From an uncultured Bacteroidota bacterium (lineage in GTDB: Bacteria; Bacteroidota; Bacteroidia; Chitinophagales; Chitinophagaceae): a DNA stretch of 64,000 bases. The position numbers were made by a program, and so were the translations under genes. Positions 1 to 64,000 of the stretch are shown one piece after another (the stretch's first letter is position 1; every line of letters begins with the position of its first letter). The notes beneath the pieces are model-generated. The model searched no databases. It had not been told where the DNA came from and was given only the letters and a program-made list of their open reading frames with translations. The stretch is taken from positions 62,001 to 126,000 of the forward strand of contig CAJADG010000039.1 in the NCBI GenBank assembly GCA_903938445.1. The letters are read 5' to 3'.

Positions 1-2
1 AT

Positions 3-1181
3 GAAGTCAATAGCCAGTCTGAAAAAAGAATCAGCAGCGCTGATGCCGAATTAAATAGAGTATTAGGAGGCGGTATTGTTTTAGGATCTATCGTACTAGT
101 TGCAGGCGAACCCGGCATTGGTAAAAGTACTTTGTTTTTGCAACAGGGTTTGATGATGAAAGATCAAACGGTACTTTATATAAGTGGCGAAGAAAGTATC
201 CAGCAAATTAAAATGCGTGCAGATCGCTTGAATTTGCAAAACGAAAATTTTTATCTTTTAACAGAAACGCGCACTAGTGATATTTTTAAGGCAATTAAGA
301 AATTAAAGCCCACAGTAGTGATAGTGGACTCCATTCAAACATTGGAGTCTAATTTAATTGAAGCTGCGGCAGGTAGTGTTTCTCAAATAAAACAAACTGC
401 AGCTGAATTTCAAAGATTTGCCAAAGAAACCGGAACGCCTGTATTCTTAATTGGACATATTACCAAGGAAGGTACCATTGCAGGTCCAAAAATTTTGGAG
501 CATATGGTAGATACCGTTTTGCAATTTGAAGGAGATCGTCACTATGCATATCGCATGTTGCGCACTTTAAAAAATCGCTTTGGTAGTACTAGTGAATTAG
601 GTATTTACGAAATGACGGGCGAAGGCATGAAAGTAGTTACTAACCCTTCGGCATTTTTAATTGCACAACGCAATGAATCATTAAGTGGAAGTACCATTGC
701 AGCATCCATGGAAGGTATGCGTCCATTACTCATTGAAGTGCAGGCCTTGGTAACACAGAGTGTTTATGGTACTCCTCAAAGAACCGTTACAGGATTTGAT
801 TTAAGAAGACTACAACTATTATTGGCCGTGCTAGAAAAACGCGGAGGATTTGCATTTGGCATGAAGGATGTATTTGTAAATATTGCAGGTGGATTAAAAA
901 TTGAAGACCCCTCACTTGACTTAGCCATTATATTATCACTTCTTTCTTCCTACGAGGACGTTCCATTACCACAAGGCATTTGCTTTGCAGGTGAAGTGGG
1001 ATTAAACGGAGAAATTAGAGCGGTGAATAGAATTCAACAACGAATTGCGGAAGCAGAAAAATTAGGTTTCGAGAAAATATATATTTCTGCATTCAATAGC
1101 AAAGGAATTGAACCAAAGAAACATAGTATTCAAATTATTCCTGTAGAAAGAGTAGACGAAGCTTATCGACTATTCTTTTAA
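3..1181 (+). CDS. radA: DNA repair protein RadA/Sms, 5' end outside window
   Basis: The frame is open to the window edge and reads VLGGGIVLGSIVLVAGEPGIGKSTLFLQQ (Walker A), then the KNRFGS RadA motif and a C-terminal Lon-like domain. Confidence 0.95.
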   Translation, partial: EVNSQSEKRISSADAELNRVLGGGIVLGSIVLVAGEPGIGKSTLFLQQGLMMKDQTVLYISGEESIQQIKMRADRLNLQNENFYLLTETRTSDIFKAIKKLKPTVVIVDSIQTLESNLIEAAAGSVSQIKQTAAEFQRFAKETGTPVFLIGHITKEGTIAGPKILEHMVDTVLQFEGDRHYAYRMLRTLKNRFGSTSELGIYEMTGEGMKVVTNPSAFLIAQRNESLSGSTIAASMEGMRPLLIEVQALVTQSVYGTPQRTVTGFDLRRLQLLLAVLEKRGGFAFGMKDVFVNIAGGLKIEDPSLDLAIILSLLSSYEDVPLPQGICFAGEVGLNGEIRAVNRIQQRIAEAEKLGFEKIYISAFNSKGIEPKKHSIQIIPVERVDEAYRLFF

Positions 1182-1184
1182 ACC

Positions 1185-1916
1185 ATGCTAAATCATGGTC
1201 CTTTATCTAAACCATTCCTAAGTTTACAAAGTTATTTACAAGGATTTATTCACTTGATCTATCCGCACATATGTTTGCAATGTGCCAGTTCGGAATTACT
1301 AAATAGTCAAGTGATTTGTGATGAATGTGAATCGCAACTACCCTATACCCATTTTTCAAAAATGGTGATCAATCCTATAGAAAAAATATTTTGGGGACGT
1401 GCAAAAATTGAACAAGCCAACGCAATATTGTATTTTACAAAGGACAGTATTGTACAAAAAATTATTTTTGAACTAAAGTACAAGCAAAATAAAAAAGCAG
1501 GTTATTTATTGGGGCGACTCATTGCACAGGAGATCTTGTCAACGCATTCGGAAAATCCTGTCCTCTTCTTAATCCCCATACCAATAAGTAAAAAGAAGCT
1601 GCGAAAAAGAGGCTTTAACCAATGTCTAATAATTTGCAAAGGCATCATTGACTATGGAGTCAATGCTGTTATTTTTAATGGGTTGCATAAAATTAAAAAT
1701 ACGGTCACCCAGACTCATAAAGATCGATTGGAAAGAAGCTTGCAAAATAGTCCGGTTTTCATATTAAAAAACAGAATCCAATTACAGGATAAGCCAATAA
1801 TGATTGTGGACGATGTAATTACAACTGGCTCTACTTTGGAAGCAGCTTTTCATTGCTTAAAAGCCGCTAACCCATCCTCCATATCAATTTCGACTGCCGC
1901 TTATACATTCACTTAA
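1185..1916 (+). CDS. ComF family protein / phosphoribosyltransferase
   Basis: N-terminal Cys pairs (CLQCASSE, CDECES), KKLRKRGFNQC, and the PRTase motif IMIVDDVITTGST. Confidence 0.85.
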   Translation: MLNHGPLSKPFLSLQSYLQGFIHLIYPHICLQCASSELLNSQVICDECESQLPYTHFSKMVINPIEKIFWGRAKIEQANAILYFTKDSIVQKIIFELKYKQNKKAGYLLGRLIAQEILSTHSENPVLFLIPIPISKKKLRKRGFNQCLIICKGIIDYGVNAVIFNGLHKIKNTVTQTHKDRLERSLQNSPVFILKNRIQLQDKPIMIVDDVITTGSTLEAAFHCLKAANPSSISISTAAYTFT

Positions 1917-1963
1917 ACCTTTTTACTTAAATCTTGTTATATTTAACTATAAAATCTTTCATT

Positions 1964-2488
1964 ATGAAAATATTAGCTACACTTTTAATCTTAGCGGCAT
2001 CGGTTATGGGAAATGCACAAAGTATCCATTCATTTAAAGTAAAAGGTATCGATGGTAAACAAATCGATTTTGCTTCTTTCAAAGGAAAGAAAATATTAGT
2101 AGTCAATACAGCGAGCAAATGTGGCTATACTCCTCAATATGAGGCATTGGAAAAAGTATACGAACAATACAAGGATAAATTAGTGATAATTGGATTCCCA
2201 TGTAATCAATTTGGTGGTCAGGAGCCTGGCACTAATGAAGAAATTGTAAGTTTTTGCAAAAAGAACTATGGTGTAACTTTTCCATTAGCTGATAAGATTG
2301 ATGTAAAAGGAGATAAAATTGCTCCAATTTATCAATGGTTAACACAAAAAAGCAAAAATGGTGTAGTTGATGCTACCATTTCTTGGAATTTTAATAAGTT
2401 CTTGTTAGACGAGAAAGGAAATATGATTGCTTATTACCCAAGCAACATAACACCAGATAGTCAAGAAATTTTGGCGCGTCTTAAATAG
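1964..2488 (+). CDS. Glutathione peroxidase family protein, secreted
   Basis: NTASKCGYTPQYEALEKVY, GFPCNQFGGQEPG and SWNFNKFLLD motifs. Signal peptide MKILATLLILAASVMGNAQ supports the start at 1964 rather than 1934. Confidence 0.93.
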   Translation: MKILATLLILAASVMGNAQSIHSFKVKGIDGKQIDFASFKGKKILVVNTASKCGYTPQYEALEKVYEQYKDKLVIIGFPCNQFGGQEPGTNEEIVSFCKKNYGVTFPLADKIDVKGDKIAPIYQWLTQKSKNGVVDATISWNFNKFLLDEKGNMIAYYPSNITPDSQEILARLK

Positions 2489-2565
2489 GCTGATATTCAT
2501 CAAAAGATGAATATACTTTTCTCCACATCAAAAACAGCACCACTGTTTTTACTTATCTTCGCTCC

Positions 2566-3717
2566 ATGTTATTAAGCGAAGTAATTGGCCAGGAAAAACT
2601 AAAGCAGCAGCTTGTCGATATGGTGCAACACCAACGACTAAGTCATGCTATACTTTTTGTTGGCCCCGAAGGCGCGGGCGCATTGCCTTTGGCTATTGCT
2701 TTTGCGCAATACATTGTGAGTATTCCGAATGATAATACAAATGCATTAGGTGCCGATGAAATTGCAGATTTACCTGCCTATCATCGCGCTAGTCAATTAA
2801 TGCATCCCGATCTTCACTTTTCTTTTCCTAGTATTACTGAAAAACCTGGCACAAAAAATATCAGTTCCAATTATATTGAAGAATGGCGAGAGTTTATCAA
2901 TGGCTACCCTTATGGCAATGTTTTTGATTGGTTGCAATCTATTAAAGCCGAAAATAAACAGGGTAATATTAGTGCAGATGAATGCCAAGAAATTATAAAA
3001 AAATTGTCGTTTAAAAGTTTTGAGAGTGCTTATAAGGTTTTGGTGATGTGGATGCCCGAATACTTGGGCAAGGAGGGAAATAAATTATTAAAGCTCATTG
3101 AAGAGCCACCGGCAAACACCCTATTTTTATTAGTAGCAAATTCTGAGGAGCAAATTTTGCCAACGATATTAAGTCGCTGTCAATATATTAAAGTGCCAAG
3201 GCTCACAACAAGTGAAATTGAACAGGCCTTGACTCAAAAAGCGCATTTAGATCCTGAAAAAGCGGCTCAGATTGCTGCTATTTCAGATGGTAATTACCGC
3301 GAAGCCTTACACTTAATTCAACATAGTGATGCCGACTTTTTAACCCAAATTAGGGAGTGGTTGAATGCGATACTTAAAGGTGGGCCCCTGGCTCAGCTAA
3401 AATGGGTAGAGGAAACCAGTAAAATGGGGCGAGAACCTCAAAAGCAGTTTTTGAAGTACTTTAACCACCTTTTAGAGCAAAGTATTCGTATAAAAGTGCT
3501 TGGTAACGACCTTCCTCTTGATCCTGCTTTAAAGGATTTTGCCCTCAGAATCAATAAAATAGCTGGAGTGGGTCAATTAGAGGCAATCGTAGAGGAATTA
3601 GACAAGGCAGTTTATCATATTGAGCGTAATGCGAACCCAAAAATGCTATTTATGGCCTTGGGGATCAAGTTCTATCATATCATTCAGAACAAAACCTTAA
3701 TTTTGACAGAAGGCTAA
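2566..3717 (+). CDS. DNA polymerase III subunit delta' (HolB-like)
   Basis: IGQEKLKQQL..HAILFVGPEGAG, KLLKLIEEPPANTLFLLVAN, ILSRCQ. Confidence 0.85.
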   Translation: MLLSEVIGQEKLKQQLVDMVQHQRLSHAILFVGPEGAGALPLAIAFAQYIVSIPNDNTNALGADEIADLPAYHRASQLMHPDLHFSFPSITEKPGTKNISSNYIEEWREFINGYPYGNVFDWLQSIKAENKQGNISADECQEIIKKLSFKSFESAYKVLVMWMPEYLGKEGNKLLKLIEEPPANTLFLLVANSEEQILPTILSRCQYIKVPRLTTSEIEQALTQKAHLDPEKAAQIAAISDGNYREALHLIQHSDADFLTQIREWLNAILKGGPLAQLKWVEETSKMGREPQKQFLKYFNHLLEQSIRIKVLGNDLPLDPALKDFALRINKIAGVGQLEAIVEELDKAVYHIERNANPKMLFMALGIKFYHIIQNKTLILTEG

Positions 3718-3788
3718 GCTTGTGGGTTTGAGAAAATGGTTGCTTAGTTAGGTATTTTTTATTCATTAACAGTTAGAACTAACTATAT

Positions 3789-5093
3789 ATGGGATGTGGA
3801 TCATGTGGAACTGGCAAACCAGGCGGTTGCAAAAGCAACGGTGGTTGTAGTTCGGGTGCTTGTAACAGATTAAATGTGCACGATTGGTTGCGCGACTTAC
3901 CTATTGACGACATGGACAGTCAATGCAAGGTGGTAGAAGTAAGCTTTAAACAAGGTAGTCGTAAAGATTTTTTTCTAAATACTTCATTACAACATTTTGA
4001 GAAAGGAGAATATGTCACTGTCGAAGGCGTAAACGGATTTGACTTGGGTGAGGTTTCACTTACAGGAGAATTGGTTAGACTTCAATTAAAGAAAAGAGGA
4101 TTAGATGAATTTAATCCTGACATGAAAAAAATTCTTAGACCTAGTACTGATAGAGAAATTGAAACTTTTAAAATTAGCAAAAGTAGAGAAGCTGATATTT
4201 TAGCACGCAGTCGTACGCATGCATCTAATCTTAAATTAGCCATGAAGCTAAGTGAGGTTGAAATGCAGGCCGATGGCAAAAAAGCTACTTTCTTTTATAC
4301 TGCCGATGACAGAATTGACTTTAGAGAATTGATTCGCATTTTTGCGGGTGAGTTTAAGGTAAAAGTAGAAATGCGTCAGATTGGTATTAGACAAGAGGCT
4401 GCTAAATTAGGAGGCATTGGTAGTTGTGGCCGTGAACTATGTTGTAGTACTTGGTTACATGACTTTAAGAGTGTAAATACCACGGCGGCTCGTTATCAAA
4501 ACCTATCTATCAATCAAACTAAATTAAGTGGACAATGTGGTCGCTTAAAATGTTGTTTGAATTTTGAATTAGATACTTATTTAGATGCGCTTCAAGGATT
4601 CCCGGATTATGCAGATACTTTACAAACTGCAATGGGTCAAGCTTTTTTAATTAAGAAAGATATTTTCAAAAACCTAATGTGGTATACCCTACCTAACAAT
4701 ACCAAGCATTATCCATTAACCATTGATCGTGTTGTTGAAATTAAGAAGTTAAACCAACAAGGCGTGGTGGTAGATGAATTGCAAGCGGTAGAATTGGTGA
4801 GTGGCAAACCAAAGGAAGTAGAACCTTCTTTTGTGGATGTAGTAGGTCAAATTAGTTTAAAGAGCTTAGAGAAAAACGATCGCAGAAGAAGAGATCAACA
4901 AAGAGGTCCAAATAACGATCGTAATTTTAATGGTCCAAGAAATAATGGCCCTAATAACAATCGTCCTAATAATGGTCCACGCAATAATGGCCCAAGACCA
5001 AACAACGGACCAAGACCTAATAATGGTCCTAACAATAATCGACCAAGCAACAGACCACCGCAAGGAAACAATCCTGGTCCAGCACAATCTTAA
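3789..5093 (+). CDS. PSP1-domain protein, RicT/YaaT-like, with Cys-rich N-terminus and NGPR-rich C-terminal tail
   Basis: IGIRQEAAKLGGIGSCGRELCCSTWL and LSGQCGRLKCCLNFE are hallmark PSP1/RicT motifs. Confidence 0.9.
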   Translation: MGCGSCGTGKPGGCKSNGGCSSGACNRLNVHDWLRDLPIDDMDSQCKVVEVSFKQGSRKDFFLNTSLQHFEKGEYVTVEGVNGFDLGEVSLTGELVRLQLKKRGLDEFNPDMKKILRPSTDREIETFKISKSREADILARSRTHASNLKLAMKLSEVEMQADGKKATFFYTADDRIDFRELIRIFAGEFKVKVEMRQIGIRQEAAKLGGIGSCGRELCCSTWLHDFKSVNTTAARYQNLSINQTKLSGQCGRLKCCLNFELDTYLDALQGFPDYADTLQTAMGQAFLIKKDIFKNLMWYTLPNNTKHYPLTIDRVVEIKKLNQQGVVVDELQAVELVSGKPKEVEPSFVDVVGQISLKSLEKNDRRRRDQQRGPNNDRNFNGPRNNGPNNNRPNNGPRNNGPRPNNGPRPNNGPNNNRPSNRPPQGNNPGPAQS

Positions 5094-5111
5094 TTTACAG
5101 ATTCAAGTATA

Positions 5112-5144
5112 AAAAAAATAGCCCTCAATGAGGGCTATTTTTTT
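5112..5144. terminator. Bidirectional Rho-independent terminator between ricT-like and pepF-like genes
   Basis: aaaaaaatagccctcaatgagggctatttttt: a GC-containing stem flanked by A and T runs between convergent genes. Confidence 0.85.
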
Positions 5145-5170
5145 GGAAATGCACTTTATAAGATCAATAT

Positions 5171-6895
5171 TTAGTGAAATAATTTTTCTAATTCTTGATT
5201 CGTAAAGTCCATTAAAGTTTTCACATAATCAGGAGAGAAATTAAATTTTAAACCTGCAGTTTCATACAATGCTGGTAATGTTTTAGTTCCACCCAGTGCC
5301 AGTGCATTCATATAATTTTCCAAAGCTTGCTTTGGATTTTTTTGATACTGCATCCACATGCCAATGGCACCTAATTGCGCAATGCCATATTCGATATAAT
5401 AAAAAGGCACTTCAAATAAATGCAATTGTCTTTGCCATCCAATGGCACGATACATATCTAATCCAGTATAATCAATACTTCCAGTAGAAAACTCTTTTAA
5501 AATAGCTGTCCAATTTGTAGTTCTTTCTTCAATGCTATGATTTGGATTTTCATATACCCAATGTTGAAATTTATCAATAATCGCAATCCATGGGAAAATA
5601 GTAATGGTTCTTTCCAACTGATGTTCTTTCGCACGATTTAAATCTGCTTCATTATCAAAGAAAGACTGCCAATGATTCATCGTAAATAATTCCATTGACA
5701 TACTTGCTACCTCCGCAATTTCCATTGGGTATTCCTTAAACGCACTTAATGCTAATGGATGCGAAAGAAAAGAATGAATCGCATGACCACCTTCATGCAC
5801 CATCGTAGTAACATCACTCATTTGACCTGCCGCATTCATAAAAATAAAGGGTGCGCCAGATTCAGCCAATGGACAATTATATCCACCTGGTGCTTTTCCT
5901 TTTCTACTTTCTAAATCAAAATGTTTTAATTCATTCATTTTACGCAAGCAGTCTGCAAAAAATGGATCTAACTGTTCAAAGCAGGCTACCGATTTTTCAT
6001 ATAAATCTTTGCCATCTGTAAATGGTCTCAAAGGCTTGTTTCCAGCAGGTTCTGCTTCGGTATCCCATGGCTTTAAAACATCCAATCCTAACTTTTGTTT
6101 TTTGCGCGCATAAATTTTATCAATCAAAGGAAGTACATGTAATTTAACTGCTTCATGAAATTGAAAACAATCTTCCTTGGTATAATCAAACCTACCTAGT
6201 TCTGCAAATTTGTAATCACGATAATTAGCAAAGCCTGCATTCACTGCAACTTGATGTCTTTTTTGAATTAAAGTAGTATACAATTCATGCATGGCATCCT
6301 TATCCTGCAAACGACGTTCTTGAATTTTTTTATACGCTTCTTCTCTTACCGCTCTGTCTTCATTTTCTAAAAATTGAGAAGCTTGTTGTAAAGTATATTC
6401 TTGACCATTCATCTCAATAGTCATTTTGCCTGCAATGGCACCATATTGTTGTTGCAAAACACTTAACTCCGCTTGCAAAGGAATATTTTCGGTTCTAAAT
6501 AAATCAATACTTTTTTTAACCGAACGCAAATAAGTAAAGTATTGGTCTTTGTCCAATTCGTCTGTAAAAGGACAAGCAATTAATTTTTTATTCAACGCAT
6601 CGGCATAAGGTTGCATTTGAGGTTGAATTTCCATGCAGAAATAAGTAAATGCATCTTCCAAAGATTTATCTGTTGTGTCACAGGTCATTTTAATTTGTCT
6701 CCAACATGCATCCTCACTAATAAAAGCCTCCAATTCACTTAAATCCAATAACCATTTTTCCAAATCGGCTTTACTTAAAAGAGGTCGTTCAGAAAGCTCC
6801 TTAAAAAAGGGCTCCAAACCAGCCCAATCCGTTAAAACAAAGGCTTCCGGAAGGTATTGATGAGGCGTTTTTTTGATGTCTGCTGTTCTTAGCAT
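5171..6895 (-). CDS. M3 family oligoendopeptidase (PepF-like)
   Basis: Zinc motif HEGGHAIHSFLS, with M3-typical C-terminal FYYIEYGIAQLGAIGMW. Confidence 0.9.
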   Translation of the reverse strand: MLRTADIKKTPHQYLPEAFVLTDWAGLEPFFKELSERPLLSKADLEKWLLDLSELEAFISEDACWRQIKMTCDTTDKSLEDAFTYFCMEIQPQMQPYADALNKKLIACPFTDELDKDQYFTYLRSVKKSIDLFRTENIPLQAELSVLQQQYGAIAGKMTIEMNGQEYTLQQASQFLENEDRAVREEAYKKIQERRLQDKDAMHELYTTLIQKRHQVAVNAGFANYRDYKFAELGRFDYTKEDCFQFHEAVKLHVLPLIDKIYARKKQKLGLDVLKPWDTEAEPAGNKPLRPFTDGKDLYEKSVACFEQLDPFFADCLRKMNELKHFDLESRKGKAPGGYNCPLAESGAPFIFMNAAGQMSDVTTMVHEGGHAIHSFLSHPLALSAFKEYPMEIAEVASMSMELFTMNHWQSFFDNEADLNRAKEHQLERTITIFPWIAIIDKFQHWVYENPNHSIEERTTNWTAILKEFSTGSIDYTGLDMYRAIGWQRQLHLFEVPFYYIEYGIAQLGAIGMWMQYQKNPKQALENYMNALALGGTKTLPALYETAGLKFNFSPDYVKTLMDFTNQELEKLFH

Positions 6896-6910
6896 AAGTT
6901 GAGATTTTAA

Positions 6911-8824
6911 GTGGCAAATTTACTACTTTTACACACTTTAAAAGATTTAATAGTGGCCAACAGCATTCATTTATTACCAGATCATATTGCCAATCAAATT
7001 GCAGCCGGGGAGGTGATTCAAAGACCTGCTAGTGCGGTGAAGGAATTATTGGAAAATGCGGTAGATGCAGGTGCCACTGAAATTAAATTAATTATTAATG
7101 ATGCGGGCAAGGCCCTCATTCAAGTCATTGATAATGGTAAGGGAATGAATCCCATAGATGCTCAAAATGCTTTTGCTAGACACGCAACAAGTAAGATTAG
7201 TGCCATTGAGGACTTATTTCAAATTAGGACCATGGGCTTTAGAGGGGAGGCATTAGCGTCCGTTGCTGCCGTAGCGCAAGTGAGTTTAAAAACAAGGCAG
7301 GCGGAGGATGAATTAGGAACTAGTGTAGAAATTGAAAATAGCCAGGTATCAGAAACCAGCCCAGTAGCTTGTCCAGTTGGTACCAATATTAGCATGAAGA
7401 ATTTATTTTTCAATGTGCCTGCTAGACGAAATTTTTTAAAAAGTAATTCAGCTGAGTTAAAGCATATTATTGAAGAATTTACAAGAGTAGCATTGGCATT
7501 CCCTGAAATCTATTTTAGCTTCACGAATAATGGTCAGGATGTTTTTCATTGGGAAGCCGGCAGCTTTAAACAAAGAGCCATTCATGTTTTAGGCAATAGC
7601 TACCAAACAAAATTAGTAGCGGTTGGTGAAAAAACCGACTACTTAACTATTTCAGGATTTGTTGGCAAACCAGAAACCGCAAAGAAAACAAGAAGCGATC
7701 AATACTTTTTTGTGAATCGTCGTTTTATTAAAAGCGCCTATTTACACCATGCCATTGCAAATGCTTTTGATGGTTTAATTCCAAAAGAAAATTTCCCAAG
7801 TTATATTTTGTATATAGATGTGGATCCTTCGCAAGTGGATATTAATGTGCACCCTACTAAGCAAGAAATAAAATTCGAGGATGATAAAATTATTTATGCC
7901 TTTGTACAAGCCGCAGTAAAACATGCGTTGGCACAATTTAGTATTGCTCCTTCTTTAGATTTTTCATTGGATGCGAATATTCAACAACTAGACGCTATCC
8001 AAAAGCCTTTTTCGGATGAACAAAGAAGCAGCACGGCTAGTAGTTCATTATACGCTGGCTTTACGCAAAAAAATCAAGCACATTTTATCCCAAGAACCAA
8101 TGAGGCTGAAAGAAAAGAGTGGAAAAGCTTTTTTGCTGATCTTCCAACAAGCGATGATCAAAATAGTCAATCCAATGGGGAGCAGGCAGGGAACGATGGC
8201 TTTATTGTTAAGTCCTCTTCTATGGGATTATATCAAGAAAAACAAGGAATTTTAGTAGACGAGGATGCAACCCTTTTACAGATCAATAACACCTATATTA
8301 TTGCACCCGTTGGGCCTGGGATGATCATGGTGCATCAACAATTAGCGCATGAACGTGTGTTGTATGAAAAGTATCAAAAAGCAAGCATACAACCGCATGC
8401 CACACAAAAAAGTTTATTTCCAGTGGTATTGGAATTAAGTGTAGCAGACGCAATATTGTTGGAAGAAATTATTGAAGACTTAGCTATCATTGGATATGAA
8501 ATTGAATCTTTTGGGCAAAACAGCTTCATCATACAAGGTATTCCTGCGGATGTAAATGCAGGCAATGAAAAAAATGCAATTGAACTTTTACTAGAACAAT
8601 TTAAACACTTTAGTGGTGATATTAAATTTAGTAAAAGAGAAAAAATTATTCGATGCATGGCTAGACAGTCCGCCATTAAAGCAGGTCAAAGCTTATCTCA
8701 AAAAGAAATGCATAGTTTAATTGAATCTCTTTTTAATTGCGATACACCAAATGTAACTGCTTCCGGAGCCCCAACTTATATTGATTTTAAAGAAGGATAT
8801 TTGGACAACTTATTTAGCAAGTAA
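6911..8824 (+). CDS. mutL: DNA mismatch repair endonuclease MutL
   Basis: LPDHIANQIAAGEVIQRPASAVKELLENAVDAGA, GFRGEALASVAAVA. Translation may start at GTG 6953 (VANSIHLLPDHIA). Confidence 0.95.
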   Translation: MANLLLLHTLKDLIVANSIHLLPDHIANQIAAGEVIQRPASAVKELLENAVDAGATEIKLIINDAGKALIQVIDNGKGMNPIDAQNAFARHATSKISAIEDLFQIRTMGFRGEALASVAAVAQVSLKTRQAEDELGTSVEIENSQVSETSPVACPVGTNISMKNLFFNVPARRNFLKSNSAELKHIIEEFTRVALAFPEIYFSFTNNGQDVFHWEAGSFKQRAIHVLGNSYQTKLVAVGEKTDYLTISGFVGKPETAKKTRSDQYFFVNRRFIKSAYLHHAIANAFDGLIPKENFPSYILYIDVDPSQVDINVHPTKQEIKFEDDKIIYAFVQAAVKHALAQFSIAPSLDFSLDANIQQLDAIQKPFSDEQRSSTASSSLYAGFTQKNQAHFIPRTNEAERKEWKSFFADLPTSDDQNSQSNGEQAGNDGFIVKSSSMGLYQEKQGILVDEDATLLQINNTYIIAPVGPGMIMVHQQLAHERVLYEKYQKASIQPHATQKSLFPVVLELSVADAILLEEIIEDLAIIGYEIESFGQNSFIIQGIPADVNAGNEKNAIELLLEQFKHFSGDIKFSKREKIIRCMARQSAIKAGQSLSQKEMHSLIESLFNCDTPNVTASGAPTYIDFKEGYLDNLFSK

Positions 8825-8825
8825 A

Positions 8826-10142
8826 TTAGTTCGCATTCATAATGGCTGTAAGGTATTCCTCCACTGCATGTCTAACTGGATAAGTTCTTGGACTTACATG
8901 ATTAGCCACTAATACTGAGAATAATAGTCTGGTACCTTTATTGGTTATGATATATCCACTCAATGCAATTTGATTTCCTAAGGTTCCTGTTTTAGCATAT
9001 AAAACACCTGGAATATCTTTGTAGTATGCAGACAGCGTGCCCTTTCCTCCTTGAGCAAAAATGGCTTTGATTCTTTCTATGGAAAATTCATTTTCCATTT
9101 TTTGCAAAAGAACAATATAGTTTTCAGGAGTTGTTAAATTGAATCGGCTTAATCCGCTACCATCCGCCCACTCTGGCTTTTGAGGGAAAACAGAAAAATC
9201 AGTTTTTAAAATGGTATCTATTATTGCAGCGTCATCCATTTTACCCAATAATTTTTGACTAGTCATCAACAATACTTGTTCTGCAAAAAAGTTATCGCTA
9301 CGATTCATCATTATTTTTAATAAACTATCAGTAGGAACTGTTTTTAGAATAGTGGCAGTTGGCTGTGTCCATCCAGATTGTATTGCAATTGATTTTTTGG
9401 GGTGTAAGCTATCTTCAATAAGCGCCTTCACTAAAGCAAACTTATTATCTGTTATAAATGGAACTTGTTGAATAGAGTCTTTAATGGCATCTGGTTTTGC
9501 ATAAAATTGATTACTCAATTTTTCACGCGTCCAAACAGTATAGCTATTAGGTAAAGTTTGCTTTTTTGTAAAATAATTAGGCACTAAAGAAACACCTTCT
9601 CCTTGCTTAGCAACCGTAACTACATTGCCATAAATATTTAATCTGTTTCTTTCAGGTTGATAGTCCTCAGGATAATCATCCCATGCCCAACCTCTACCAA
9701 AGGAAGCAAAATTATCTGGCTCATTTGGCAAACACAATACAACTCTTTTTTTTGTGGTTTTTATTAAATCAGCAATAGGTTGATAGGCAAAATCAGGATG
9801 TAAAAAACTTGGATCCCCCAATGGCATTAAAAATACGGAATCATTATTTTCGGCAAATTGCCAACCAGGAATAGAATCGGTTAAATATTTCATTCCCAAA
9901 TAACAGGACTGAATTTTAGTATTACTCGCAGGTGTAAAATAATGATCGCTCTGATATTTGTCTACCCACTGTTGCGTGGATTCATTGTACACCGCGATAC
10001 CTATATGTGCTCCTTTTAAAGCAGGAGACGCCAGCAATGTGGCTTGTGGGGTTTGTGCACTGGCAGTAGTAATTGAAAATAATACTGCGATAAAAATAAA
10101 TGCCCATGGAGATTTTACTCCCTTTCTAAAGCTCTTAGCCAT
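8826..10142 (-). CDS. dacB: D-alanyl-D-alanine carboxypeptidase/endopeptidase (PBP4, S13 family)
   Basis: Signal peptide, TPASNTKIQ (SxxK), RSDNFFAEQ (SxN), YAKTGT (KTG). Confidence 0.88.
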   Translation of the reverse strand: MAKSFRKGVKSPWAFIFIAVLFSITTASAQTPQATLLASPALKGAHIGIAVYNESTQQWVDKYQSDHYFTPASNTKIQSCYLGMKYLTDSIPGWQFAENNDSVFLMPLGDPSFLHPDFAYQPIADLIKTTKKRVVLCLPNEPDNFASFGRGWAWDDYPEDYQPERNRLNIYGNVVTVAKQGEGVSLVPNYFTKKQTLPNSYTVWTREKLSNQFYAKPDAIKDSIQQVPFITDNKFALVKALIEDSLHPKKSIAIQSGWTQPTATILKTVPTDSLLKIMMNRSDNFFAEQVLLMTSQKLLGKMDDAAIIDTILKTDFSVFPQKPEWADGSGLSRFNLTTPENYIVLLQKMENEFSIERIKAIFAQGGKGTLSAYYKDIPGVLYAKTGTLGNQIALSGYIITNKGTRLLFSVLVANHVSPRTYPVRHAVEEYLTAIMNAN

Positions 10143-11248
10143 CTTTCAGGAATTTCGTTATTGGAAGCTACTAAATAATCTTTGTAACTGCAAGGGCACC
10201 ATTGTTCATTGTGTAATTGCATCCACCAACGACCTGTACTTTTACTTTGTAAAAATTTAGTGTCAATATCCGAAAACGCAATATGAAACTCTTTAAATCT
10301 TTCAATATCAGACAAAGGTGATTCTTTTTTCCCTCTATGCACCCCATCCACAATATACCAAATCATTTGCGCCATTTGAATGGCAGTTAATCCATTGCGA
10401 TCCTGCTCGGCCTGATAACCAAATAGTCCAATAGAACTCGTTTTCCAACTCATTCCTGCATATTGCATTAATACACAAGCCTCTTCCCCATTAAATCCAT
10501 TGGGTGTAATAAAGTTAGCGGGTGCATGTGCATTTTGAATGGCACTAATATCAAAACTCATCATGTGACTATCTCTAATCACTGGCTCCATTTCCTCAAT
10601 ACTTTCTCTCACCACCCCTAATCTAAAGCAATCAAATCTTAGCTTATCAATAGTTTCCAACATATGGGGATGCATAAAATAACTTTGGAATCCTATATGT
10701 GCATAATGGTTTAAATGATTCGGAAGACCAGTAAATAATTCTTCTAAAAAATGATCCGAAGGAAGTCTCGCTTCTAAGTCAAGGTCAATTTTTGCATCTG
10801 TAACCACTGCATTAACTAAAGTAGGAATAGAAGTATATGCATGATATTGCGCAAGTGTTAAATCATGTGAGCCACCAATGATAACCACTTTTTTATCCTG
10901 TAAAAGCAATTCAGATATAACGGTTCTTAATGCTGCATAACTGTCTGGTATGGATTGACCTAATTTAACATTACCCAAATCGGCAATGGTTACTTGTGCA
11001 TGCCAATAATATAGATTGTAAAAAGCGGCCCTTACCGCATCTGCCGCCGCATGTCCATTTAATGCGAATCCAGCGCCTCTACATTCACCTGCTCCGATAA
11101 TTACGATATCTGCATTAGAAATATCAGGTAAACTACCCTCATTCACTAATATATGTTTACCTAACTGGGTATCTCTATATCCCTCATCGTTTGAAAGAAG
11201 GTCCAAATTTACCGGCTCTAGGAAATCTTGTATTGAAGAAAGTGACAT
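10115..11248 (-). CDS. Arginase/formimidoylglutamase family protein
   Basis: IGGSHDLTLAQY and MSFDISAIQNAHAPA metal-binding motifs of the ureohydrolase fold. Confidence 0.8.
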   Translation of the reverse strand: MSLSSIQDFLEPVNLDLLSNDEGYRDTQLGKHILVNEGSLPDISNADIVIIGAGECRGAGFALNGHAAADAVRAAFYNLYYWHAQVTIADLGNVKLGQSIPDSYAALRTVISELLLQDKKVVIIGGSHDLTLAQYHAYTSIPTLVNAVVTDAKIDLDLEARLPSDHFLEELFTGLPNHLNHYAHIGFQSYFMHPHMLETIDKLRFDCFRLGVVRESIEEMEPVIRDSHMMSFDISAIQNAHAPANFITPNGFNGEEACVLMQYAGMSWKTSSIGLFGYQAEQDRNGLTAIQMAQMIWYIVDGVHRGKKESPLSDIERFKEFHIAFSDIDTKFLQSKSTGRWWMQLHNEQWCPCSYKDYLVASNNEIPERWLRALERE

Positions 11249-11328
11249 GCGCTTGAATTAACTATAGCATTAACGCAAATTTTGGCAAAACATTGTCCAA
11301 AAAGGATTCAAAATTGGGAAAATGGGTC

Positions 11329-12024
11329 CTAATCTTGGAATTTATAGCCAATTCCGCGGATAGATATAAAATGAATCGGATTGCGGACATCACGCTCAAA
11401 ATACTTTCTGAAATTTAAAATGAAATTATCAATGGTTCGAGTATTGGGAAATACATTGTAGCCCCAAACTGTTTGCAAAATACGCTCCCTTGAAACGACC
11501 GTATTCTTATGATCTATCAGTAATTTCAAAAGCATAGCTTCCTTTTTGGTCAGAGTGATTTTTTCACCCGAAAAGGTAATTGCTTCTAATGAATTAAAAT
11601 CAAAATGATTCTCAGCAAAAACATATTTATCGACAGCGACAGGAGCAGCAATAGCAGTTGATTTTTGTATCAACTTAGATACTCTCAATAATAGTTCCTC
11701 CAAATTAAAGGGCTTCGTCATATAATCATCGGCCCCAATTTTTAAACCCTGCACTTTATTAGCACTTGTATTTTTTGCACTTAATATTAAAATAGGCGTT
11801 TGGTTATTATTTAGCCTAAGCATTTCAGTAATTGAAAAGCCATCTACTCCCGGCAACATCACATCTAAAATAATTAAATCAAAATGCGCTTGCTCAATTT
11901 GTTTTAATGCTTCTGGCCCATCATATGCTGAACTCACCGCATACCCTTCCAAACTTAAATTCAATTTAAGCGCATCGTGCAAATTTACTTCATCTTCAAC
12001 TAATAAAATAGAATGATTTAGCAT
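11329..12024 (-). CDS. OmpR/PhoB-type response regulator
   Basis: Receiver motifs LVEDE, DLIILDVMLPGVDG, ADDYMTKPF, and a C-terminal winged helix (ISIRGIGYKF). Confidence 0.93.
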   Translation of the reverse strand: MLNHSILLVEDEVNLHDALKLNLSLEGYAVSSAYDGPEALKQIEQAHFDLIILDVMLPGVDGFSITEMLRLNNNQTPILILSAKNTSANKVQGLKIGADDYMTKPFNLEELLLRVSKLIQKSTAIAAPVAVDKYVFAENHFDFNSLEAITFSGEKITLTKKEAMLLKLLIDHKNTVVSRERILQTVWGYNVFPNTRTIDNFILNFRKYFERDVRNPIHFISIRGIGYKFQD

Positions 12025-12025
12025 A

Positions 12026-13009
12026 TTACTTTATTAAATAGGTGAATGTAAAAATACTGCCAGTTGGTGTATTTGGAGTGACTTCTAATTTAGCTTTATG
12101 AAAAATGGCAATTCTTTTACATAAATACAAACCAAGACCTGTTCCTTTAGTTGACCTTGTATACTCTGCTCCAACTCTATAAAATTTTTCAAATATCTTT
12201 TCTTTATCTGCAGCAGGAACGCCAACACCTTCGTCTGTTACAGACAATTTAACCTGAGCCTGTTGTTGTAATAATTTTACGGTAATACAGGAGGTCGAAC
12301 TTGAATACTTAATTGCATTATCAATTAAATTATTTAAAAGTAATTGCAACAAAACAGACTCCCCTTTAATTTGAATACCCTCTTCCAACTCTTGTTTAAT
12401 TTGTCGTTCAGGAAATCTATTGTTGAATATTTTTAAAGTGTTTTCCACTATTAAAGACAAGTCAACATCCTGTGTATTAGATTGATATTCGCCCATATCT
12501 AATTGAGATGCCAATAAAATATTATTACAAAGATTATCTAGACGTTGCGTTTCTGATAATGAAATTTCAAGCATCTTTTTTTGTTGAGCTGGCTCTAAAT
12601 TTCTTTTTAATAAGGTTTCGATATTTAATTGAGTAATAGCAATAGGTGTTTTTAATTCATGGGTTACAGCCATCATGAAATTTTGTTGCTGATTAGAATA
12701 TCTGATTTGTCTTTGCAAAGAACGATACACATAGATAGCCCCAAGTAAAAACAAAAATAAAATAGTCAATCCCTCCCCTATATATTGCTTGTGCTTTCTG
12801 TATTGATAATCCTGAATGGAATGTGCTTTTTGTGCTAATGCTGGGTCATTCGATTGAAAAGTACCATATTGCACATTTGCAATTTGATCATTTTGTTTAT
12901 CCAATGCCACATACCACCACATAAGGGCTGCTATCATGTATGTCAAAAACAACCAGTAAGAAAACCTGATAAATTGAAGCTCTGTAAAATTTTTAAAGCG
13001 AATATTCAT
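12026..13009 (-). CDS. Sensor histidine kinase
   Basis: Two TM segments, MAVTHELKTPIA H-box, NLIDNAIKYS N-box, KGTGLGLYLCKRI G-box. Adjacent to the response regulator. Confidence 0.93.
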   Translation of the reverse strand: MNIRFKNFTELQFIRFSYWLFLTYMIAALMWWYVALDKQNDQIANVQYGTFQSNDPALAQKAHSIQDYQYRKHKQYIGEGLTILFLFLLGAIYVYRSLQRQIRYSNQQQNFMMAVTHELKTPIAITQLNIETLLKRNLEPAQQKKMLEISLSETQRLDNLCNNILLASQLDMGEYQSNTQDVDLSLIVENTLKIFNNRFPERQIKQELEEGIQIKGESVLLQLLLNNLIDNAIKYSSSTSCITVKLLQQQAQVKLSVTDEGVGVPAADKEKIFEKFYRVGAEYTRSTKGTGLGLYLCKRIAIFHKAKLEVTPNTPTGSIFTFTYLIK

Positions 13010-13500
13010 TACGGCTTTATTTTTTCTACTCTAATTCCTGTAGATAATATATTCTCTAATGGATCTTCACGCATAGTATGCTGTAATACAAACTTGTATA
13101 TGCCTTTTTTAAAATGAAGGGCATCTGTGCTTATAGGAATGCGTTGGTCATAAATATCATCCATTCCAGTGCCAAGCCAACCCTTTTCATCATCTGCCAG
13201 ATTTAAATTCAAAGATTGTTTTGTAACAGAATCATTTGGCGCAATGGTATTTAATTGAATCCAAATATTTTTATAATGATAAGCGTTATGATGTCTTATT
13301 ACAAAGTATACTTTATAAGCTGTAGCCGTATCAGTAATAGAAAACTGATATTGATTTGCCACATGCGATGACCATTTATGATCCGGATAAATAGTTACTT
13401 GTTCATACAATTGCTTTGTTTGACAACTAGTAAAAAAAACGATTGCCAAAACAGTATTAATAACGAATTGTAAATTTTTACGCAACATTTTACAACACAT
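13009..13500 (-). CDS. gldH: Gliding motility lipoprotein GldH
   Basis: Lipobox (FFTSC), size, and resemblance to GldH (YEQVTIYPDHKW..., GIYKFVLQHTMREDPL). Confidence 0.8.
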   Translation of the reverse strand: MCCKMLRKNLQFVINTVLAIVFFTSCQTKQLYEQVTIYPDHKWSSHVANQYQFSITDTATAYKVYFVIRHHNAYHYKNIWIQLNTIAPNDSVTKQSLNLNLADDEKGWLGTGMDDIYDQRIPISTDALHFKKGIYKFVLQHTMREDPLENILSTGIRVEKIKP

Positions 13501-14365
13501 TTAAAATTTGTTCTTTTGCTTTTTCTAATTCATCCTTCATTAGTATCACTGACTTTTGAATAGCAATATCATTAGCTTTTGATCCAGTAGTATTAATTTC
13601 TCTTCCCATCTCTTGTAAAATGAAAGAAAGTTTTTTCCCTTTTGAAGGCTCTTTTTCTTTTAGTACATCTTTAAAATAAGTACAGTGATTCGTAAGTCTT
13701 ACTTTTTCTTCTGAAATGTCTATTTTTTCAATATAGTATATCAATTCTTGCTCTAATCGATTGTTGTCATACTTATCAGCTCCAACATATTGTTCCAATA
13801 ATTTAACAAGTCCCTCTTTAATTTTTATTCTACGCTCAGGCTCATGCACTGCAATGTTAGCCTGCTGCGCTTCAATAGCTGCCACTCTTTCTAATAAATC
13901 TTTTTCGATTGATTTTCCTTCTTCCATTCGATGTTGGATCAATTGATCAATGGCTAATTGCAATAAATTCGAAACAGCCTCCCACTCTTCCTCCGTGATT
14001 ACTTCACTAGTGGAAGAAACAACATCTGGTAATTTCAATAAAGTACTTAATAAGTTTTCTTTTTCAATACCCAATTCATTCGCTAATTCAACAATGGGCT
14101 GATAATATGATTTTGCCAAAGCAGTGTTTATACTTACTGGCTTTGAAACGCCATTTGATTTAACGGAGATATTACATTCAACACTGCCTCTACATAAAGT
14201 TTCATTTAGTTTATTTCTAATTTCCACTTCGTAAGGCTTTAATAAAGACGGGATATTTAAACGCAAATCAAATTGTTTGCCATTTAACGACTTAACCTCA
14301 ATTAATAAAGTCTTTTCATTAAAGTTAGTTTCAGCACGCCCATATCCTGTCATTGAATGCAACAT
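13490..14365 (-). CDS. YicC family endoribonuclease
   Basis: MLHSMTGYGRAE, EVKSLNGKQFDLRL, GKKLSFILQEMGREINTTGSKAND. Confidence 0.93.
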   Translation of the reverse strand: MLHSMTGYGRAETNFNEKTLLIEVKSLNGKQFDLRLNIPSLLKPYEVEIRNKLNETLCRGSVECNISVKSNGVSKPVSINTALAKSYYQPIVELANELGIEKENLLSTLLKLPDVVSSTSEVITEEEWEAVSNLLQLAIDQLIQHRMEEGKSIEKDLLERVAAIEAQQANIAVHEPERRIKIKEGLVKLLEQYVGADKYDNNRLEQELIYYIEKIDISEEKVRLTNHCTYFKDVLKEKEPSKGKKLSFILQEMGREINTTGSKANDIAIQKSVILMKDELEKAKEQILNVL

Positions 14366-14423
14366 AGTATACCTTTTAATTAGTCAATAAAGGTATTAAA
14401 TTATAGGCAAGGGAAAGCAATTT

Positions 14424-15200
14424 TTAAAAATCAATCCCTATGAAATTCTTCTTTTTTTGTTGATATTGGACAAAATCAAAAGTATATAATTTACCAGGCC
14501 TGTGGGTCACATGTGTTTCCATTTCGTCAGTGTCATTCAAGAAGCCCATGGAGGCAAATTTTTTTCTGAAATTTCGTCTATCCAACTTCACATCTAAAAT
14601 GGCTTCATAGACATTTTGAAGCTGCCTCAATGAAAACTTAACTGGCAACAAATTAAAGGCCAAAGGCTGTTCCTGAATTCTTTTTTGCAACCATCTTGTA
14701 CAAACTTCTAAAATTTGTTTGTGGTCAAATGCCATTTCCCCAATTTGATTGATCGTATGCCATTTGAGCTCATTATCATGTAACAATAATTGATGATGTT
14801 TGATATTTAATAACGAAGCATAAACGGTGGTGACAACTCGACCCCCAGGATGTCTATCGGGCTTGCTAAATGTATGCACCTGTTCCAAAAAAACATCTGT
14901 CATTCCTGTTCTTTGCCTTAAAACTCTATTGGCTGCTGTATCTAAATCTTCATCGGCATTTACTTTGTCTCCTAATAAAGACAATTTGCCTTCATATTTA
15001 GTCAAATCACTTTTAATGAGTAATACTTTAAGTGAATTTTCATGGAAACCAAAAATCACACAGTCAACAGTTAAAGGTACTGTAGGATAAGAGACTACTA
15101 GTTCTATAGCATCTCTTGGAGATACAGCTATGTTATTAGCCGCCATCGAATGGTTGGGTTCTATCATAAGCAATCGAAAATAAAAGCAATCGAATACCAA
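14424..15200 (-). CDS. NUDIX domain protein with C-terminal winged helix (NrtR-like regulator family)
   Basis: GGRVVTTVYASLL Nudix core preceded by LSLLGDKVNADEDLDTAANRVLRQRTG. Winged-helix tail PVKFSLRQLQNVYEAILDVKLDRRNFRKKF. The true start may be a downstream ATG (MIEPNHSMAANN). Confidence 0.82.
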   Translation of the reverse strand: MVFDCFYFRLLMIEPNHSMAANNIAVSPRDAIELVVSYPTVPLTVDCVIFGFHENSLKVLLIKSDLTKYEGKLSLLGDKVNADEDLDTAANRVLRQRTGMTDVFLEQVHTFSKPDRHPGGRVVTTVYASLLNIKHHQLLLHDNELKWHTINQIGEMAFDHKQILEVCTRWLQKRIQEQPLAFNLLPVKFSLRQLQNVYEAILDVKLDRRNFRKKFASMGFLNDTDEMETHVTHRPGKLYTFDFVQYQQKKKNFIGIDF

Positions 15201-15237
15201 AATACGAAATAAAAGAATAAAACAATTTGTAATTTAG

Positions 15238-18329
<3,092 letters not shown>

Positions 18330-18383
18330 GGTTATTGGTTTTTATTTTTAAAATTCATTTTTTATTTCATTGATGCAACAAAA

Positions 18384-18408
18384 AAGCCCTCCATTTTGTG
18401 GAAGGCTT
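18384..18408 (-). terminator. Attenuator terminator (3:4 hairpin) in the asd leader
   Basis: Minus strand AAGCCTTCCA-CAAAA-TGGAGGGCTT followed by a T6 tract (18380-18385). Confidence 0.85.
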
Positions 18409-18449
18409 CTGAGTATATTTATTCGCATACAAACAATCAGACCTTCCTC

Positions 18450-18494
18450 TTAGAGTGGTTTCTTAATTTGTTTTGTATGTTTATTTTTCATCAT
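18450..18494 (-). CDS. Putative attenuator leader peptide MMKNKHTKQIKKPL upstream of asd
   Basis: ATGATGAAAAATAAACATACAAAACAAATTAAGAAACCACTCTAA lies between a promoter match and the leader terminator. 5 of 14 codons are Lys. Confidence 0.65.
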   Translation of the reverse strand: MMKNKHTKQIKKPL

Positions 18495-18501
18495 TGTGGA
18501 A

Positions 18502-18533
18502 CAAAATTAATTGGATGGAATCATTTCACCAAA
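18502..18533 (-). promoter_or_regulatory. Bacteroidota-type promoter for the asd leader
   Basis: Minus strand TTTG (18530-18533), 20-nt spacer, TAATTTTG (18502-18509), matching TTTG/TAnnTTTG. Confidence 0.7.
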
Positions 18534-19520
18534 TTAAACTAATTCAATATCAAAATTTACCAAGGAAACAAACGATTGTACGCGTCCTTTGATTTCTTCC
18601 ATATCAATCTCTGTTAATCTTTGTGTACCAAACTTTTCAACGCAGAAGCTAGCCATAGCACTACCCAAAATAATAGCAGACTTCATGTTTTCAAAAGAAA
18701 AGTCTTTTGTCTTTGCTAAATGAGCCACAAAGCCTCCAGCAAAAGTATCGCCTGCACCAGTTGGATCAAACACTTCCTCTAATGGTAATGCAGGTGCAAA
18801 GAAAACTTCGTTCTCATGGAACAATAATGCACCATGCTCTCCTTTTTTAATAATTAAATATTTAGGACCCATCGCCATAATCTTCTTAGCTGCTTTCACT
18901 AAACTATACTCACCACTTAATTGACGTGCTTCACTATCGTTAACCATTAATACATCCACTAAACTAATAGTATGCAATAAATCATCCAACATTATTTCCA
19001 TCCAAAAATTCATCGTATCCATTACGATTAATTTTGGGCGATTTTTCATTTGCTTAATAACGCTACTTTGTACACCAGGCACTAAGTTTCCTAACATTAA
19101 AATATCACAATCCTGATAACTTTCTGGAACCACTGGCTGAAAGTTTTCCAACACATTTAATTGTGTATCCAAAGTATCACGGGTATTCATATCTAAATGA
19201 TACTTACCGCTCCAGAAAAATGTTTTTTCGTCTTTTTTAATTTGTACTCCTTCTAAAATAACACCTCTATTCGTTAAGGCATCTAATTCTGATTGAGGGA
19301 AATCTCCACCCACTACAGAAATTTGTTTAACAGGTGTAAAATTAGAAGCACACCATGCAATATAGGTAGCTGCTCCACCAATAATTTTATCGCTTTTCCC
19401 AAAGGGTGTTTCAATGGCATCAAAAGCCATTGATCCTACTACTACTAAAGACATTTGTTTGTGTTTTATTTCAGGCGCGAAACTACGATTTTTATGGTTT
19501 CCTAACTGCTTGATAATCAA
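18534..19520 (-). CDS. PfkB family carbohydrate/nucleoside kinase
   Basis: GGAATYIAWCAS and DPTGAGDTFAGGFVAHLA motifs. The start is probably MSLVVVGSMAFDAIETP, downstream of the listed start. Confidence 0.9.
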   Translation of the reverse strand: MIIKQLGNHKNRSFAPEIKHKQMSLVVVGSMAFDAIETPFGKSDKIIGGAATYIAWCASNFTPVKQISVVGGDFPQSELDALTNRGVILEGVQIKKDEKTFFWSGKYHLDMNTRDTLDTQLNVLENFQPVVPESYQDCDILMLGNLVPGVQSSVIKQMKNRPKLIVMDTMNFWMEIMLDDLLHTISLVDVLMVNDSEARQLSGEYSLVKAAKKIMAMGPKYLIIKKGEHGALLFHENEVFFAPALPLEEVFDPTGAGDTFAGGFVAHLAKTKDFSFENMKSAIILGSAMASFCVEKFGTQRLTEIDMEEIKGRVQSFVSLVNFDIELV

Positions 19521-19613
19521 AAAACTAACGATTTTGCCATTTTATTTAAAAATTAATGTGTTTTTAAGGGGTAATTTTTCTAAATTTGTACAAATTATCA
19601 AGCATTTTCAATC

Positions 19614-20210
19614 ATGGCAAGAATTAAAACTGAAAAAAATATATCTCGTAAAGATGTAATTGTAAGCAAAGCGGCGACGCTATTTAGAGAAAAAGGATAC
19701 AAGGCGGCAAGTATGCGCGACCTTGCAGAAGCGGTGGGGGTGGAAGCAGCTAGTTTATATAATCACATTAAATCTAAAAGTGAATTATTACACGAATTGG
19801 TTTTTAGTGTTGCTAATAAGTTTGTATTGAAATTGGATGAGATTGAATCAGAGCCAATCACTTCCTTACAAAAAATGGAAAAAATATTACGATTCCATAT
19901 CAGCGAAATGATCCATCATTACGAGGAAGTTTATGTGAGTGATAGAGAATGGAAGCATTTATCAGACCCTTATTTATCCAACTACCAAAATCAAAGAAGA
20001 GTTTATCGTAAAAGATTAGCGGCTATCATTGAAGAGGGAATTAGAAATAAAGAAATTAAAACAATTGATGCACCAACGGTAGTATTAATTTTCCTACACG
20101 CAGTAAGTGGTATTGAAAGTTGGCATCGTTCTACTAAAAAAATTACCGCCGAAGAGTTAGAGCAAAACATGGTTGCCATTTTAATTGATGGTTTAAAAGC
20201 GAATAAATAA
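19614..20210 (+). CDS. TetR/AcrR family transcriptional regulator
   Basis: N-terminal HTH: ISRKDVIVSKAATLFREKGYKAASMRDLAEAVGVEAASLYNHIKSKSELLHEL. Confidence 0.93.
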   Translation: MARIKTEKNISRKDVIVSKAATLFREKGYKAASMRDLAEAVGVEAASLYNHIKSKSELLHELVFSVANKFVLKLDEIESEPITSLQKMEKILRFHISEMIHHYEEVYVSDREWKHLSDPYLSNYQNQRRVYRKRLAAIIEEGIRNKEIKTIDAPTVVLIFLHAVSGIESWHRSTKKITAEELEQNMVAILIDGLKANK

Positions 20211-20234
20211 GATTAACTTTGTTGCTAATCTTAT
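20207..20234. repeat. Perfect 9-bp inverted repeat around the obgE -7 element
   Basis: ATAAGATTA (20207-20215) / TAATCTTAT (20226-20234), 10-nt spacer containing most of TAACTTTG (20214-20221). Confidence 0.8.
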
Positions 20235-20237
20235 ACT

Positions 20238-21239
20238 GTGTCAGAAAGAAACAATTTTATTGATTACATCAGAATTTTTGCCCATAGTGGGCATGGCGGA
20301 GCTGGATGTAAACATTTCTTAAGAAATAAATTAACTGCAAAAGGCGGACCTGATGGAGGCGACGGTGGTCGTGGCGGTCATGTTATTTTAAGAGGCAACT
20401 CGCAACTTTGGACTTTACTTCACTTACGTTATCATAAAAATGTAATTGCTGAAAATGGCGAAAACGGAAGTAAAAATAATTGTACAGGCAAGGATGGAAA
20501 AGATATTATCATTGAAGTTCCATTAGGCACAATTGCAAGAGATGAAGAAACTGGAAAAATTGAAGCCGAAATATTACATGACGGACAAGAAATAGTTTGG
20601 TTAAAAGGTGGAAGAGGTGGATTAGGGAATAGTAATTTTGCAACTGCTACTCAGCAGGTTCCTGAATATGCGCAACCCGGCGAAGAGGGTGTTGAAGGTT
20701 GGAAACAAATTGAATTAAAAGTATTAGCGGATGTTGGACTGGTTGGATTCCCCAATGCTGGTAAGTCCACTTTATTATCATCTATAACAGCAGCAAAACC
20801 AAAAATCGCCAACTACGCATTTACTACTTTAACGCCGCAATTAGGAATGGTGGAATATCGTGATAACAGATCCTTTTGTATTGCAGATTTACCAGGAATT
20901 ATTGAAGGTGCTGCCGAAGGAAAAGGCCTAGGGCACAGATTCTTACGACATATTGAGCGCAACGCCGTTTTATTATTTTTAATTCCTGCAGACTCCAATG
21001 ATCATAAAAAAGAATTCGAAATTTTAAAAAATGAACTCAACGAATTCAACCCAGAGTTATTGCAAAAAGAATTTATCATTGCTATTAGTAAAGCTGATTT
21101 ACTCGATCAAGAGTTAACAGATGCGATTGAAAAAGAATTACCTGAAAAGATCCCACATATATTTATCTCCTCTGCTATCAACAAAAATTTAATAGAGTTA
21201 AAAGATATGCTCTGGAGTGCCCTGAACAAACCTATTTAG
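20238..21239 (+). CDS. obgE: GTPase ObgE/CgtA (GTG start)
   Basis: Gly-rich Obg fold ([32 protein letters not shown]), [36 protein letters not shown]. Confidence 0.96.
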
Positions 21240-21298
21240 TTAAAGTAAACGTTCGGTGAGAGTAAGTATTTAGTTTTAAATTTTTATATGTAATAAAA

Positions 21299-21332
21299 TA
21301 AAAAAAGGCCCTGATAATTCAGGGCCTTTTTA
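21299..21332. terminator. Bidirectional terminator between obgE and typA
   Basis: aaaaaaaggccctgataattcagggccttttt: perfect stem between convergent genes. Confidence 0.88.
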
Positions 21333-21352
21333 GTATCTAATAGTTTAAAAAA

Positions 21353-23155
21353 CTAGTTGTTATTTGACTTTGCAGCCTTGCTACGCTCGTTCTCGTCTAA
21401 CATAGACTTACGCATACGCACTGACTTTGGAGTAACTTCAATACACTCATCAAACTGAATGTACTCCATACACTCTTCCAAAGTAAACAAGATTTTTGGA
21501 GTGATACGAACACTATCATCACTACCGCTCGCACGGTGGTTTGTTAATTTTTTCATCTCCACCGCGTTGATATTTAAATCACCTGGCTTAATATGCTCCG
21601 CCAAAATTTGACCTGCGTATACTTCTTCACCTGGCTCAATAAAGAAACGACCTCTATCTTGTAATTTATCAATTGAATAAGCAGTTGTTGTACCACCTGT
21701 TTTTGCAACCAATACTCCGTTGTTACGTCCAGGAATTGTACCTTTCCATGGCTTGTATTCGTTAAAACGGTGTGCCATAACCGCTTCACCTGCAGTTTGC
21801 GTTAACATTTGAGAACGTAATCCAATCAATCCTCTTGATGGAATATCAAACTCTAAATGTTGCATTGAACCTTTAGATTCCATGATTAACATTTCACCCT
21901 TCTTTTGAGTTACTAAGTCAATTACTTTACCACTAAATTCTTCAGGAACGTCTACTACTAATATTTCATATGGCTCATGCTTTTTACCATCCACATCTTT
22001 CACTAACACTTGAGGATTACCCACTGTTAATTCATAACCTTCACGACGCATGGTTTCCACCAATACCCCTAAGTGTAAAATACCACGACCATATACCAAG
22101 AAACTATCCGCACTATCTGTTTCTTCAACACGTAATGCTAAGTTCTTTTCTGTTTCTTTAATTAAACGATCACGAATGTGACGAGAAGTTACAAACTTAC
22201 CTTCCTTACCAAAGAAAGGTGAGTTGTTAATACTAAAAGTCATACTCATAGTAGGTTCATCTACACTGATAATAGGTAAAGCTTCTGGATTTTCAGGATC
22301 AGCAATCGTATCACCAATATTGAATTCTTCTAAACCCACCACAGCACATAAGTCACCAGAAACAACTTCTGTTACTTTACGCTTACCCATTCCTTCAAAT
22401 ACGTATAATTCTTTTACTTTATTCTTTTTAATGCTGCCATCTGCTTGCACCAAAACAATGTTCTGACCTTCTTTGATAGTACCTCTTTCTACTTTACCAA
22501 TGGCAATACGACCCAAGAAAGTTGAATAGTCTAGTGAAGTAATTTGCATTTGTGTATGACCTTCCTTCACATCAGGACCTGGTACATATTTTAAAATACC
22601 ATCCATTAATGGAGTAATATCATCACATGGTGTTAAGCTATCATTAAACCAACCATTTTTACCACTACCATAAAAAGTAGGGAAATTTAATTGATCTTCC
22701 GTTGCATCTAAGTTGAAGAATAATTCAAAAACAGCATCATGTACTTCATCAGGACGACAGTTTTCTTTATCTACTTTATTGATGATTACAATTGGCTTTA
22801 AATTCAATTGTAAAGCTTTTTGTAATACGAATCTTGTTTGTGGCATAGGCCCTTCAAAGGCATCCACCAACAAACAAACACCATCAGCCATTTTTAACAC
22901 ACGCTCCACCTCACCTCCAAAGTCAGAGTGACCAGGTGTATCAATTACGTTGATTTTAACGTCTTTATAAGTTACTGAAGCGTTCTTACTTAAGATAGTA
23001 ATACCTCTTTCACGCTCTAATTCGTTGCTATCCATAATAAGATCACCAGTCTCTTGGTTCTCTCTGAATACCTTAGTGGCGTGTAAAATTTTGTCAACCA
23101 AAGTAGTTTTACCGTGGTCAACGTGAGCGATAATCGCGATGTTTCTTATTTCCAT
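21353..23155 (-). CDS. typA: Translational GTPase TypA/BipA
   Basis: NIAIIAHVDHGKTTLVDKIL, RERGITILSKNASV, LMADGVCLLVDAFEGPMPQTRFVLQKAL-type core, and BipA C-terminal domain. Confidence 0.96.
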   Translation of the reverse strand: MEIRNIAIIAHVDHGKTTLVDKILHATKVFRENQETGDLIMDSNELERERGITILSKNASVTYKDVKINVIDTPGHSDFGGEVERVLKMADGVCLLVDAFEGPMPQTRFVLQKALQLNLKPIVIINKVDKENCRPDEVHDAVFELFFNLDATEDQLNFPTFYGSGKNGWFNDSLTPCDDITPLMDGILKYVPGPDVKEGHTQMQITSLDYSTFLGRIAIGKVERGTIKEGQNIVLVQADGSIKKNKVKELYVFEGMGKRKVTEVVSGDLCAVVGLEEFNIGDTIADPENPEALPIISVDEPTMSMTFSINNSPFFGKEGKFVTSRHIRDRLIKETEKNLALRVEETDSADSFLVYGRGILHLGVLVETMRREGYELTVGNPQVLVKDVDGKKHEPYEILVVDVPEEFSGKVIDLVTQKKGEMLIMESKGSMQHLEFDIPSRGLIGLRSQMLTQTAGEAVMAHRFNEYKPWKGTIPGRNNGVLVAKTGGTTTAYSIDKLQDRGRFFIEPGEEVYAGQILAEHIKPGDLNINAVEMKKLTNHRASGSDDSVRITPKILFTLEECMEYIQFDECIEVTPKSVRMRKSMLDENERSKAAKSNNN

Positions 23156-23231
23156 GTACTGTTTTGAGGCTGCAAAGGTACACCCTTTATAGTCCTAAAA
23201 AAAACAAAACAGGTAAAAGGATTATTAAGAC

Positions 23232-24320
23232 TTAAACTCTTATATATATTTTATATTTATCTAATATATAACCCAATAGCCAACAAACCAACATATAGGA
23301 AATGGCAAAGGCTAATGAAGCCCAATAGGGTGCAAAATGGGAGAATCCATGTTGGAAAATCCACTCGAAAAGGGATTGATCTCCAATTTGTACCAAATTA
23401 AGTACAATTGCTAGCAATTCTGAAAAAAGGTAAATCACTAGTGGATTTTTGCCAAAAGTCTCAAAAAAGCTTGAAAATTGTAATTGACGCTGTAATTCGA
23501 TACGATAAATGATGGTTCCAATAATAACCATATCCAACCCAACAGTTAACATCACAAAACTACTTGACCACAATTTTTTATTAATTGGGAATTGATAATT
23601 CCACATAAAGCCTAAAAATATAAATCCAGCCCCCCACATTAATAAATGAGTTAAGCCCTCATAGGTTTTTCCTTTTTCCTGAATAAACTTACCTACTCTA
23701 AATCCAATCAACACATTCACAATCGCCGGCAAAGTACTTAGCCAACCTTCGGGATCAAATGCAATACCTTCACCATGGTACATATGTGATTCACCCATTA
23801 ACCATTTGTCAAATAATATTCCCGCATTGCCCGTCATTGTTAATTCTTGGCCTGGTAATCCAAAATGTAAACATATATACCAATACACTAATAATAAAAC
23901 AGCAGCCAATACCATCACCACTCGTTCATGCATAAAATGTGCAATAATGGAACCAACTCCATAACATAGTGCAATGCGTTGCAACACCCCTAAAATTCTT
24001 GTGTTAGCAATGGGCCCTGTAAAAGGAAACCAATACATTAAATACCCTAATAAAAATATAAGTGCAGTACGTTTTAAAATTTTAAAGAGCACCGTTGCAT
24101 TAGAAAGCTTTTCCCATTTAGGTAAAACAAAACTCATCGCATTTCCCACTGCAAACAAAAAAGAAGGAAAAACTAAATCGGTGGGTGTAAATCCATTCCA
24201 ATGCGCGTGCAAAAAAGGCGCAAACGTAGCTGCACCATCACCTGGCGTATTTACAATAATCATTAAACAAATAGTCATACCCCTAAATACGTCAAGGGAT
24301 AAAAATCTTTGATTTGACAT
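23232..24320 (-). CDS. HGSNAT/DUF5009-like membrane acyltransferase
   Basis: RFLSLDVFRGMTICLMIIVNTPG with multiple TM segments and the HAHWNGFTPTDLVFPSFLFAVGNAMSF motif. Confidence 0.85.
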   Translation of the reverse strand: MSNQRFLSLDVFRGMTICLMIIVNTPGDGAATFAPFLHAHWNGFTPTDLVFPSFLFAVGNAMSFVLPKWEKLSNATVLFKILKRTALIFLLGYLMYWFPFTGPIANTRILGVLQRIALCYGVGSIIAHFMHERVVMVLAAVLLLVYWYICLHFGLPGQELTMTGNAGILFDKWLMGESHMYHGEGIAFDPEGWLSTLPAIVNVLIGFRVGKFIQEKGKTYEGLTHLLMWGAGFIFLGFMWNYQFPINKKLWSSSFVMLTVGLDMVIIGTIIYRIELQRQLQFSSFFETFGKNPLVIYLFSELLAIVLNLVQIGDQSLFEWIFQHGFSHFAPYWASLAFAISYMLVCWLLGYILDKYKIYIRV

Positions 24321-24402
24321 AGCTTCGTTTTTTAGATAATCAAGGTACGCAAAATATTTTTTATTGAGCCGCGAATTAATTAGTTTTAACCAAACAAACG
24401 AT

Positions 24403-25389
24403 ATGCGTAAGCTTAAAATTATATTAATAACATTAGTTGCCTTTGTTGTTATTTATTTATTGGGACCTCACCCCAAAACCCCTGTTTTTAATAATAATTT
24501 GCCTACAATCGCAGATAATATCAACTTAGATAGTCTTGTGGAAGTTGGAGAAAAAGCACATAAAATAAAACCAAATAATGAAGCAAAAATTATTTGGGCA
24601 GATAGTACACATCAACCAACCGAATATGCAATAGTTTACTTACATGGATTTAGTGCAAGTCAAATGGAAGGTGACCCAGTGCATAAAAATATTGCTAAAC
24701 AATTTCATTGTAATTTATATTTAGCCCGATTAGCAGAGCATGGTATTGACTCCACAGATGATTTAATAAACCTAACTGCCGAAAATTATTGGGAGTCAGC
24801 AAAGCAAGCCTATGCGATTGGAAAAAAATTAGGAAAGAAAATAATTGTAATGAGTACTTCTACAGGAGGCACCCTTTCTTTACAATTAGCAGCGGCATAT
24901 CCTGAAATCGCAGGACTTATTATGTACTCACCAAATATTGCTATTAATAATCCAGCAGCAACATTATTAAATGATCCTTGGGGTTTACAAATAGCAAGAT
25001 TAGTAAAGGGAGGTAATTACGCAAATATCGAATATAAAAATAATGATTACCCTAAATATTGGAATACACATTATAGATTAGAGGCAACTGTGGAATTGCA
25101 AAATTTAGTAGAAGCTACTATGACTAAAGAGCGATTTGCAAAAGTGAATCAACCCTGCCTTACTTTATATTATTACAAGGATGAAACACATCAAGATAAT
25201 GTTGTGAAGGTAAGTGCCATTAAAGATATGTTTGCTGCAATTCATACACCAGACAGTTTGAAAAAAGCAGTTGCTATTCCTAATGCTGAAAGCCATGTAC
25301 TAGGATCGCCGATTGTTTCAAAAGATATTATTTCGGTTGAAAAAGAAACTGCTGCTTTTATTGCAGAAAAAATTATAAAGACACATTAA
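24403..25389 (+). CDS. Alpha/beta hydrolase with N-terminal TM
   Basis: VYLHGFSASQMEGDP, STSTGGTLSLQLAAAYP, C-terminal AESHVLGSP. Start taken at MRKLKIIL. Confidence 0.8.
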   Translation: MRKLKIILITLVAFVVIYLLGPHPKTPVFNNNLPTIADNINLDSLVEVGEKAHKIKPNNEAKIIWADSTHQPTEYAIVYLHGFSASQMEGDPVHKNIAKQFHCNLYLARLAEHGIDSTDDLINLTAENYWESAKQAYAIGKKLGKKIIVMSTSTGGTLSLQLAAAYPEIAGLIMYSPNIAINNPAATLLNDPWGLQIARLVKGGNYANIEYKNNDYPKYWNTHYRLEATVELQNLVEATMTKERFAKVNQPCLTLYYYKDETHQDNVVKVSAIKDMFAAIHTPDSLKKAVAIPNAESHVLGSPIVSKDIISVEKETAAFIAEKIIKTH

Positions 25390-25395
25390 AAAAAT

Positions 25396-26493
25396 CTATG
25401 GCTTGCCAATGGCTACTGCAATCTTAGAATCTGCAGTTCCATAATATAATATCCATTGATTTTTAAAAAAAACAAGTCCTTCTACAAAGCATACATTATT
25501 TACTTCACCTTTTAACTCAAATGGCTTATCAGGATGAATAAAATAGTTGGCAGATCGGTCTAATAATTTATAAGGTGCATTCGCATCAAACAAAGCCTGT
25601 CCTGCAGCATACGTAAACTTGGGCTGTGTAGTATCATTATTATTGGCAGCATTACTACTATTATATATTAAGACGATTCCTTTGGAAGTATATAATGCAT
25701 AGGGACCTGGCTCCACTAAACGACTATCAAAATAACCAGCCCTTGGTTGCATAACACTTACTAATTTTTGTGTTTCACTATTTTCTACAGCCTCCCAATG
25801 AATTAAATCCAAAGAGTTAGCCATGAATAAATCAGTGTCCCCAAAATACATCCAATATTTTCCATTTATTTTTTTAGCAACCATTTTATCTCCTTGTTGC
25901 TCCACAACAACCGCGCCTGATTTTGACCACGCATTTATATATTTAGGACTAGATAAAACGGGTCCATGTTTTGCCCATTTTACTAAATCCATACTTGTTG
26001 CAAAACATAGTCTTGCAGTTTTACCATCATAGGAAGTATACGTCAACAAATAACCACCGTCCGGCATGGATACAATTCTTGGATCTTCCACTCCACCCTT
26101 CCACTCATATTTTAATACTGAATCATTAGCAGGATAAAATATAGGGGCGCTTTGTTTTTTAAAATGAATCCCATCCTCACTTATTGCCAAGCCTAATCGA
26201 GATGTCATTGCGCTATCCTGTGCACGATATAATAAATACACTTTACCTTCTTTAACAAAAGCGGTTGGATTTAATACATTTTTGGATTGCCAATATACTG
26301 GGCTATTGGTTACTGGACAATTAAAAACATAACTAGTGTCGGGAAGTAAAATTGGATTACTCGAATCTAATTTTACAAAGTTGTTAAAAGACCAAGCGGC
26401 CTGTGACTTTTCTTTTTTTTCGGAAAAGTTACAGGCCGCTAGTATAAATAAAGTAGAAAGAATTAAAATATTTTTCATTCTACCAAGGTACAA
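25396..26493 (-). CDS. Glycoside hydrolase family 130-like lipoprotein
   Basis: Lipobox LAAC, then NPILLPD, NVLNPTAFVKEGKVYLLYRAQD, WKGGVEDPRIV, typical of GH130 beta-propellers. Confidence 0.75.
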   Translation of the reverse strand: MYLGRMKNILILSTLFILAACNFSEKKEKSQAAWSFNNFVKLDSSNPILLPDTSYVFNCPVTNSPVYWQSKNVLNPTAFVKEGKVYLLYRAQDSAMTSRLGLAISEDGIHFKKQSAPIFYPANDSVLKYEWKGGVEDPRIVSMPDGGYLLTYTSYDGKTARLCFATSMDLVKWAKHGPVLSSPKYINAWSKSGAVVVEQQGDKMVAKKINGKYWMYFGDTDLFMANSLDLIHWEAVENSETQKLVSVMQPRAGYFDSRLVEPGPYALYTSKGIVLIYNSSNAANNNDTTQPKFTYAAGQALFDANAPYKLLDRSANYFIHPDKPFELKGEVNNVCFVEGLVFFKNQWILYYGTADSKIAVAIGKP

Positions 26494-26500
26494 AATGTTT

Positions 26501-29500
26501 CTAATCTATACTTTTTTTATGCTTGCTTGACATATAGGTATAAACTGAAGGAATCACGAATAAAGTTAAGATCAATGAGAACATTAAACCTCCTACTACT
26601 ACTGTTCCTAAAGGCTTACGACTTGTTGCAGCAGCACCTAAGCTAATCGCAATAGGCAAAGCACCTAATGCTGTTGCTAAGCTTGTCATTAAAATGGGGC
26701 GGAACCTTTGCGAAGCTGCCTCTAAAACTGCTTCTCTAATGGGTAAGCCAGCTTCACGTTTTTTATTTGCAAATTCCACAATTAAAATTCCATTCTTAGT
26801 TACCAAACCAATCAACATAATGATTCCAATTTCTGAGAAGATATTTAAGGTTTGATTAAATATCCATAAACACAATAACGCACCGGCTAAAGCCAATGGC
26901 ACGGTAATCATGATAATAAATGGATCCGTAAAGCTTTCAAACTGAGCAGCTAATACTAAGTAAATTAAAATCAATGCTAATAGTAAAGCTTGCGAAGTAT
27001 TAGAAGAGCTTTCTTTAAAGTCTCTACTTGGACCACTTAAAGCTGTTTGATAGGTTTCATCTAATTGCTCTTTAGCAATACGCTCCATGGCAGCAACTCC
27101 ATCTCCAATTGTTTTTCCTTCGGCAAGTGATGCAGAAATAGTTGCAGAATTGAAACTATTATAGTGGTATAAGTTAGGAGGATTACTATTTTCTTCCATT
27201 ACCAATACACTTGAAATTGGAATGCTTTCACCTTGATTATTGCGAACATAAATTTTATTAATATCTGTTGGTTCGTTACGTGACCCTCTTTCAACCTGTG
27301 TAATTACTTGATATTGGCGATCATTCATAATAAAGTAGGCCGATCTTGCGCCACTAAATGCAGACTGTAATGCTTGAGATACATCAGCGGTAGTTAATCC
27401 TAAATCGCGTACACGCATACGATCAATTGATAAATCTAATTCCGGTTTATTGAACTTTAAATTCACGTCCACATTCTGGAAAGTTTTATCTTTTCTTGCA
27501 GCATCTAAAAACTTAGGAATTGCTTTTTTGATTTTTTGGAAATCTAAATTTTGAATGATAAACTGAACTGGTAATGAACCACGAGATTGCATACCCACCG
27601 AAATAGTTTGCTCTTCAACTGCAAATACACGCACATTTTTAAAGCGCTTCATTTTTTTATTTAAGTCTAGCGCAATTTCGGATTGTGTTCTTTTTCTTTC
27701 TGTTTTGTCTACGAGACCAATACGACCCGAAGCTGAGCTATTACCACTATTCCCACCATACCCTGGCACACTACCCCAAGTGAAAGCTTGTTCTGGGAAA
27801 GAGTCTTGCATAATGCGTACTGCTTTTAACAAGTCGCCTTTCATGTCCTCATAGCTAGTTCCTTCGGCACCTGTCATAGTAATTCTAATGGATCCTTTAT
27901 CTTCTAATGGCGCCAATTCACTTTGAATGGTTTTTCCTAAAACAAATATTAAGCCTACGCAAGCAATAACGATCACCCAAGCAAACCAACGCACTTTTAA
28001 AAAGGCATTCAATAAATTTTTATAGCCACTTTCCATGCCTCTAAAAAATGGTTCAGTACGCTCATAGAATTTACCATGACCTCCATCTTTCTTATTCAAA
28101 TAGACATTTAATACAGGCGTAATGGTAAGCGATACGAATGCCGAAACTAATACCGCGCCAGCAACCACCACCCCAAATTCTTTAAATAAGGAACCCACAA
28201 ATCCTTGTAAGAATATCACCGGCATAAATACCACCGCAAGGGTAATGGAGGTAGAAATTACCGCAAAGAAAATTTCTTTACTTCCTTCTCTAGCAGCGTC
28301 TTTTAAGGAAAGTCCTTCTTCAATTTTTCTAAAAATATTTTCCGTGACCACAATACCATCATCCACTACCAGTCCTGTTGCAAGTACAATGGCCAATAAT
28401 GTCAATACATTAATGGAGAAGCCTGCCAAATACATAATAAAGAAAGTGGCAATTAATGAAATTGGGATATCAATTAATGGACGAATAGCGATTAACCAGT
28501 TTCTGAAAAAGAAAAAGATAACCAATACCACCAATACAAATGATATTACAATAGTTTCTTTCACTTCATTTAATGCTCTACGGATATTTAAGGTATTGTC
28601 AATTGGCAAAGCAAATTCAATGTCTGATTTATTTTGCTTTTTAATTTCTTCTAATCTTTTATAAAATTCATCGGCGATTTTAATTTGGTTCGCACCTGGC
28701 TGAGGAGATACAGTTAACATAACCACCGGCACACCATTAAAGTAGGTACCTTGATCTTCTTGCTCAGGACCTAATTCAACTTTTGCAACGTTGCCTAAAC
28801 GAACAATACCATTTGCATCTTCTCTTAAAATAACATTTCTAAAATCTGATTCTGTAGTAAGTCTTCCTAAAGTTCTAATTACAAATTCAGATTTGTTTCC
28901 ATAAATCGCGCCTGCAGGCAACTCCACATTTTCCTTATTCAATGCAGTTTGAATATCATTAAACGCAACACCATAGGTATTTAATAAATCTACGTTTGGA
29001 TAAATACGCATTGATTGACGCTTACCTCTCACCCCTACATTACTTACTTCATCAATGGTTTGAAATTTTTGCTGCAACACATTTTCCGCATACTCTGTTA
29101 ATTCTAATAAACCTTTTGTTTTACTTCTTAAAGTAAGCAACAAAATAAAATCACTCGCATCGGCCTTGGCAACTACTGGAGGACTTGGTAAATCCTGAGG
29201 CAAAGCTCTTGTTGCTTGTGAAACTTTATCACGCACATCATTTGCAGCAGTTTCTAAATTAGCCCCTAAATTAAATTCAACTGTAATATTAGAATTACCA
29301 ACCGAACTTGAAGAGTTAATGGTTCTGATACCTGGAATACCATTAATTGCTTTTTCTAATGGCTCTGTAATTTGACTTTGTATTACTTCGGCATTCGCAC
29401 CAGTATAAGCCGTTTGCACATTAATAATGGGTGGGTCAATTGCCGGATATTCTCTTAAGGCCAAGAATGAAAAACCAACTAAGCCAAAAATAACAATGGC

Positions 29501-29557
29501 AATATTCATTACGGTAGCAAGTACCGGACGCTTTAAGGAAAGTTCAGATATATTCAT
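26501..29557 (-). CDS. RND efflux transporter permease (AcrB/HAE1 family)
   Basis: SLKRPVLATVMNIAIVIFG, repeated large periplasmic loops, LATGLVVDDGIVVTENIFRKIEEG. Confidence 0.96.
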   Translation of the reverse strand: MNISELSLKRPVLATVMNIAIVIFGLVGFSFLALREYPAIDPPIINVQTAYTGANAEVIQSQITEPLEKAINGIPGIRTINSSSSVGNSNITVEFNLGANLETAANDVRDKVSQATRALPQDLPSPPVVAKADASDFILLLTLRSKTKGLLELTEYAENVLQQKFQTIDEVSNVGVRGKRQSMRIYPNVDLLNTYGVAFNDIQTALNKENVELPAGAIYGNKSEFVIRTLGRLTTESDFRNVILREDANGIVRLGNVAKVELGPEQEDQGTYFNGVPVVMLTVSPQPGANQIKIADEFYKRLEEIKKQNKSDIEFALPIDNTLNIRRALNEVKETIVISFVLVVLVIFFFFRNWLIAIRPLIDIPISLIATFFIMYLAGFSINVLTLLAIVLATGLVVDDGIVVTENIFRKIEEGLSLKDAAREGSKEIFFAVISTSITLAVVFMPVIFLQGFVGSLFKEFGVVVAGAVLVSAFVSLTITPVLNVYLNKKDGGHGKFYERTEPFFRGMESGYKNLLNAFLKVRWFAWVIVIACVGLIFVLGKTIQSELAPLEDKGSIRITMTGAEGTSYEDMKGDLLKAVRIMQDSFPEQAFTWGSVPGYGGNSGNSSASGRIGLVDKTERKRTQSEIALDLNKKMKRFKNVRVFAVEEQTISVGMQSRGSLPVQFIIQNLDFQKIKKAIPKFLDAARKDKTFQNVDVNLKFNKPELDLSIDRMRVRDLGLTTADVSQALQSAFSGARSAYFIMNDRQYQVITQVERGSRNEPTDINKIYVRNNQGESIPISSVLVMEENSNPPNLYHYNSFNSATISASLAEGKTIGDGVAAMERIAKEQLDETYQTALSGPSRDFKESSSNTSQALLLALILIYLVLAAQFESFTDPFIIMITVPLALAGALLCLWIFNQTLNIFSEIGIIMLIGLVTKNGILIVEFANKKREAGLPIREAVLEAASQRFRPILMTSLATALGALPIAISLGAAATSRKPLGTVVVGGLMFSLILTLFVIPSVYTYMSSKHKKSID

Positions 29558-29580
29558 CTAAATAACTTGATTTTAAGATC

Positions 29581-30639
29581 CTATTTGGTAATATCAGTAT
29601 TGGCAAGTGTTTTACCAATTTTCAATTTAGAGCCATCTTTTACAAATAACATACCCGCAACAATTACGCTATCTCCCACTTGTAAACCTTTAGTAATTTC
29701 AACAGCAGTTTGTGTACGGTATCCCGTTTCTACTGGAATAAACTTTGCAATTCCATTTTTTACAATCACAATTTGCTTTGTTTTTGAATCAGGAATAATC
29801 ACATTTGATGGAACCATGATAGATGGCTTTGGATTGCTTTCCAATAAATACACTTTTGCAAATGCTCCAGGTAAAACTTTACCTTGGAAACTAGTTCTGA
29901 TTTTTAAATTTCTCGATGCAGTGCTAATCTGTGGCTCAATTGCAGTAATTGTGGCAGTTACTTTATTGGCTGCATTTCCACCAGTTGTTATATTTACTTT
30001 TTTACCCACAGAAACATAAGACGCATACATTTCAGGAATCGTAAAATCCATTTTTAATTGATTGGTGCTTTGAAGTGTTGCAATAGTAGTGGTCGTACTA
30101 ACAAATGCACCCACGCTCACTTGTCTCAACCCAATTTGACCTGTAAATGGAGCCTTCACAATTGTTTTATCAATTAAAGATTGAGTATATGCAATATCTG
30201 CTTGAATACTTTTTACTTGTTGTAAGGAAACATCGTAATCACTTTGATTAATTCCTTTCACGGCTAATAATTGCTTATTTCTTTGCTCATTGATTACTGC
30301 TAGTTCTAAATTCACTTTTGCTTTAGCCAATTGAGCTTGTAAGTCGGCATCATTTAGTTTTGCAATGACTGTACCTGCTTGAACTACCCTGCCTTCTGGA
30401 ACTTGTAAAAAGGTGATTCTTCCGTTAGTTTCAGGTCTTAATTCAACATAGTTATTTGCTAAAATAGAACCATTCACTTCCACCCCTTTTTCAACTTGTT
30501 GATTTTCGGCAACAGTGATATCCACAGATACCGGTGCATTAGGATTAAACTTATCTGGCCCCTTTGGCTTTTCACTACATGCAACTGAAAATAATAACCC
30601 GGCTAGGGCAGTTAGACCCATTAATTGATTCTTTCTCAA
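29581..30639 (-). CDS. RND efflux periplasmic adaptor (membrane fusion) lipoprotein
   Basis: Lipobox SVAC, AELRPE-type lipoyl region (VELRPETNGRITFLQVPEGRVVQAGTVIAKL), KAPFTGQIG. Adjacent to the RND permease. Confidence 0.93.
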   Translation of the reverse strand: MRKNQLMGLTALAGLLFSVACSEKPKGPDKFNPNAPVSVDITVAENQQVEKGVEVNGSILANNYVELRPETNGRITFLQVPEGRVVQAGTVIAKLNDADLQAQLAKAKVNLELAVINEQRNKQLLAVKGINQSDYDVSLQQVKSIQADIAYTQSLIDKTIVKAPFTGQIGLRQVSVGAFVSTTTTIATLQSTNQLKMDFTIPEMYASYVSVGKKVNITTGGNAANKVTATITAIEPQISTASRNLKIRTSFQGKVLPGAFAKVYLLESNPKPSIMVPSNVIIPDSKTKQIVIVKNGIAKFIPVETGYRTQTAVEITKGLQVGDSVIVAGMLFVKDGSKLKIGKTLANTDITK

Positions 30640-30725
30640 GTGACTGAATTTTAGCCAATAAAGGTAGTCAAACCTATGGTTTTTTGAAAATAAAATAGAT
30701 GAGTGGTGGCCAGCTTAAAGCAAGC

Positions 30726-31502
30726 TTAAAAAGCCTTTTTGTACTCTTGAAACCTGCGTTCAATATACAATCCAAGCTCCAACTCATTCAATACCCCTAA
30801 AAGTTCATAAGAAGGTCGGGCAAAAGCCATGAATTTTACCAAATTATCGCCCTCTAAATGGGTTAATTTTTGAACAAATCGTTTGGTAAAGCGGTAATCA
30901 ATGTATTTATCGTGCTCCTGGGTTACGAGTCGATTTTGCAAGTATTGTAAATTTCGATTTCGGTGAAAACGAAACATATTGATAATTTCATCCAAATCAA
31001 GGCCAACCGTTAAGCCCGCAGGTCCAAATAATTGTTGATTATTACTCAACTTTAAGCTAGGTGCTTGATAATTAAAGTACTTAGCATAGTCAATTCTGTT
31101 TTGAATGGAATCTAATCTGTAATAACTATTGCGCACTTTAACCTCCGGCAAATCATACCCTGCCACATGAATCATGACATTAAAATTGCGTGGATCGGTT
31201 ACGGTATCAATTGGAAATTTTTGAGAATTTTTACCAAAGAGTGAAAACCATAATGAATCCTTCGGTTTAGCCAATATCGTGTATCTACCAATGGAATCTG
31301 TAATCGTTTTTCCATAACTACTATTTACCACCACGGATTCAATGGGTCTACGACCCGAAATATCATACACCACACCACTTACAGAAATAGTTTGCGCAGA
31401 TGCGTTCATACAACAACACAGCATCAATATAAACACTACATAATTCCTAATCTTCATTGTGTGCAATATTAGGAAGGTTAAAATAAAAAAACAATAAAGC
31501 AT
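30726..31502 (-). CDS. Carboxypeptidase-like regulatory-domain protein, secreted, unknown function
   Basis: Signal peptide then ISVSGVVYDISGRRPIESVVVNSSYGKTITDSIGRY. Confidence 0.65.
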   Translation of the reverse strand: MLYCFFILTFLILHTMKIRNYVVFILMLCCCMNASAQTISVSGVVYDISGRRPIESVVVNSSYGKTITDSIGRYTILAKPKDSLWFSLFGKNSQKFPIDTVTDPRNFNVMIHVAGYDLPEVKVRNSYYRLDSIQNRIDYAKYFNYQAPSLKLSNNQQLFGPAGLTVGLDLDEIINMFRFHRNRNLQYLQNRLVTQEHDKYIDYRFTKRFVQKLTHLEGDNLVKFMAFARPSYELLGVLNELELGLYIERRFQEYKKAF

Positions 31503-31535
31503 ATTAAATTAACAGCTTTTTACCTTTTTACAGAC

Positions 31536-32840
31536 CTAGGCAATATAAGTACTCATGAAACCTACCAAAATCACCAACAATACAATCCAATGTGTTGCTA
31601 ATTTTTTATAATAAATCAAATAAGTGCTGGCTAAAAAAGTAAGTGCACTTAATGCCCAAACTAATGGAGCTGTATTGACCAAATTAAAACTTACATCCTT
31701 AATTAAATACAAGGAAGCACCCAGCATTATGCCCACTACTGCAGCATTAATGCCTTCAAGTGATCGATATAAAATGGCATACTTCTTGAGCATCTGCCAA
31801 ATTGGAAAAAAGAAAATCACAATAAAAAAACTTGGCAAAAAAACGCCCACTGTTGCAACAATCGCTCCTAAAATTTGCCAACTAACTCCTTTATCTTTTA
31901 AAGCCATTGCGCCCGTGTAACTGGAGATAGAAAAAATAGGACCCGGCACCGCTCTCACAATCCCTGTGCCTGTTAAAAATGCATCACTCGAAATTTTAAT
32001 AACGTCTCTTTTGTTCTGAATAATCCTTGTAGTATTGGGTCTTGTAACATATTGTTCATACATCATAGGGATTAATACATCTCCGCCTCCAAATACAAAA
32101 CTTCCAAATCGATAATTGGTTTCAAATAAATTAAATACTTTTTGATATTTCCAATTATGACGTGTTGATTGTTCAGAAAGTATACCTGCCGTTAAAAAAA
32201 GTGTAATAAAAATAATCAAGCCGCTCCATTGAATGGATTTAGGTGCAGCGCCATCACTGGGAATTCTTTTTTTACTAAAATTGGTGATAATTCCAGCAAT
32301 AATAATCACCACTGGAATGGTCCATGGTGTTTTAAATCCAATAACTACAATGATACTAGTTATAATAAATATGATTTTTGTAATCGTATTATCTACCGCT
32401 TTTCTATATAGTAATAAAGTGGCACTTGCTATAAAACCAATTGACATGGGTTGCAAATACCTTAAAGAAGCCAATCCTTTTTGTATATCAAAATGTGTAA
32501 ACGCAATTGCAGCTGTAGCCATCAAAATACTGGCTGGTAATATCCAAACTAATAAAGTGAGTAAGGCCAAAAATACACCCCCTCGTTTATAGGCAACTAG
32601 CACAATAGTTTGCGTGGAAGAAGCCCCAGGTAAGAGTTGACAAAATGCATTGTATTCCAATAATTCCTGACTAGAAATGTCATTTCGCTGATCCACAAAA
32701 CGACGTTGCATAAGACTAATATGCACCTGCGGACCTCCAAAGGCGGTGAGACTATGCTTAAATACAGCGCGTAAAAAAGATATATGTTTTTTAAAATTCA
32801 TAAGTTTCTTCAGCTTTAAAATTAAAATAATTTTAGGCAT
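31536..32840 (-). CDS. Chromate transporter (ChrA family)
   Basis: Duplicated chromate-transport domain: HSLTAFGGPQVHISLM, FCQLLPGASSTQT, RFGSFVFGGGDVLIPMM, GTGIVRAVPGPIFSISSYTG. Confidence 0.92.
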   Translation of the reverse strand: MPKIILILKLKKLMNFKKHISFLRAVFKHSLTAFGGPQVHISLMQRRFVDQRNDISSQELLEYNAFCQLLPGASSTQTIVLVAYKRGGVFLALLTLLVWILPASILMATAAIAFTHFDIQKGLASLRYLQPMSIGFIASATLLLYRKAVDNTITKIIFIITSIIVVIGFKTPWTIPVVIIIAGIITNFSKKRIPSDGAAPKSIQWSGLIIFITLFLTAGILSEQSTRHNWKYQKVFNLFETNYRFGSFVFGGGDVLIPMMYEQYVTRPNTTRIIQNKRDVIKISSDAFLTGTGIVRAVPGPIFSISSYTGAMALKDKGVSWQILGAIVATVGVFLPSFFIVIFFFPIWQMLKKYAILYRSLEGINAAVVGIMLGASLYLIKDVSFNLVNTAPLVWALSALTFLASTYLIYYKKLATHWIVLLVILVGFMSTYIA

Positions 32841-32946
32841 TATTAAGCTTTTAAATCATCCTAGTACATATTTAATATACCTATCATCCATTTAAGTATT
32901 ACAGGCTGCAATTATTTAATAACTTTGTATGACTAAAGTTTCGTTT

Positions 32947-33996
32947 ATGAAAAATCTCGTTGTTATTACATTTTGCATTGCTTTAATGAGTTGTTCGCAA
33001 AGTAACTATTCAAAATTTGGAAGCCTTTATGAACAAGAGGTATTAAGCGAACAGCCAGATTATAGTCAATTAAGTTATTGGGCAGCACACCCTGAAAAGA
33101 AAAATCCATCAGATAGTATTCCTAAAAATATTGTTAGCAACAATATAAGTGATAAAAATGTAGACGTATTTTTTATTTATCCTACTAGTTATTTAGACAC
33201 AACCCTACCTACTGGTTGGAATGCAAAATTGAATGATGCAAAATTGAATATTTATACTGACTACTCTTCCATACTATATCAAGCAAGTGTTTTTAATGAA
33301 GTAGGTAAAATTTATGCGCCAAGGTATCGACAAGCAAATATCAATGCTTACTATCCTAAAACTTCGGAGGATACTTTAAAAGCAATTGCTGCATTTGACT
33401 TTGCTTATGCAGATGTTAAAAAAGCATTTGATTACTATTTAGCCAATTTAAATAATGGTCGACCAATCATAATTGCTTCGCATAGTCAAGGATCCACGCA
33501 TGCCATTAGATTGTTAAAAGAATATTTTGATGGAAAGCCTTTATCCAAAAAATTAGTGGCCGCTTATGTTGTAGGAATGGTACTTAACCCAACTACCTAT
33601 CAATATTTAAAGGCCTGCGACAAACCCAATGAAACAGGATGTATTTGTGCTTGGAGAACTTTTGAACAAGGCTATGAAGCACCATTTGTAAAGAAAGAGC
33701 CATTTAAATCGATGGTAACCAATCCGCTTTCGTGGAACAGTCAAAACACTGCAGTAGATAGATTTAGTAATGAAGGATCGCTATTGTATAATTTTAATAA
33801 ATTGATCCCAAATGTAGCAGGGGCCATCAATCACGAAGGAGTGTTATGGACGCCGAAGCCTAAGTTTTTTGGGAACTTTTTAATTAGAACACAAAACTAC
33901 CATATTGCAGATTACAATCTTTACTATGCAAGTATTAGAAAAAATGCAGCTATTAGGGTTTCACAATATTTAGGAGCAAACAATGGCAGTCACTAA
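32947..33996 (+). CDS. DUF3089 domain lipoprotein (alpha/beta-hydrolase-like)
   Basis: Lipobox LMSC; VDVFFIYPTSYLD, ASHSQGSTHAIRLLKEYFDG, GCICAWRTFEQG. Start moved from 32929 because a TAACTTTG -7 element ends one base before it. Confidence 0.82.
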   Translation: MKNLVVITFCIALMSCSQSNYSKFGSLYEQEVLSEQPDYSQLSYWAAHPEKKNPSDSIPKNIVSNNISDKNVDVFFIYPTSYLDTTLPTGWNAKLNDAKLNIYTDYSSILYQASVFNEVGKIYAPRYRQANINAYYPKTSEDTLKAIAAFDFAYADVKKAFDYYLANLNNGRPIIIASHSQGSTHAIRLLKEYFDGKPLSKKLVAAYVVGMVLNPTTYQYLKACDKPNETGCICAWRTFEQGYEAPFVKKEPFKSMVTNPLSWNSQNTAVDRFSNEGSLLYNFNKLIPNVAGAINHEGVLWTPKPKFFGNFLIRTQNYHIADYNLYYASIRKNAAIRVSQYLGANNGSH

Positions 33997-34010
33997 TAAA
34001 TAAACTGTTA

Positions 34011-36269
34011 CTAGTTTCCTACTACGCTTAAAAATTTGATACGCATTATTTTCAACTGCTCCCAAGAATAATCGTTTTCACTTAATTCTTGTTGTGCAAT
34101 TTGTAAAGATGAGGTTTCGCAATTTTTAAAATATTCCAAAATTTCTTCTTGGTCATAGGTATCTAACCATTCATCAATGGCATAGTCTAAATTTAATTTA
34201 GTGCCACTCGCTGCAATGGTTTCCATCTCTTCCAAAAGCTCATCTAATCGAAGATCTTTATTTTTTGCAATAGTTTCAATAGGAATTTTCTTATCTACAT
34301 TTTGAATAATGTAAATTTTATTGCTTGATTTATTGGCAACCGATTTCATTACAAAATCATCGGGCTTTTCAATATTATTTTCAGTAACGTACTTATCAAT
34401 TAAATCCACAAAAGGTTTACCATACTTAATAGACTTGCCCTTGCTCACTCCCTGACATCTTTCTAATTCTTCCAAAGTGGTTGGATACAAAGTAGCCATG
34501 TCTTGTAAAGAGTTTTCTAGGAAAATGACAAATGGAGGGAGCTTTCTTTTTTTAGCTTCTGACTGACGGACTTCTTTCAACATTTCAAAAAGTACTTCAT
34601 CGGTAGTTGCTAATCCTCCACCACCCGCTTCGTTTTCATCATCATCTGCATTGGCATCATCAAACACCTGATTCATGGTGATTTTAAAGCTAGTAGGCTT
34701 TTTAATAAACTTATTGGCCTTAGGGGTAAGCTTTAATAAGCCATATTCTTCAATGTCTTTTTCAATCATTTTTTCAAGCATGGCTTGACGTACTAAGCTA
34801 TTCCAGAATAATGCATCCTGCTCCTTACCAATTCCAAAAACTGGTAATTTTTCATGTCGATACAAACCAATTTGTGGTGTATACTCGCCCTTTATAATTT
34901 GAATAACATAGTCAGCAGCAAATCTTTCATCCAATGCTTGAATCACTTGTAGTAATTGTACCAACTCACCTTTAGCTTCCATTTTTTCTTTTGGATGCAA
35001 ACAGTTATCACAATTTCCACAATTTTTATCTGGCCAATCTTCTCCAAAATAATGCAATAAACTTCTTCTTCTACAAACACCACTTTCCGCAAATGCAACT
35101 GTTTCATCAATTAACTGTGCACCCACTTCTCTTTCACTTAAAGGCTTATCTCTTAAAAAATGTTCAAGCTTAGTAACATCTGCATGAGAATAATACAAAA
35201 TACAATTTCCTTCCAAGCCATCACGTCCAGCACGTCCTGTTTCTTGGTAGTAATTTTCAATCGACTTTGGAATATTATAGTGTATTACAAAACGAATGTC
35301 TGGTTTATCAATACCCATGCCAAACGCAATGGTGGCAACAATTACCTGTACATCCTCATTTAAAAATTGATCCTGTCTATCGGCTCTTAATTTTTGATCC
35401 AAGCCTGCGTGATAGGCAACCGCTTTAATATTGTTTGCAATTAAAATATCTGCGAGTTCTTCAGTGGTTTTTCTATTTAAAGTATAAATAATTCCACTCT
35501 TTCCTTTATGCCCTGAAATATATTTTACAATGCTTTTAATAGTTAATTCTTTTTTGACTTTAGGCTGCACTTCATAGTATAGGTTGGCTCTATTAAAAGA
35601 AGAAATCAACACTTCCGGATCACGCAACGAAAGATTCTTAACAATATCCGATTGCACTTTTGGTGTTGCCGTTGCAGTTAAAGCAATGATCGGCACTTGA
35701 TTGTTAATCTCCTCCATCATTTCCTTTAGTCTTCGATATTCTGGTCTAAAGTCATGACCCCATTCCGAAATACAATGCGCTTCATCAACCGCGAAAAAAG
35801 AAATTTTCAAGTCACTGAAAAAATCCAAGTTTTCTTGCTTCGTTAAGGTTTCAGGTGCTACGTATAATAACTTAGTCTTACCTGATAAAAGATCCGCTTT
35901 TACTTCCTTGATTTGACCTTTATTTAATGAAGAATTTAAAAAATGGGCAACATCATCCTTTTCACTATATCCTCTCACCAAGTCCACCTGGTTTTTCATT
36001 AAAGCAATTAAGGGAGAAACCACAATCGCACAACCCGGCAACATCAAAGCTGGTAATTGGTAGCATAAGCTTTTTCCTCCCCCTGTTGGCATAATAACAA
36101 AAGTGTCTTTACCACTTAATAGCGATAAAATGGCTTTTTCCTGTGTTCCCTTGAATTCCTTAAACCCAAAATGTTGCTCTAGGGCTGCAACTATATCATT
36201 TTTACCCAAACCTTGGGGGTTGGAGTCGGCGTTTGAAGCAGGTTTGGTTGTTTTTTTAGCTTTTGGCAT
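34011..36269 (-). CDS. recQ: ATP-dependent DNA helicase RecQ
   Basis: IMPTGGGKSLCYQLPAL, AVDEAHCISEWGHDFRPEY, QETGRAGRDG, Cys4 Zn region CRRRSLLHYFGE..CGNCDNC, C-terminal RQC/HRDC. Confidence 0.96.
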   Translation of the reverse strand: MPKAKKTTKPASNADSNPQGLGKNDIVAALEQHFGFKEFKGTQEKAILSLLSGKDTFVIMPTGGGKSLCYQLPALMLPGCAIVVSPLIALMKNQVDLVRGYSEKDDVAHFLNSSLNKGQIKEVKADLLSGKTKLLYVAPETLTKQENLDFFSDLKISFFAVDEAHCISEWGHDFRPEYRRLKEMMEEINNQVPIIALTATATPKVQSDIVKNLSLRDPEVLISSFNRANLYYEVQPKVKKELTIKSIVKYISGHKGKSGIIYTLNRKTTEELADILIANNIKAVAYHAGLDQKLRADRQDQFLNEDVQVIVATIAFGMGIDKPDIRFVIHYNIPKSIENYYQETGRAGRDGLEGNCILYYSHADVTKLEHFLRDKPLSEREVGAQLIDETVAFAESGVCRRRSLLHYFGEDWPDKNCGNCDNCLHPKEKMEAKGELVQLLQVIQALDERFAADYVIQIIKGEYTPQIGLYRHEKLPVFGIGKEQDALFWNSLVRQAMLEKMIEKDIEEYGLLKLTPKANKFIKKPTSFKITMNQVFDDANADDDENEAGGGGLATTDEVLFEMLKEVRQSEAKKRKLPPFVIFLENSLQDMATLYPTTLEELERCQGVSKGKSIKYGKPFVDLIDKYVTENNIEKPDDFVMKSVANKSSNKIYIIQNVDKKIPIETIAKNKDLRLDELLEEMETIAASGTKLNLDYAIDEWLDTYDQEEILEYFKNCETSSLQIAQQELSENDYSWEQLKIMRIKFLSVVGN

Positions 36270-36447
36270 CTATAAATATCTTAAAATCAATCTTTTCGGT
36301 AAAATAAGCATCAATAAGTTAACGAATTTATTGCAAGATTTGTTCATTCCAATATGGAATTTTCAGAAATGTCTTTTTTTTAAGGTTTTCTTATAATTGG
36401 GGCTTAAAAGTATATGAAGCATTAACTTTGTCCATCTTTAAAAGCAT

Positions 36448-37410
36448 ATGACAAATAGCATAAAGGGAATCGCAAAAAGAACGCTCGAAATTGAATTAGA
36501 GGCTATCCAATCTTTATCAAATTTCATCAACGACCATTTTGAAAAAGCAGTGGAAGCCATTCACGCTTGCAAGGGTCGCTTTATTGTAAGTGGAATTGGA
36601 AAAAGCTCCATCATTGCCCAAAAAATTGTGGCTACCTGTAATTCTACGGGGACCCCTTCTATTTTTTTACATGCGGCAGAAGCGATTCACGGAGATTCCG
36701 GCATGATTACCCCAGATGATATTGTTTTAATTATTAGCAAAAGTGGTGAAAGTCCAGAAATTAAAAACTTGGTTCAACTCGTAAAACAATTTGGCAATAC
36801 ATTAATTGGAATGGTGGGTAACACTGACAGCTATTTAGCTAAGGCATCTAATTGGGTATTAAACACTACTGTTCAAAAGGAAGCTTGCAGTAATAATTTA
36901 GCACCCACTTCATCTACTACTGCACAAATTGTGATGGGTGATTTAGTCGCGATGTGTTTGATGGAGTTAAATAATTTTAAAGCGATTGACTTTGCAAAAT
37001 TTCATCCAGGGGGAAATTTAGGTAAACGACTTACACTTACTGTTGGACAAATTGCCAATGCAAATACAAAGCCTAGTGTAACATTAAGCACTAGTTTAAA
37101 AGAAGTGATTTTAACTATTTCTAAAAACAGATTAGGTGCAACATCCGTAATTGATGAGGCCAATCATGTTGAAGGGATTATTACAGATGGGGATATTAGA
37201 AGAATGCTAGAGCAACATAATAGTATTCAGCAATTAACTGCAGCGGACATTTATCATAAATCACCCATTACCATTGGCGCTGAAGCTTTAGCAGTAGAAG
37301 CGCTTGCATTAATGCAGGAAAAAGATATTAGTCAAATTATTGTTACTGACAATAATGAATATTTAGGCATGATACACATGCATGATTTAATGAGAGAAGG
37401 AATCTTATAA
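36448..37410 (+). CDS. KpsF/GutQ-type arabinose-5-phosphate isomerase (SIS plus CBS domains)
   Basis: GIGKSSIIAQKIVATCNSTGTPSIFLHAAEAIHGD, HPGGNLGKRL, EGIITDGDIRRML. Confidence 0.93.
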   Translation: MTNSIKGIAKRTLEIELEAIQSLSNFINDHFEKAVEAIHACKGRFIVSGIGKSSIIAQKIVATCNSTGTPSIFLHAAEAIHGDSGMITPDDIVLIISKSGESPEIKNLVQLVKQFGNTLIGMVGNTDSYLAKASNWVLNTTVQKEACSNNLAPTSSTTAQIVMGDLVAMCLMELNNFKAIDFAKFHPGGNLGKRLTLTVGQIANANTKPSVTLSTSLKEVILTISKNRLGATSVIDEANHVEGIITDGDIRRMLEQHNSIQQLTAADIYHKSPITIGAEALAVEALALMQEKDISQIIVTDNNEYLGMIHMHDLMREGIL

Positions 37411-37418
37411 AATAAATT

Positions 37419-38513
37419 ATGAAAGGGATGAATAATAAGCATCATTACGTAGCGATCATGGCGGGTGGAATTGGAAGTAGATTTTGGCCAATGAGTAGAA
37501 CATCTTATCCTAAACAATTTTTAGACGTATTAAATACGGGTAAAACGCTTATTCAATGGACCTTTGAGCGTTATGCAAAATTTATTCCAATTGAAAATAT
37601 TTATATCGTTACATCGGAGGAGTATGTAGATATTGTAAAAAAGCAATTACCTACACTTCCTGTTGAAAATATTTTAGCAGAACCTAGTAAAAAAAATACG
37701 GCTCCTTGTATTGCCTATATCTCTTTTAAATTAGCACAAAAGGATCCAGAAGCAACTTTTATTGTTGCACCTAGCGATCACTTAATTTTAGAAGAAGATA
37801 ATTTCCAAAAAATTGTAGAGAGTGCTTTGGATTTTGTTTCCAATATAAAAGCATTGGTTACTTTAGGCATTAAACCTTCACATCCTAACACGGGTTATGG
37901 CTATATTCAATATGAAGGATTAGAAGTTACAAAAGGTGTTTATAAAGTAAAGACATTTACTGAAAAACCAGATTTAGAAATTGCAAAGTCGTTTTTAGCA
38001 AGTGGGGATTTTTTATGGAATGCAGGTATTTTTGCATGGAAAGCAAATACTATTTTAACTGCTTTCGAAAAATTACAGCCAGAAATGTTTGAGCTGTTTG
38101 ATCACGAAAAAGAAAGTTTCAATACAGAAAAAGAAAAACAAGCAATACAAAAAATATATCCGCAGTGTACTAATATCTCAATTGATATTGCCATTATGGA
38201 AAAAGCCGACAATGTATATGTCATTCCATCTTCCTTTGGTTGGAGTGATTTAGGTACCTGGAATAGTGCCTATGAAAATATGGAGAAGGATTATTTTAGT
38301 AATGCTGTTGCATCAGATAATGTAGTAGTCATTGATGCTACTAAATGTATGATCAATGCACCCAAAGACAAATTGGTAGTCGTGCAAGGACTAGATGATT
38401 TTATTGTTGTAGATACAAAGGACGTTTTATTAATTTGTAGTAAAGAAAAAGAGCAATCTATTAAAGAATATGTTGCAGAAGTGAAACGAAATAAGGGCGA
38501 TAAATACATATAG
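37419..38513 (+). CDS. Mannose-1-phosphate guanylyltransferase
   Basis: VAIMAGGIGSRFWPMSRTSYPKQFLD, VAPSDHLI, FTEKPD, SFGWSDLGTW. No C-terminal cupin isomerase domain. Confidence 0.92.
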   Translation: MKGMNNKHHYVAIMAGGIGSRFWPMSRTSYPKQFLDVLNTGKTLIQWTFERYAKFIPIENIYIVTSEEYVDIVKKQLPTLPVENILAEPSKKNTAPCIAYISFKLAQKDPEATFIVAPSDHLILEEDNFQKIVESALDFVSNIKALVTLGIKPSHPNTGYGYIQYEGLEVTKGVYKVKTFTEKPDLEIAKSFLASGDFLWNAGIFAWKANTILTAFEKLQPEMFELFDHEKESFNTEKEKQAIQKIYPQCTNISIDIAIMEKADNVYVIPSSFGWSDLGTWNSAYENMEKDYFSNAVASDNVVVIDATKCMINAPKDKLVVVQGLDDFIVVDTKDVLLICSKEKEQSIKEYVAEVKRNKGDKYI

Positions 38514-38573
38514 TTTATTATTAATTCATAACTTACCCATCTAACCGATTGCTTTAACCTAAAGTTCCCCCCT

Positions 38574-39638
38574 ATGGCAACCATTATTACTGGCACTGGC
38601 AGTTATATACCCAATATTGTAAAAACCAATAAGGATTTTATATCAAACACTTTTTATGGTGAAAATGGTGAGTTAATCCCTACGCCAAATCAAGAAATTG
38701 TAGAAAAATTTAAGGACATCACAGGTATCTATGAAAGAAGGTATGCCGAAAAAGGCATGAATACTTCTGAAATGGCTACGGAGGCTTCAAAACTGGCTAT
38801 TCAAGACGCGGGCATTGATCCTGAAACCATTGATCAAATTATTGTAGCACATAATTTTGGCAACGTATTACCAGGAACGATTCAAACTGATACGATACCA
38901 GCAATTGCATCTAGAGTAAAAAATCAGTTAGGCATCAACAACCCTAGCTGTGTGGCATATGATATTTTATTTGGTTGTCCTGGATGGATTCAAGGAGTTA
39001 TTCAAGCAGATGCTTTTATTAAATCGGGTATGGCTAAGCGTTGCTTGGTGATTGGTGCGGAAACATTAAGCAGAGTCGTGGATCCACATGATAGAGATAG
39101 TATGATTTTTAGTGATGGCGCTGGTGCATGTATAGTTGAAGAAGGAAAAGATACGGATAGTGGAATTTTAGCTGCAAGTGTACAAAGTCATTGTAATGAT
39201 GAGACCTATTTTTTATACTTAGGAAAATCATACCATCCAGAGGGAGAAGAAGAAACTAGGTATATTAAAATGAAAGGTCGTAAGGTATACGAATATGCGA
39301 TCAAAAACGTGCCTATCGCCATGAAAGAGTGTATTGAAAAAGCGGGGGTAGATATTAAAGACGTAAAGAAATTTTTCTTACATCAGGCCAACGAAAAAAT
39401 GGATGAAGGATTTATTAAAGCGTTGTTTAAATTATACGGAACAAGAGAAGTACCAGAGAACATTATGCCAATGAGTATTCATGATTTAGGCAATAGCTCC
39501 GTGGCAACCATTCCTACCTTATATGATATGGTAAAACATGGCAAGTACCCTGAACATCAATTAAACAAAGGCGATATTGTCATTTTTGCATCCGTAGGAG
39601 CAGGAATGAATATCAATGCTATTTGCTATCGAGTTTAA
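38574..39638 (+). CDS. 3-oxoacyl-ACP synthase III family protein (FabH-like)
   Basis: GTGSYIPNIVKTN, IGAETLSRVVDPHDRDSMIFSDGAGACIVEE, FFLHQAN, GNSSVATIPTLY. Confidence 0.88.
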   Translation: MATIITGTGSYIPNIVKTNKDFISNTFYGENGELIPTPNQEIVEKFKDITGIYERRYAEKGMNTSEMATEASKLAIQDAGIDPETIDQIIVAHNFGNVLPGTIQTDTIPAIASRVKNQLGINNPSCVAYDILFGCPGWIQGVIQADAFIKSGMAKRCLVIGAETLSRVVDPHDRDSMIFSDGAGACIVEEGKDTDSGILAASVQSHCNDETYFLYLGKSYHPEGEEETRYIKMKGRKVYEYAIKNVPIAMKECIEKAGVDIKDVKKFFLHQANEKMDEGFIKALFKLYGTREVPENIMPMSIHDLGNSSVATIPTLYDMVKHGKYPEHQLNKGDIVIFASVGAGMNINAICYRV

Positions 39639-41482
39639 TAGCCTCGAACATTATTGCCTTCTACATAATTCACAAAGGCTTTATTACAAACCTTATTTCC
39701 ACCTGGTGTAGGATAGTTTCCTGTAAAGTACCAGTCACCTGTATTGGTTGGACAACATTCATGTAAGTCTTCCACAGTTTGATAAATTACTTCCACTGGA
39801 ATATTTACATTACTTGGCGTAATTAATTGTGCAATTTTATCAGAAATTTCTTCAGGAGTGAATGGCTTATAAATATCCTTTACTACATTTTCAGTATTTA
39901 AGCTATTGCTTTCTTCTAAAGTTTTAATTTTTTGATAAGTCTCATCAATTACATTAGTCATCCCTCTTTCTTCCAATAAAGCAATGGCAGCTTTAAATGC
40001 AATAAAATCACCCATTTTACTCATGTCAATACCATAACAATCTGGGTATCTAATTTGAGGGGCTGATGAAACCACAATAATTTTTTTGGGAGAAAGTCTT
40101 GACAACATTCTGATGATACTTTCTTTTAAAGTAGTACCACGCACAATACTATCATCAATTACCACTAATGTATCCTCGTCTTTTTTTACCGTTCCATAAG
40201 TGATATCATACACGTGCTGAACCATTTCGTTTCGGTTAGCATCCTCGGTAATAAAGGTTCTTAACTTAACATCTTTAATCGCAATTTTTTCTTGACGAAT
40301 TTTACGATTCACCATTTCTTCTAAACGCTCAGGATCCACATCTTTACCCCAACTTAAAATACGCTCTACTTTAATTTTATTTAAGTATTGCTCCATGCCT
40401 TTTACTAAACCATAAAAAGCAACTTCGGCCGTATTAGGGATATAAGAGAAAATGGTATTTTTTAAATCTTTTTCAATTCTGTCTAACACAATTTTGCTCA
40501 AGTGATTTCCTAAAGCAATACGCTCTCTGTATATTTTTTCATCACTACCTCTAGAAAAATAAATACGTTCAAATGAACATGCTCTTCTTTCCTTAGGCGC
40601 TAATATTTGTTCAATTTTATAATCTCCTTTGTCATCTACAATTAATGCAGTACCCGGCATTAATTCCAATACTTCATTTTCACCAACATTAAAAGTGGTA
40701 CGAATGGATGCACGCTCACTAGCTGCAACAATTACTTCTCCGTCTATATAATAATACGCTGGACGAATACCATTCGCATCGCGCATAATAAAGCTATACC
40801 CGTTTCCAATTAATCCGCCAATCGTAAAACCTCCGTCAAATAATGGCGCAGCTTGTCTTAATACATTTACAATATTGGGCGCATTTGGATTTAACGCTTC
40901 TTCCTTCACTAAAAAATGATGAATCACTTCCATCATTGCAGCTAAATCACTTTGCTTTTCAAAAGCACCTGGATTAAAATCAATTTGTTGAAATAATTCG
41001 TCCGTATTTACTAAATTGAAATTACCGGCTAATGCAATATTTTTTCCTGGAACTAAATCCTTTTTGATAAACGGATGGCAAAACTCAACATTGTTTTTAC
41101 CCTGCGTTCCGTAACGTAAATGACCAAGTAAAATTTCACCCATAAAAGGCAGATGACCTTTCATTAATCCTGGATGCTTGCTAATATCCTTTTGAAATTT
41201 TTCGAGCTCCTGAATTTCTAAACCTATTTTGTAAAATAAATCGGCAATGGGTTGAGGCGCATTGCTTCTTTGGCGATATAAATAAGGATTACCTGCCTCG
41301 ATATTTAATTTTAAAGTTGCGATACCAGCACCGTCTTGACCACGATTGTGCTGTTTTTCCATCAAAAGGTATAATTTATTCAGCCCGTAGGTAACCGTAC
41401 CTCTTTTTTGTAGATAATAAGAGAAGGGTTTTCTTAATCGAATATAGGCTAGGCCACATTCGTGTTTAATTTCGTCGCTCAT
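39635..41482 (-). CDS. Amidophosphoribosyltransferase family protein (PurF-like)
   Basis: Class II GATase start HECGLAYI, RGQDGAGI, GHLRYGTQG; PRTase VVIDDSIVRGTTLKE. Confidence 0.85.
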   Translation of the reverse strand: MSDEIKHECGLAYIRLRKPFSYYLQKRGTVTYGLNKLYLLMEKQHNRGQDGAGIATLKLNIEAGNPYLYRQRSNAPQPIADLFYKIGLEIQELEKFQKDISKHPGLMKGHLPFMGEILLGHLRYGTQGKNNVEFCHPFIKKDLVPGKNIALAGNFNLVNTDELFQQIDFNPGAFEKQSDLAAMMEVIHHFLVKEEALNPNAPNIVNVLRQAAPLFDGGFTIGGLIGNGYSFIMRDANGIRPAYYYIDGEVIVAASERASIRTTFNVGENEVLELMPGTALIVDDKGDYKIEQILAPKERRACSFERIYFSRGSDEKIYRERIALGNHLSKIVLDRIEKDLKNTIFSYIPNTAEVAFYGLVKGMEQYLNKIKVERILSWGKDVDPERLEEMVNRKIRQEKIAIKDVKLRTFITEDANRNEMVQHVYDITYGTVKKDEDTLVVIDDSIVRGTTLKESIIRMLSRLSPKKIIVVSSAPQIRYPDCYGIDMSKMGDFIAFKAAIALLEERGMTNVIDETYQKIKTLEESNSLNTENVVKDIYKPFTPEEISDKIAQLITPSNVNIPVEVIYQTVEDLHECCPTNTGDWYFTGNYPTPGGNKVCNKAFVNYVEGNNVRGY

Positions 41483-41556
41483 GATGGTGTTTAAGGAGCC
41501 ACAAATTTACAATAGTTCCTTAATCTTATCGAAGAAGCAGGCAAAAAAAACTGAAA

Positions 41557-43002
41557 TTAATAGGATTTTTGCTTAGAAAGGCTTGAAGCCACTTTTGTCC
41601 ATTCCTTGATCTCATCACAAGGCTGGTAGGCATCATCAATAAATATGTAATAATTCGTAATATGCTCGTTAAACCACTCTTCTAAAACCTTTTGTTTCTT
41701 AACGGCAAGTGCTCTTGCAGCAACACGATTATAATCCTCTTTCAAGTTTTCCTTATGCGGTTCGGTACGATCTTTAAAAAATACCAATCGCACAGCCTTA
41801 CGACCTCTGTCATCAGTGTAAACCTGAGGTGCAGAAATATCTCCTGGCTTCATTGTTTTTAATAACACTACCATTTCCTTGTCTGGCAATTGGTCGTAAT
41901 TAATATAGGTTGAACCATCTCTTCCCGAAATAGCACCACCTGTAAATTTACTTCCATCATCATCACTATTCTTATTCACTGCTTCACCAAAACTATATTT
42001 ACCGGCCATCACGTCCTTACGAACGCTGTCTAAAAAATGCTTGGTTTCATTAATCTCATCAGTTGAAATTGGAGGAATGCGTAAAATGTGCTTTACCACC
42101 GCATCGTCCCCTGATCTTGATATTAATTGAATTAAGTGGTAGCCAAATTTAGATTTAATTGGTGCAGAAATTTGACCCTCTTTTAAACGGAAAGATCCAG
42201 ACATAAATGCAGGATCAAAATCTTTTTGATTTCTATTTAAATTGAATTGACCTAGATTTTCTTTTGCACTTGGATCCTCAGAATATAATTTAACCAATTG
42301 ATCAAATTTATTCACGCCAGTTTCTACTTGACGACGATAATCCATCATTTGTTTAATTACATATTCTTCAACATCTCTATTGGCTTTTGGATGCATTACC
42401 AATTCTAAAACCTGTACCTCACTTTCATACAAAGGCAAGCTATCAGTTGGAATTTTATTATAAAATGCGCGCACTTCAGTTGGCGTAATTTTAATTTTGT
42501 CAACAATTTTTTGCTGCATTTCGTCCGCTAATTTTTGTTCCTTAATTAAAAGTCTAAAGTCATCTTTTAATTGACCAATGCTACGACCTGCCACTTCTTC
42601 TAACACTTCCTTGGAACCAAATTGTTGTAAAAAGCTACGAATACGACTATCAATTGCGTTTTGAATTTCGTCCTCAGTTACGTTGATGGAATCCTTCTCA
42701 GCTTGTAATACCAAGGCTTTACGAATTAATTGACCTTCTAAAATTTGACAATCTGTTGGTAATACAACACCTTCCTGACCTTGCGCTTGTCGCTTATAAT
42801 CTGCAGCTGCATTTTCGATGTCAGACTTTAAAATAAATTTATCACCTACGGTTGCAATAATTTTATCGGCCAATACTTTTTTTGTTTGTGCTTTTGCCGA
42901 GAATGAAAACGACAATAACACTAAAGAAAAAACAACGCTAACTATTTTCATCAATAATACAATTAATGGGGTAAAGATCTGATAGCTGAGTGATTCTCCC
43001 AA
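41557..43002 (-). CDS. Periplasmic peptidyl-prolyl isomerase (SurA/PpiC family)
   Basis: Signal peptide, SurA-N-like region, and parvulin motif AKENLGQFNLNR..KSKFGYHLIQLISR. Start probably MKIVSVVFSLVLL. Confidence 0.88.
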   Translation of the reverse strand: MGESLSYQIFTPLIVLLMKIVSVVFSLVLLSFSFSAKAQTKKVLADKIIATVGDKFILKSDIENAAADYKRQAQGQEGVVLPTDCQILEGQLIRKALVLQAEKDSINVTEDEIQNAIDSRIRSFLQQFGSKEVLEEVAGRSIGQLKDDFRLLIKEQKLADEMQQKIVDKIKITPTEVRAFYNKIPTDSLPLYESEVQVLELVMHPKANRDVEEYVIKQMMDYRRQVETGVNKFDQLVKLYSEDPSAKENLGQFNLNRNQKDFDPAFMSGSFRLKEGQISAPIKSKFGYHLIQLISRSGDDAVVKHILRIPPISTDEINETKHFLDSVRKDVMAGKYSFGEAVNKNSDDDGSKFTGGAISGRDGSTYINYDQLPDKEMVVLLKTMKPGDISAPQVYTDDRGRKAVRLVFFKDRTEPHKENLKEDYNRVAARALAVKKQKVLEEWFNEHITNYYIFIDDAYQPCDEIKEWTKVASSLSKQKSY

Positions 43003-43021
43003 CTATCAAATCTTAATTATT

Positions 43022-45946
43022 TTATAAAGTACGTTTAACTTCTTCTTCTTCAAATGCTTCAACGATATCACCAGGTTTCAAATCGCTAAAGTTTTTAATG
43101 GTTAAACCACATTCCATGTTGGAAACAACTTCTTTCACATCGTCTTTGAATCGCTTTAAACTTCCCAACTCAGCTGCTTGACCCTCGCCTCTTGGGAATT
43201 CAACGATACCATCACGAATAATACGAATCTTACTGTTTCTGCTTAATTTACCATCTAATACAAAACATCCTGCAACAGTTGCTTTGTCAAATTTGTAAAC
43301 CTCACGTACTTCCACATTCGCAACAATTTTCTCTTGGATTTTTGGTTCCAACATACCTTCCATCGCGCTCTTGATTTCATCAATCGCGTTATAGATAATA
43401 GAGTACATTTTAATTTCAACGCCTTCTGCTTCTGCTAAGCGATTTGCTTGCATACTAGGACGAACGTTAAATCCAATAATGATGGCGTCAGAAGCTGCAG
43501 ACAATAATACATCTGATTCAGAAATTTGACCCACACCTTTCAATACAACTCTTACCGCAATTTCTTCGGTAGATAATTTTTGTAATGAATCGCTCAAGGC
43601 TTCTACCGAACCATCCACGTCACCTTTAATGATGATGTTTAATTCTTTAAAGTTTCCTAAAGCCAAACGACGACCAATTTCATCTAATGTAATATGTTTT
43701 CTAGTTCTTAAACCTTGCTCTCTTAATAATTGAGCACGTTTAGTTGCTAATTCTTTTGCTTCCGCTTCATCATCATAAACTTTGAATTTCTCACCCGCTT
43801 GAGGTGCGCCATTCAAACCTAAGATCACCACTGGTGTTGAAGGTGGAGCTACTTCAATTCTTTGATTACGCTCGTTGAACATTGCTTTTACACGACCATA
43901 AAACTGGCCAGATAAAATCAAATCCCCTTGACGTAATGTTCCGTTTTGAACAAGAATAGTGGCAACATATCCACGGCCTTTATCCAAAGACGCTTCAATC
44001 ACACTACCTGTAGCTTCACGATTAGGATTTGCTTTTAAATCTAAAATTTCAGATTCTAATAATACTTTTTCTAACAATGCATCTACATTCAATCCTTGCT
44101 TAGCAGATAATTCTTGGTTTTGGAATTTACCACCCCAAGCTTCTACTAGGATATTCATTTGAGATAATTGCTCGTATATCTTTTGCGGATTTGCTCCGTC
44201 TTTATCAATTTTATTAACCGCGAAAATCATGGGTACACTTGCTGCTTGCGAGTGACTAATTGCTTCCTTAGTTTGTGGCATCACCGCATCATCGGCAGCT
44301 ACTACAATAATTGCAATGTCTGTGATTTTAGCACCACGAGCACGCATCGCTGTAAAGGCTTCGTGACCCGGCGTATCCAAGAAAGTGATTGCTTTACCAT
44401 TTGGCAAAGTCACCTCGTATGCACCAATATGTTGCGTGATACCACCGGCCTCACCTGCAACCACATTCGCGTTACGAATATAATCCAGTAATGAAGTTTT
44501 ACCGTGATCCACGTGACCCATGATGGTAACAATTGGAGGACGCTCTACTAAATTAGCTAAGTCATCTGCTTCCTCTTGCTCATCCATTTCTTCGGCTTCT
44601 TCTAATCCAACAAACTCCACTTCAAAACCAAATTCAGAGGCAACTAATTCAATTACTTCCGCATCCAAACGTTGGTTGATAGATACCATGATACCCAAGT
44701 TCATACACTTGCTAATGATATCTGCAAAGCTTACATCCATCAAGCTTGACAACTCACTCACTGTAACGAATTCAGTTACTTGTAGTTTGTTATCTTCTCT
44801 TTGTTCGTTATTTTCATTTTCAGCAGCTTCTTCTCTTCTTTGACGACGATACTTGGATTTCATGCTCTTACCTCTACCACCTTGGCCAGATAATTTAGCT
44901 TGTGTTTCCTTGATCTTATCTTGAATTGCTTTTTGATCGATTTCTTTTTGTTCAGCAGTTTGTGGAACATTTCTACGACCACCGCCTGCTTGTCCAGGAC
45001 GATTATTATTCGGACGATTGCCTTGATAACCACCGCCACCGCCATTGTTTGGACGATTGCCCTGGTAACCACCGCCACCACCATTGTTAGGACGATTGCC
45101 CTGGTAACCACCACCAGCTTGACCTTGTGTGTTACTACCTTGACCACCCTGACCTTGTGGACGATTGCCTTGACCTTGAACAGGAATACGTTTACGCGTA
45201 CGCTTTTCTTCCTGACTTAAAGGTTTAGGACGTGTATCACTATTAATTGGTAAATCAATTTTACCTAAAATTTTTGGACCTGTTAATTTGTCTGCTTGAA
45301 TGTTTGTGATTTCACCATGCACATTTTCAGGAGCAATAGAGTGATCTACTGGTGCAGCTGGTTCCGGCTTTGGAGCGGGTGCTTCCGATTTTGCAGTTTC
45401 TTTTTTAGCAGCAGCTTTTGGCTTAGCAGTTTCTTTGCTCTCTTTTGCAGGAGCTTCCTCAACAGCTGGTGCTTCTGCTTTTTTTGTTCCTTTTTTAGGA
45501 CGTGTTGATGAGTCAATTAATGACAGATCAATCTTATTAATCACTTTAGGAGCTTCTACTTCAGGAGCTTCCACTTTTGCTTTAACTGGCTCTTCTTTTG
45601 TTGGGTTTGCAATTTCTGCAAATGCATCAACTTTAGGCGCTTCTGCTACCACAGGCTTTGGCACTTCTGTTTTTTTCACTTCTGCAGCTGGAGCTTCCTC
45701 CGCTTTTTTTGCCTTATCCAATCCGGCGCCTTTTGGCAATTCAACATGATCCGCCTTATCCCTAGCAACTTTATCGCTTTGGAATTCGGCCTGTAAAGCA
45801 TAGTACTGCTCTTCAGATAATTTAGCTGTTGGCTTTAGGTCGTCTTTAGGAAAACCTTTTTTAGCCAAGAAATCAATGATGGTGTCTTGACCAACATTAA
45901 ATTCTTTCGCGGCTGCTAACAGTCTTGGTAGTTTCAATTCTGACAT
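43022..45946 (-). CDS. infB: Translation initiation factor IF-2
   Basis: [51 protein letters not shown]-terminal Lys/Ala/Pro- and Gly/Asn-rich extension. Confidence 0.97.
45012..45120 (-). repeat. 39-bp tandem repeat encoding [13 protein letters not shown] inside infB
   Basis: ggacgattgcc starts at 45012, 45051 and 45090 (spacing 39 bp). Confidence 0.9.
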
Positions 45947-46027
45947 TCTATTGTTTTTTGTCCCAGTTTCATACTTAAGATGACGCGGGACGAGTCACCT
46001 AATACAAATATACTTCTAATTCAAAGG

Positions 46028-47296
46028 TTATTCGCCTTTGTCAAACTCTTCTTGTAAGATACGACGCACTTCAGCAATCGTTTCTTTTTCTAAGTCTGTT
46101 CTTCTTTCTAATTCATCCGCGCTCAATTTCAATACGCTACGACCAGTATCGCAACCAACACGCTTAAATTCGTCGATAACCCATGGTTCAATTTCGTCTG
46201 TAAATTCATCCATATCGATATCAAATTCGTCCACCACTTCTTCATCCTCACGGTATACATCTAATTCGTATCCTGTTAATTCAGAAGCCAATTTGATGTT
46301 CACACCACGACGACCAATTGCTAAAGAAACTTGATCTGCTTGTAAATAAACTTCGGCACGCTTACGATCATTATCCAAATTCATGAAGCTAATTTTAGCT
46401 GGCGTCAATGAACGTTGAATTAATAATTGAGTGTTGGTTGTAAAGTTGATTACGTCGATATTTTCATTTTTCAATTCACGAACAATACCATGAATACGAG
46501 AACCTTTCATACCCACACAAGCACCTACTGGATCAATACGATCATCGAATGATTCCACCGCTACTTTAGCACGCTCACCTGGCTCACGCACAATTTTCTT
46601 GATGGTAATTAAACCATCGAAAATTTCAGGAACTTCTATTTCTAATAATTTAGCTAAGAACAATGGACTTGTTCTTGACAAGATAATTACAGGTGAATTA
46701 TTTTTCATATCCACACGTGCAATTACTGCTCTAATGTTTTCTCCTTTCTTAAAAAAGTCTTGAGGAATTTGTTCTGTTTTCGGAAGAATCAATTCATTGC
46801 CTTCTTCGTCTAACAATAAAACTTCTTTTTTCCAAACCTGATAAATTTCAGCATTGATGATTTCACCAATACGATCAGAATATTTTTTTACTAAAGCATT
46901 CTTTTTTAAATCGTTGATACGAGATGCTAAAGTTTGCTTTGCAGCTAAGATAGCACGACGACCAAAATCATAAATATTCACTTCCTCTAATAATTCCTCA
47001 CCAATCTCAAAGTCAGGCTCTATCTTGATTGCGTCAGAATAAGAAACTTCCGCTAAAGGATTGTCTACATCATCATCAGGACGAATTTCACGACGACGGA
47101 TAATTTCCAAGTCACCTTTTTCAGCGTTAACGATAACGTCGAAGTTTTCGTCGCTACCATATTTTTTTCTTAATAAAGTTTTGAAAACATCTTCTACCAC
47201 CTTCATCATGGTTGGACGATCAATGCTTTCTGCGTCTTTAAATTCTTGGAACGCTTCAATCAAATTTATACTTGCCATAACATAATTTTTTTTCAA
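46028..47296 (-). CDS. nusA: Transcription termination/antitermination factor NusA
   Basis: S1 and KH domains: DPVGACVGMKGSRIHGIVREL, ENIDVINF, LAIGRRGVNIKLASELTGYELDV. Confidence 0.96.
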   Translation of the reverse strand: MKKNYVMASINLIEAFQEFKDAESIDRPTMMKVVEDVFKTLLRKKYGSDENFDVIVNAEKGDLEIIRRREIRPDDDVDNPLAEVSYSDAIKIEPDFEIGEELLEEVNIYDFGRRAILAAKQTLASRINDLKKNALVKKYSDRIGEIINAEIYQVWKKEVLLLDEEGNELILPKTEQIPQDFFKKGENIRAVIARVDMKNNSPVIILSRTSPLFLAKLLEIEVPEIFDGLITIKKIVREPGERAKVAVESFDDRIDPVGACVGMKGSRIHGIVRELKNENIDVINFTTNTQLLIQRSLTPAKISFMNLDNDRKRAEVYLQADQVSLAIGRRGVNIKLASELTGYELDVYREDEEVVDEFDIDMDEFTDEIEPWVIDEFKRVGCDTGRSVLKLSADELERRTDLEKETIAEVRRILQEEFDKGE

Positions 47297-47316
47297 GCTT
47301 CGCGCTTGATGATTTG

Positions 47317-47787
47317 TTAAAATTGAATTTGAACTATAGTTGATTTTATTTGCTCGAATGGAATAAGCAATTGTTGCTGGGTTGCTTTTTTACCCTTTCC
47401 CTCTGTCCACTCAATAATAATATCTGCCTCCGCAACTGTTGTTAATGTACCTTCTTTCTTGGTACCATCTAACAATTCCACTTCCACTTTACGACCTATA
47501 TTTTTATTGTATTGTCTTTTTAATAACAAAGGTTCATCTACGCCTGGTGAAGAAACTTCTAAAGCAAAATCACCGTCGGGGAACCAACCTGCTTCCTCAA
47601 TAGCTCTATAAAGTTTACGGTTAAAATAAATACACTTTTGTATTGGTAAACCATTGTCACCATCTAAATAAACTCTAATGATATGACCAGGTTTTACCTT
47701 GATCCACACCAAAAAATATTCAGGATCCTCTACCAATAGAGGCTCAATAATACCGTGTACTCTTTCCTTTAATTCGTTTACTTCCAT
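47317..47787 (-). CDS. rimP: Ribosome maturation factor RimP
   Basis: FALEVSSPGVDEPLLLKRQYNKNIGRKVEV, located upstream of nusA-infB. Confidence 0.93.
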   Translation of the reverse strand: MEVNELKERVHGIIEPLLVEDPEYFLVWIKVKPGHIIRVYLDGDNGLPIQKCIYFNRKLYRAIEEAGWFPDGDFALEVSSPGVDEPLLLKRQYNKNIGRKVEVELLDGTKKEGTLTTVAEADIIIEWTEGKGKKATQQQLLIPFEQIKSTIVQIQF

Positions 47788-47802
47788 AGTTTAAAAAGAA
47801 GA

Positions 47803-47826
47803 AGGGAACGATTTCGTTCCCTTCAT
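47803..47826 (-). promoter_or_regulatory. Terminator-like hairpin in rimP 5' UTR
   Basis: Minus strand GAAGGGAACG-AAAT-CGTTCCCTTC then TTCTTTTT, 8 nt beyond which is the ATG region at 47787. Confidence 0.7.
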
Positions 47827-47845
47827 TTCTCTGCTTATTCTGGAA

Positions 47846-47853
47846 CAAAGGTA
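47846..47853 (-). promoter_or_regulatory. Putative rimP-nusA-infB promoter -7 element
   Basis: Minus strand TACCTTTG matches TAnnTTTG. A TTG lies about 21 nt upstream. Confidence 0.55.
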
Positions 47854-47907
47854 ATAAAACAGGATGAAATTACCCAATAATATTGCCTAGATCTGTATTT
47901 TTGCACC

Positions 47908-48165
47908 ATGTGGAAGTATATCATAGACGGTCTGGTAATTTATCTGTTATATAAGGTGATTTTTGAAATTATCGTTCCCGTAAGCAAAGGAGTAAAGTCA
48001 GTAAGACAAAATATGGAGCAGGTGCAACGCCAGCAGGCCGAGGCTTTTAAACGTGCGCAGGAAGCGGCTGGACAAAACAATGCAACTCAAACCAACACGA
48101 GCGCTCCTAAAAAGGATACTGCAATTGATGCAGAATACATTGATTTTGAGGAAGTTAAGAAGTAG
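47908..48165 (+). CDS. DUF4834-like small membrane protein
   Basis: MWKYIIDGLVIYLLYKVIFEIIVPVSKGVKSVRQNM and DAEYIDFEEVK tail. Confidence 0.7.
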   Translation: MWKYIIDGLVIYLLYKVIFEIIVPVSKGVKSVRQNMEQVQRQQAEAFKRAQEAAGQNNATQTNTSAPKKDTAIDAEYIDFEEVKK

Positions 48166-48188
48166 ATTTTTGCTCGTTTTAACTAGTT

Positions 48189-48809
48189 TTACCCTACAAT
48201 TATCAAGTCATTTTCAACGCGCATCCCAGCCTGTAAATACAAAACCTGAAGGCCAATAGAGGCTGCGGCAATGACATTGGGTTCATTATCATCAATAAAT
48301 AGGGTTTCCTCCGCCAACAATCCTTCTTTATCCAAAATAAACTGAAAAGAGGCCGGATCTGGCTTTCTTTGGCCCATTTTATGCGAATAATAGGGCGTTT
48401 TAAACAAATTTTCGAAGTTTCCGCCTATTTCTTGGGCAAATTGAGGGATAAAGTGGTCGTAATGGATTTGATTAGTATTGGAATACAAAAATGTGGCATA
48501 TCTGCCATTATTTGCCTTCACCCATTCAATGCTTTCTTTTCTGTATCCAACCAATAATGAATTCCAGGCGCCAATAATTTGATCCTTGGTTAAGTTCAAA
48601 GAATACAACTTATTGAAGCCTTCACAAAATTGATCCTCCGTAATTAATCCTTTTTCAAGGTCAAAAAATATTTGATCTGATTTGTTCAAAGTAAAATGGT
48701 TCCCAAAATTAGGAATACCTAATGCATCAAAAGCATTGTACATTTTTACAAAATCAATATCGTACAACACATTTCCTAAATCAAAAATCAAATTTTTTAT
48801 AGTCGCCAT
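48189..48809 (-). CDS. HAD family hydrolase (class IA)
   Basis: NLIFDLGNVLYDIDF, GQRKPDPASFQFIL, LFIDDNEPNV. Confidence 0.88.
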   Translation of the reverse strand: MATIKNLIFDLGNVLYDIDFVKMYNAFDALGIPNFGNHFTLNKSDQIFFDLEKGLITEDQFCEGFNKLYSLNLTKDQIIGAWNSLLVGYRKESIEWVKANNGRYATFLYSNTNQIHYDHFIPQFAQEIGGNFENLFKTPYYSHKMGQRKPDPASFQFILDKEGLLAEETLFIDDNEPNVIAAASIGLQVLYLQAGMRVENDLIIVG

Positions 48810-48868
48810 ATTGTTATTTTAACAGCTATGAAGATAATCAAAGCTTTTAAATATTTGTACATTTGAGC

Positions 48869-49267
48869 ATGAAACAAAATTTAGCTCATGTCGCTGTTGT
48901 AGTAAGAGATTATGACGAAGCGATTCAATATTATACCAATATCTTAGGCTTTAAATTAATAGAAGACACTGTTTTGTCAGAAACAAAAAGATGGGTAATG
49001 GTACAACCAGATGGTGCTGAAAATGGATGCAATTTATTATTAGCAAGAGCTGCTACACCTGAGCAAGAAAAACATATAGGCTACCAAACTGGAGGCCGTG
49101 TTTTTTTATTTTTATACACCGATGATTTCTATAGAGACTTTGAAAACTATACTGCTAAAGGCGTTGAATTTACAATCCTTCCCCATGTGGAAGATTACGG
49201 CACTGTTGCAGTATTCAAAGATTTGTATGGAAACTTATGGGACTTAATTGAGCCGGCAAAAAAATAA
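48869..49267 (+). CDS. VOC/glyoxalase family protein
   Basis: LAHVAVVVRDYDEAIQYYTNILGFKLIED and DLYGNLWDLIEP. Start moved from TTG 48863 to ATG 48869. Confidence 0.9.
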   Translation: MKQNLAHVAVVVRDYDEAIQYYTNILGFKLIEDTVLSETKRWVMVQPDGAENGCNLLLARAATPEQEKHIGYQTGGRVFLFLYTDDFYRDFENYTAKGVEFTILPHVEDYGTVAVFKDLYGNLWDLIEPAKK

Positions 49268-49271
49268 TTTT

Positions 49272-49772
49272 TTACAAAGGCAATGCAGTTGTAGTTTTAA
49301 TTTCATCCATTACAAACAAACTATTAATATGTGCCACCATCGGTAGCACCGCTAATTTTTCTTGATAAAACTTGTTATAGGTTTCCACATCTTTTGAAAC
49401 TAGTTTTAAAAAATAATCAAAATTGCCAGACACTAAACTACAGGAAATCACTTCGGGATATTGCGCAATAATTTGTTCAAATTCTGAAAAGTTATTGGTG
49501 GTTTGTTTGTCCAAAGTAACATGACAATGCACGATTAAACCCAATCCCATTTTTTTTCTATCTAATAAGCCCACATAGCCCTGAATATATCCTTCGGCCT
49601 CCAAACGTTTAATGCGATCATGGGTTGGACTCATAGAAAGATTCACCTCTGCACTAATGTCTTTAATAGTGGCCAATGCATTCTTTTGCAAAATGCGTAA
49701 AATGGAAATGTCAATGGGATCTAAGCTCATAGTTATAAAATGACTAAAGGAATAATTGCTGCCCAAGGGCAA
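49272..49772 (-). CDS. Lrp/AsnC family transcriptional regulator
   Basis: LDPIDISILRILQKNALATIKDISAEVNLSMSPTHDRIKRLEAEGYIQGY. Start probably MSLDPID. Confidence 0.93.
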   Translation of the reverse strand: MPLGSNYSFSHFITMSLDPIDISILRILQKNALATIKDISAEVNLSMSPTHDRIKRLEAEGYIQGYVGLLDRKKMGLGLIVHCHVTLDKQTTNNFSEFEQIIAQYPEVISCSLVSGNFDYFLKLVSKDVETYNKFYQEKLAVLPMVAHINSLFVMDEIKTTTALPL

Positions 49773-49902
49773 ATAAGTAGTCTAAATTACCGATAATTTC
49801 TATATTATGAGTAATTAATAGTATTTTTTACTGAATAATTACAATAATATCATAATATTTCCTTTTTGATGATCTTTATGCAGTAATTAAAACAAAAAAA
49901 CT

Positions 49903-50991
49903 ATGATTATTGGATGCCCAAAAGAAATTAAGATTCAAGAGTACAGAGTTGGTCTAACACCAGAAGGAGTAGATACTTTAGTGAGACAAGGTCATGTTGT
50001 TTATGTTGAAACCAATGCAGGTGCTGGTTCAGGATTTTCTGACGAAGCCTATAAAGCAGTTGGTGCAACTATTTTAAGTACTGCAAAAGAAGTGTATGAA
50101 ATTGCTGAAATGATTGTGAAAGTGAAAGAGCCTTTGGCTGCTGAATTTCCATTAATCAAAGCAGGTCAAATATTATTTACTTATTTCCATTTTGCTGCTT
50201 CAAAGGAATTAACGGAAGCAATGATGAAAACGCAAGCAGTTTGTATTGCTTACGAAACAGTTGAATTAGCAGATGGATCCTTACCATTATTAGTGCCAAT
50301 GTCCGAAGTAGCGGGTAGAATGGCCATTAATGTGGGTGCCTACTATTTAGGTAAACCTTTTGGTGGCAAAGGAAAATTATTAGGTGGTGTTCCAGGAGTG
50401 AAGCCTGCCGAAGTATTGATTATTGGTGGTGGTATTGTGGGAACACAAGCTGCTAAGATGGCTGCAGGATTAGGTGCGAATGTAACAATCATGGATACGA
50501 ACTTAGCGAGATTAAGATATTTAAGTGATGTGATGCCAGCAAATGTGGTTACTCAATATTCTACCTTATTAGCGATCAAAGAAAAATTACCAACAACGGA
50601 TTTATTAGTAGGTGCGGTATTATTACACGGAGCAAAAGCACCACACTTAGTAAAGAAAGAAGATTTAAAATTAATGGAAGCGGGTTCGGTTATTGTGGAT
50701 GTGGCAGTTGACCAAGGGGGTTGTATTGAAACATGTAAGCCAACAACACACGAAAATCCAGTATTCACGATTGATAATATTACGCACTATTGCGTTGCGA
50801 ATATGCCAGGTGCCGTGCCTCAAACAAGCACACGCGCTTTAACACAAGCAACTTTACCATACGCAATTGCTATTGCAAATAAAGGATGGGAAAAAGCATG
50901 CACTGAGAATCCAGCTTTAGCAAAAGGATTAAACATTAGAGCAGGTAAAATTTTACATAAAGGCGTTTCTGATGCCTTTACAGCAGCATAA
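49903..50991 (+). CDS. ald: Alanine dehydrogenase
   Basis: MIIGCPKEIKIQEYRVGLTPEGVDTLVRQGHVVYVE, VLIIGGGIVGTQAAKMAAGLGANVTIMDTN. Confidence 0.96.
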   Translation: MIIGCPKEIKIQEYRVGLTPEGVDTLVRQGHVVYVETNAGAGSGFSDEAYKAVGATILSTAKEVYEIAEMIVKVKEPLAAEFPLIKAGQILFTYFHFAASKELTEAMMKTQAVCIAYETVELADGSLPLLVPMSEVAGRMAINVGAYYLGKPFGGKGKLLGGVPGVKPAEVLIIGGGIVGTQAAKMAAGLGANVTIMDTNLARLRYLSDVMPANVVTQYSTLLAIKEKLPTTDLLVGAVLLHGAKAPHLVKKEDLKLMEAGSVIVDVAVDQGGCIETCKPTTHENPVFTIDNITHYCVANMPGAVPQTSTRALTQATLPYAIAIANKGWEKACTENPALAKGLNIRAGKILHKGVSDAFTAA

Positions 50992-51011
50992 GCATTCAAG
51001 TGGTTTTAATA

Positions 51012-51046
51012 TGGTTTAAGCCTAGTCCAAAAGACTAGGCTTTTTT
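51012..51046 (+). terminator. Rho-independent terminator downstream of ald
   Basis: aagcctagtccaaaagactaggcttttttt. Confidence 0.88.
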
Positions 51047-51098
51047 TATGTGCGTAAAATTTCAGTTGGTTAATTTTAAAAGTTCGAAATTTGTACAC

Positions 51099-51521
51099 AT
51101 GAAAAGCATATTAGTATTATGTACAGGCAATAGTTGCCGAAGTCAAATAGCCCATGGATATTTAGCAGATATGACAAAGGGTAAAGCCAATGTATATTCT
51201 GCTGGCGTAGAAACACATGGTGTAAATCCTAAAGCAATTGCCATTATGAAGGAAGATAGTATTGATATTTCAAATCATACCTCCAATAACATTACCGAAT
51301 ATTTTGGAGTAGACTTTGATTATGTTATAACCGTTTGCGACAATGCAAAAGAGCGATGCCCATATTTTCCTACAAAGGCATTAAAATTTCATTATAATTT
51401 TCCAGACCCTGCAAAAGCAACAGGTACCGAAGAGGAAATATTGAATGAGTTTAGAACTGTGAGAGCAATGGTTAAGCAATATTGTTCCGAATTTGTTTTG
51501 GAAAATAAGATCAATGAATAG
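51099..51521 (+). CDS. Arsenate reductase (thioredoxin-type, low-MW PTP fold)
   Basis: SILVLCTGNSCRSQIAHGYL and TVCDNAKERCPYFP. Start taken at MKSILVLC. Confidence 0.88.
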   Translation: MKSILVLCTGNSCRSQIAHGYLADMTKGKANVYSAGVETHGVNPKAIAIMKEDSIDISNHTSNNITEYFGVDFDYVITVCDNAKERCPYFPTKALKFHYNFPDPAKATGTEEEILNEFRTVRAMVKQYCSEFVLENKINE

Positions 51522-51522
51522 T

Positions 51523-51966
51523 TTACAACTGTTTTATGTAAGATTTTCTATCAATGACAAATTTTCTTCTTAAATAAAAGTTTTGTGTAGTTGTTGCAGT
51601 ATAGTTACACATAACTTCGATTTTAGGTATCCCCATTTTGATAGCTTTATTTTCGACATAGCTATACATATCCTCTGCTAAATTAAATTTTCTATATTTT
51701 GGAGAAATATAAAACTCCTTAATCTGAATGATTGGCTTTAATATTTGCAAAGACTCTTGTTTTTCACAAACTATACAACCAATTAAATTACCAATAGCAT
51801 TTTGTGCTACATATAATAAGCTAGACTGACTTTTTAATTTCTTCTTAAATAATTCAAGAAAATTATGTTTATCAAATTGTTGATTATATATTTGATGAAA
51901 TGCATCTAAAAAATAATCTACATCCATTTCTGTAGCATTTCGGATTTCCCATTTTTCAATTAACAT
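51523..51966 (-). CDS. GNAT acetyltransferase, PhnO-like (aminoalkylphosphonate N-acetyltransferase candidate)
   Basis: GNAT fold; register and residues resemble recalled E. coli PhnO (FDKHNFLELFKKKL, QIKEFYISPKYRKFNLAEDMYSYVENKAIKMG, NFYLRRKFV). Sits at the end of the phosphonate-like cluster. Confidence 0.65.
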   Translation of the reverse strand: MLIEKWEIRNATEMDVDYFLDAFHQIYNQQFDKHNFLELFKKKLKSQSSLLYVAQNAIGNLIGCIVCEKQESLQILKPIIQIKEFYISPKYRKFNLAEDMYSYVENKAIKMGIPKIEVMCNYTATTTQNFYLRRKFVIDRKSYIKQL

Positions 51967-51967
51967 A

Positions 51968-52648
51968 TTAATCCAATTTAAGTATACTAAATAACTCTTT
52001 TAAATTATCGATAATAAAATCAGGAGCTGCTTCTTCTAACTGTGTTTTAGTTTGCGCACCAGTGGTTACCCCAATGCTGTAAAGACATTTAGCATTCTTA
52101 CCCTCCTCAATATCAATTTTTGAATCTCCTATTTTAACTATTTTACCAGCATCTTCCATTGAAAATAAATTCATTGCAAACTGAATCATATCAGGTGCTG
52201 GTCTTGAATTTTTAACATCTGAAGCGGTTACTAATAAATCGTAATGATAAAATTGTCGCCATTGTATTTTATTTAAAATGAAATTGGCTGTGTTTTTATC
52301 ATACCCAGTATTTAATACCACTTTTATGTTTTGACTACGTAGTGTTAACAAAACATCCTCTGCATCAGCAATGGAAGTAATCGGAAATGCTTCATAGGCC
52401 GTTGCTAAACTTATTTTAAATAATTCAAAAATATCATTTGCTTTAATTAAATCATCAGCAGAGCCATAAACTTTAATGACATCCTTAATAGCATTTAGTT
52501 TTTCCTGACCAGCGCCTATTGCTAAAACCTGATTAAGGGTTACTTCAATACCATGTTCATTAATTGATTTTTGAAGTGTCTTATACACAATATTATCTTC
52601 ATCAATAGTAGTCCCTGCCATGTCAAATACAACCATTTCTACTTGCAT
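51968..52648 (-). CDS. Phosphonatase-like HAD hydrolase (PhnX-like, TIGR03351-type)
   Basis: VVFDMAGTTIDEDN nucleophile motif, GQEKLNAIKDV cap region, ASDVKNSRPAPDMIQFAM, VKIGDSKIDIEEGKNA. Confidence 0.8.
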   Translation of the reverse strand: MQVEMVVFDMAGTTIDEDNIVYKTLQKSINEHGIEVTLNQVLAIGAGQEKLNAIKDVIKVYGSADDLIKANDIFELFKISLATAYEAFPITSIADAEDVLLTLRSQNIKVVLNTGYDKNTANFILNKIQWRQFYHYDLLVTASDVKNSRPAPDMIQFAMNLFSMEDAGKIVKIGDSKIDIEEGKNAKCLYSIGVTTGAQTKTQLEEAAPDFIIDNLKELFSILKLD

Positions 52649-52653
52649 ATCTT

Positions 52654-53205
52654 TTAAATTAAAGCGTTTTGAATAGTTGAACGATAGCTTTCAATGGTAT
52701 CCACTTTTAATTCAGGTTCTTTTGCCATATCATCCCACTTTCTTAAAGCAACTGCCTCATTAAAGAACTCGTAATTTTCAAAAGCAGCTTTATCTTCTCC
52801 CGTCATGATACCCCCTTGTAAAATTAAACTTGATTTTGATGTAGGTGATAGCGTACTATAATAGCCAGGTTCCACTAAACATAAATATCTTTTTGCGGCA
52901 ACATGAAGCTTTACAGCCTCAACGACTTCCTTTTTAAAATAGGTAGTTAGGAATTGAGCTCCTAACTCCTCATGTACATCGTCAATACCTTGGTCTGTAG
53001 CATTGTCTGGTAAGTCATGCAATAAGTGTCCTATGTCATGTAATAATGCTGCAGTAACTAATTCATCCGTTGCATTTGATTGCTTTGCAAAATGAGCCGC
53101 CTGCAAACCATGCTCTAATTGAGTTACCGCTTCCCCTCCATATAACTCACCACCTTTTTCTGTAAATAAATTAATTACAAAATCAACAACTTCATTTTTT
53201 TCCAT
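52654..53205 (-). CDS. HD-domain protein of phosphonate degradation (PhnZ-like, TIGR03276-type)
   Basis: LYGGEAVTQLEHGLQAAHFAKQ, ALLHDIGHLLHD, LSPTSKSSLILQGGIMTGEDKAAFE resemble PhnZ-type HD oxygenases. Confidence 0.8.
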   Translation of the reverse strand: MEKNEVVDFVINLFTEKGGELYGGEAVTQLEHGLQAAHFAKQSNATDELVTAALLHDIGHLLHDLPDNATDQGIDDVHEELGAQFLTTYFKKEVVEAVKLHVAAKRYLCLVEPGYYSTLSPTSKSSLILQGGIMTGEDKAAFENYEFFNEAVALRKWDDMAKEPELKVDTIESYRSTIQNALI

Positions 53206-53225
53206 TTTTCTATATTTAAATAAGA

Positions 53226-54353
53226 CTAAATTTTCGCAACCGCTTCCTCAGCAAATCCAAATGAAAGTGTCATTCCATTACCCCCTATTCCATTAATAAT
53301 GTATACACCAGGCTCCACTTTCAAAAATAAATCAGTATCTCCATTGGTCATTTTAGGATATACACCATTCCAGCTTTGTTGTAAGGTCCAATCCTCAATA
53401 TGCATGAGTTTTCTTAGGTATTTTAATACTAAGTCATTTATAAATTGATTGTCAAAAGGTTCAAAATCCAAACCGTATTCATGTGAATCACCCACTGTAA
53501 GCTCCCCTTTGTCGTTTTGAGAAACCATTACATGAATCCCATATTTAAGGTACTCAGGAAGTTCGGATTCAATTTTTGCTTTTAAAATATCCAATGATTT
53601 TGAGGCCGTAAAACTCTTGTAATGTAATAGAGACAGGCCGCCACAAACCGAAGTGCCAATTCTATAATTTTTATCATTTGGGACAAAACGCATCATCTGC
53701 AATTTTGTTTTAGTAATAGGTAGTTCCTTAAATTTAGATGGATAAAGCGTTTCAAAATCAGCACCGGAACAAATACAAATGATATCTGCATTGTATTTGG
53801 TTTTAAATGACCAAACCGTATTAGTGGTTACATTGGTTACAGCGGTACCCCATACAATATCAATATTGTAATAATTTTTAAGATAGGTTGGTAAATGTTT
53901 TATGCCTTCTCTTGGGTCAATGATAGTTTCATCACTGCTATATAAGCCACTCTTTAAATTTTCACCGTTAATCCCATTAAATTTTTTCTGAATGCTTTCA
54001 GGAGAAAGTAAAGCAACTGGTCTTTGTGATTTTAAAAAATGTTCATATAATTCCTCCACCACATTTTGCTCTTCGTTATCATATGCTAAATGCAAACTAC
54101 CACATGGATCAAAAGGAATATTTGCATTTTTCAAATATTCTTTCCAAATTTCTCTTGATCTTATTGCACGGTCATACAAATGTCCATCTGGTTGACCAAT
54201 TGGCCATAACATTCCAAAATTTCTGATGGATGCGCCAAGCGATTGTTGGGATTTTTCTAGAATGGTTACTTTATAGCCTTTTAATGCCAATGCGCGCGCA
54301 GTTGCCATTCCTAAAATTCCAGCTCCAACAACAATTGCGGTTTTATCACTCAT
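53226..54353 (-). CDS. FAD-dependent oxidoreductase, TIGR03364 (phosphonate-cluster) type
   Basis: VVGAGILGMATARALALKGYKVTILEK, then GASIRNFGMLWPIGQPDG and GGNGMTLSFGFAEEAV. Confidence 0.82.
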   Translation of the reverse strand: MSDKTAIVVGAGILGMATARALALKGYKVTILEKSQQSLGASIRNFGMLWPIGQPDGHLYDRAIRSREIWKEYLKNANIPFDPCGSLHLAYDNEEQNVVEELYEHFLKSQRPVALLSPESIQKKFNGINGENLKSGLYSSDETIIDPREGIKHLPTYLKNYYNIDIVWGTAVTNVTTNTVWSFKTKYNADIICICSGADFETLYPSKFKELPITKTKLQMMRFVPNDKNYRIGTSVCGGLSLLHYKSFTASKSLDILKAKIESELPEYLKYGIHVMVSQNDKGELTVGDSHEYGLDFEPFDNQFINDLVLKYLRKLMHIEDWTLQQSWNGVYPKMTNGDTDLFLKVEPGVYIINGIGGNGMTLSFGFAEEAVAKI

Positions 54354-55623
54354 GAGATATATTTTTTATTTTATTAGTATAGTAAATTAAAGAGAAGATA
54401 GAAATAATTAATCCTATTATCGAAAACCAATAAACTCCTTTGGCGTAAAATTCAGCCCAGTTCAAATTTAAATGCATTGCACCTTTTATATAAATGACAA
54501 TAACGGAAGCCAAATATCCAAAAGAGTCCATTAGATATATTAGAAAGCCCACATTTCCTTTTAATCTAAAAGTTGCAATCATCCTATCAAACATAATTGA
54601 GTTAAAAGGAGTATAGCCAATGTATAAGCCCAGCCCCACTAATAACATCCAATTGAATCCATTCAAAAAATGTTTTTCAAATAATATGGACGCAATTAAA
54701 ACAACTATAAAACCTACAATAATCATGTATTGACTGATTAGAAAAACAAGCTTATTGTTTTTAATTAAAATCATACTCGCTATAATAGTTAATACCACAA
54801 TGGCAATGGGCAACTCGGTATTCGTAAAAACATTGGCACTATTTGAATAGCCTAAATTGGTCCAAATATCTGATGCGAAGTTGTCTCTTAAATCTCTAAA
54901 TAAAGTAAGTACCACATAAATAAATATAAAAGATAAAAGCCCAGGCATAAAGGTTTTAAAAAATAAGCCTCTCTCGCTTTTTAACATAGGCAATCTAGCA
55001 GATTTTAATGCTACTTCATATTCATTAGGTGGTGGAATTTTTTCAAGTAAATACACCAAAATAACAATAGGGATTACAAATAATAGACCTGTATAAAATG
55101 GAAGCCACATATCAGTTACATGAAAAGAAAGCTGTACCCATTTAGCTACTGATTTTGCAAAACCAGAGGAAACGATAATACTTGCTCCCATTGCAGCCCC
55201 AATAAAATCAGTACCTCTTCGGCCTTCGGCAAATGAAAAAATAATGCCCCAAGTCATGCCTAATGGAAAACCATTTATAAATAGGCAAATTATATTTAAA
55301 GGAGTGGGTAAAATTGGAAAAAGCAATAACGGTATTAGGGAAATAATAACTAATATAAAAATGAGTTTACTCCTGCCAACAGATTTTAATTCGGAAATAT
55401 ATTTAACCCCAAAAAATTTACTTGCAGTATAACCTAGGACCTGCGCTATTACGAGCAAATTTTTAAAGTCAATTCCAAAAAAGCTGGGCATATTGTTATA
55501 AAGACCCACTGTGAAAGGCTTTCGAAAAGCAAAAATGCAGGAGTAGGTTAAAAAACAGATTAAAGAAATATAAACAGCATGTAAATACTGATTATTTTTA
55601 AATTTTGCTATGAATGAGGTCAT
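54346..55623 (-). CDS. DUF5690-family MFS transporter
   Basis: About 12 TM segments; TYSCIFAFRKPFTVGLY and INGFPLGMTWGIIFSFAEGRRGTDFIGAAMGASIIVSSGFAKSVAKW. Confidence 0.8.
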   Translation of the reverse strand: MTSFIAKFKNNQYLHAVYISLICFLTYSCIFAFRKPFTVGLYNNMPSFFGIDFKNLLVIAQVLGYTASKFFGVKYISELKSVGRSKLIFILVIISLIPLLLFPILPTPLNIICLFINGFPLGMTWGIIFSFAEGRRGTDFIGAAMGASIIVSSGFAKSVAKWVQLSFHVTDMWLPFYTGLLFVIPIVILVYLLEKIPPPNEYEVALKSARLPMLKSERGLFFKTFMPGLLSFIFIYVVLTLFRDLRDNFASDIWTNLGYSNSANVFTNTELPIAIVVLTIIASMILIKNNKLVFLISQYMIIVGFIVVLIASILFEKHFLNGFNWMLLVGLGLYIGYTPFNSIMFDRMIATFRLKGNVGFLIYLMDSFGYLASVIVIYIKGAMHLNLNWAEFYAKGVYWFSIIGLIISIFSLIYYTNKIKNISHE

Positions 55624-56714
55624 TTTAAAATAAAATTCAAGGGTTGCCCAACAGGATGTTTAGCATTTTTTTCATTAAAGTCCTGATCCATTAATGTAGC
55701 AATGGTAGCAGCAATTTGTTTTTGGTATAATTGCATTGGTTTTTTTATTTCACCTGCATTTGCAATTTTTGGACCCATTGCCGCAAACCAAATTTGAGAG
55801 GACTCTTTTACCTCTTGTCCGTGATTTTTCCAGGTTGACTTACCTGTACCTCCTCTACCATGATCACAAGTAATAATCAATGTAGTATTGTTCTTATATT
55901 GAGGAATAGATTGAATTGTATTCCATAAGTTTGAAATCATGGCATCCTCTGCATGTAAGGACTTTAAATATTGATCATACATACCTGAATGAGCAAAATC
56001 ATCGGTCTCATCAAAAGAGATATACAATAAGTTTGGATGATACGCTTTTAAATATTCTTTCGCTGTAAAATAAGTTAGTAAATCAGGTCTTACATTGATT
56101 GGCTTTGCTGTTACAAATTGCATTTCATTTAATAATGACAAAGCAGGGTCTTTAAAATGGATGGTGTCCACATCCGCATTCACGTAGATACCGCTTCTCT
56201 TTTTATTTAAGATATATGGAAACACATCCCAGGTTGTAAAAGCAGCCACTTTGCCTTTATACTTTGGCACTGAATTAATATACTCAAGTACATTAATATT
56301 TTTGTTTAAAATTTTATCATTAGAGTTTACAGAATCGTCAGGGAAACCAGTGAAAATTTCGTTGTAGCCAGGATATGAAAATTGATACTTATTGGCAACA
56401 TTAAAATTGGCATCATAATTTCTATTGCCCATTAAAACACCTTGCTTTGCTACTGTATTCCATATGAAAGGAGTAATTAAACTTCTTCTCGTATTTACAT
56501 CTGTTGCCCAAAAATTAGTTTTGATATAATCAATATCGCCATCATAGGTTTTATCATTTAAAATAACACTATCCGCTCCATTAAAAATCTCCTGCCATCT
56601 TAAACCATCAAGCGTAACCACAATAACATTAGGATTGGATTCCACTTTTTTAATTGGGCTAAAAAACAAGGAAACTAAGCTTAAAAGCCATAGTATTAAT
56701 AAATCTATCATCAC
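55620..56714 (-). CDS. Alkaline-phosphatase-superfamily hydrolase (phosphodiesterase / phosphonoacetate-hydrolase-like), membrane-anchored or secreted
   Basis: N-terminal TM; metal and nucleophile motifs VVTLDGLRWQ, SYPGYNEIFTG, SFDETDDFAHSG, TCDHGRG, NHGQ. Confidence 0.82.
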   Translation of the reverse strand: MMIDLLILWLLSLVSLFFSPIKKVESNPNVIVVTLDGLRWQEIFNGADSVILNDKTYDGDIDYIKTNFWATDVNTRRSLITPFIWNTVAKQGVLMGNRNYDANFNVANKYQFSYPGYNEIFTGFPDDSVNSNDKILNKNINVLEYINSVPKYKGKVAAFTTWDVFPYILNKKRSGIYVNADVDTIHFKDPALSLLNEMQFVTAKPINVRPDLLTYFTAKEYLKAYHPNLLYISFDETDDFAHSGMYDQYLKSLHAEDAMISNLWNTIQSIPQYKNNTTLIITCDHGRGGTGKSTWKNHGQEVKESSQIWFAAMGPKIANAGEIKKPMQLYQKQIAATIATLMDQDFNEKNAKHPVGQPLNFILK

Positions 56715-56730
56715 TATAAATATTAAGAAA

Positions 56731-56738
56731 CAAAGCTA
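56731..56738 (-). promoter_or_regulatory. Putative -7 element for the phosphonate-like operon
   Basis: Minus strand TAGCTTTG matches TAnnTTTG, 16 nt upstream of the first CDS. Confidence 0.5.
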
Positions 56739-56902
56739 TTTAATAGCAATTCCACTCTTGAAAAAGGCATGTGATATAATAGTTACTTTATTATTAATTA
56801 ATTATTAAGAACGACTATTTTTGTTGGACATTTAGCATTAGCCAAAATCAATATTTTGAATCCTAGTAATTTTATAAATTCATAATAGACTATGTTTGCA
56901 TT

Positions 56903-57895
56903 ATGGAAAATATGGATCAATTTGACGTTGTAATTGTTGGCGGAGGCCCTATTGGAATAGCTTGTGCGCTTGCTAGCAAAGCTCGAAATGTTAGCTACCT
57001 TATTCTGGAAAAAGGATGCCTTGTAAATTCACTTTACAATTATCCGCAGCAAATGACCTTTTTTTCAACCTCAGAAAAACTAGAGATAGGCAATATCCCA
57101 TTTGTATGTGTTAGCCCCAAACCCAATAGAAATGAAGCTTTAGAATACTATAGACGCGTTTCCAAATTAGCCGACTTACATATTAAACTATTTGAAGAAG
57201 TAGTAGGCATTAAGGAACTTGAGCAAAAAAATGACAATTATCTTTTTTCAATTCAATCTAATAAGGGCAGCTATTTAGCCAAAAATGTAATTATAGCAAC
57301 AGGATTTCACGATATTCCCTATTTACTCAATGTGCCTGGCGAGCATTTATCAAAAGTAACGCACTATTATAAAGACCCTCATTTTTATGCCTTTCAAAAC
57401 GTTGCGATTGTTGGTGCCAACAATTCGGCAGTAGATGCAGCATTGGAAACCTGGAGAAAGGGAGCCAATGTCACAATGGTTATTCAAAATGAAGAAATTG
57501 GTCAAAGGGTAAAATATTGGGCTAGGCCAGATATCGTTAATAGAATTCAAGAGGGTTCTATTAAAGCACTTTATAACTCTAATATTATAAGTATTTCAGA
57601 AAAATCAATCACAGTCAATACACCAGACGGAATTATGGAGATTCCCAATGATTGGGTAATTGCTGCCACAGGATATCAGCCTAATTTGGGCTTTTTAAGT
57701 GCTATAGGAATTAAGTTAGCTCAAGATGAAACTAAGAAGCCTGAATATAATGAAGCAACACATGAAACGAATATAAAAGGAGTTTATTTAGCGGGGGTGA
57801 TATGCGGGGGTATGAATACACATAGTTATTTTATTGAAAATTCTATTGTACACGCTGACATTATTTTAGAAAATATCGTCCAAAAAATAAAATAG
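56903..57895 (+). CDS. YpdA-family putative bacillithiol disulfide reductase (FAD/NAD(P)-binding)
   Basis: FDVVIVGGGPIGIACALASKARNVSYLILEKG, VAIVGANNSAVDAALETWRKGANVTMV, ATGYQP. Confidence 0.85.
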   Translation: MENMDQFDVVIVGGGPIGIACALASKARNVSYLILEKGCLVNSLYNYPQQMTFFSTSEKLEIGNIPFVCVSPKPNRNEALEYYRRVSKLADLHIKLFEEVVGIKELEQKNDNYLFSIQSNKGSYLAKNVIIATGFHDIPYLLNVPGEHLSKVTHYYKDPHFYAFQNVAIVGANNSAVDAALETWRKGANVTMVIQNEEIGQRVKYWARPDIVNRIQEGSIKALYNSNIISISEKSITVNTPDGIMEIPNDWVIAATGYQPNLGFLSAIGIKLAQDETKKPEYNEATHETNIKGVYLAGVICGGMNTHSYFIENSIVHADIILENIVQKIK

Positions 57896-57921
57896 AGCAA
57901 TGTTTAATTGCTCTATTTTAA
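57891..57921 (+). terminator. Rho-independent terminator downstream of ypdA-like gene
   Basis: aaaatagagcaatgtttaattgctctatttt. Confidence 0.8.
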
Positions 57922-57951
57922 AAATTCGAATAAGAAAAAATTTTATTTACT

Positions 57952-58773
57952 TTAATTAGTATAAATCGCTTTTAATTGTTTAATTTTTTTAGCACTTAAG
58001 CCCATCACCTTGTCAAGATAGTTATCAATAGTGCCATATTGTGCTTTAATGGTGGCAAAAGTTGCTTGGATATACTCTTTTTTTGCACCCATCATACTAG
58101 TGGCTACTTTTTCATCCATTCCAAAATATTTAGTCATTTGAGCAATTTGTTTTGCATTCTCATTACGACGATAATAATTGGTTGCTTCATAATCATTAAA
58201 AATTGTTTCCTCATCAACGCCTAAAGCATATAATATCAATGCAGCAGCAATACCTGTTCTATCCTTGCCTGCAGTACAATGGAATAAAATAGGGCTTGTA
58301 TTTTTATTCGCCAATAAACTATCAAATAAAGGAGCATATCTATCTTTAAAAGGCGTTAGCACCGTATAAAAACTAAGTAAAAAAGAATCCGACTTCATAT
58401 ACCTTCCCATATTTTTCATATAGTTGCTGTCTCCTACATTTTCACTACCTGCAGGCAAAGAAATACGCGTAGTACCTGCTGGAATTTTATCAGGTGCTGT
58501 CTTCACTTCATAAGGACCTCTAAAATCAAAATCATATTTAATATTTAAAGAAGCAATTTTAGCGATATCAGCATCCGTTAAAGTATTTAAAGCAGCTGAA
58601 CGATATAATAATCCAGTCTTTACTTTTTTACCGTCCTTATTTTTATATCCACCCAAATCTCTAAAATTTACTGCGCCTTGCAATTTAACTTCTCTTAAAC
58701 TACTATCAGCAACCTGTGCTTGTAATTGAAAAATAGAAATTAAAAAAAACGCACAAATAATTAATTGTTTCAT
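57952..58773 (-). CDS. Secreted tyrosine-protein phosphatase-like enzyme (Y_phosphatase3 type)
   Basis: Signal peptide MKQLIICAFFLISIFQLQAQ, NFRDLGGYKNKDGKKVKTGLLYRSAAL, CX5R motif LFHCTAGKDRTGIAAALIL. Confidence 0.88.
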   Translation of the reverse strand: MKQLIICAFFLISIFQLQAQVADSSLREVKLQGAVNFRDLGGYKNKDGKKVKTGLLYRSAALNTLTDADIAKIASLNIKYDFDFRGPYEVKTAPDKIPAGTTRISLPAGSENVGDSNYMKNMGRYMKSDSFLLSFYTVLTPFKDRYAPLFDSLLANKNTSPILFHCTAGKDRTGIAAALILYALGVDEETIFNDYEATNYYRRNENAKQIAQMTKYFGMDEKVATSMMGAKKEYIQATFATIKAQYGTIDNYLDKVMGLSAKKIKQLKAIYTN

Positions 58774-58799
58774 TAGGATATTATTTAAATAAAATTAAT

Positions 58800-58830
58800 A
58801 AAAAAAGTGGGAGGCGAACCTCCCACTATA
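58800..58830 (-). terminator. Rho-independent terminator downstream of the susC-susD pair
   Basis: Minus strand AGTGGGAGGTTCGCCTCCCACTTTTTTT. Confidence 0.88.
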
Positions 58831-58853
58831 TCATAAACATTTGTACCAATAAA

Positions 58854-60473
58854 CTATTTAATTAACCACATTTTAGCAGTTAAGTCATCAGTACCACCAT
58901 ATTGAGATGATAATGCTGCCTTGTTGTTCGTTGGATTGTAGTTAGTTTCATCCACTGGATACTGCCATCTTAAAGGAATCTTGAAACTTGGAGTACCAAT
59001 TCCAGAACCACCTTCTTTGAATGCAGGAATACCCGTTCTTCTCCATTGATAGTATGACTCAAAGCCAGAGTTCAAGAAGAAAGAAACATACTTTTGGCTT
59101 AAAATTTGAGTTAAACCAGTAGCGTTATCGCCAGCATAAGCAATATTTGTTAAGAAAGTATTTACATCATAAGTAGCAGTTCCTAAACTTGGTTTTGTAC
59201 CATCATTGTTACCAATTGTGATAGTTCCACCTTGTTTAATACCATACCAATCTAATGAAGCTTGTACACCTTTAGTATACCATGCTGATGCAGATTGAGT
59301 TGTAATCCAACCTCTATTCGCAGCTTCAGCAATATTGAAACACATTTCACTGTAACCTAATAAGATATAAGGCTCAGACAATGTACCACCAATATTAGTT
59401 GAAGTCATGTATCTATTGTAGTTAAGCGCTGCAAGTGGAGTACTATTAGTAAAAGTAAACTTCATTGAAGAAATTGCAGAGTCTTGCTCTTGACCAACGT
59501 ATGTAGTAAAACTACCCACTGGGTTATTAGCATCAATACTTAATACACCTGGAGATAATAAAGCTAAAACACGAGGATCTTTATTTGGAACAGTAGCTCC
59601 AATCCAAGTCTTAGAAATATTTAAACAAGTATTGTATTGAGCATACCCATAACGGTGAGGAGGGTATTGGTTATAAGCTGAGTTATAAATAAACTTAACG
59701 TTATCACTGTTACTTGTCATAATAGGATATTGTGTAGGATTATTTACAATCGTAGCAAATTGTGACTTGATATTTAAATCTGCATTGTCATCAGCACGCT
59801 TGCTTAATGAAATCAACACTCTTAATTTATAAGTATTGATTGCTTTTTGCCATTGTGCGTATGTTAATCCAAATACATCTCCACCAGCATCTACTTTCGT
59901 ATTTGCATTAGAAGCTGAAATTAAAGCAGCAATTTGTAAGTTAGCAGAATCTAATAATGCTAATGATTGCTTGTACACATCATGCTGAGTATCATACTTA
60001 GGAGTTAAGTTATTGATATCATTAGATTGTGACATTGGGATATCACCTACTCTTTGTGTTAACCAAATATATGAGTATGCTTTAAAGAATTTACTCAAAG
60101 CAAAGTATACATTGGTTTTATTTTTATACTGATTAAACGCTTGCTCTTCCATTTTAACACAATACTTGATATTATCGTAAGTTGTGTTTGTAGTAGACCA
60201 GTTATAAGCATTTGAACCAAAATAATAGGTGTAGTTTGATACTACGTTTTGGTTATATTTCCATACGTTAGATACGATTGGATCTTCTTCCTTCATTAAA
60301 TTCGCAGTAATGTGATTTAATATTAAAGAGGAAGGAATAGTTGAGCTTTCAGCTGCAACGTTCGGATTGGATAACAAGTCCCCTTTCTGGCAACCTGTGA
60401 TACCAAAACTTACAGCTACTAAGCCTAAGATGATATTACTAAATTTGATTTTCATATAATTACTTTTAGACAT
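58854..60473 (-). CDS. SusD/RagB family nutrient-binding outer membrane lipoprotein
   Basis: Lipobox GITGC; SusD-like helical architecture (KFFKAYSYIWLTQRVGDIPMSQ, SEPYILLGYSEMCFNIAEAANRGW, YQWRRTGIP). Start probably MKIKFSNIIL at 60455. Confidence 0.9.
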   Translation of the reverse strand: MSKSNYMKIKFSNIILGLVAVSFGITGCQKGDLLSNPNVAAESSTIPSSLILNHITANLMKEEDPIVSNVWKYNQNVVSNYTYYFGSNAYNWSTTNTTYDNIKYCVKMEEQAFNQYKNKTNVYFALSKFFKAYSYIWLTQRVGDIPMSQSNDINNLTPKYDTQHDVYKQSLALLDSANLQIAALISASNANTKVDAGGDVFGLTYAQWQKAINTYKLRVLISLSKRADDNADLNIKSQFATIVNNPTQYPIMTSNSDNVKFIYNSAYNQYPPHRYGYAQYNTCLNISKTWIGATVPNKDPRVLALLSPGVLSIDANNPVGSFTTYVGQEQDSAISSMKFTFTNSTPLAALNYNRYMTSTNIGGTLSEPYILLGYSEMCFNIAEAANRGWITTQSASAWYTKGVQASLDWYGIKQGGTITIGNNDGTKPSLGTATYDVNTFLTNIAYAGDNATGLTQILSQKYVSFFLNSGFESYYQWRRTGIPAFKEGGSGIGTPSFKIPLRWQYPVDETNYNPTNNKAALSSQYGGTDDLTAKMWLIK

Positions 60474-60481
60474 TTTAAATT

Positions 60482-63400
60482 TTAGAAGTTAAGATTAATG
60501 TTAAATCCGAATCTTCTTGCAGTTGCTGATTGTAAAATAGCACCTTTTTGTAAAGATCTATCTGAGTCATTAAATCCTGCAGCGAACTGATCTAAGTCTT
60601 GGTCTTTTCTATCAGCGAAGTATAATAAGTTTCTACCCACTAATGAGATAGTTGCACCTTTAATATACTTTAACTTAGCCAATACGTTTGCTGGTAAAGA
60701 ATAAGCGATATTTACTTCACGTAATTTTACAAAAGAACGGTTTGTCATCCAGTATTCGTCCACACCACCGTATCCAGATGCACCAGCGATAGTTTGAACC
60801 TTAGCAGCTACATCATTTTGAGCAAATGTTAAAGCAGATAAGTTAGTGATTACACCATTAGCATAAGTTGGAGTACCAGAAACAATTTTAACACCAGGGC
60901 CTACATACTTAGCAGTTTGTGCAACTGTACCTAAAGCTGTAGTTTGCCACTCAGCTAAACGTGCCGCACCAATTGCTCCTTGAGTAGACTCAATTGAAGT
61001 ACCACCATTCATACCATCATGATAAATTTGGTCGTAGATATTTCCACCAATTCTACCATCAAATTGGAAACCAAAGCTTACATTTTTGAAAGTGAATTTG
61101 TTGCTGATACCAAAAGTATAATCAGGGTTTGCAAATCCTAAGAATTTGTTGTTACCAATATCTGAAGGAGCTCTTAATGGAGTACCACCAGACCATACGA
61201 TATTGTTTGAACCATCACGTACAAATGCAGAACCATAAATCGCATCTAAACGATCACCTACTTTGTATACGTGGTTGTTTAAAGATAAACCAGTTTCATT
61301 ACCATAAATAGCATCCAATGTTTCTTGGTAAGTTGCATATGTTGCATTGATATCCCAGTTAAAGTTAGAAGTTTTGATTGGCGTACCAGATAATGTAATT
61401 TCAAAACCTGCTTTCTTTGAAGTGATACCATTTACGTTTTGTGCAGCATACCCTGTAGAAGAAGCTACTGGTAATGCATAAATTTGAGGACCGTTAAAGC
61501 TTGTAAAGTAAGTGAAATCAAATCCTAATCTGTTTTTAGCAAATTTTAAATCCACACCACCTTCGTATGAAGTACGGTCAAATGGTTTTAATGAGCTATT
61601 TGCAATTGTATTTGAATAACCTACCGAAGGAGTACCATTATAATAAGATTGGAACGCATATGCATTTTGGTTAGCATAAGAAGGTCCATCATAAGAACTG
61701 TATAAATCAGAACCATAACCTAATAAACCACCATTGGTACTTGTACCAGTGATTGCAGTAAAGGCAGAAGGAACTGTTGATTGAGTCAATCCACCTTTTA
61801 CGTCAGCATATGAAGCACGTACTTTCGCAAAAGAAATAAATGAAGGTAAGTTCAAGTAATCTTTCAAAGCAGAGCTCAATGAAACTGAAGGATAGTAGAA
61901 AGTATTGTTTCCGTCAGGTAAAGTAGATAATTGATCCACACGACCTGTATGAGATAAAGTTGCATACTTACTTAAAGATAAATCGATAGAGTAGTAAGCG
62001 CTATACACTTGCATTCTTGAATTCCAAGTATAAGCTAAAGCAGCGTCTTTCGTATTTGACAATACATATAAGTTTGGAACCGCTAATGCTTTTGTAGTTC
62101 CCCAGAATGAGTTGTAAGCGAAAGATCTTTCAGAAACACCCGCTAAAGCAGAGATACCAATTTGACCTACTTTCTTTTCGTAGTTAGCAGTTAAGTCAGT
62201 ATTGTTCTCTGTCAAACGACGGCTATCTTCATGATAGTCACCATACCATCCAAAGTAGAACCAAGGAGTGTATGTGTTTAAGTTAGCACCAGCAGGAACT
62301 TGCTCAGTTCTTAATTGGCTCCAAGTAGAGAATTGAGAACGTAAGTTTAAGTTTAAGTCATTGTTTACTTTGTAAGAAGCTTTCACATAACCATTCACAT
62401 CTGTTTTGTCATGAGAACGTAACCATTTTTTAGCCATAAACCAAGCACTGTTTTCACGACCATACTCTTGTGCATATGGAATTAAGTTTTGTACCCCTTG
62501 TGGTCCTTTGTAAATATCTTTTAAATCATTGATATCATAATCAGAAGATCCATAAACTTTAAACATGTAAATGTAAGAGTTAGGACCATAGTTAACGTCA
62601 GGGATATTTGGAGAATATTGCTTATTCATGTTTAAGCTTGCTTCCAATCTTAATTTCTTAGAGATATTGTAACCACCATTTACCGCTAAAGTATAAGAAT
62701 TTAACTTCGTATTTGGAGACATACCTTTTTGATCCATATTAGAAATTGAAATTCTAACATCTGATTTTTCAGTAGCACCTGCTAAAGAGATATTATTAGT
62801 GTTAATAATACCTGTTTCCATAAAGTTTTCAAAGTTGTTCTTACCTTTTGCAGTCCATGGAGTTGCTGTTCTGATACCAGTTACGATATCATAAGGGCTA
62901 TTATATTGCTTAACCATTTGGCCTTCAAAACGAGGACCCCATTCTGGTAAACGTTGTTTGTTATCATACAATACGTCACCATAGCTATAACCATAGTTAG
63001 TACCACGACCATATTCAGCTTGTGCTTCAGGAACAGCGATAAAACCATTCTCAAACATAGTGCTTGAGTTAAAATCTACCTGCCATCCTTTTTTATCTTT
63101 AGTACCTCTTTTAGTAGTAATAACGATCGCACCATTTAAACCTCTAAAACCATATAATGCAGAAGCGTTCGTACCTTTTAAAACAGTGTAAGTTTCAATA
63201 TCATCTGGAGCAATGTTCCAAGTATCTGTATTTACTGGAACTCCGTCAACCACAAATAATAAATCTTTAGAACCACGTAAAACTAATTCTGGACGACCTA
63301 ACATTTCGGCGTTTGCACCTACTGTTAAACCAGCAATTTTACCAGCTAAAGAGTTAATTGGATTCGCATCTCTTGCTTTGATTAATTCACTACCTTTTAA

Positions 63401-63787
63401 TTCTTGTACTGAATATCCAATTTTCTTAGTTTCTCTCTTAATACCATAAGCAGTAACAACTACATCTGTTAATGCTTTCGTATCTTCTTGTAATGCTAAT
63501 GAAAAACTAGATTCATTACGTAAAGTATAGGTTTGAGATAAGAAACCTAATGAAGTAACTTCTACTGATTTATCACCAGCTGAAATGGTGATTTTAAAAT
63601 TACCTTCATTGTCAGTTTGAACTGTCTTTTTTGAAGGTAAAGCTCTCACTACTGCACCAGCAATACCAATGCCTGTAGTAGTTTGAATTTTTCCTGTCAC
63701 AGTTCTAGCGTCTTGAGCGTAGACATTCGAAATAAAGAAAGCTAATAGCGTGACGCCTATTAAAACTCTCTTGAATAATGCTTGCAT
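60482..63787 (-). CDS. SusC/RagA family TonB-linked outer membrane protein
   Basis: Carboxypeptidase-D-like N-domain (VTGKIQTTTGIGIAGAVVRALPSKKTVQTDNEGNFKI), plug (VLRGSKDLLFVVDGVPVNTDTWNIAPDDIETYTVLKGTNASALYG), C-terminal beta-signal ending in F. Confidence 0.96.
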   Translation of the reverse strand: MQALFKRVLIGVTLLAFFISNVYAQDARTVTGKIQTTTGIGIAGAVVRALPSKKTVQTDNEGNFKITISAGDKSVEVTSLGFLSQTYTLRNESSFSLALQEDTKALTDVVVTAYGIKRETKKIGYSVQELKGSELIKARDANPINSLAGKIAGLTVGANAEMLGRPELVLRGSKDLLFVVDGVPVNTDTWNIAPDDIETYTVLKGTNASALYGFRGLNGAIVITTKRGTKDKKGWQVDFNSSTMFENGFIAVPEAQAEYGRGTNYGYSYGDVLYDNKQRLPEWGPRFEGQMVKQYNSPYDIVTGIRTATPWTAKGKNNFENFMETGIINTNNISLAGATEKSDVRISISNMDQKGMSPNTKLNSYTLAVNGGYNISKKLRLEASLNMNKQYSPNIPDVNYGPNSYIYMFKVYGSSDYDINDLKDIYKGPQGVQNLIPYAQEYGRENSAWFMAKKWLRSHDKTDVNGYVKASYKVNNDLNLNLRSQFSTWSQLRTEQVPAGANLNTYTPWFYFGWYGDYHEDSRRLTENNTDLTANYEKKVGQIGISALAGVSERSFAYNSFWGTTKALAVPNLYVLSNTKDAALAYTWNSRMQVYSAYYSIDLSLSKYATLSHTGRVDQLSTLPDGNNTFYYPSVSLSSALKDYLNLPSFISFAKVRASYADVKGGLTQSTVPSAFTAITGTSTNGGLLGYGSDLYSSYDGPSYANQNAYAFQSYYNGTPSVGYSNTIANSSLKPFDRTSYEGGVDLKFAKNRLGFDFTYFTSFNGPQIYALPVASSTGYAAQNVNGITSKKAGFEITLSGTPIKTSNFNWDINATYATYQETLDAIYGNETGLSLNNHVYKVGDRLDAIYGSAFVRDGSNNIVWSGGTPLRAPSDIGNNKFLGFANPDYTFGISNKFTFKNVSFGFQFDGRIGGNIYDQIYHDGMNGGTSIESTQGAIGAARLAEWQTTALGTVAQTAKYVGPGVKIVSGTPTYANGVITNLSALTFAQNDVAAKVQTIAGASGYGGVDEYWMTNRSFVKLREVNIAYSLPANVLAKLKYIKGATISLVGRNLLYFADRKDQDLDQFAAGFNDSDRSLQKGAILQSATARRFGFNINLNF

Positions 63788-63829
63788 ATGTTAAATTTTG
63801 TGCAATTTTAACACGAGTAATGTTACCAG

Positions 63830-63899
63830 AATGTTATGAGTGCTATTATAAAGACAAAATAATATTGAGGTAATATAAAGTTTATAATTTCATAACATT
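63830..63899. repeat. 10-bp perfect inverted repeat upstream of susC
   Basis: AATGTTATGA (63830-63839) / TCATAACATT (63890-63899), 50-nt spacer. Confidence 0.7.
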
Positions 63900-63914
63900 A
63901 TTAAATGAACTACA

Positions 63915-64000
63915 ATGCAAAATGAAATAGTTATCAGAAGGGTGAATGAAAAAGATATGTTAACTGTATATGAACAAATCTGCGAATTAGAATCTTTTGA
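63915..64000 (+). CDS. Partial GNAT acetyltransferase, PhnO-like N-terminus (truncated by window end)
   Basis: MQNEIVIRRVNEKDMLTVYEQICELESF resembles the recalled E. coli PhnO N-terminus ([23 protein letters not shown]). Confidence 0.5.
   Translation, partial: MQNEIVIRRVNEKDMLTVYEQICELESF

Follow-up and report, generated by a model that had tools for sequence, protein, structure and literature searches.

The region upstream of asd in an uncultured bacterium of the Chitinophagaceae very probably acts as a ribosome-mediated transcription attenuator of this gene, with charged Lys-tRNA as the signal. The element lies on the minus strand of the window, that is, the whole stretch of 64,000 nucleotides analyzed here, and was first noticed in a sequence-only reading. 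We examined its layout, its conservation in related genomes, and the behavior predicted for its RNA when a ribosome occupies different positions on the leader.

Organization of the asd leader region

The gene located downstream of the leader was identified as asd, with a TIGR01296 score of 420 bits against a cutoff of 324, and the gene located upstream encodes a PfkB-family kinase on the same strand as asd. At its 3' end, asd overlaps by 4 bases (17331-17334) a plus-strand ORF, 15253-17334, whose translation resembles that of what we take to be a NAD-dependent DNA ligase. The features of the region are as follows:

18530-18533, minus strand: TTTG, match to a −33 promoter element, read off the sequence directly 3' of the stop codon of the upstream gene
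18502-18509, minus strand: TAATTTTG, match to a −7 element, 20 nt from TTTG and 7 nt 5' of the leader ATG
18450-18494, minus strand: leader peptide ORF MMKNKHTKQIKKPL, 14 codons plus TAA (ATG at 18494, TAA at 18452-18450)
18459-18482, minus strand: core control codons Lys5 (18482-18480), Lys8 (18473-18471) and Lys11-Lys12 (18464-18459)
18472-18479, minus strand: 5' arm of P1 (region 1), CATACAAA, inside the ORF, pairing with 18433-18426; covaries
18441-18459, minus strand: P2, predicted hairpin around the stop codon (ACC-A-CTC-TAA-GAG-GAA-GGT), sequestering the antiterminator arm
18438-18447, minus strand: 5' arm of the antiterminator (X), GGAAGGTCTG, pairing with CAGA-ag-CCTTCC at 18411-18400
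18426-18433, minus strand: 3' arm of P1, TTTGTATG, pairing better with its own partner than with swapped ones; covaries
18400-18411, minus strand: 3' arm of the antiterminator (Y), CAGAAGCCTTCC, which is also the 5' arm of the terminator
18380-18410, minus strand: intrinsic terminator, AGAAGCCTTCC-ACAAAAT-GGAGGGCTTTTTT with T6, −16.3 kcal/mol
17331-18329, minus strand: asd, aspartate-semialdehyde dehydrogenase, the predicted controlled gene (TIGR01296 and NF011456 above cutoff)

The elements proposed in the sequence-only reading, namely the promoter match TTTG-N20-TAATTTTG directly after the upstream stop codon, the near-leaderless Lys-rich ORF of 14 codons, the pairing of region 1, that of the antiterminator, and the terminator followed by T6, were all found at these positions. 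Two features were added to them: a mini-hairpin, CTC-TAA-GAG, whose loop contains the stop codon, and additional CTGA/TCAG pairing that extends the antiterminator. The 126-nt leader folds with −29.2 kcal/mol, 3.6 standard deviations below its dinucleotide shuffles, none of which (0 of 200) folded as well. This result, together with the retention of the whole arrangement in relatives, confirmed that the leader is more than a chance assembly.

The promoter match follows the Bacteroides consensus TTTG/TAnnTTTG, as quoted in a passage of PMC7366714. In 92 of 113 non-redundant leaders, a TAnnTTTG or TAnnTTCG box ends 5-11 nt 5' of the leader ATG. Since only 7 nt separate the −7 match from this ATG in the window, the transcript is predicted to be nearly or fully leaderless.

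The leader ORF and its lysine codons

In the set of 113 leaders, an ORF of 13-23 codons begins at the first ATG that follows the TAnnTTTG/TTCG box. Lys accounts for 518 of the 1904 codons in this frame, and for 155 and 234 in the other two; hence, its in-frame frequency exceeds that in the other frames of the same leader DNA by a factor of 2-3. Given that the other two frames hold far fewer Lys codons, an A-rich composition is not the cause of this richness. All of the 111 leader ORFs with complete data contain at least three Lys codons, an enrichment in codons for a pathway end product that is characteristic of attenuators, and Lys is the sole amino acid present in every one of them. When 93 Chitinophagaceae leaders were aligned, Lys occupied core positions 1, 4, 7 and 8 in 87, 87, 93 and 93 of them, respectively, although the values for positions 7 and 8 are set by the anchoring of the alignment on the last Lys-Lys pair. 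The Lys3 codon of the window leader (18488-18486) is not conserved.

The pattern of substitutions in these leaders resembles that of a translated sequence. AAA and AAG swap at the Lys codons across the 111 leaders, and the stop codon is TAA in 56, TGA in 31 and TAG in 24; the start, the frame, and the position of the stop are conserved, with synonymous and stop-for-stop changes. On these grounds, the short ORF upstream of asd is probably translated, as would be expected for an attenuator. In leader L070, all Lys codons are kept while the His and Thr codons change, and in L140 (MMIKKIKCAKKLFR) they are kept although the 13-bp P1 is wholly different. The conservation of the leader ORF and of the alternative pairings had been left in the sequence-only reading as a point on which the proposal could fail; the ORF, the Lys codons, the promoter spacing and the pairings are kept family-wide and beyond.

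These data also bear on the simplest alternative, in which the terminator would simply end transcription of the PfkB kinase gene, asd would have its own promoter farther downstream, and the small ORF would be fortuitous. In the window, the terminator does lie between two genes of the same strand, and A-rich DNA can give rise to Lys codons by chance. However, such an arrangement would account neither for the in-frame excess of Lys nor for the covariation of the helices described below. Moreover, the upstream gene differs in most family members, and at L111 and L114-L116 it is encoded on the opposite strand, so that the terminator can serve asd only. In some species, the T-run is separated from the asd ATG by 17-21 nt, leaving no room for a promoter. 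This alternative is already largely refuted, and we consider it highly improbable.

Alternative helices and the position of the ribosome

An intrinsic terminator was present in 112 of 113 leaders, with a median of −17.4 kcal/mol. Covariation was evaluated on the MAFFT alignment A1 by counting the cells with changes on both sides of a pair. For P1 and the terminator, 53 such cells were observed versus 24 in shuffled data, and for P1 and the antiterminator, 37 versus 18.5; in both cases, none of 500 shuffles reached the observed value, with the caveat that the shuffles ignore the relatedness of the leaders and these counts are not probabilities. Both signals collapsed when the partner was shifted by 1-3 columns. 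The sequence-only reading had suggested that asd upstream regions be aligned and searched for covariation, and this is what P1, the antiterminator and the terminator exhibited. Position pair 26/63 of P1, for example, is GC in 17 leaders, AU in 13 and GU in 3, and L063 carries a GGGGC/GCCCC version in place of GGAAGG/CCTTCC/GGAAGG in X, Y and the terminator simultaneously. Across families, P1 has been entirely rebuilt (as in L140) while the Lys codons stay.

In a second comparison, each arm was paired with its own partner or with one swapped from a distant leader. The mean pairing energy of the P1 arms was −11.4 kcal/mol with their own partner versus −9.0 kcal/mol with swapped ones, and that of the antiterminator arms was −15.1 versus −13.1 kcal/mol. 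Among the non-partner controls, the ORF arm showed no gain with Y, and X showed a small gain with the P1 region. According to the covariation and swapped-partner tests, formation of the antiterminator excludes the terminator, and the stem inside the ORF excludes the antiterminator. When the diverse alignment was folded with RNAalifold, the consensus contained P1 and the terminator; P2 and the antiterminator, which cannot be nested with these two, were absent from it and were tested separately. The outer CTGA/TCAG part of the antiterminator was 65% paired on the MAFFT alignment. Regarding P2, its CTC/GAG becomes CGC/GCG in relatives, and in 106 of 111 leaders four or more bases of the antiterminator arm are engaged by this hairpin in pairs with upstream sequence.

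A structured element with a terminator at its end could also work by direct binding of lysine or uncharged tRNA, as a riboswitch or a T-box-like RNA in which the ORF is incidental, and lysine riboswitches do control such genes elsewhere. Nevertheless, neither the lysine riboswitch (L box) nor the T-box covariance model had a match listed in the window region and 12 related loci, where no other family reached its gathering score either. Little is invariant in the element beyond the Lys codons and the pairing arms, and even P1 can be exchanged as a whole; a ligand pocket, in contrast, would have to stay constant. The exchange of stop codons and the synonymous variation of the Lys codons are likewise at odds with an incidental ORF, and we give direct binding of a ligand very little credence.

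For the attenuation model, we evaluated how the position of the ribosome would affect the structure by constrained folding of nascent or full-length RNA, in which the bases under the ribosome were held unpaired. In the nascent RNA, the mean pairing of the antiterminator was 0.79-0.81 when the A-site was placed at the core Lys codons and 0.11 when the ribosome was at the stop codon, the latter value being low partly by construction since the arm adjoins the stop codon. Pairing was higher with the ribosome at Lys4 than at the stop in 104 of 105 leaders; that is, the position of the ribosome switches the structure in these calculations, in agreement with the geometry of classical attenuation initially attributed to this leader. 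In the full-length RNA, the terminator probability was 0.91 without a ribosome, 0.53 with a ribosome stalled at Lys1, and 0.95 with a ribosome at the stop. Without a ribosome, the nascent RNA at equilibrium favors the antiterminator in many leaders (mean 0.64), from which it follows that the protection by P1/P2 must be kinetic or weak. The calculations suggest that this protection is weaker at equilibrium than in the textbook scheme, and that the order of folding would have to help.

In all leaders, the stop codon occupies one of two positions used in evolution, either 0-3 nt 5' of the antiterminator arm or 9-18 nt beyond the start of the arm (the search covered 18 nt upstream of the stop, its upper bound alone being free). 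In approximately half of the leaders, the ORF is longer, extends across the arm and ends in EG or GR (for instance L081-L084, L095 and L109-L114), and the remaining ones stop just 5' of it, with the same predicted effect. According to the model, either position would place the antiterminator arm under the terminating ribosome.

From this anatomy we infer the transcription start, the translation of the leader, stalling, termination, and the response to lysine. RNA polymerase would start just 5' of the leader ATG, with a ribosome close behind it on the near-leaderless transcript. With ample Lys-tRNA, the ribosome would reach the stop codon and cover GGAAGG, allowing the terminator to form and ending transcription before asd. 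Under a shortage of Lys-tRNA, it would instead stall at a Lys codon and break P1 (region 1 with TTTGTATG); GGAAGG would then pair with CCTTCC, the terminator would be blocked, and asd would be transcribed.

Distribution, target genes and relation to known leaders

The complete element was found in 53 of 70 asd upstream regions from the same genus; of the others, 3 were cut by the limits of the stretch examined or by a contig end (L019, L036 and L046), and 14 lacked it. A covariance model built from 33 of the genus leaders (R1) had matches in 194 of 299 family genomes, representing 72 of 98 genera, and at the threshold used it had none in 105 of the 299. The gene downstream was asd at 95 of the 102 checked loci of the family search and dapA at the other 7, with no other gene observed. 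The description of the element as specific to asd is therefore correct for most loci but does not cover those before dapA; each of the 7 genomes in which dapA has a leader carries one before asd as well. Beyond the Chitinophagaceae, a wider model (R2) detected diverged asd leaders in five further Bacteroidia families, at 16 loci (L133-L135, L137, L139-L143, L145-L149, L151 and L154). In the other families of the same order, the model search yielded no convincing match. Weak matches at the class or order level (L150, L152, L153, L155 and L342-L349), which are not adjacent to asd, were taken as chance, and L351 and L352 were rejected as plain terminators.

In the family genomes, the dapA leader (L109, L112 and L113) sits 3' of a gene that is presumably acetyl-CoA carboxylase carboxyltransferase-like; in the genome of the window (L350), dapA starts about 30 nt after what appears to be the same kind of gene, without a leader.

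The 14 genus cases without a leader at asd (L004, L016, L018, L030, L032, L033, L039, L041, L042, L048-L050, L052 and L067) had no good copy elsewhere in the genome. In 13 of them, asd starts 4-32 nt 3' of the stop codon of the PfkB kinase gene, a layout that suggests deletion of the leader and fusion of asd to the kinase operon; in L067, the terminator alone remains of the leader. On the kinase-gene tree, the well-supported branches force at least 6 changes involving loss of the leader within the genus. These losses, and the 105 of 299 family genomes without a match, indicate that the element is not indispensable.

The same data argue against the region encoding a conserved small protein or a trans-acting small RNA. 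Both would fit the short terminated transcript predicted here, and within the family the core of the peptide shows strong conservation. On the other hand, the C-terminus and the length of the peptide vary freely (13-23 residues), other families do not keep the core, and the copies that were checked sit immediately 5' of asd or dapA, with none elsewhere in the 14 genomes that lack the asd copy. A role in trans seems most improbable.

The identity of the signal deserves a closer look. The leader peptides of the Chitinophagaceae share the core KHTKR[TI]KK, 101 of the 111 leaders contain Thr, and Arg or His is common; in addition, Asd also supplies Thr and Met. Ribosome-mediated attenuation might consequently respond to something other than Lys alone, such as a shortage of Thr or Arg, a general slowing of translation, or arrest by a KHTKRxKK nascent peptide. 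In contrast with Lys, which is the only residue common to all leaders and occurs in 13 of 13 from other families, Thr is found in only 3 of these 13, and core position 5 is variable (R, Q, N, K, T or C). The His, Thr and Arg codons fall within P1, so pairing alone can hold them, and the KK pair is outside the P1 core. The second target is lysine-specific, since DapA catalyzes the first step of the lysine/DAP branch, and this points to lysine. The composition of the leader had been considered to fit the products of the Asd branch in general; this held in every leader for Lys alone. We regard a signal other than Lys alone as unlikely; because Lys is the sole residue in all 111 leaders and dapA is the second target, the attenuator most likely responds to lysine alone rather than to Thr, Met or Ile.

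The element resembles the trp, his, thr, leu and phe attenuators (Rfam Trp_leader, His_leader, Thr_leader, Leu_leader and Phe_leader) in having a short ORF rich in codons for the product, mutually exclusive stems with an antiterminator and an intrinsic terminator before the first gene, and a stop codon that adjoins the antiterminator arm. It differs from them in the control amino acid (Lys), in its targets (asd and dapA), in its Bacteroidota host, and in an ORF that begins no more than a few nt from the predicted 5' end. None of these Rfam amino-acid leader families reached its gathering score in the window region and the 12 relatives, the best being Phe_leader with 23.7 versus 55, and all Rfam matches in these regions were sub-threshold and attributed to chance. 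The L box and the streptococcal asd RNA motif are structured 5' RNAs that precede or control lysine genes or asd in other phyla; here, in contrast, the sensing part is predicted to be a translated ORF, and there is no match to Rfam. Sinorhizobium trpL reportedly has an attenuator ORF whose start coincides with the transcript 5' end; it would share the leaderless design but concerns Trp and an alphaproteobacterium instead of Lys and Bacteroidota.

A closer parallel was found in the genome of the window itself. On contig C91 (locus L354, positions 796-954), hisG is preceded by TAAATTTG, 4 nt, an ATG that opens the ORF MNLNSHIHHHHLLSKG, and a terminator, and a relative (L353) has MLFNNHIHHFHMLSNR at the same place. 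This leader has the same near-leaderless architecture with His codons, being His-specific, and may be taken as an internal positive control for it. Reported observations go in the same direction: the passage on leader peptides in PMC9723704 describes "strong clues" for leader-peptide attenuation before amino-acid operons of Flavobacterium psychrophilum and lists hisG and pheA among the conserved structured 5' elements, and that in PMC7366714 mentions short ORFs reminiscent of leader peptides in B. thetaiotaomicron. Neither passage names asd or lysine.

The statement that an asd attenuator was not well documented in Bacteroidota agrees with our search: no earlier description of a lysine attenuator or asd leader of this kind was found in the open literature that was searched. 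The element is apparently an undescribed, lysine-specific relative of the known leader-peptide attenuators that is absent from Rfam. On balance, we lean towards the broader view that a near-leaderless Lys attenuator acting on asd, and in places on dapA, is ancient, sets the lysine supply in much of the Bacteroidia, and is the first lysine-specific attenuator of its type to be described.

In well-studied bacteria, it is riboswitches, T-boxes or repressors that control the lysine genes. If our interpretation is correct, this attenuator would take, in much of the Bacteroidia, the place held by the lysine riboswitch in other phyla, and it provides a concrete candidate for the regulator of the aspartate-family branch point in a phylum with few understood cis-regulatory RNAs. 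Taken with its hisG counterpart in this genome, the near-leaderless start of the asd leader suggests that Bacteroidota use a general design, in which translation of an attenuator would begin at the 5' end of its transcript without a Shine-Dalgarno site.

Follow-up and report, generated by a model that had tools for sequence, protein, structure and literature searches.

A conserved six-gene operon, probably for aminophosphonate use, that includes a DUF5690 transporter in a Chitinophagaceae-related bacterium

The window, a 64,000-nucleotide stretch of contig CAJADG010000039.1, carries six minus-strand ORFs packed between positions 51523 and 56714. By rising coordinate they encode a weakly PhnO-like GNAT acetyltransferase (51523..51966), a PhnX-like HAD hydrolase (51968..52648), a PhnZ/TmpB-type HD-domain di-iron oxygenase (52654..53205), an FAD-dependent aminophosphonate oxidase of the PbfD/HpnW family (53226..54353), a DUF5690 transporter with an MFS fold (54346..55623), and an AP-superfamily enzyme (55620..56714). 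Neighboring genes are separated by 1, 5, and 20 nt or overlap by 8 nt (FAD/DUF5690) and 4 nt (DUF5690/AP); these ORF coordinates confirm the place, strand, and spacing reported in an earlier note on this DNA. A promoter and terminator scan returned signals no better than those in shuffled sequences. The nearest relative, a Chitinophagaceae MAG (L082), has the identical six genes in identical order, with proteins 73–88% identical to those encoded here. All six genes are under purifying selection in this comparison (dN 0.09–0.19 versus dS of ~2–2.6, with dS saturated). Because L082 keeps both gene set and order, with dN far below dS, the operon is a conserved unit rather than a chance arrangement.

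The FAD protein scored 405 bits against TIGR03364 in a profile search (cut-off 285.1). PbfD enzymes oxidize N-methyl-AEP and AEP, producing phosphonoacetaldehyde plus amine, and are found alongside phnX without phnW (Zangelmi et al. 2023, PMC10590968). Judged from its sequence, the protein encoded here is probably a PbfD-type oxidase acting on AEP or N-methyl-AEP, and since such an enzyme makes phosphonoacetaldehyde from either, PhnW would not be needed. The earlier note had raised an N-alkylated aminophosphonate as a possible substrate, which matches the published substrate class of TIGR03364/PbfD (PMC10590968). The HAD protein scored 220.2 bits against TIGR03351, just above the cut-off of 218.9, and 110.2 bits against TIGR01422, the model for PhnX sensu stricto, under the cut-off of 220. 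Its D9-x-A-G-T motif, K50, and R149 are invariant across 19 aligned sequences. It carries an Arg (R149) in place of Lys, plus a cap-domain Schiff-base Lys: in the alignment, K50 occupies the position of K53, which plays this part in B. cereus PhnX. These residues point to a phosphonoacetaldehyde hydrolase that would act via a Lys50 Schiff base. The PhnX reaction, like that of PhnZ/TmpB, has been demonstrated on homologs.

Two further products flank these enzymes and the transporter. The AP-superfamily enzyme matches PF01663 (40.8 bits, cut-off 23) and is predicted to adopt the AP fold (pLDDT 89.5). S113, the presumed nucleophile, and the putative metal-ligand positions D36, D238, H242, D284, H285, and H298 are invariant in 14 sequences. 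A hydrophobic helix lies at its N-terminus, and the protein is probably secreted or membrane-anchored; it is a putative phosphodiesterase or phosphomonoesterase. Assignment to PhnA was rejected, with no match to TIGR02335 and fold matches scattered over sulfatases, LTA synthases, and NPPs. The GNAT protein scored 33.9 bits against PF00583 and 40.3 bits against the PhnO model NF007530, far under the cut-off of 142. In L082 and in a second related locus, L083, its gene likewise comes last (3' end), and the product would be accessory, possibly acetylating aminophosphonates.

The DUF5690 protein matches PF18943 with 491 bits and has a predicted MFS fold (pLDDT 90.5). In the PDB, the folds ranked closest to it are those of MFS-type transporters, SLC37A4/G6PT among them, with the best matches scattered over MFS families. 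A phmmer search against the PDB gave no match, and the hhalign match to a GlpT profile, for which the GlpT sequence was checked against 1pw4, was not significant (P = 0.063). R34, K35, K69, and R243 are invariant across 33 DUF5690 proteins, and R34-K35/K69 lie opposite the RK/SKF of GlpT in this non-significant alignment. DUF5690 occurs in 30 of 33 PbfD genomes versus 42 of 399 Bacteroidota genomes overall (Fisher P = 4e-32, shared ancestry ignored) and in 30 of 31 genomes with PhnX or PhnX-like proteins (Fisher 2.5e-34, shared ancestry likewise ignored). A phosphonate enzyme lies within 9 kb in 30 of the 43 sample DUF5690 loci inspected. Neighbors include both PhnX-like HAD and true PhnX (327.9 bits), with PhnW/PhnX at L049, L050, and L061 and PhnW/PhnA/PhnY-dehydrogenase at L023 and L039, such that the family adjoins several AEP routes (PbfD-PhnX-like, PhnW-PhnX, and PhnW-PhnY-PhnA). 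In the DUF5690 tree, phosphonate linkage is spread across deep branches, and the copy in the operon falls within a 13-row clade in which all members are linked. We propose that DUF5690 is an inner-membrane aminophosphonate permease, by analogy with AepP.

Some members of the family leave room for a different role, in which DUF5690 is an exporter of a product (amine, phosphate, or an acetaldehyde-derived compound) or transports a different organophosphate, and its placement reflects general phosphorus metabolism. Within the tree, 44 DUF5690 proteins form a nested clade that lacks phosphonate neighbors, and the family may therefore have a wider or different substrate. Three Chitinophaga loci (L098, L102, and L111) have SusC-SusD-DUF5690 with no phosphonate enzymes nearby, and some DUF5690 genes are second copies beside a linked copy in the same genome (G387, G367, and G304). 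Yet the association is tight at both the genome and the positional level and extends to three different AEP routes, and the operon contains no other importer gene. We regard the non-importer role as unlikely, and import of aminophosphonate is the reading preferred here.

The HD protein scored 212.4 bits against TIGR03276, 2 under the cut-off of 214.6, and relatives in equivalent loci scored 194–216. Apart from this shortfall, profile search upheld the family calls of the earlier note for the FAD, HD, and HAD proteins (TIGR03364, TIGR03276, and TIGR03351). The nearest solved structures are those of TmpB (6npa) and PhnZ (4mlm). All six ligand positions of these mixed-valent di-iron oxygenases (H32, H56, D57, H78, H101, and D158) and the Y22/E25 of the substrate loop are invariant with both sequences, which suggests cleavage of alpha-hydroxy-aminophosphonates. 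The note had offered a serial route, in which the HD enzyme acts on a product of the FAD enzyme; that product could arise, for example, from an N-alkylated hydroxy-aminophosphonate, with an accessory part for the HAD. Seven genomes do pair FAD and HD without a nearby HAD (L073, L091, L094, L095, L121, L130, and L150), and a paper on Achromobacter leaves possible that HpnW feeds PhnHD (PMC11203657). However, the phosphonoacetaldehyde made by characterized PbfD has no alpha-hydroxyl group and, with the amine, suits the HAD rather than a PhnZ-type oxygenase. Of the 43 sampled DUF5690 loci, moreover, 11 pair FAD with HAD and have no HD, and six of the seven genomes lacking a local HAD encode a PhnX-like HAD (4) or PhnA (2) elsewhere; in the assembly of the seventh, L095, neither was found. 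The serial route is thus improbable, and a branch running parallel to the FAD enzyme is the better reading of the HD enzyme. It is most improbable that these are ordinary HAD, HD, and FAD enzymes plus a transporter that handle another organophosphate and owe their phosphonate names to profiles alone: the three TIGR models are all "hypothetical equivalog" models, but the families match biochemically tested phosphonate systems, neither the catalytic lysine nor any di-iron ligand is lost, and PhnW, PhnA, PhnX, and phosphonoacetaldehyde dehydrogenase score above cut-off among neighbors in related loci.

Three more minus-strand genes lie upstream (57952–63787), encoding a probably secreted Y_phosphatase3 protein (57952..58773; PF13350, 231 bits), a SusD-like outer-membrane lipoprotein (58854..60473; PF12771, 183 bits), and its partner, a SusC-like TonB-dependent transporter with a Plug domain (60482..63787). 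SusC scored 1014 bits against an HMM of phosphonate-locus SusC proteins. SusC/SusD form a separate transcription unit here, with an opposite-strand ypdA gene between them and the operon, and L082 has no SusC/SusD next to its operon. At L083, SusC-SusD-phosphatase-DUF5690-FAD-HD-HAD-GNAT are contiguous on a single strand. The SusC counterpart at L083 (1101 aa) has a matching relative position, and the phosphatase counterpart sits directly between SusD and DUF5690; Y_phosphatase3 likely belongs to the ancestral locus. The local SusD is sister to that of L083, within the phosphonate-locus SusD clade. SusC is near 34 of 61 linked versus 4 of 62 unlinked DUF5690 genes (P = 1.3e-9), an association that is partly circular because its HMMs were built from DUF5690 neighborhoods. 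The local pair is not the SusD-like_2 pair of the assembly closest to the phosphonate-locus profile; a paralogue on contig C35, adjoining a GDPD-like gene, is nearer (701 versus 447). Because this paralogue outscores the local genes, it is the contiguous L083 locus that supports their membership. The unit in relatives includes SusC/SusD, and the earlier note therefore missed a likely outer-membrane step.

What the note reported for the window (no C-P lyase, PhnCDE, PhnW, or PhnY) agrees with the genes of the operon and its surroundings; the operon contains no phnGHIJKLM and no PhyH gene of the PhnY*/TmpA type. Across the assembly, the absence extends to PhnW, with no match above cut-off. The two PhyH genes of the assembly are not neighbors of the operon, and the better one was rejected as a hidden PhnY*, being nearest to phytanoyl-CoA dioxygenases and amino-acid/ectoine hydroxylases. 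The absence does not extend to C-P lyase and PhnCDE: contig C11 carries phnIJ with adjacent K, L, M, D, C, and E genes, a cluster that may stem from binning error rather than the source genome. This cluster, together with SusC/SusD in the unit of relatives, weakens the note's description of the route as self-contained. Its reading of a phosphonate-utilization operon is supported.

Given the gene content, families, catalytic residues, and conserved neighborhood observed at this locus, the operon probably serves a Chitinophagaceae-related bacterium for taking up aminophosphonates and releasing their phosphate, with a parallel HD branch. We infer the local substrates, the roles of DUF5690 and SusC/SusD, and this branch. 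The nearby SusC/SusD would move an organophosphonate or conjugate across the outer membrane, where a periplasmic AP-superfamily enzyme and the secreted phosphatase of this locus would trim esters. The free aminophosphonate would enter through DUF5690, working like AepP. Once in the cytoplasm, AEP or N-methyl-AEP would be converted with O2 to phosphonoacetaldehyde by the PbfD-type oxidase, in place of PhnW, and the PhnX-like HAD would split this into acetaldehyde and phosphate. In parallel, the HD enzyme may convert an external alpha-hydroxy-aminophosphonate, such as (R)-1-hydroxy-AEP, to glycine and phosphate; with that substrate supplied from outside, PhnY* would not be needed. GNAT could acetylate surplus or toxic aminophosphonates.

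Most enzymes of the operon are of known kinds. The PbfD-phnX clusters (PMC10590968) share a TIGR03364-type FAD oxidase replacing PhnW and a phosphonatase-family HAD; in contrast, the HAD here belongs to TIGR03351, not TIGR01422, and the operon adds the HD oxygenase, AP enzyme, DUF5690, and nearby SusC/SusD. The main text of that paper does not contain "Bacteroid-". Glyphosate-induced phosphonatase operons of Achromobacter (PhnX-HpnW-PhnHD; PMC11203657) combine the three kinds of enzyme seen here (TIGR03364, phosphonatase, and TIGR03276) without PhnW or PhnY*, but they are proteobacterial, and the available portion of the paper does not mention DUF5690, an AP enzyme, or SusC/SusD. PhnY*/PhnZ (TmpA/TmpB) systems differ in having a PhnY*/TmpA partner, absent from the operon and with no convincing candidate in the assembly. 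AepP, a 2-AEP permease with a reported 27.75% identity to GlpT (Murphy et al. 2021, PMC8316502), resembles DUF5690 in being an MFS transporter encoded by one gene and linked to genes of AEP catabolism; its relation to GlpT is recognizable, whereas that of DUF5690 is not by the searches above. Flavobacterium Pus loci (PusCD; PMC8115612) likewise combine SusC/SusD and phosphoesterases for phosphorus scavenging but were described for phosphate esters, whereas SusC/SusD here accompany phosphonate enzymes.

What is new in the operon is DUF5690. Members of this family, which has no assigned function, turn up repeatedly beside such enzymes across Bacteroidota; a literature search on PF18943/DUF5690 found no paper. 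More tentatively, and with somewhat less than even confidence, these loci could form a Bacteroidota "phosphonate utilization locus" built like a polysaccharide utilization locus. SusC/SusD would capture lipids or glycans that carry phosphonate, secreted phospho(di)esterases would free the head group, DUF5690 would be a permease family for aminophosphonates that had no name before, and PbfD, PhnX-like, and HD enzymes, working without PhnW, would together release phosphate from AEP, N-methyl-AEP, and hydroxy-AEP. These findings suggest that Bacteroidota use SusC/SusD systems for phosphonate uptake, which none of the papers found describes. They also allow PhnW-free use of aminophosphonates to be recognized in this phylum, including at loci filed under other functions. 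One example is a Maribacter SusC/SusD pair discussed for laminarin, next to which lie genes for an alkaline phosphatase, a phosphonatase-like hydrolase, and an FAD oxidoreductase (PMC11345257). For PF18943/DUF5690, present in about one-tenth of the sampled Bacteroidota genomes, the operon provides a concrete candidate function as an aminophosphonate permease.

The six open reading frames at 51523–56714 on the minus strand are packed as the earlier note described: three junctions leave 1, 5, and 20 nt between genes, and at the other two the genes overlap by 8 and 4 nt. In the Chitinophagaceae MAG that is the nearest relative (L082), the locus has the same six genes in unchanged order, with protein identities of 73%–88% and dN values of 0.09–0.19 against saturated dS, so the genes are real and kept as a unit. 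An ArsC-like gene (51048–51521) is the operon's neighbor in the window, and arsenic genes (ArsC-like, ACR3-like, ArsM-like, and ArsR-like, named by eye from sequence) adjoin the operon in L082 (14116–16878).

Families were assigned using NCBIfam and Pfam profiles. They assigned the FAD protein to TIGR03364 (405 bits, far above the cut-off), DUF5690 to PF18943 (491 bits), the HAD protein to TIGR03351 (barely above the cut-off), and the HD protein to TIGR03276 (2 bits below the cut-off); the GNAT likeness to PhnO is weak. The HAD residues D9-x-A-G-T, K50, and R149 are invariant in 19 sequences. One of these is Bacillus cereus PhnX, and in the alignment its Schiff-base lysine falls at K50. The HD protein agrees with PhnZ and TmpB at the six di-iron ligand positions, as these are established for PhnZ, and in a Tyr/Glu loop. 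The AP-type enzyme (PF01663) has a predicted AP fold (pLDDT 89.5), with the inferred Ser113 nucleophile and metal ligands conserved.

TIGR03364 enzymes form the PbfD group, which has been shown to oxidize N-methyl-AEP, and also aminoethylphosphonate (AEP), to phosphonoacetaldehyde; clusters of non-PbfD1 members are typically phnX-only (PMC10590968). A comparable trio in Achromobacter, comprising a phosphonatase, HpnW (TIGR03364), and PhnHD (TIGR03276), is described without PhnW or PhnY*, and PhnHD was not given a definite role there (PMC11203657). Because this chemistry and trio are already published, the operon's enzyme core is of a known kind. The earlier interpretation is supported in part, and its suggestion that the HD enzyme might act on the FAD oxidoreductase product was not supported. 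The published PbfD product suits the HAD enzyme, substrates of PhnZ-type enzymes are alpha-hydroxyphosphonates (PMC10574752), and 11 of 43 sampled DUF5690 loci have FAD and HAD genes without HD. Seven genomes have FAD and HD genes without a nearby HAD; a PhnX-like HAD occurs elsewhere in four, PhnA in two, and neither in one MAG. These patterns favor two parallel branches, one of FAD and HAD enzymes and one in which the HD enzyme would use hydroxy-AEP taken from outside.

A profile search of the source assembly found no PhnW above the cut-off. The better of two PhyH genes, considered as a PhnY/TmpA candidate, resembles neither. A C-P lyase cluster is present on another contig (C11, 16.8 kb), where PhnI and PhnJ were confirmed by profile. 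Two ABC ATPases, an amidohydrolase, a PhnD-type binding protein with a neighboring copy, and ABC transporter genes accompany them, arranged as in a C-P lyase/PhnCDE locus. Binding proteins and permeases are each encoded twice in the cluster (L042, L043; L014), and the same assembly has a pair of neighboring PF01663 phosphodiesterase-like genes. Composition of this contig is near but slightly under the genome's internal spread (correlations 0.77–0.89 vs 0.83–0.92), and PhnJ was not found in nine related assemblies searched; recent gain and mis-binning are therefore indistinguishable.

DUF5690 scored above the cut-off in 42 of 399 Bacteroidota genomes, including 30 of the 33 with PbfD (Fisher P = 4e-32) and 30 of the 31 with PhnX or PhnX-like proteins (P = 2.5e-34), both tests ignoring shared ancestry. 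A phosphonate gene lies within 9 kb at 30 of 43 inspected sample loci; neighbors include PhnW and PhnX (L049, L050, L061) or PhnW, PhnY-dehydrogenase, and PhnA (L023, L039). One genome (G304; L038, L039, L040) has three DUF5690 genes: one in a PhnW/PhnY/PhnA cluster, one with FAD and HD genes, and one without a phosphonate neighbor. Among 119 DUF5690 proteins placed in a tree, the phosphonate-linked members occupy deep branches in several places and are missing from a nested group of 44. This suggests an old linkage lost in one group, tentatively, since the root is a midpoint. The nested clade spans Pedobacter, Sediminibacterium, Rufibacter, and others (e.g., L096, L101, L108, L115, L129, L139). 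The predicted model has an MFS fold (pLDDT 90.5), with SLC37A4, of an organophosphate antiporter family, among its top PDB matches alongside other structures. The literature searched contained no mention of DUF5690; AepP, an MFS 2-AEP permease, is a precedent (PMC8316502) for DUF5690 as a candidate permease. An HTH-cupin protein (~190 aa) recurs in relatives' phosphonate loci (L027, L032, and others), which makes it a candidate regulator responding to phosphonate; the window showed no such protein.

Upstream of the operon, beyond ypdA on the opposite strand, are genes for SusC, SusD, and a Y_phosphatase3 that is probably secreted (57952–63787). A relative's locus (L083) has SusC-SusD-Y_phosphatase3-DUF5690-FAD-HD-HAD-GNAT unbroken on a single strand, and another (L085) has SusC-SusD-DUF5690-FAD-HD-HAD. 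The window's SusD pairs with that of L083 in the SusD tree. Of 61 phosphonate-linked DUF5690 loci, 34 have a SusC of this family nearby, compared with 4 of the 62 unlinked ones. Counting against SusCD membership, L082 has no SusCD beside its operon. A second SusC-SusD pair of this family in the source assembly (contig C35; L165, 7772–13586) is closer to the phosphonate-locus profile (SusD 701 bits) than the window's and adjoins a GDPD-like glycerophosphodiesterase gene, which suggests that the family may also serve phosphoesters and take on phosphodiester head groups. In Maribacter forsetii, the SusC/D pair with the highest laminarin expression (P177_RS04595/04600) reportedly neighbors an alkaline phosphatase, an FAD oxidoreductase, and a phosphonatase-like hydrolase (PMC11345257), a region that looks like the present kind of locus. 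The combination of parts is a new variant around a known enzyme core, and its testable advances are two proposals: DUF5690 as a permease and a SusCD-linked phosphonate locus.
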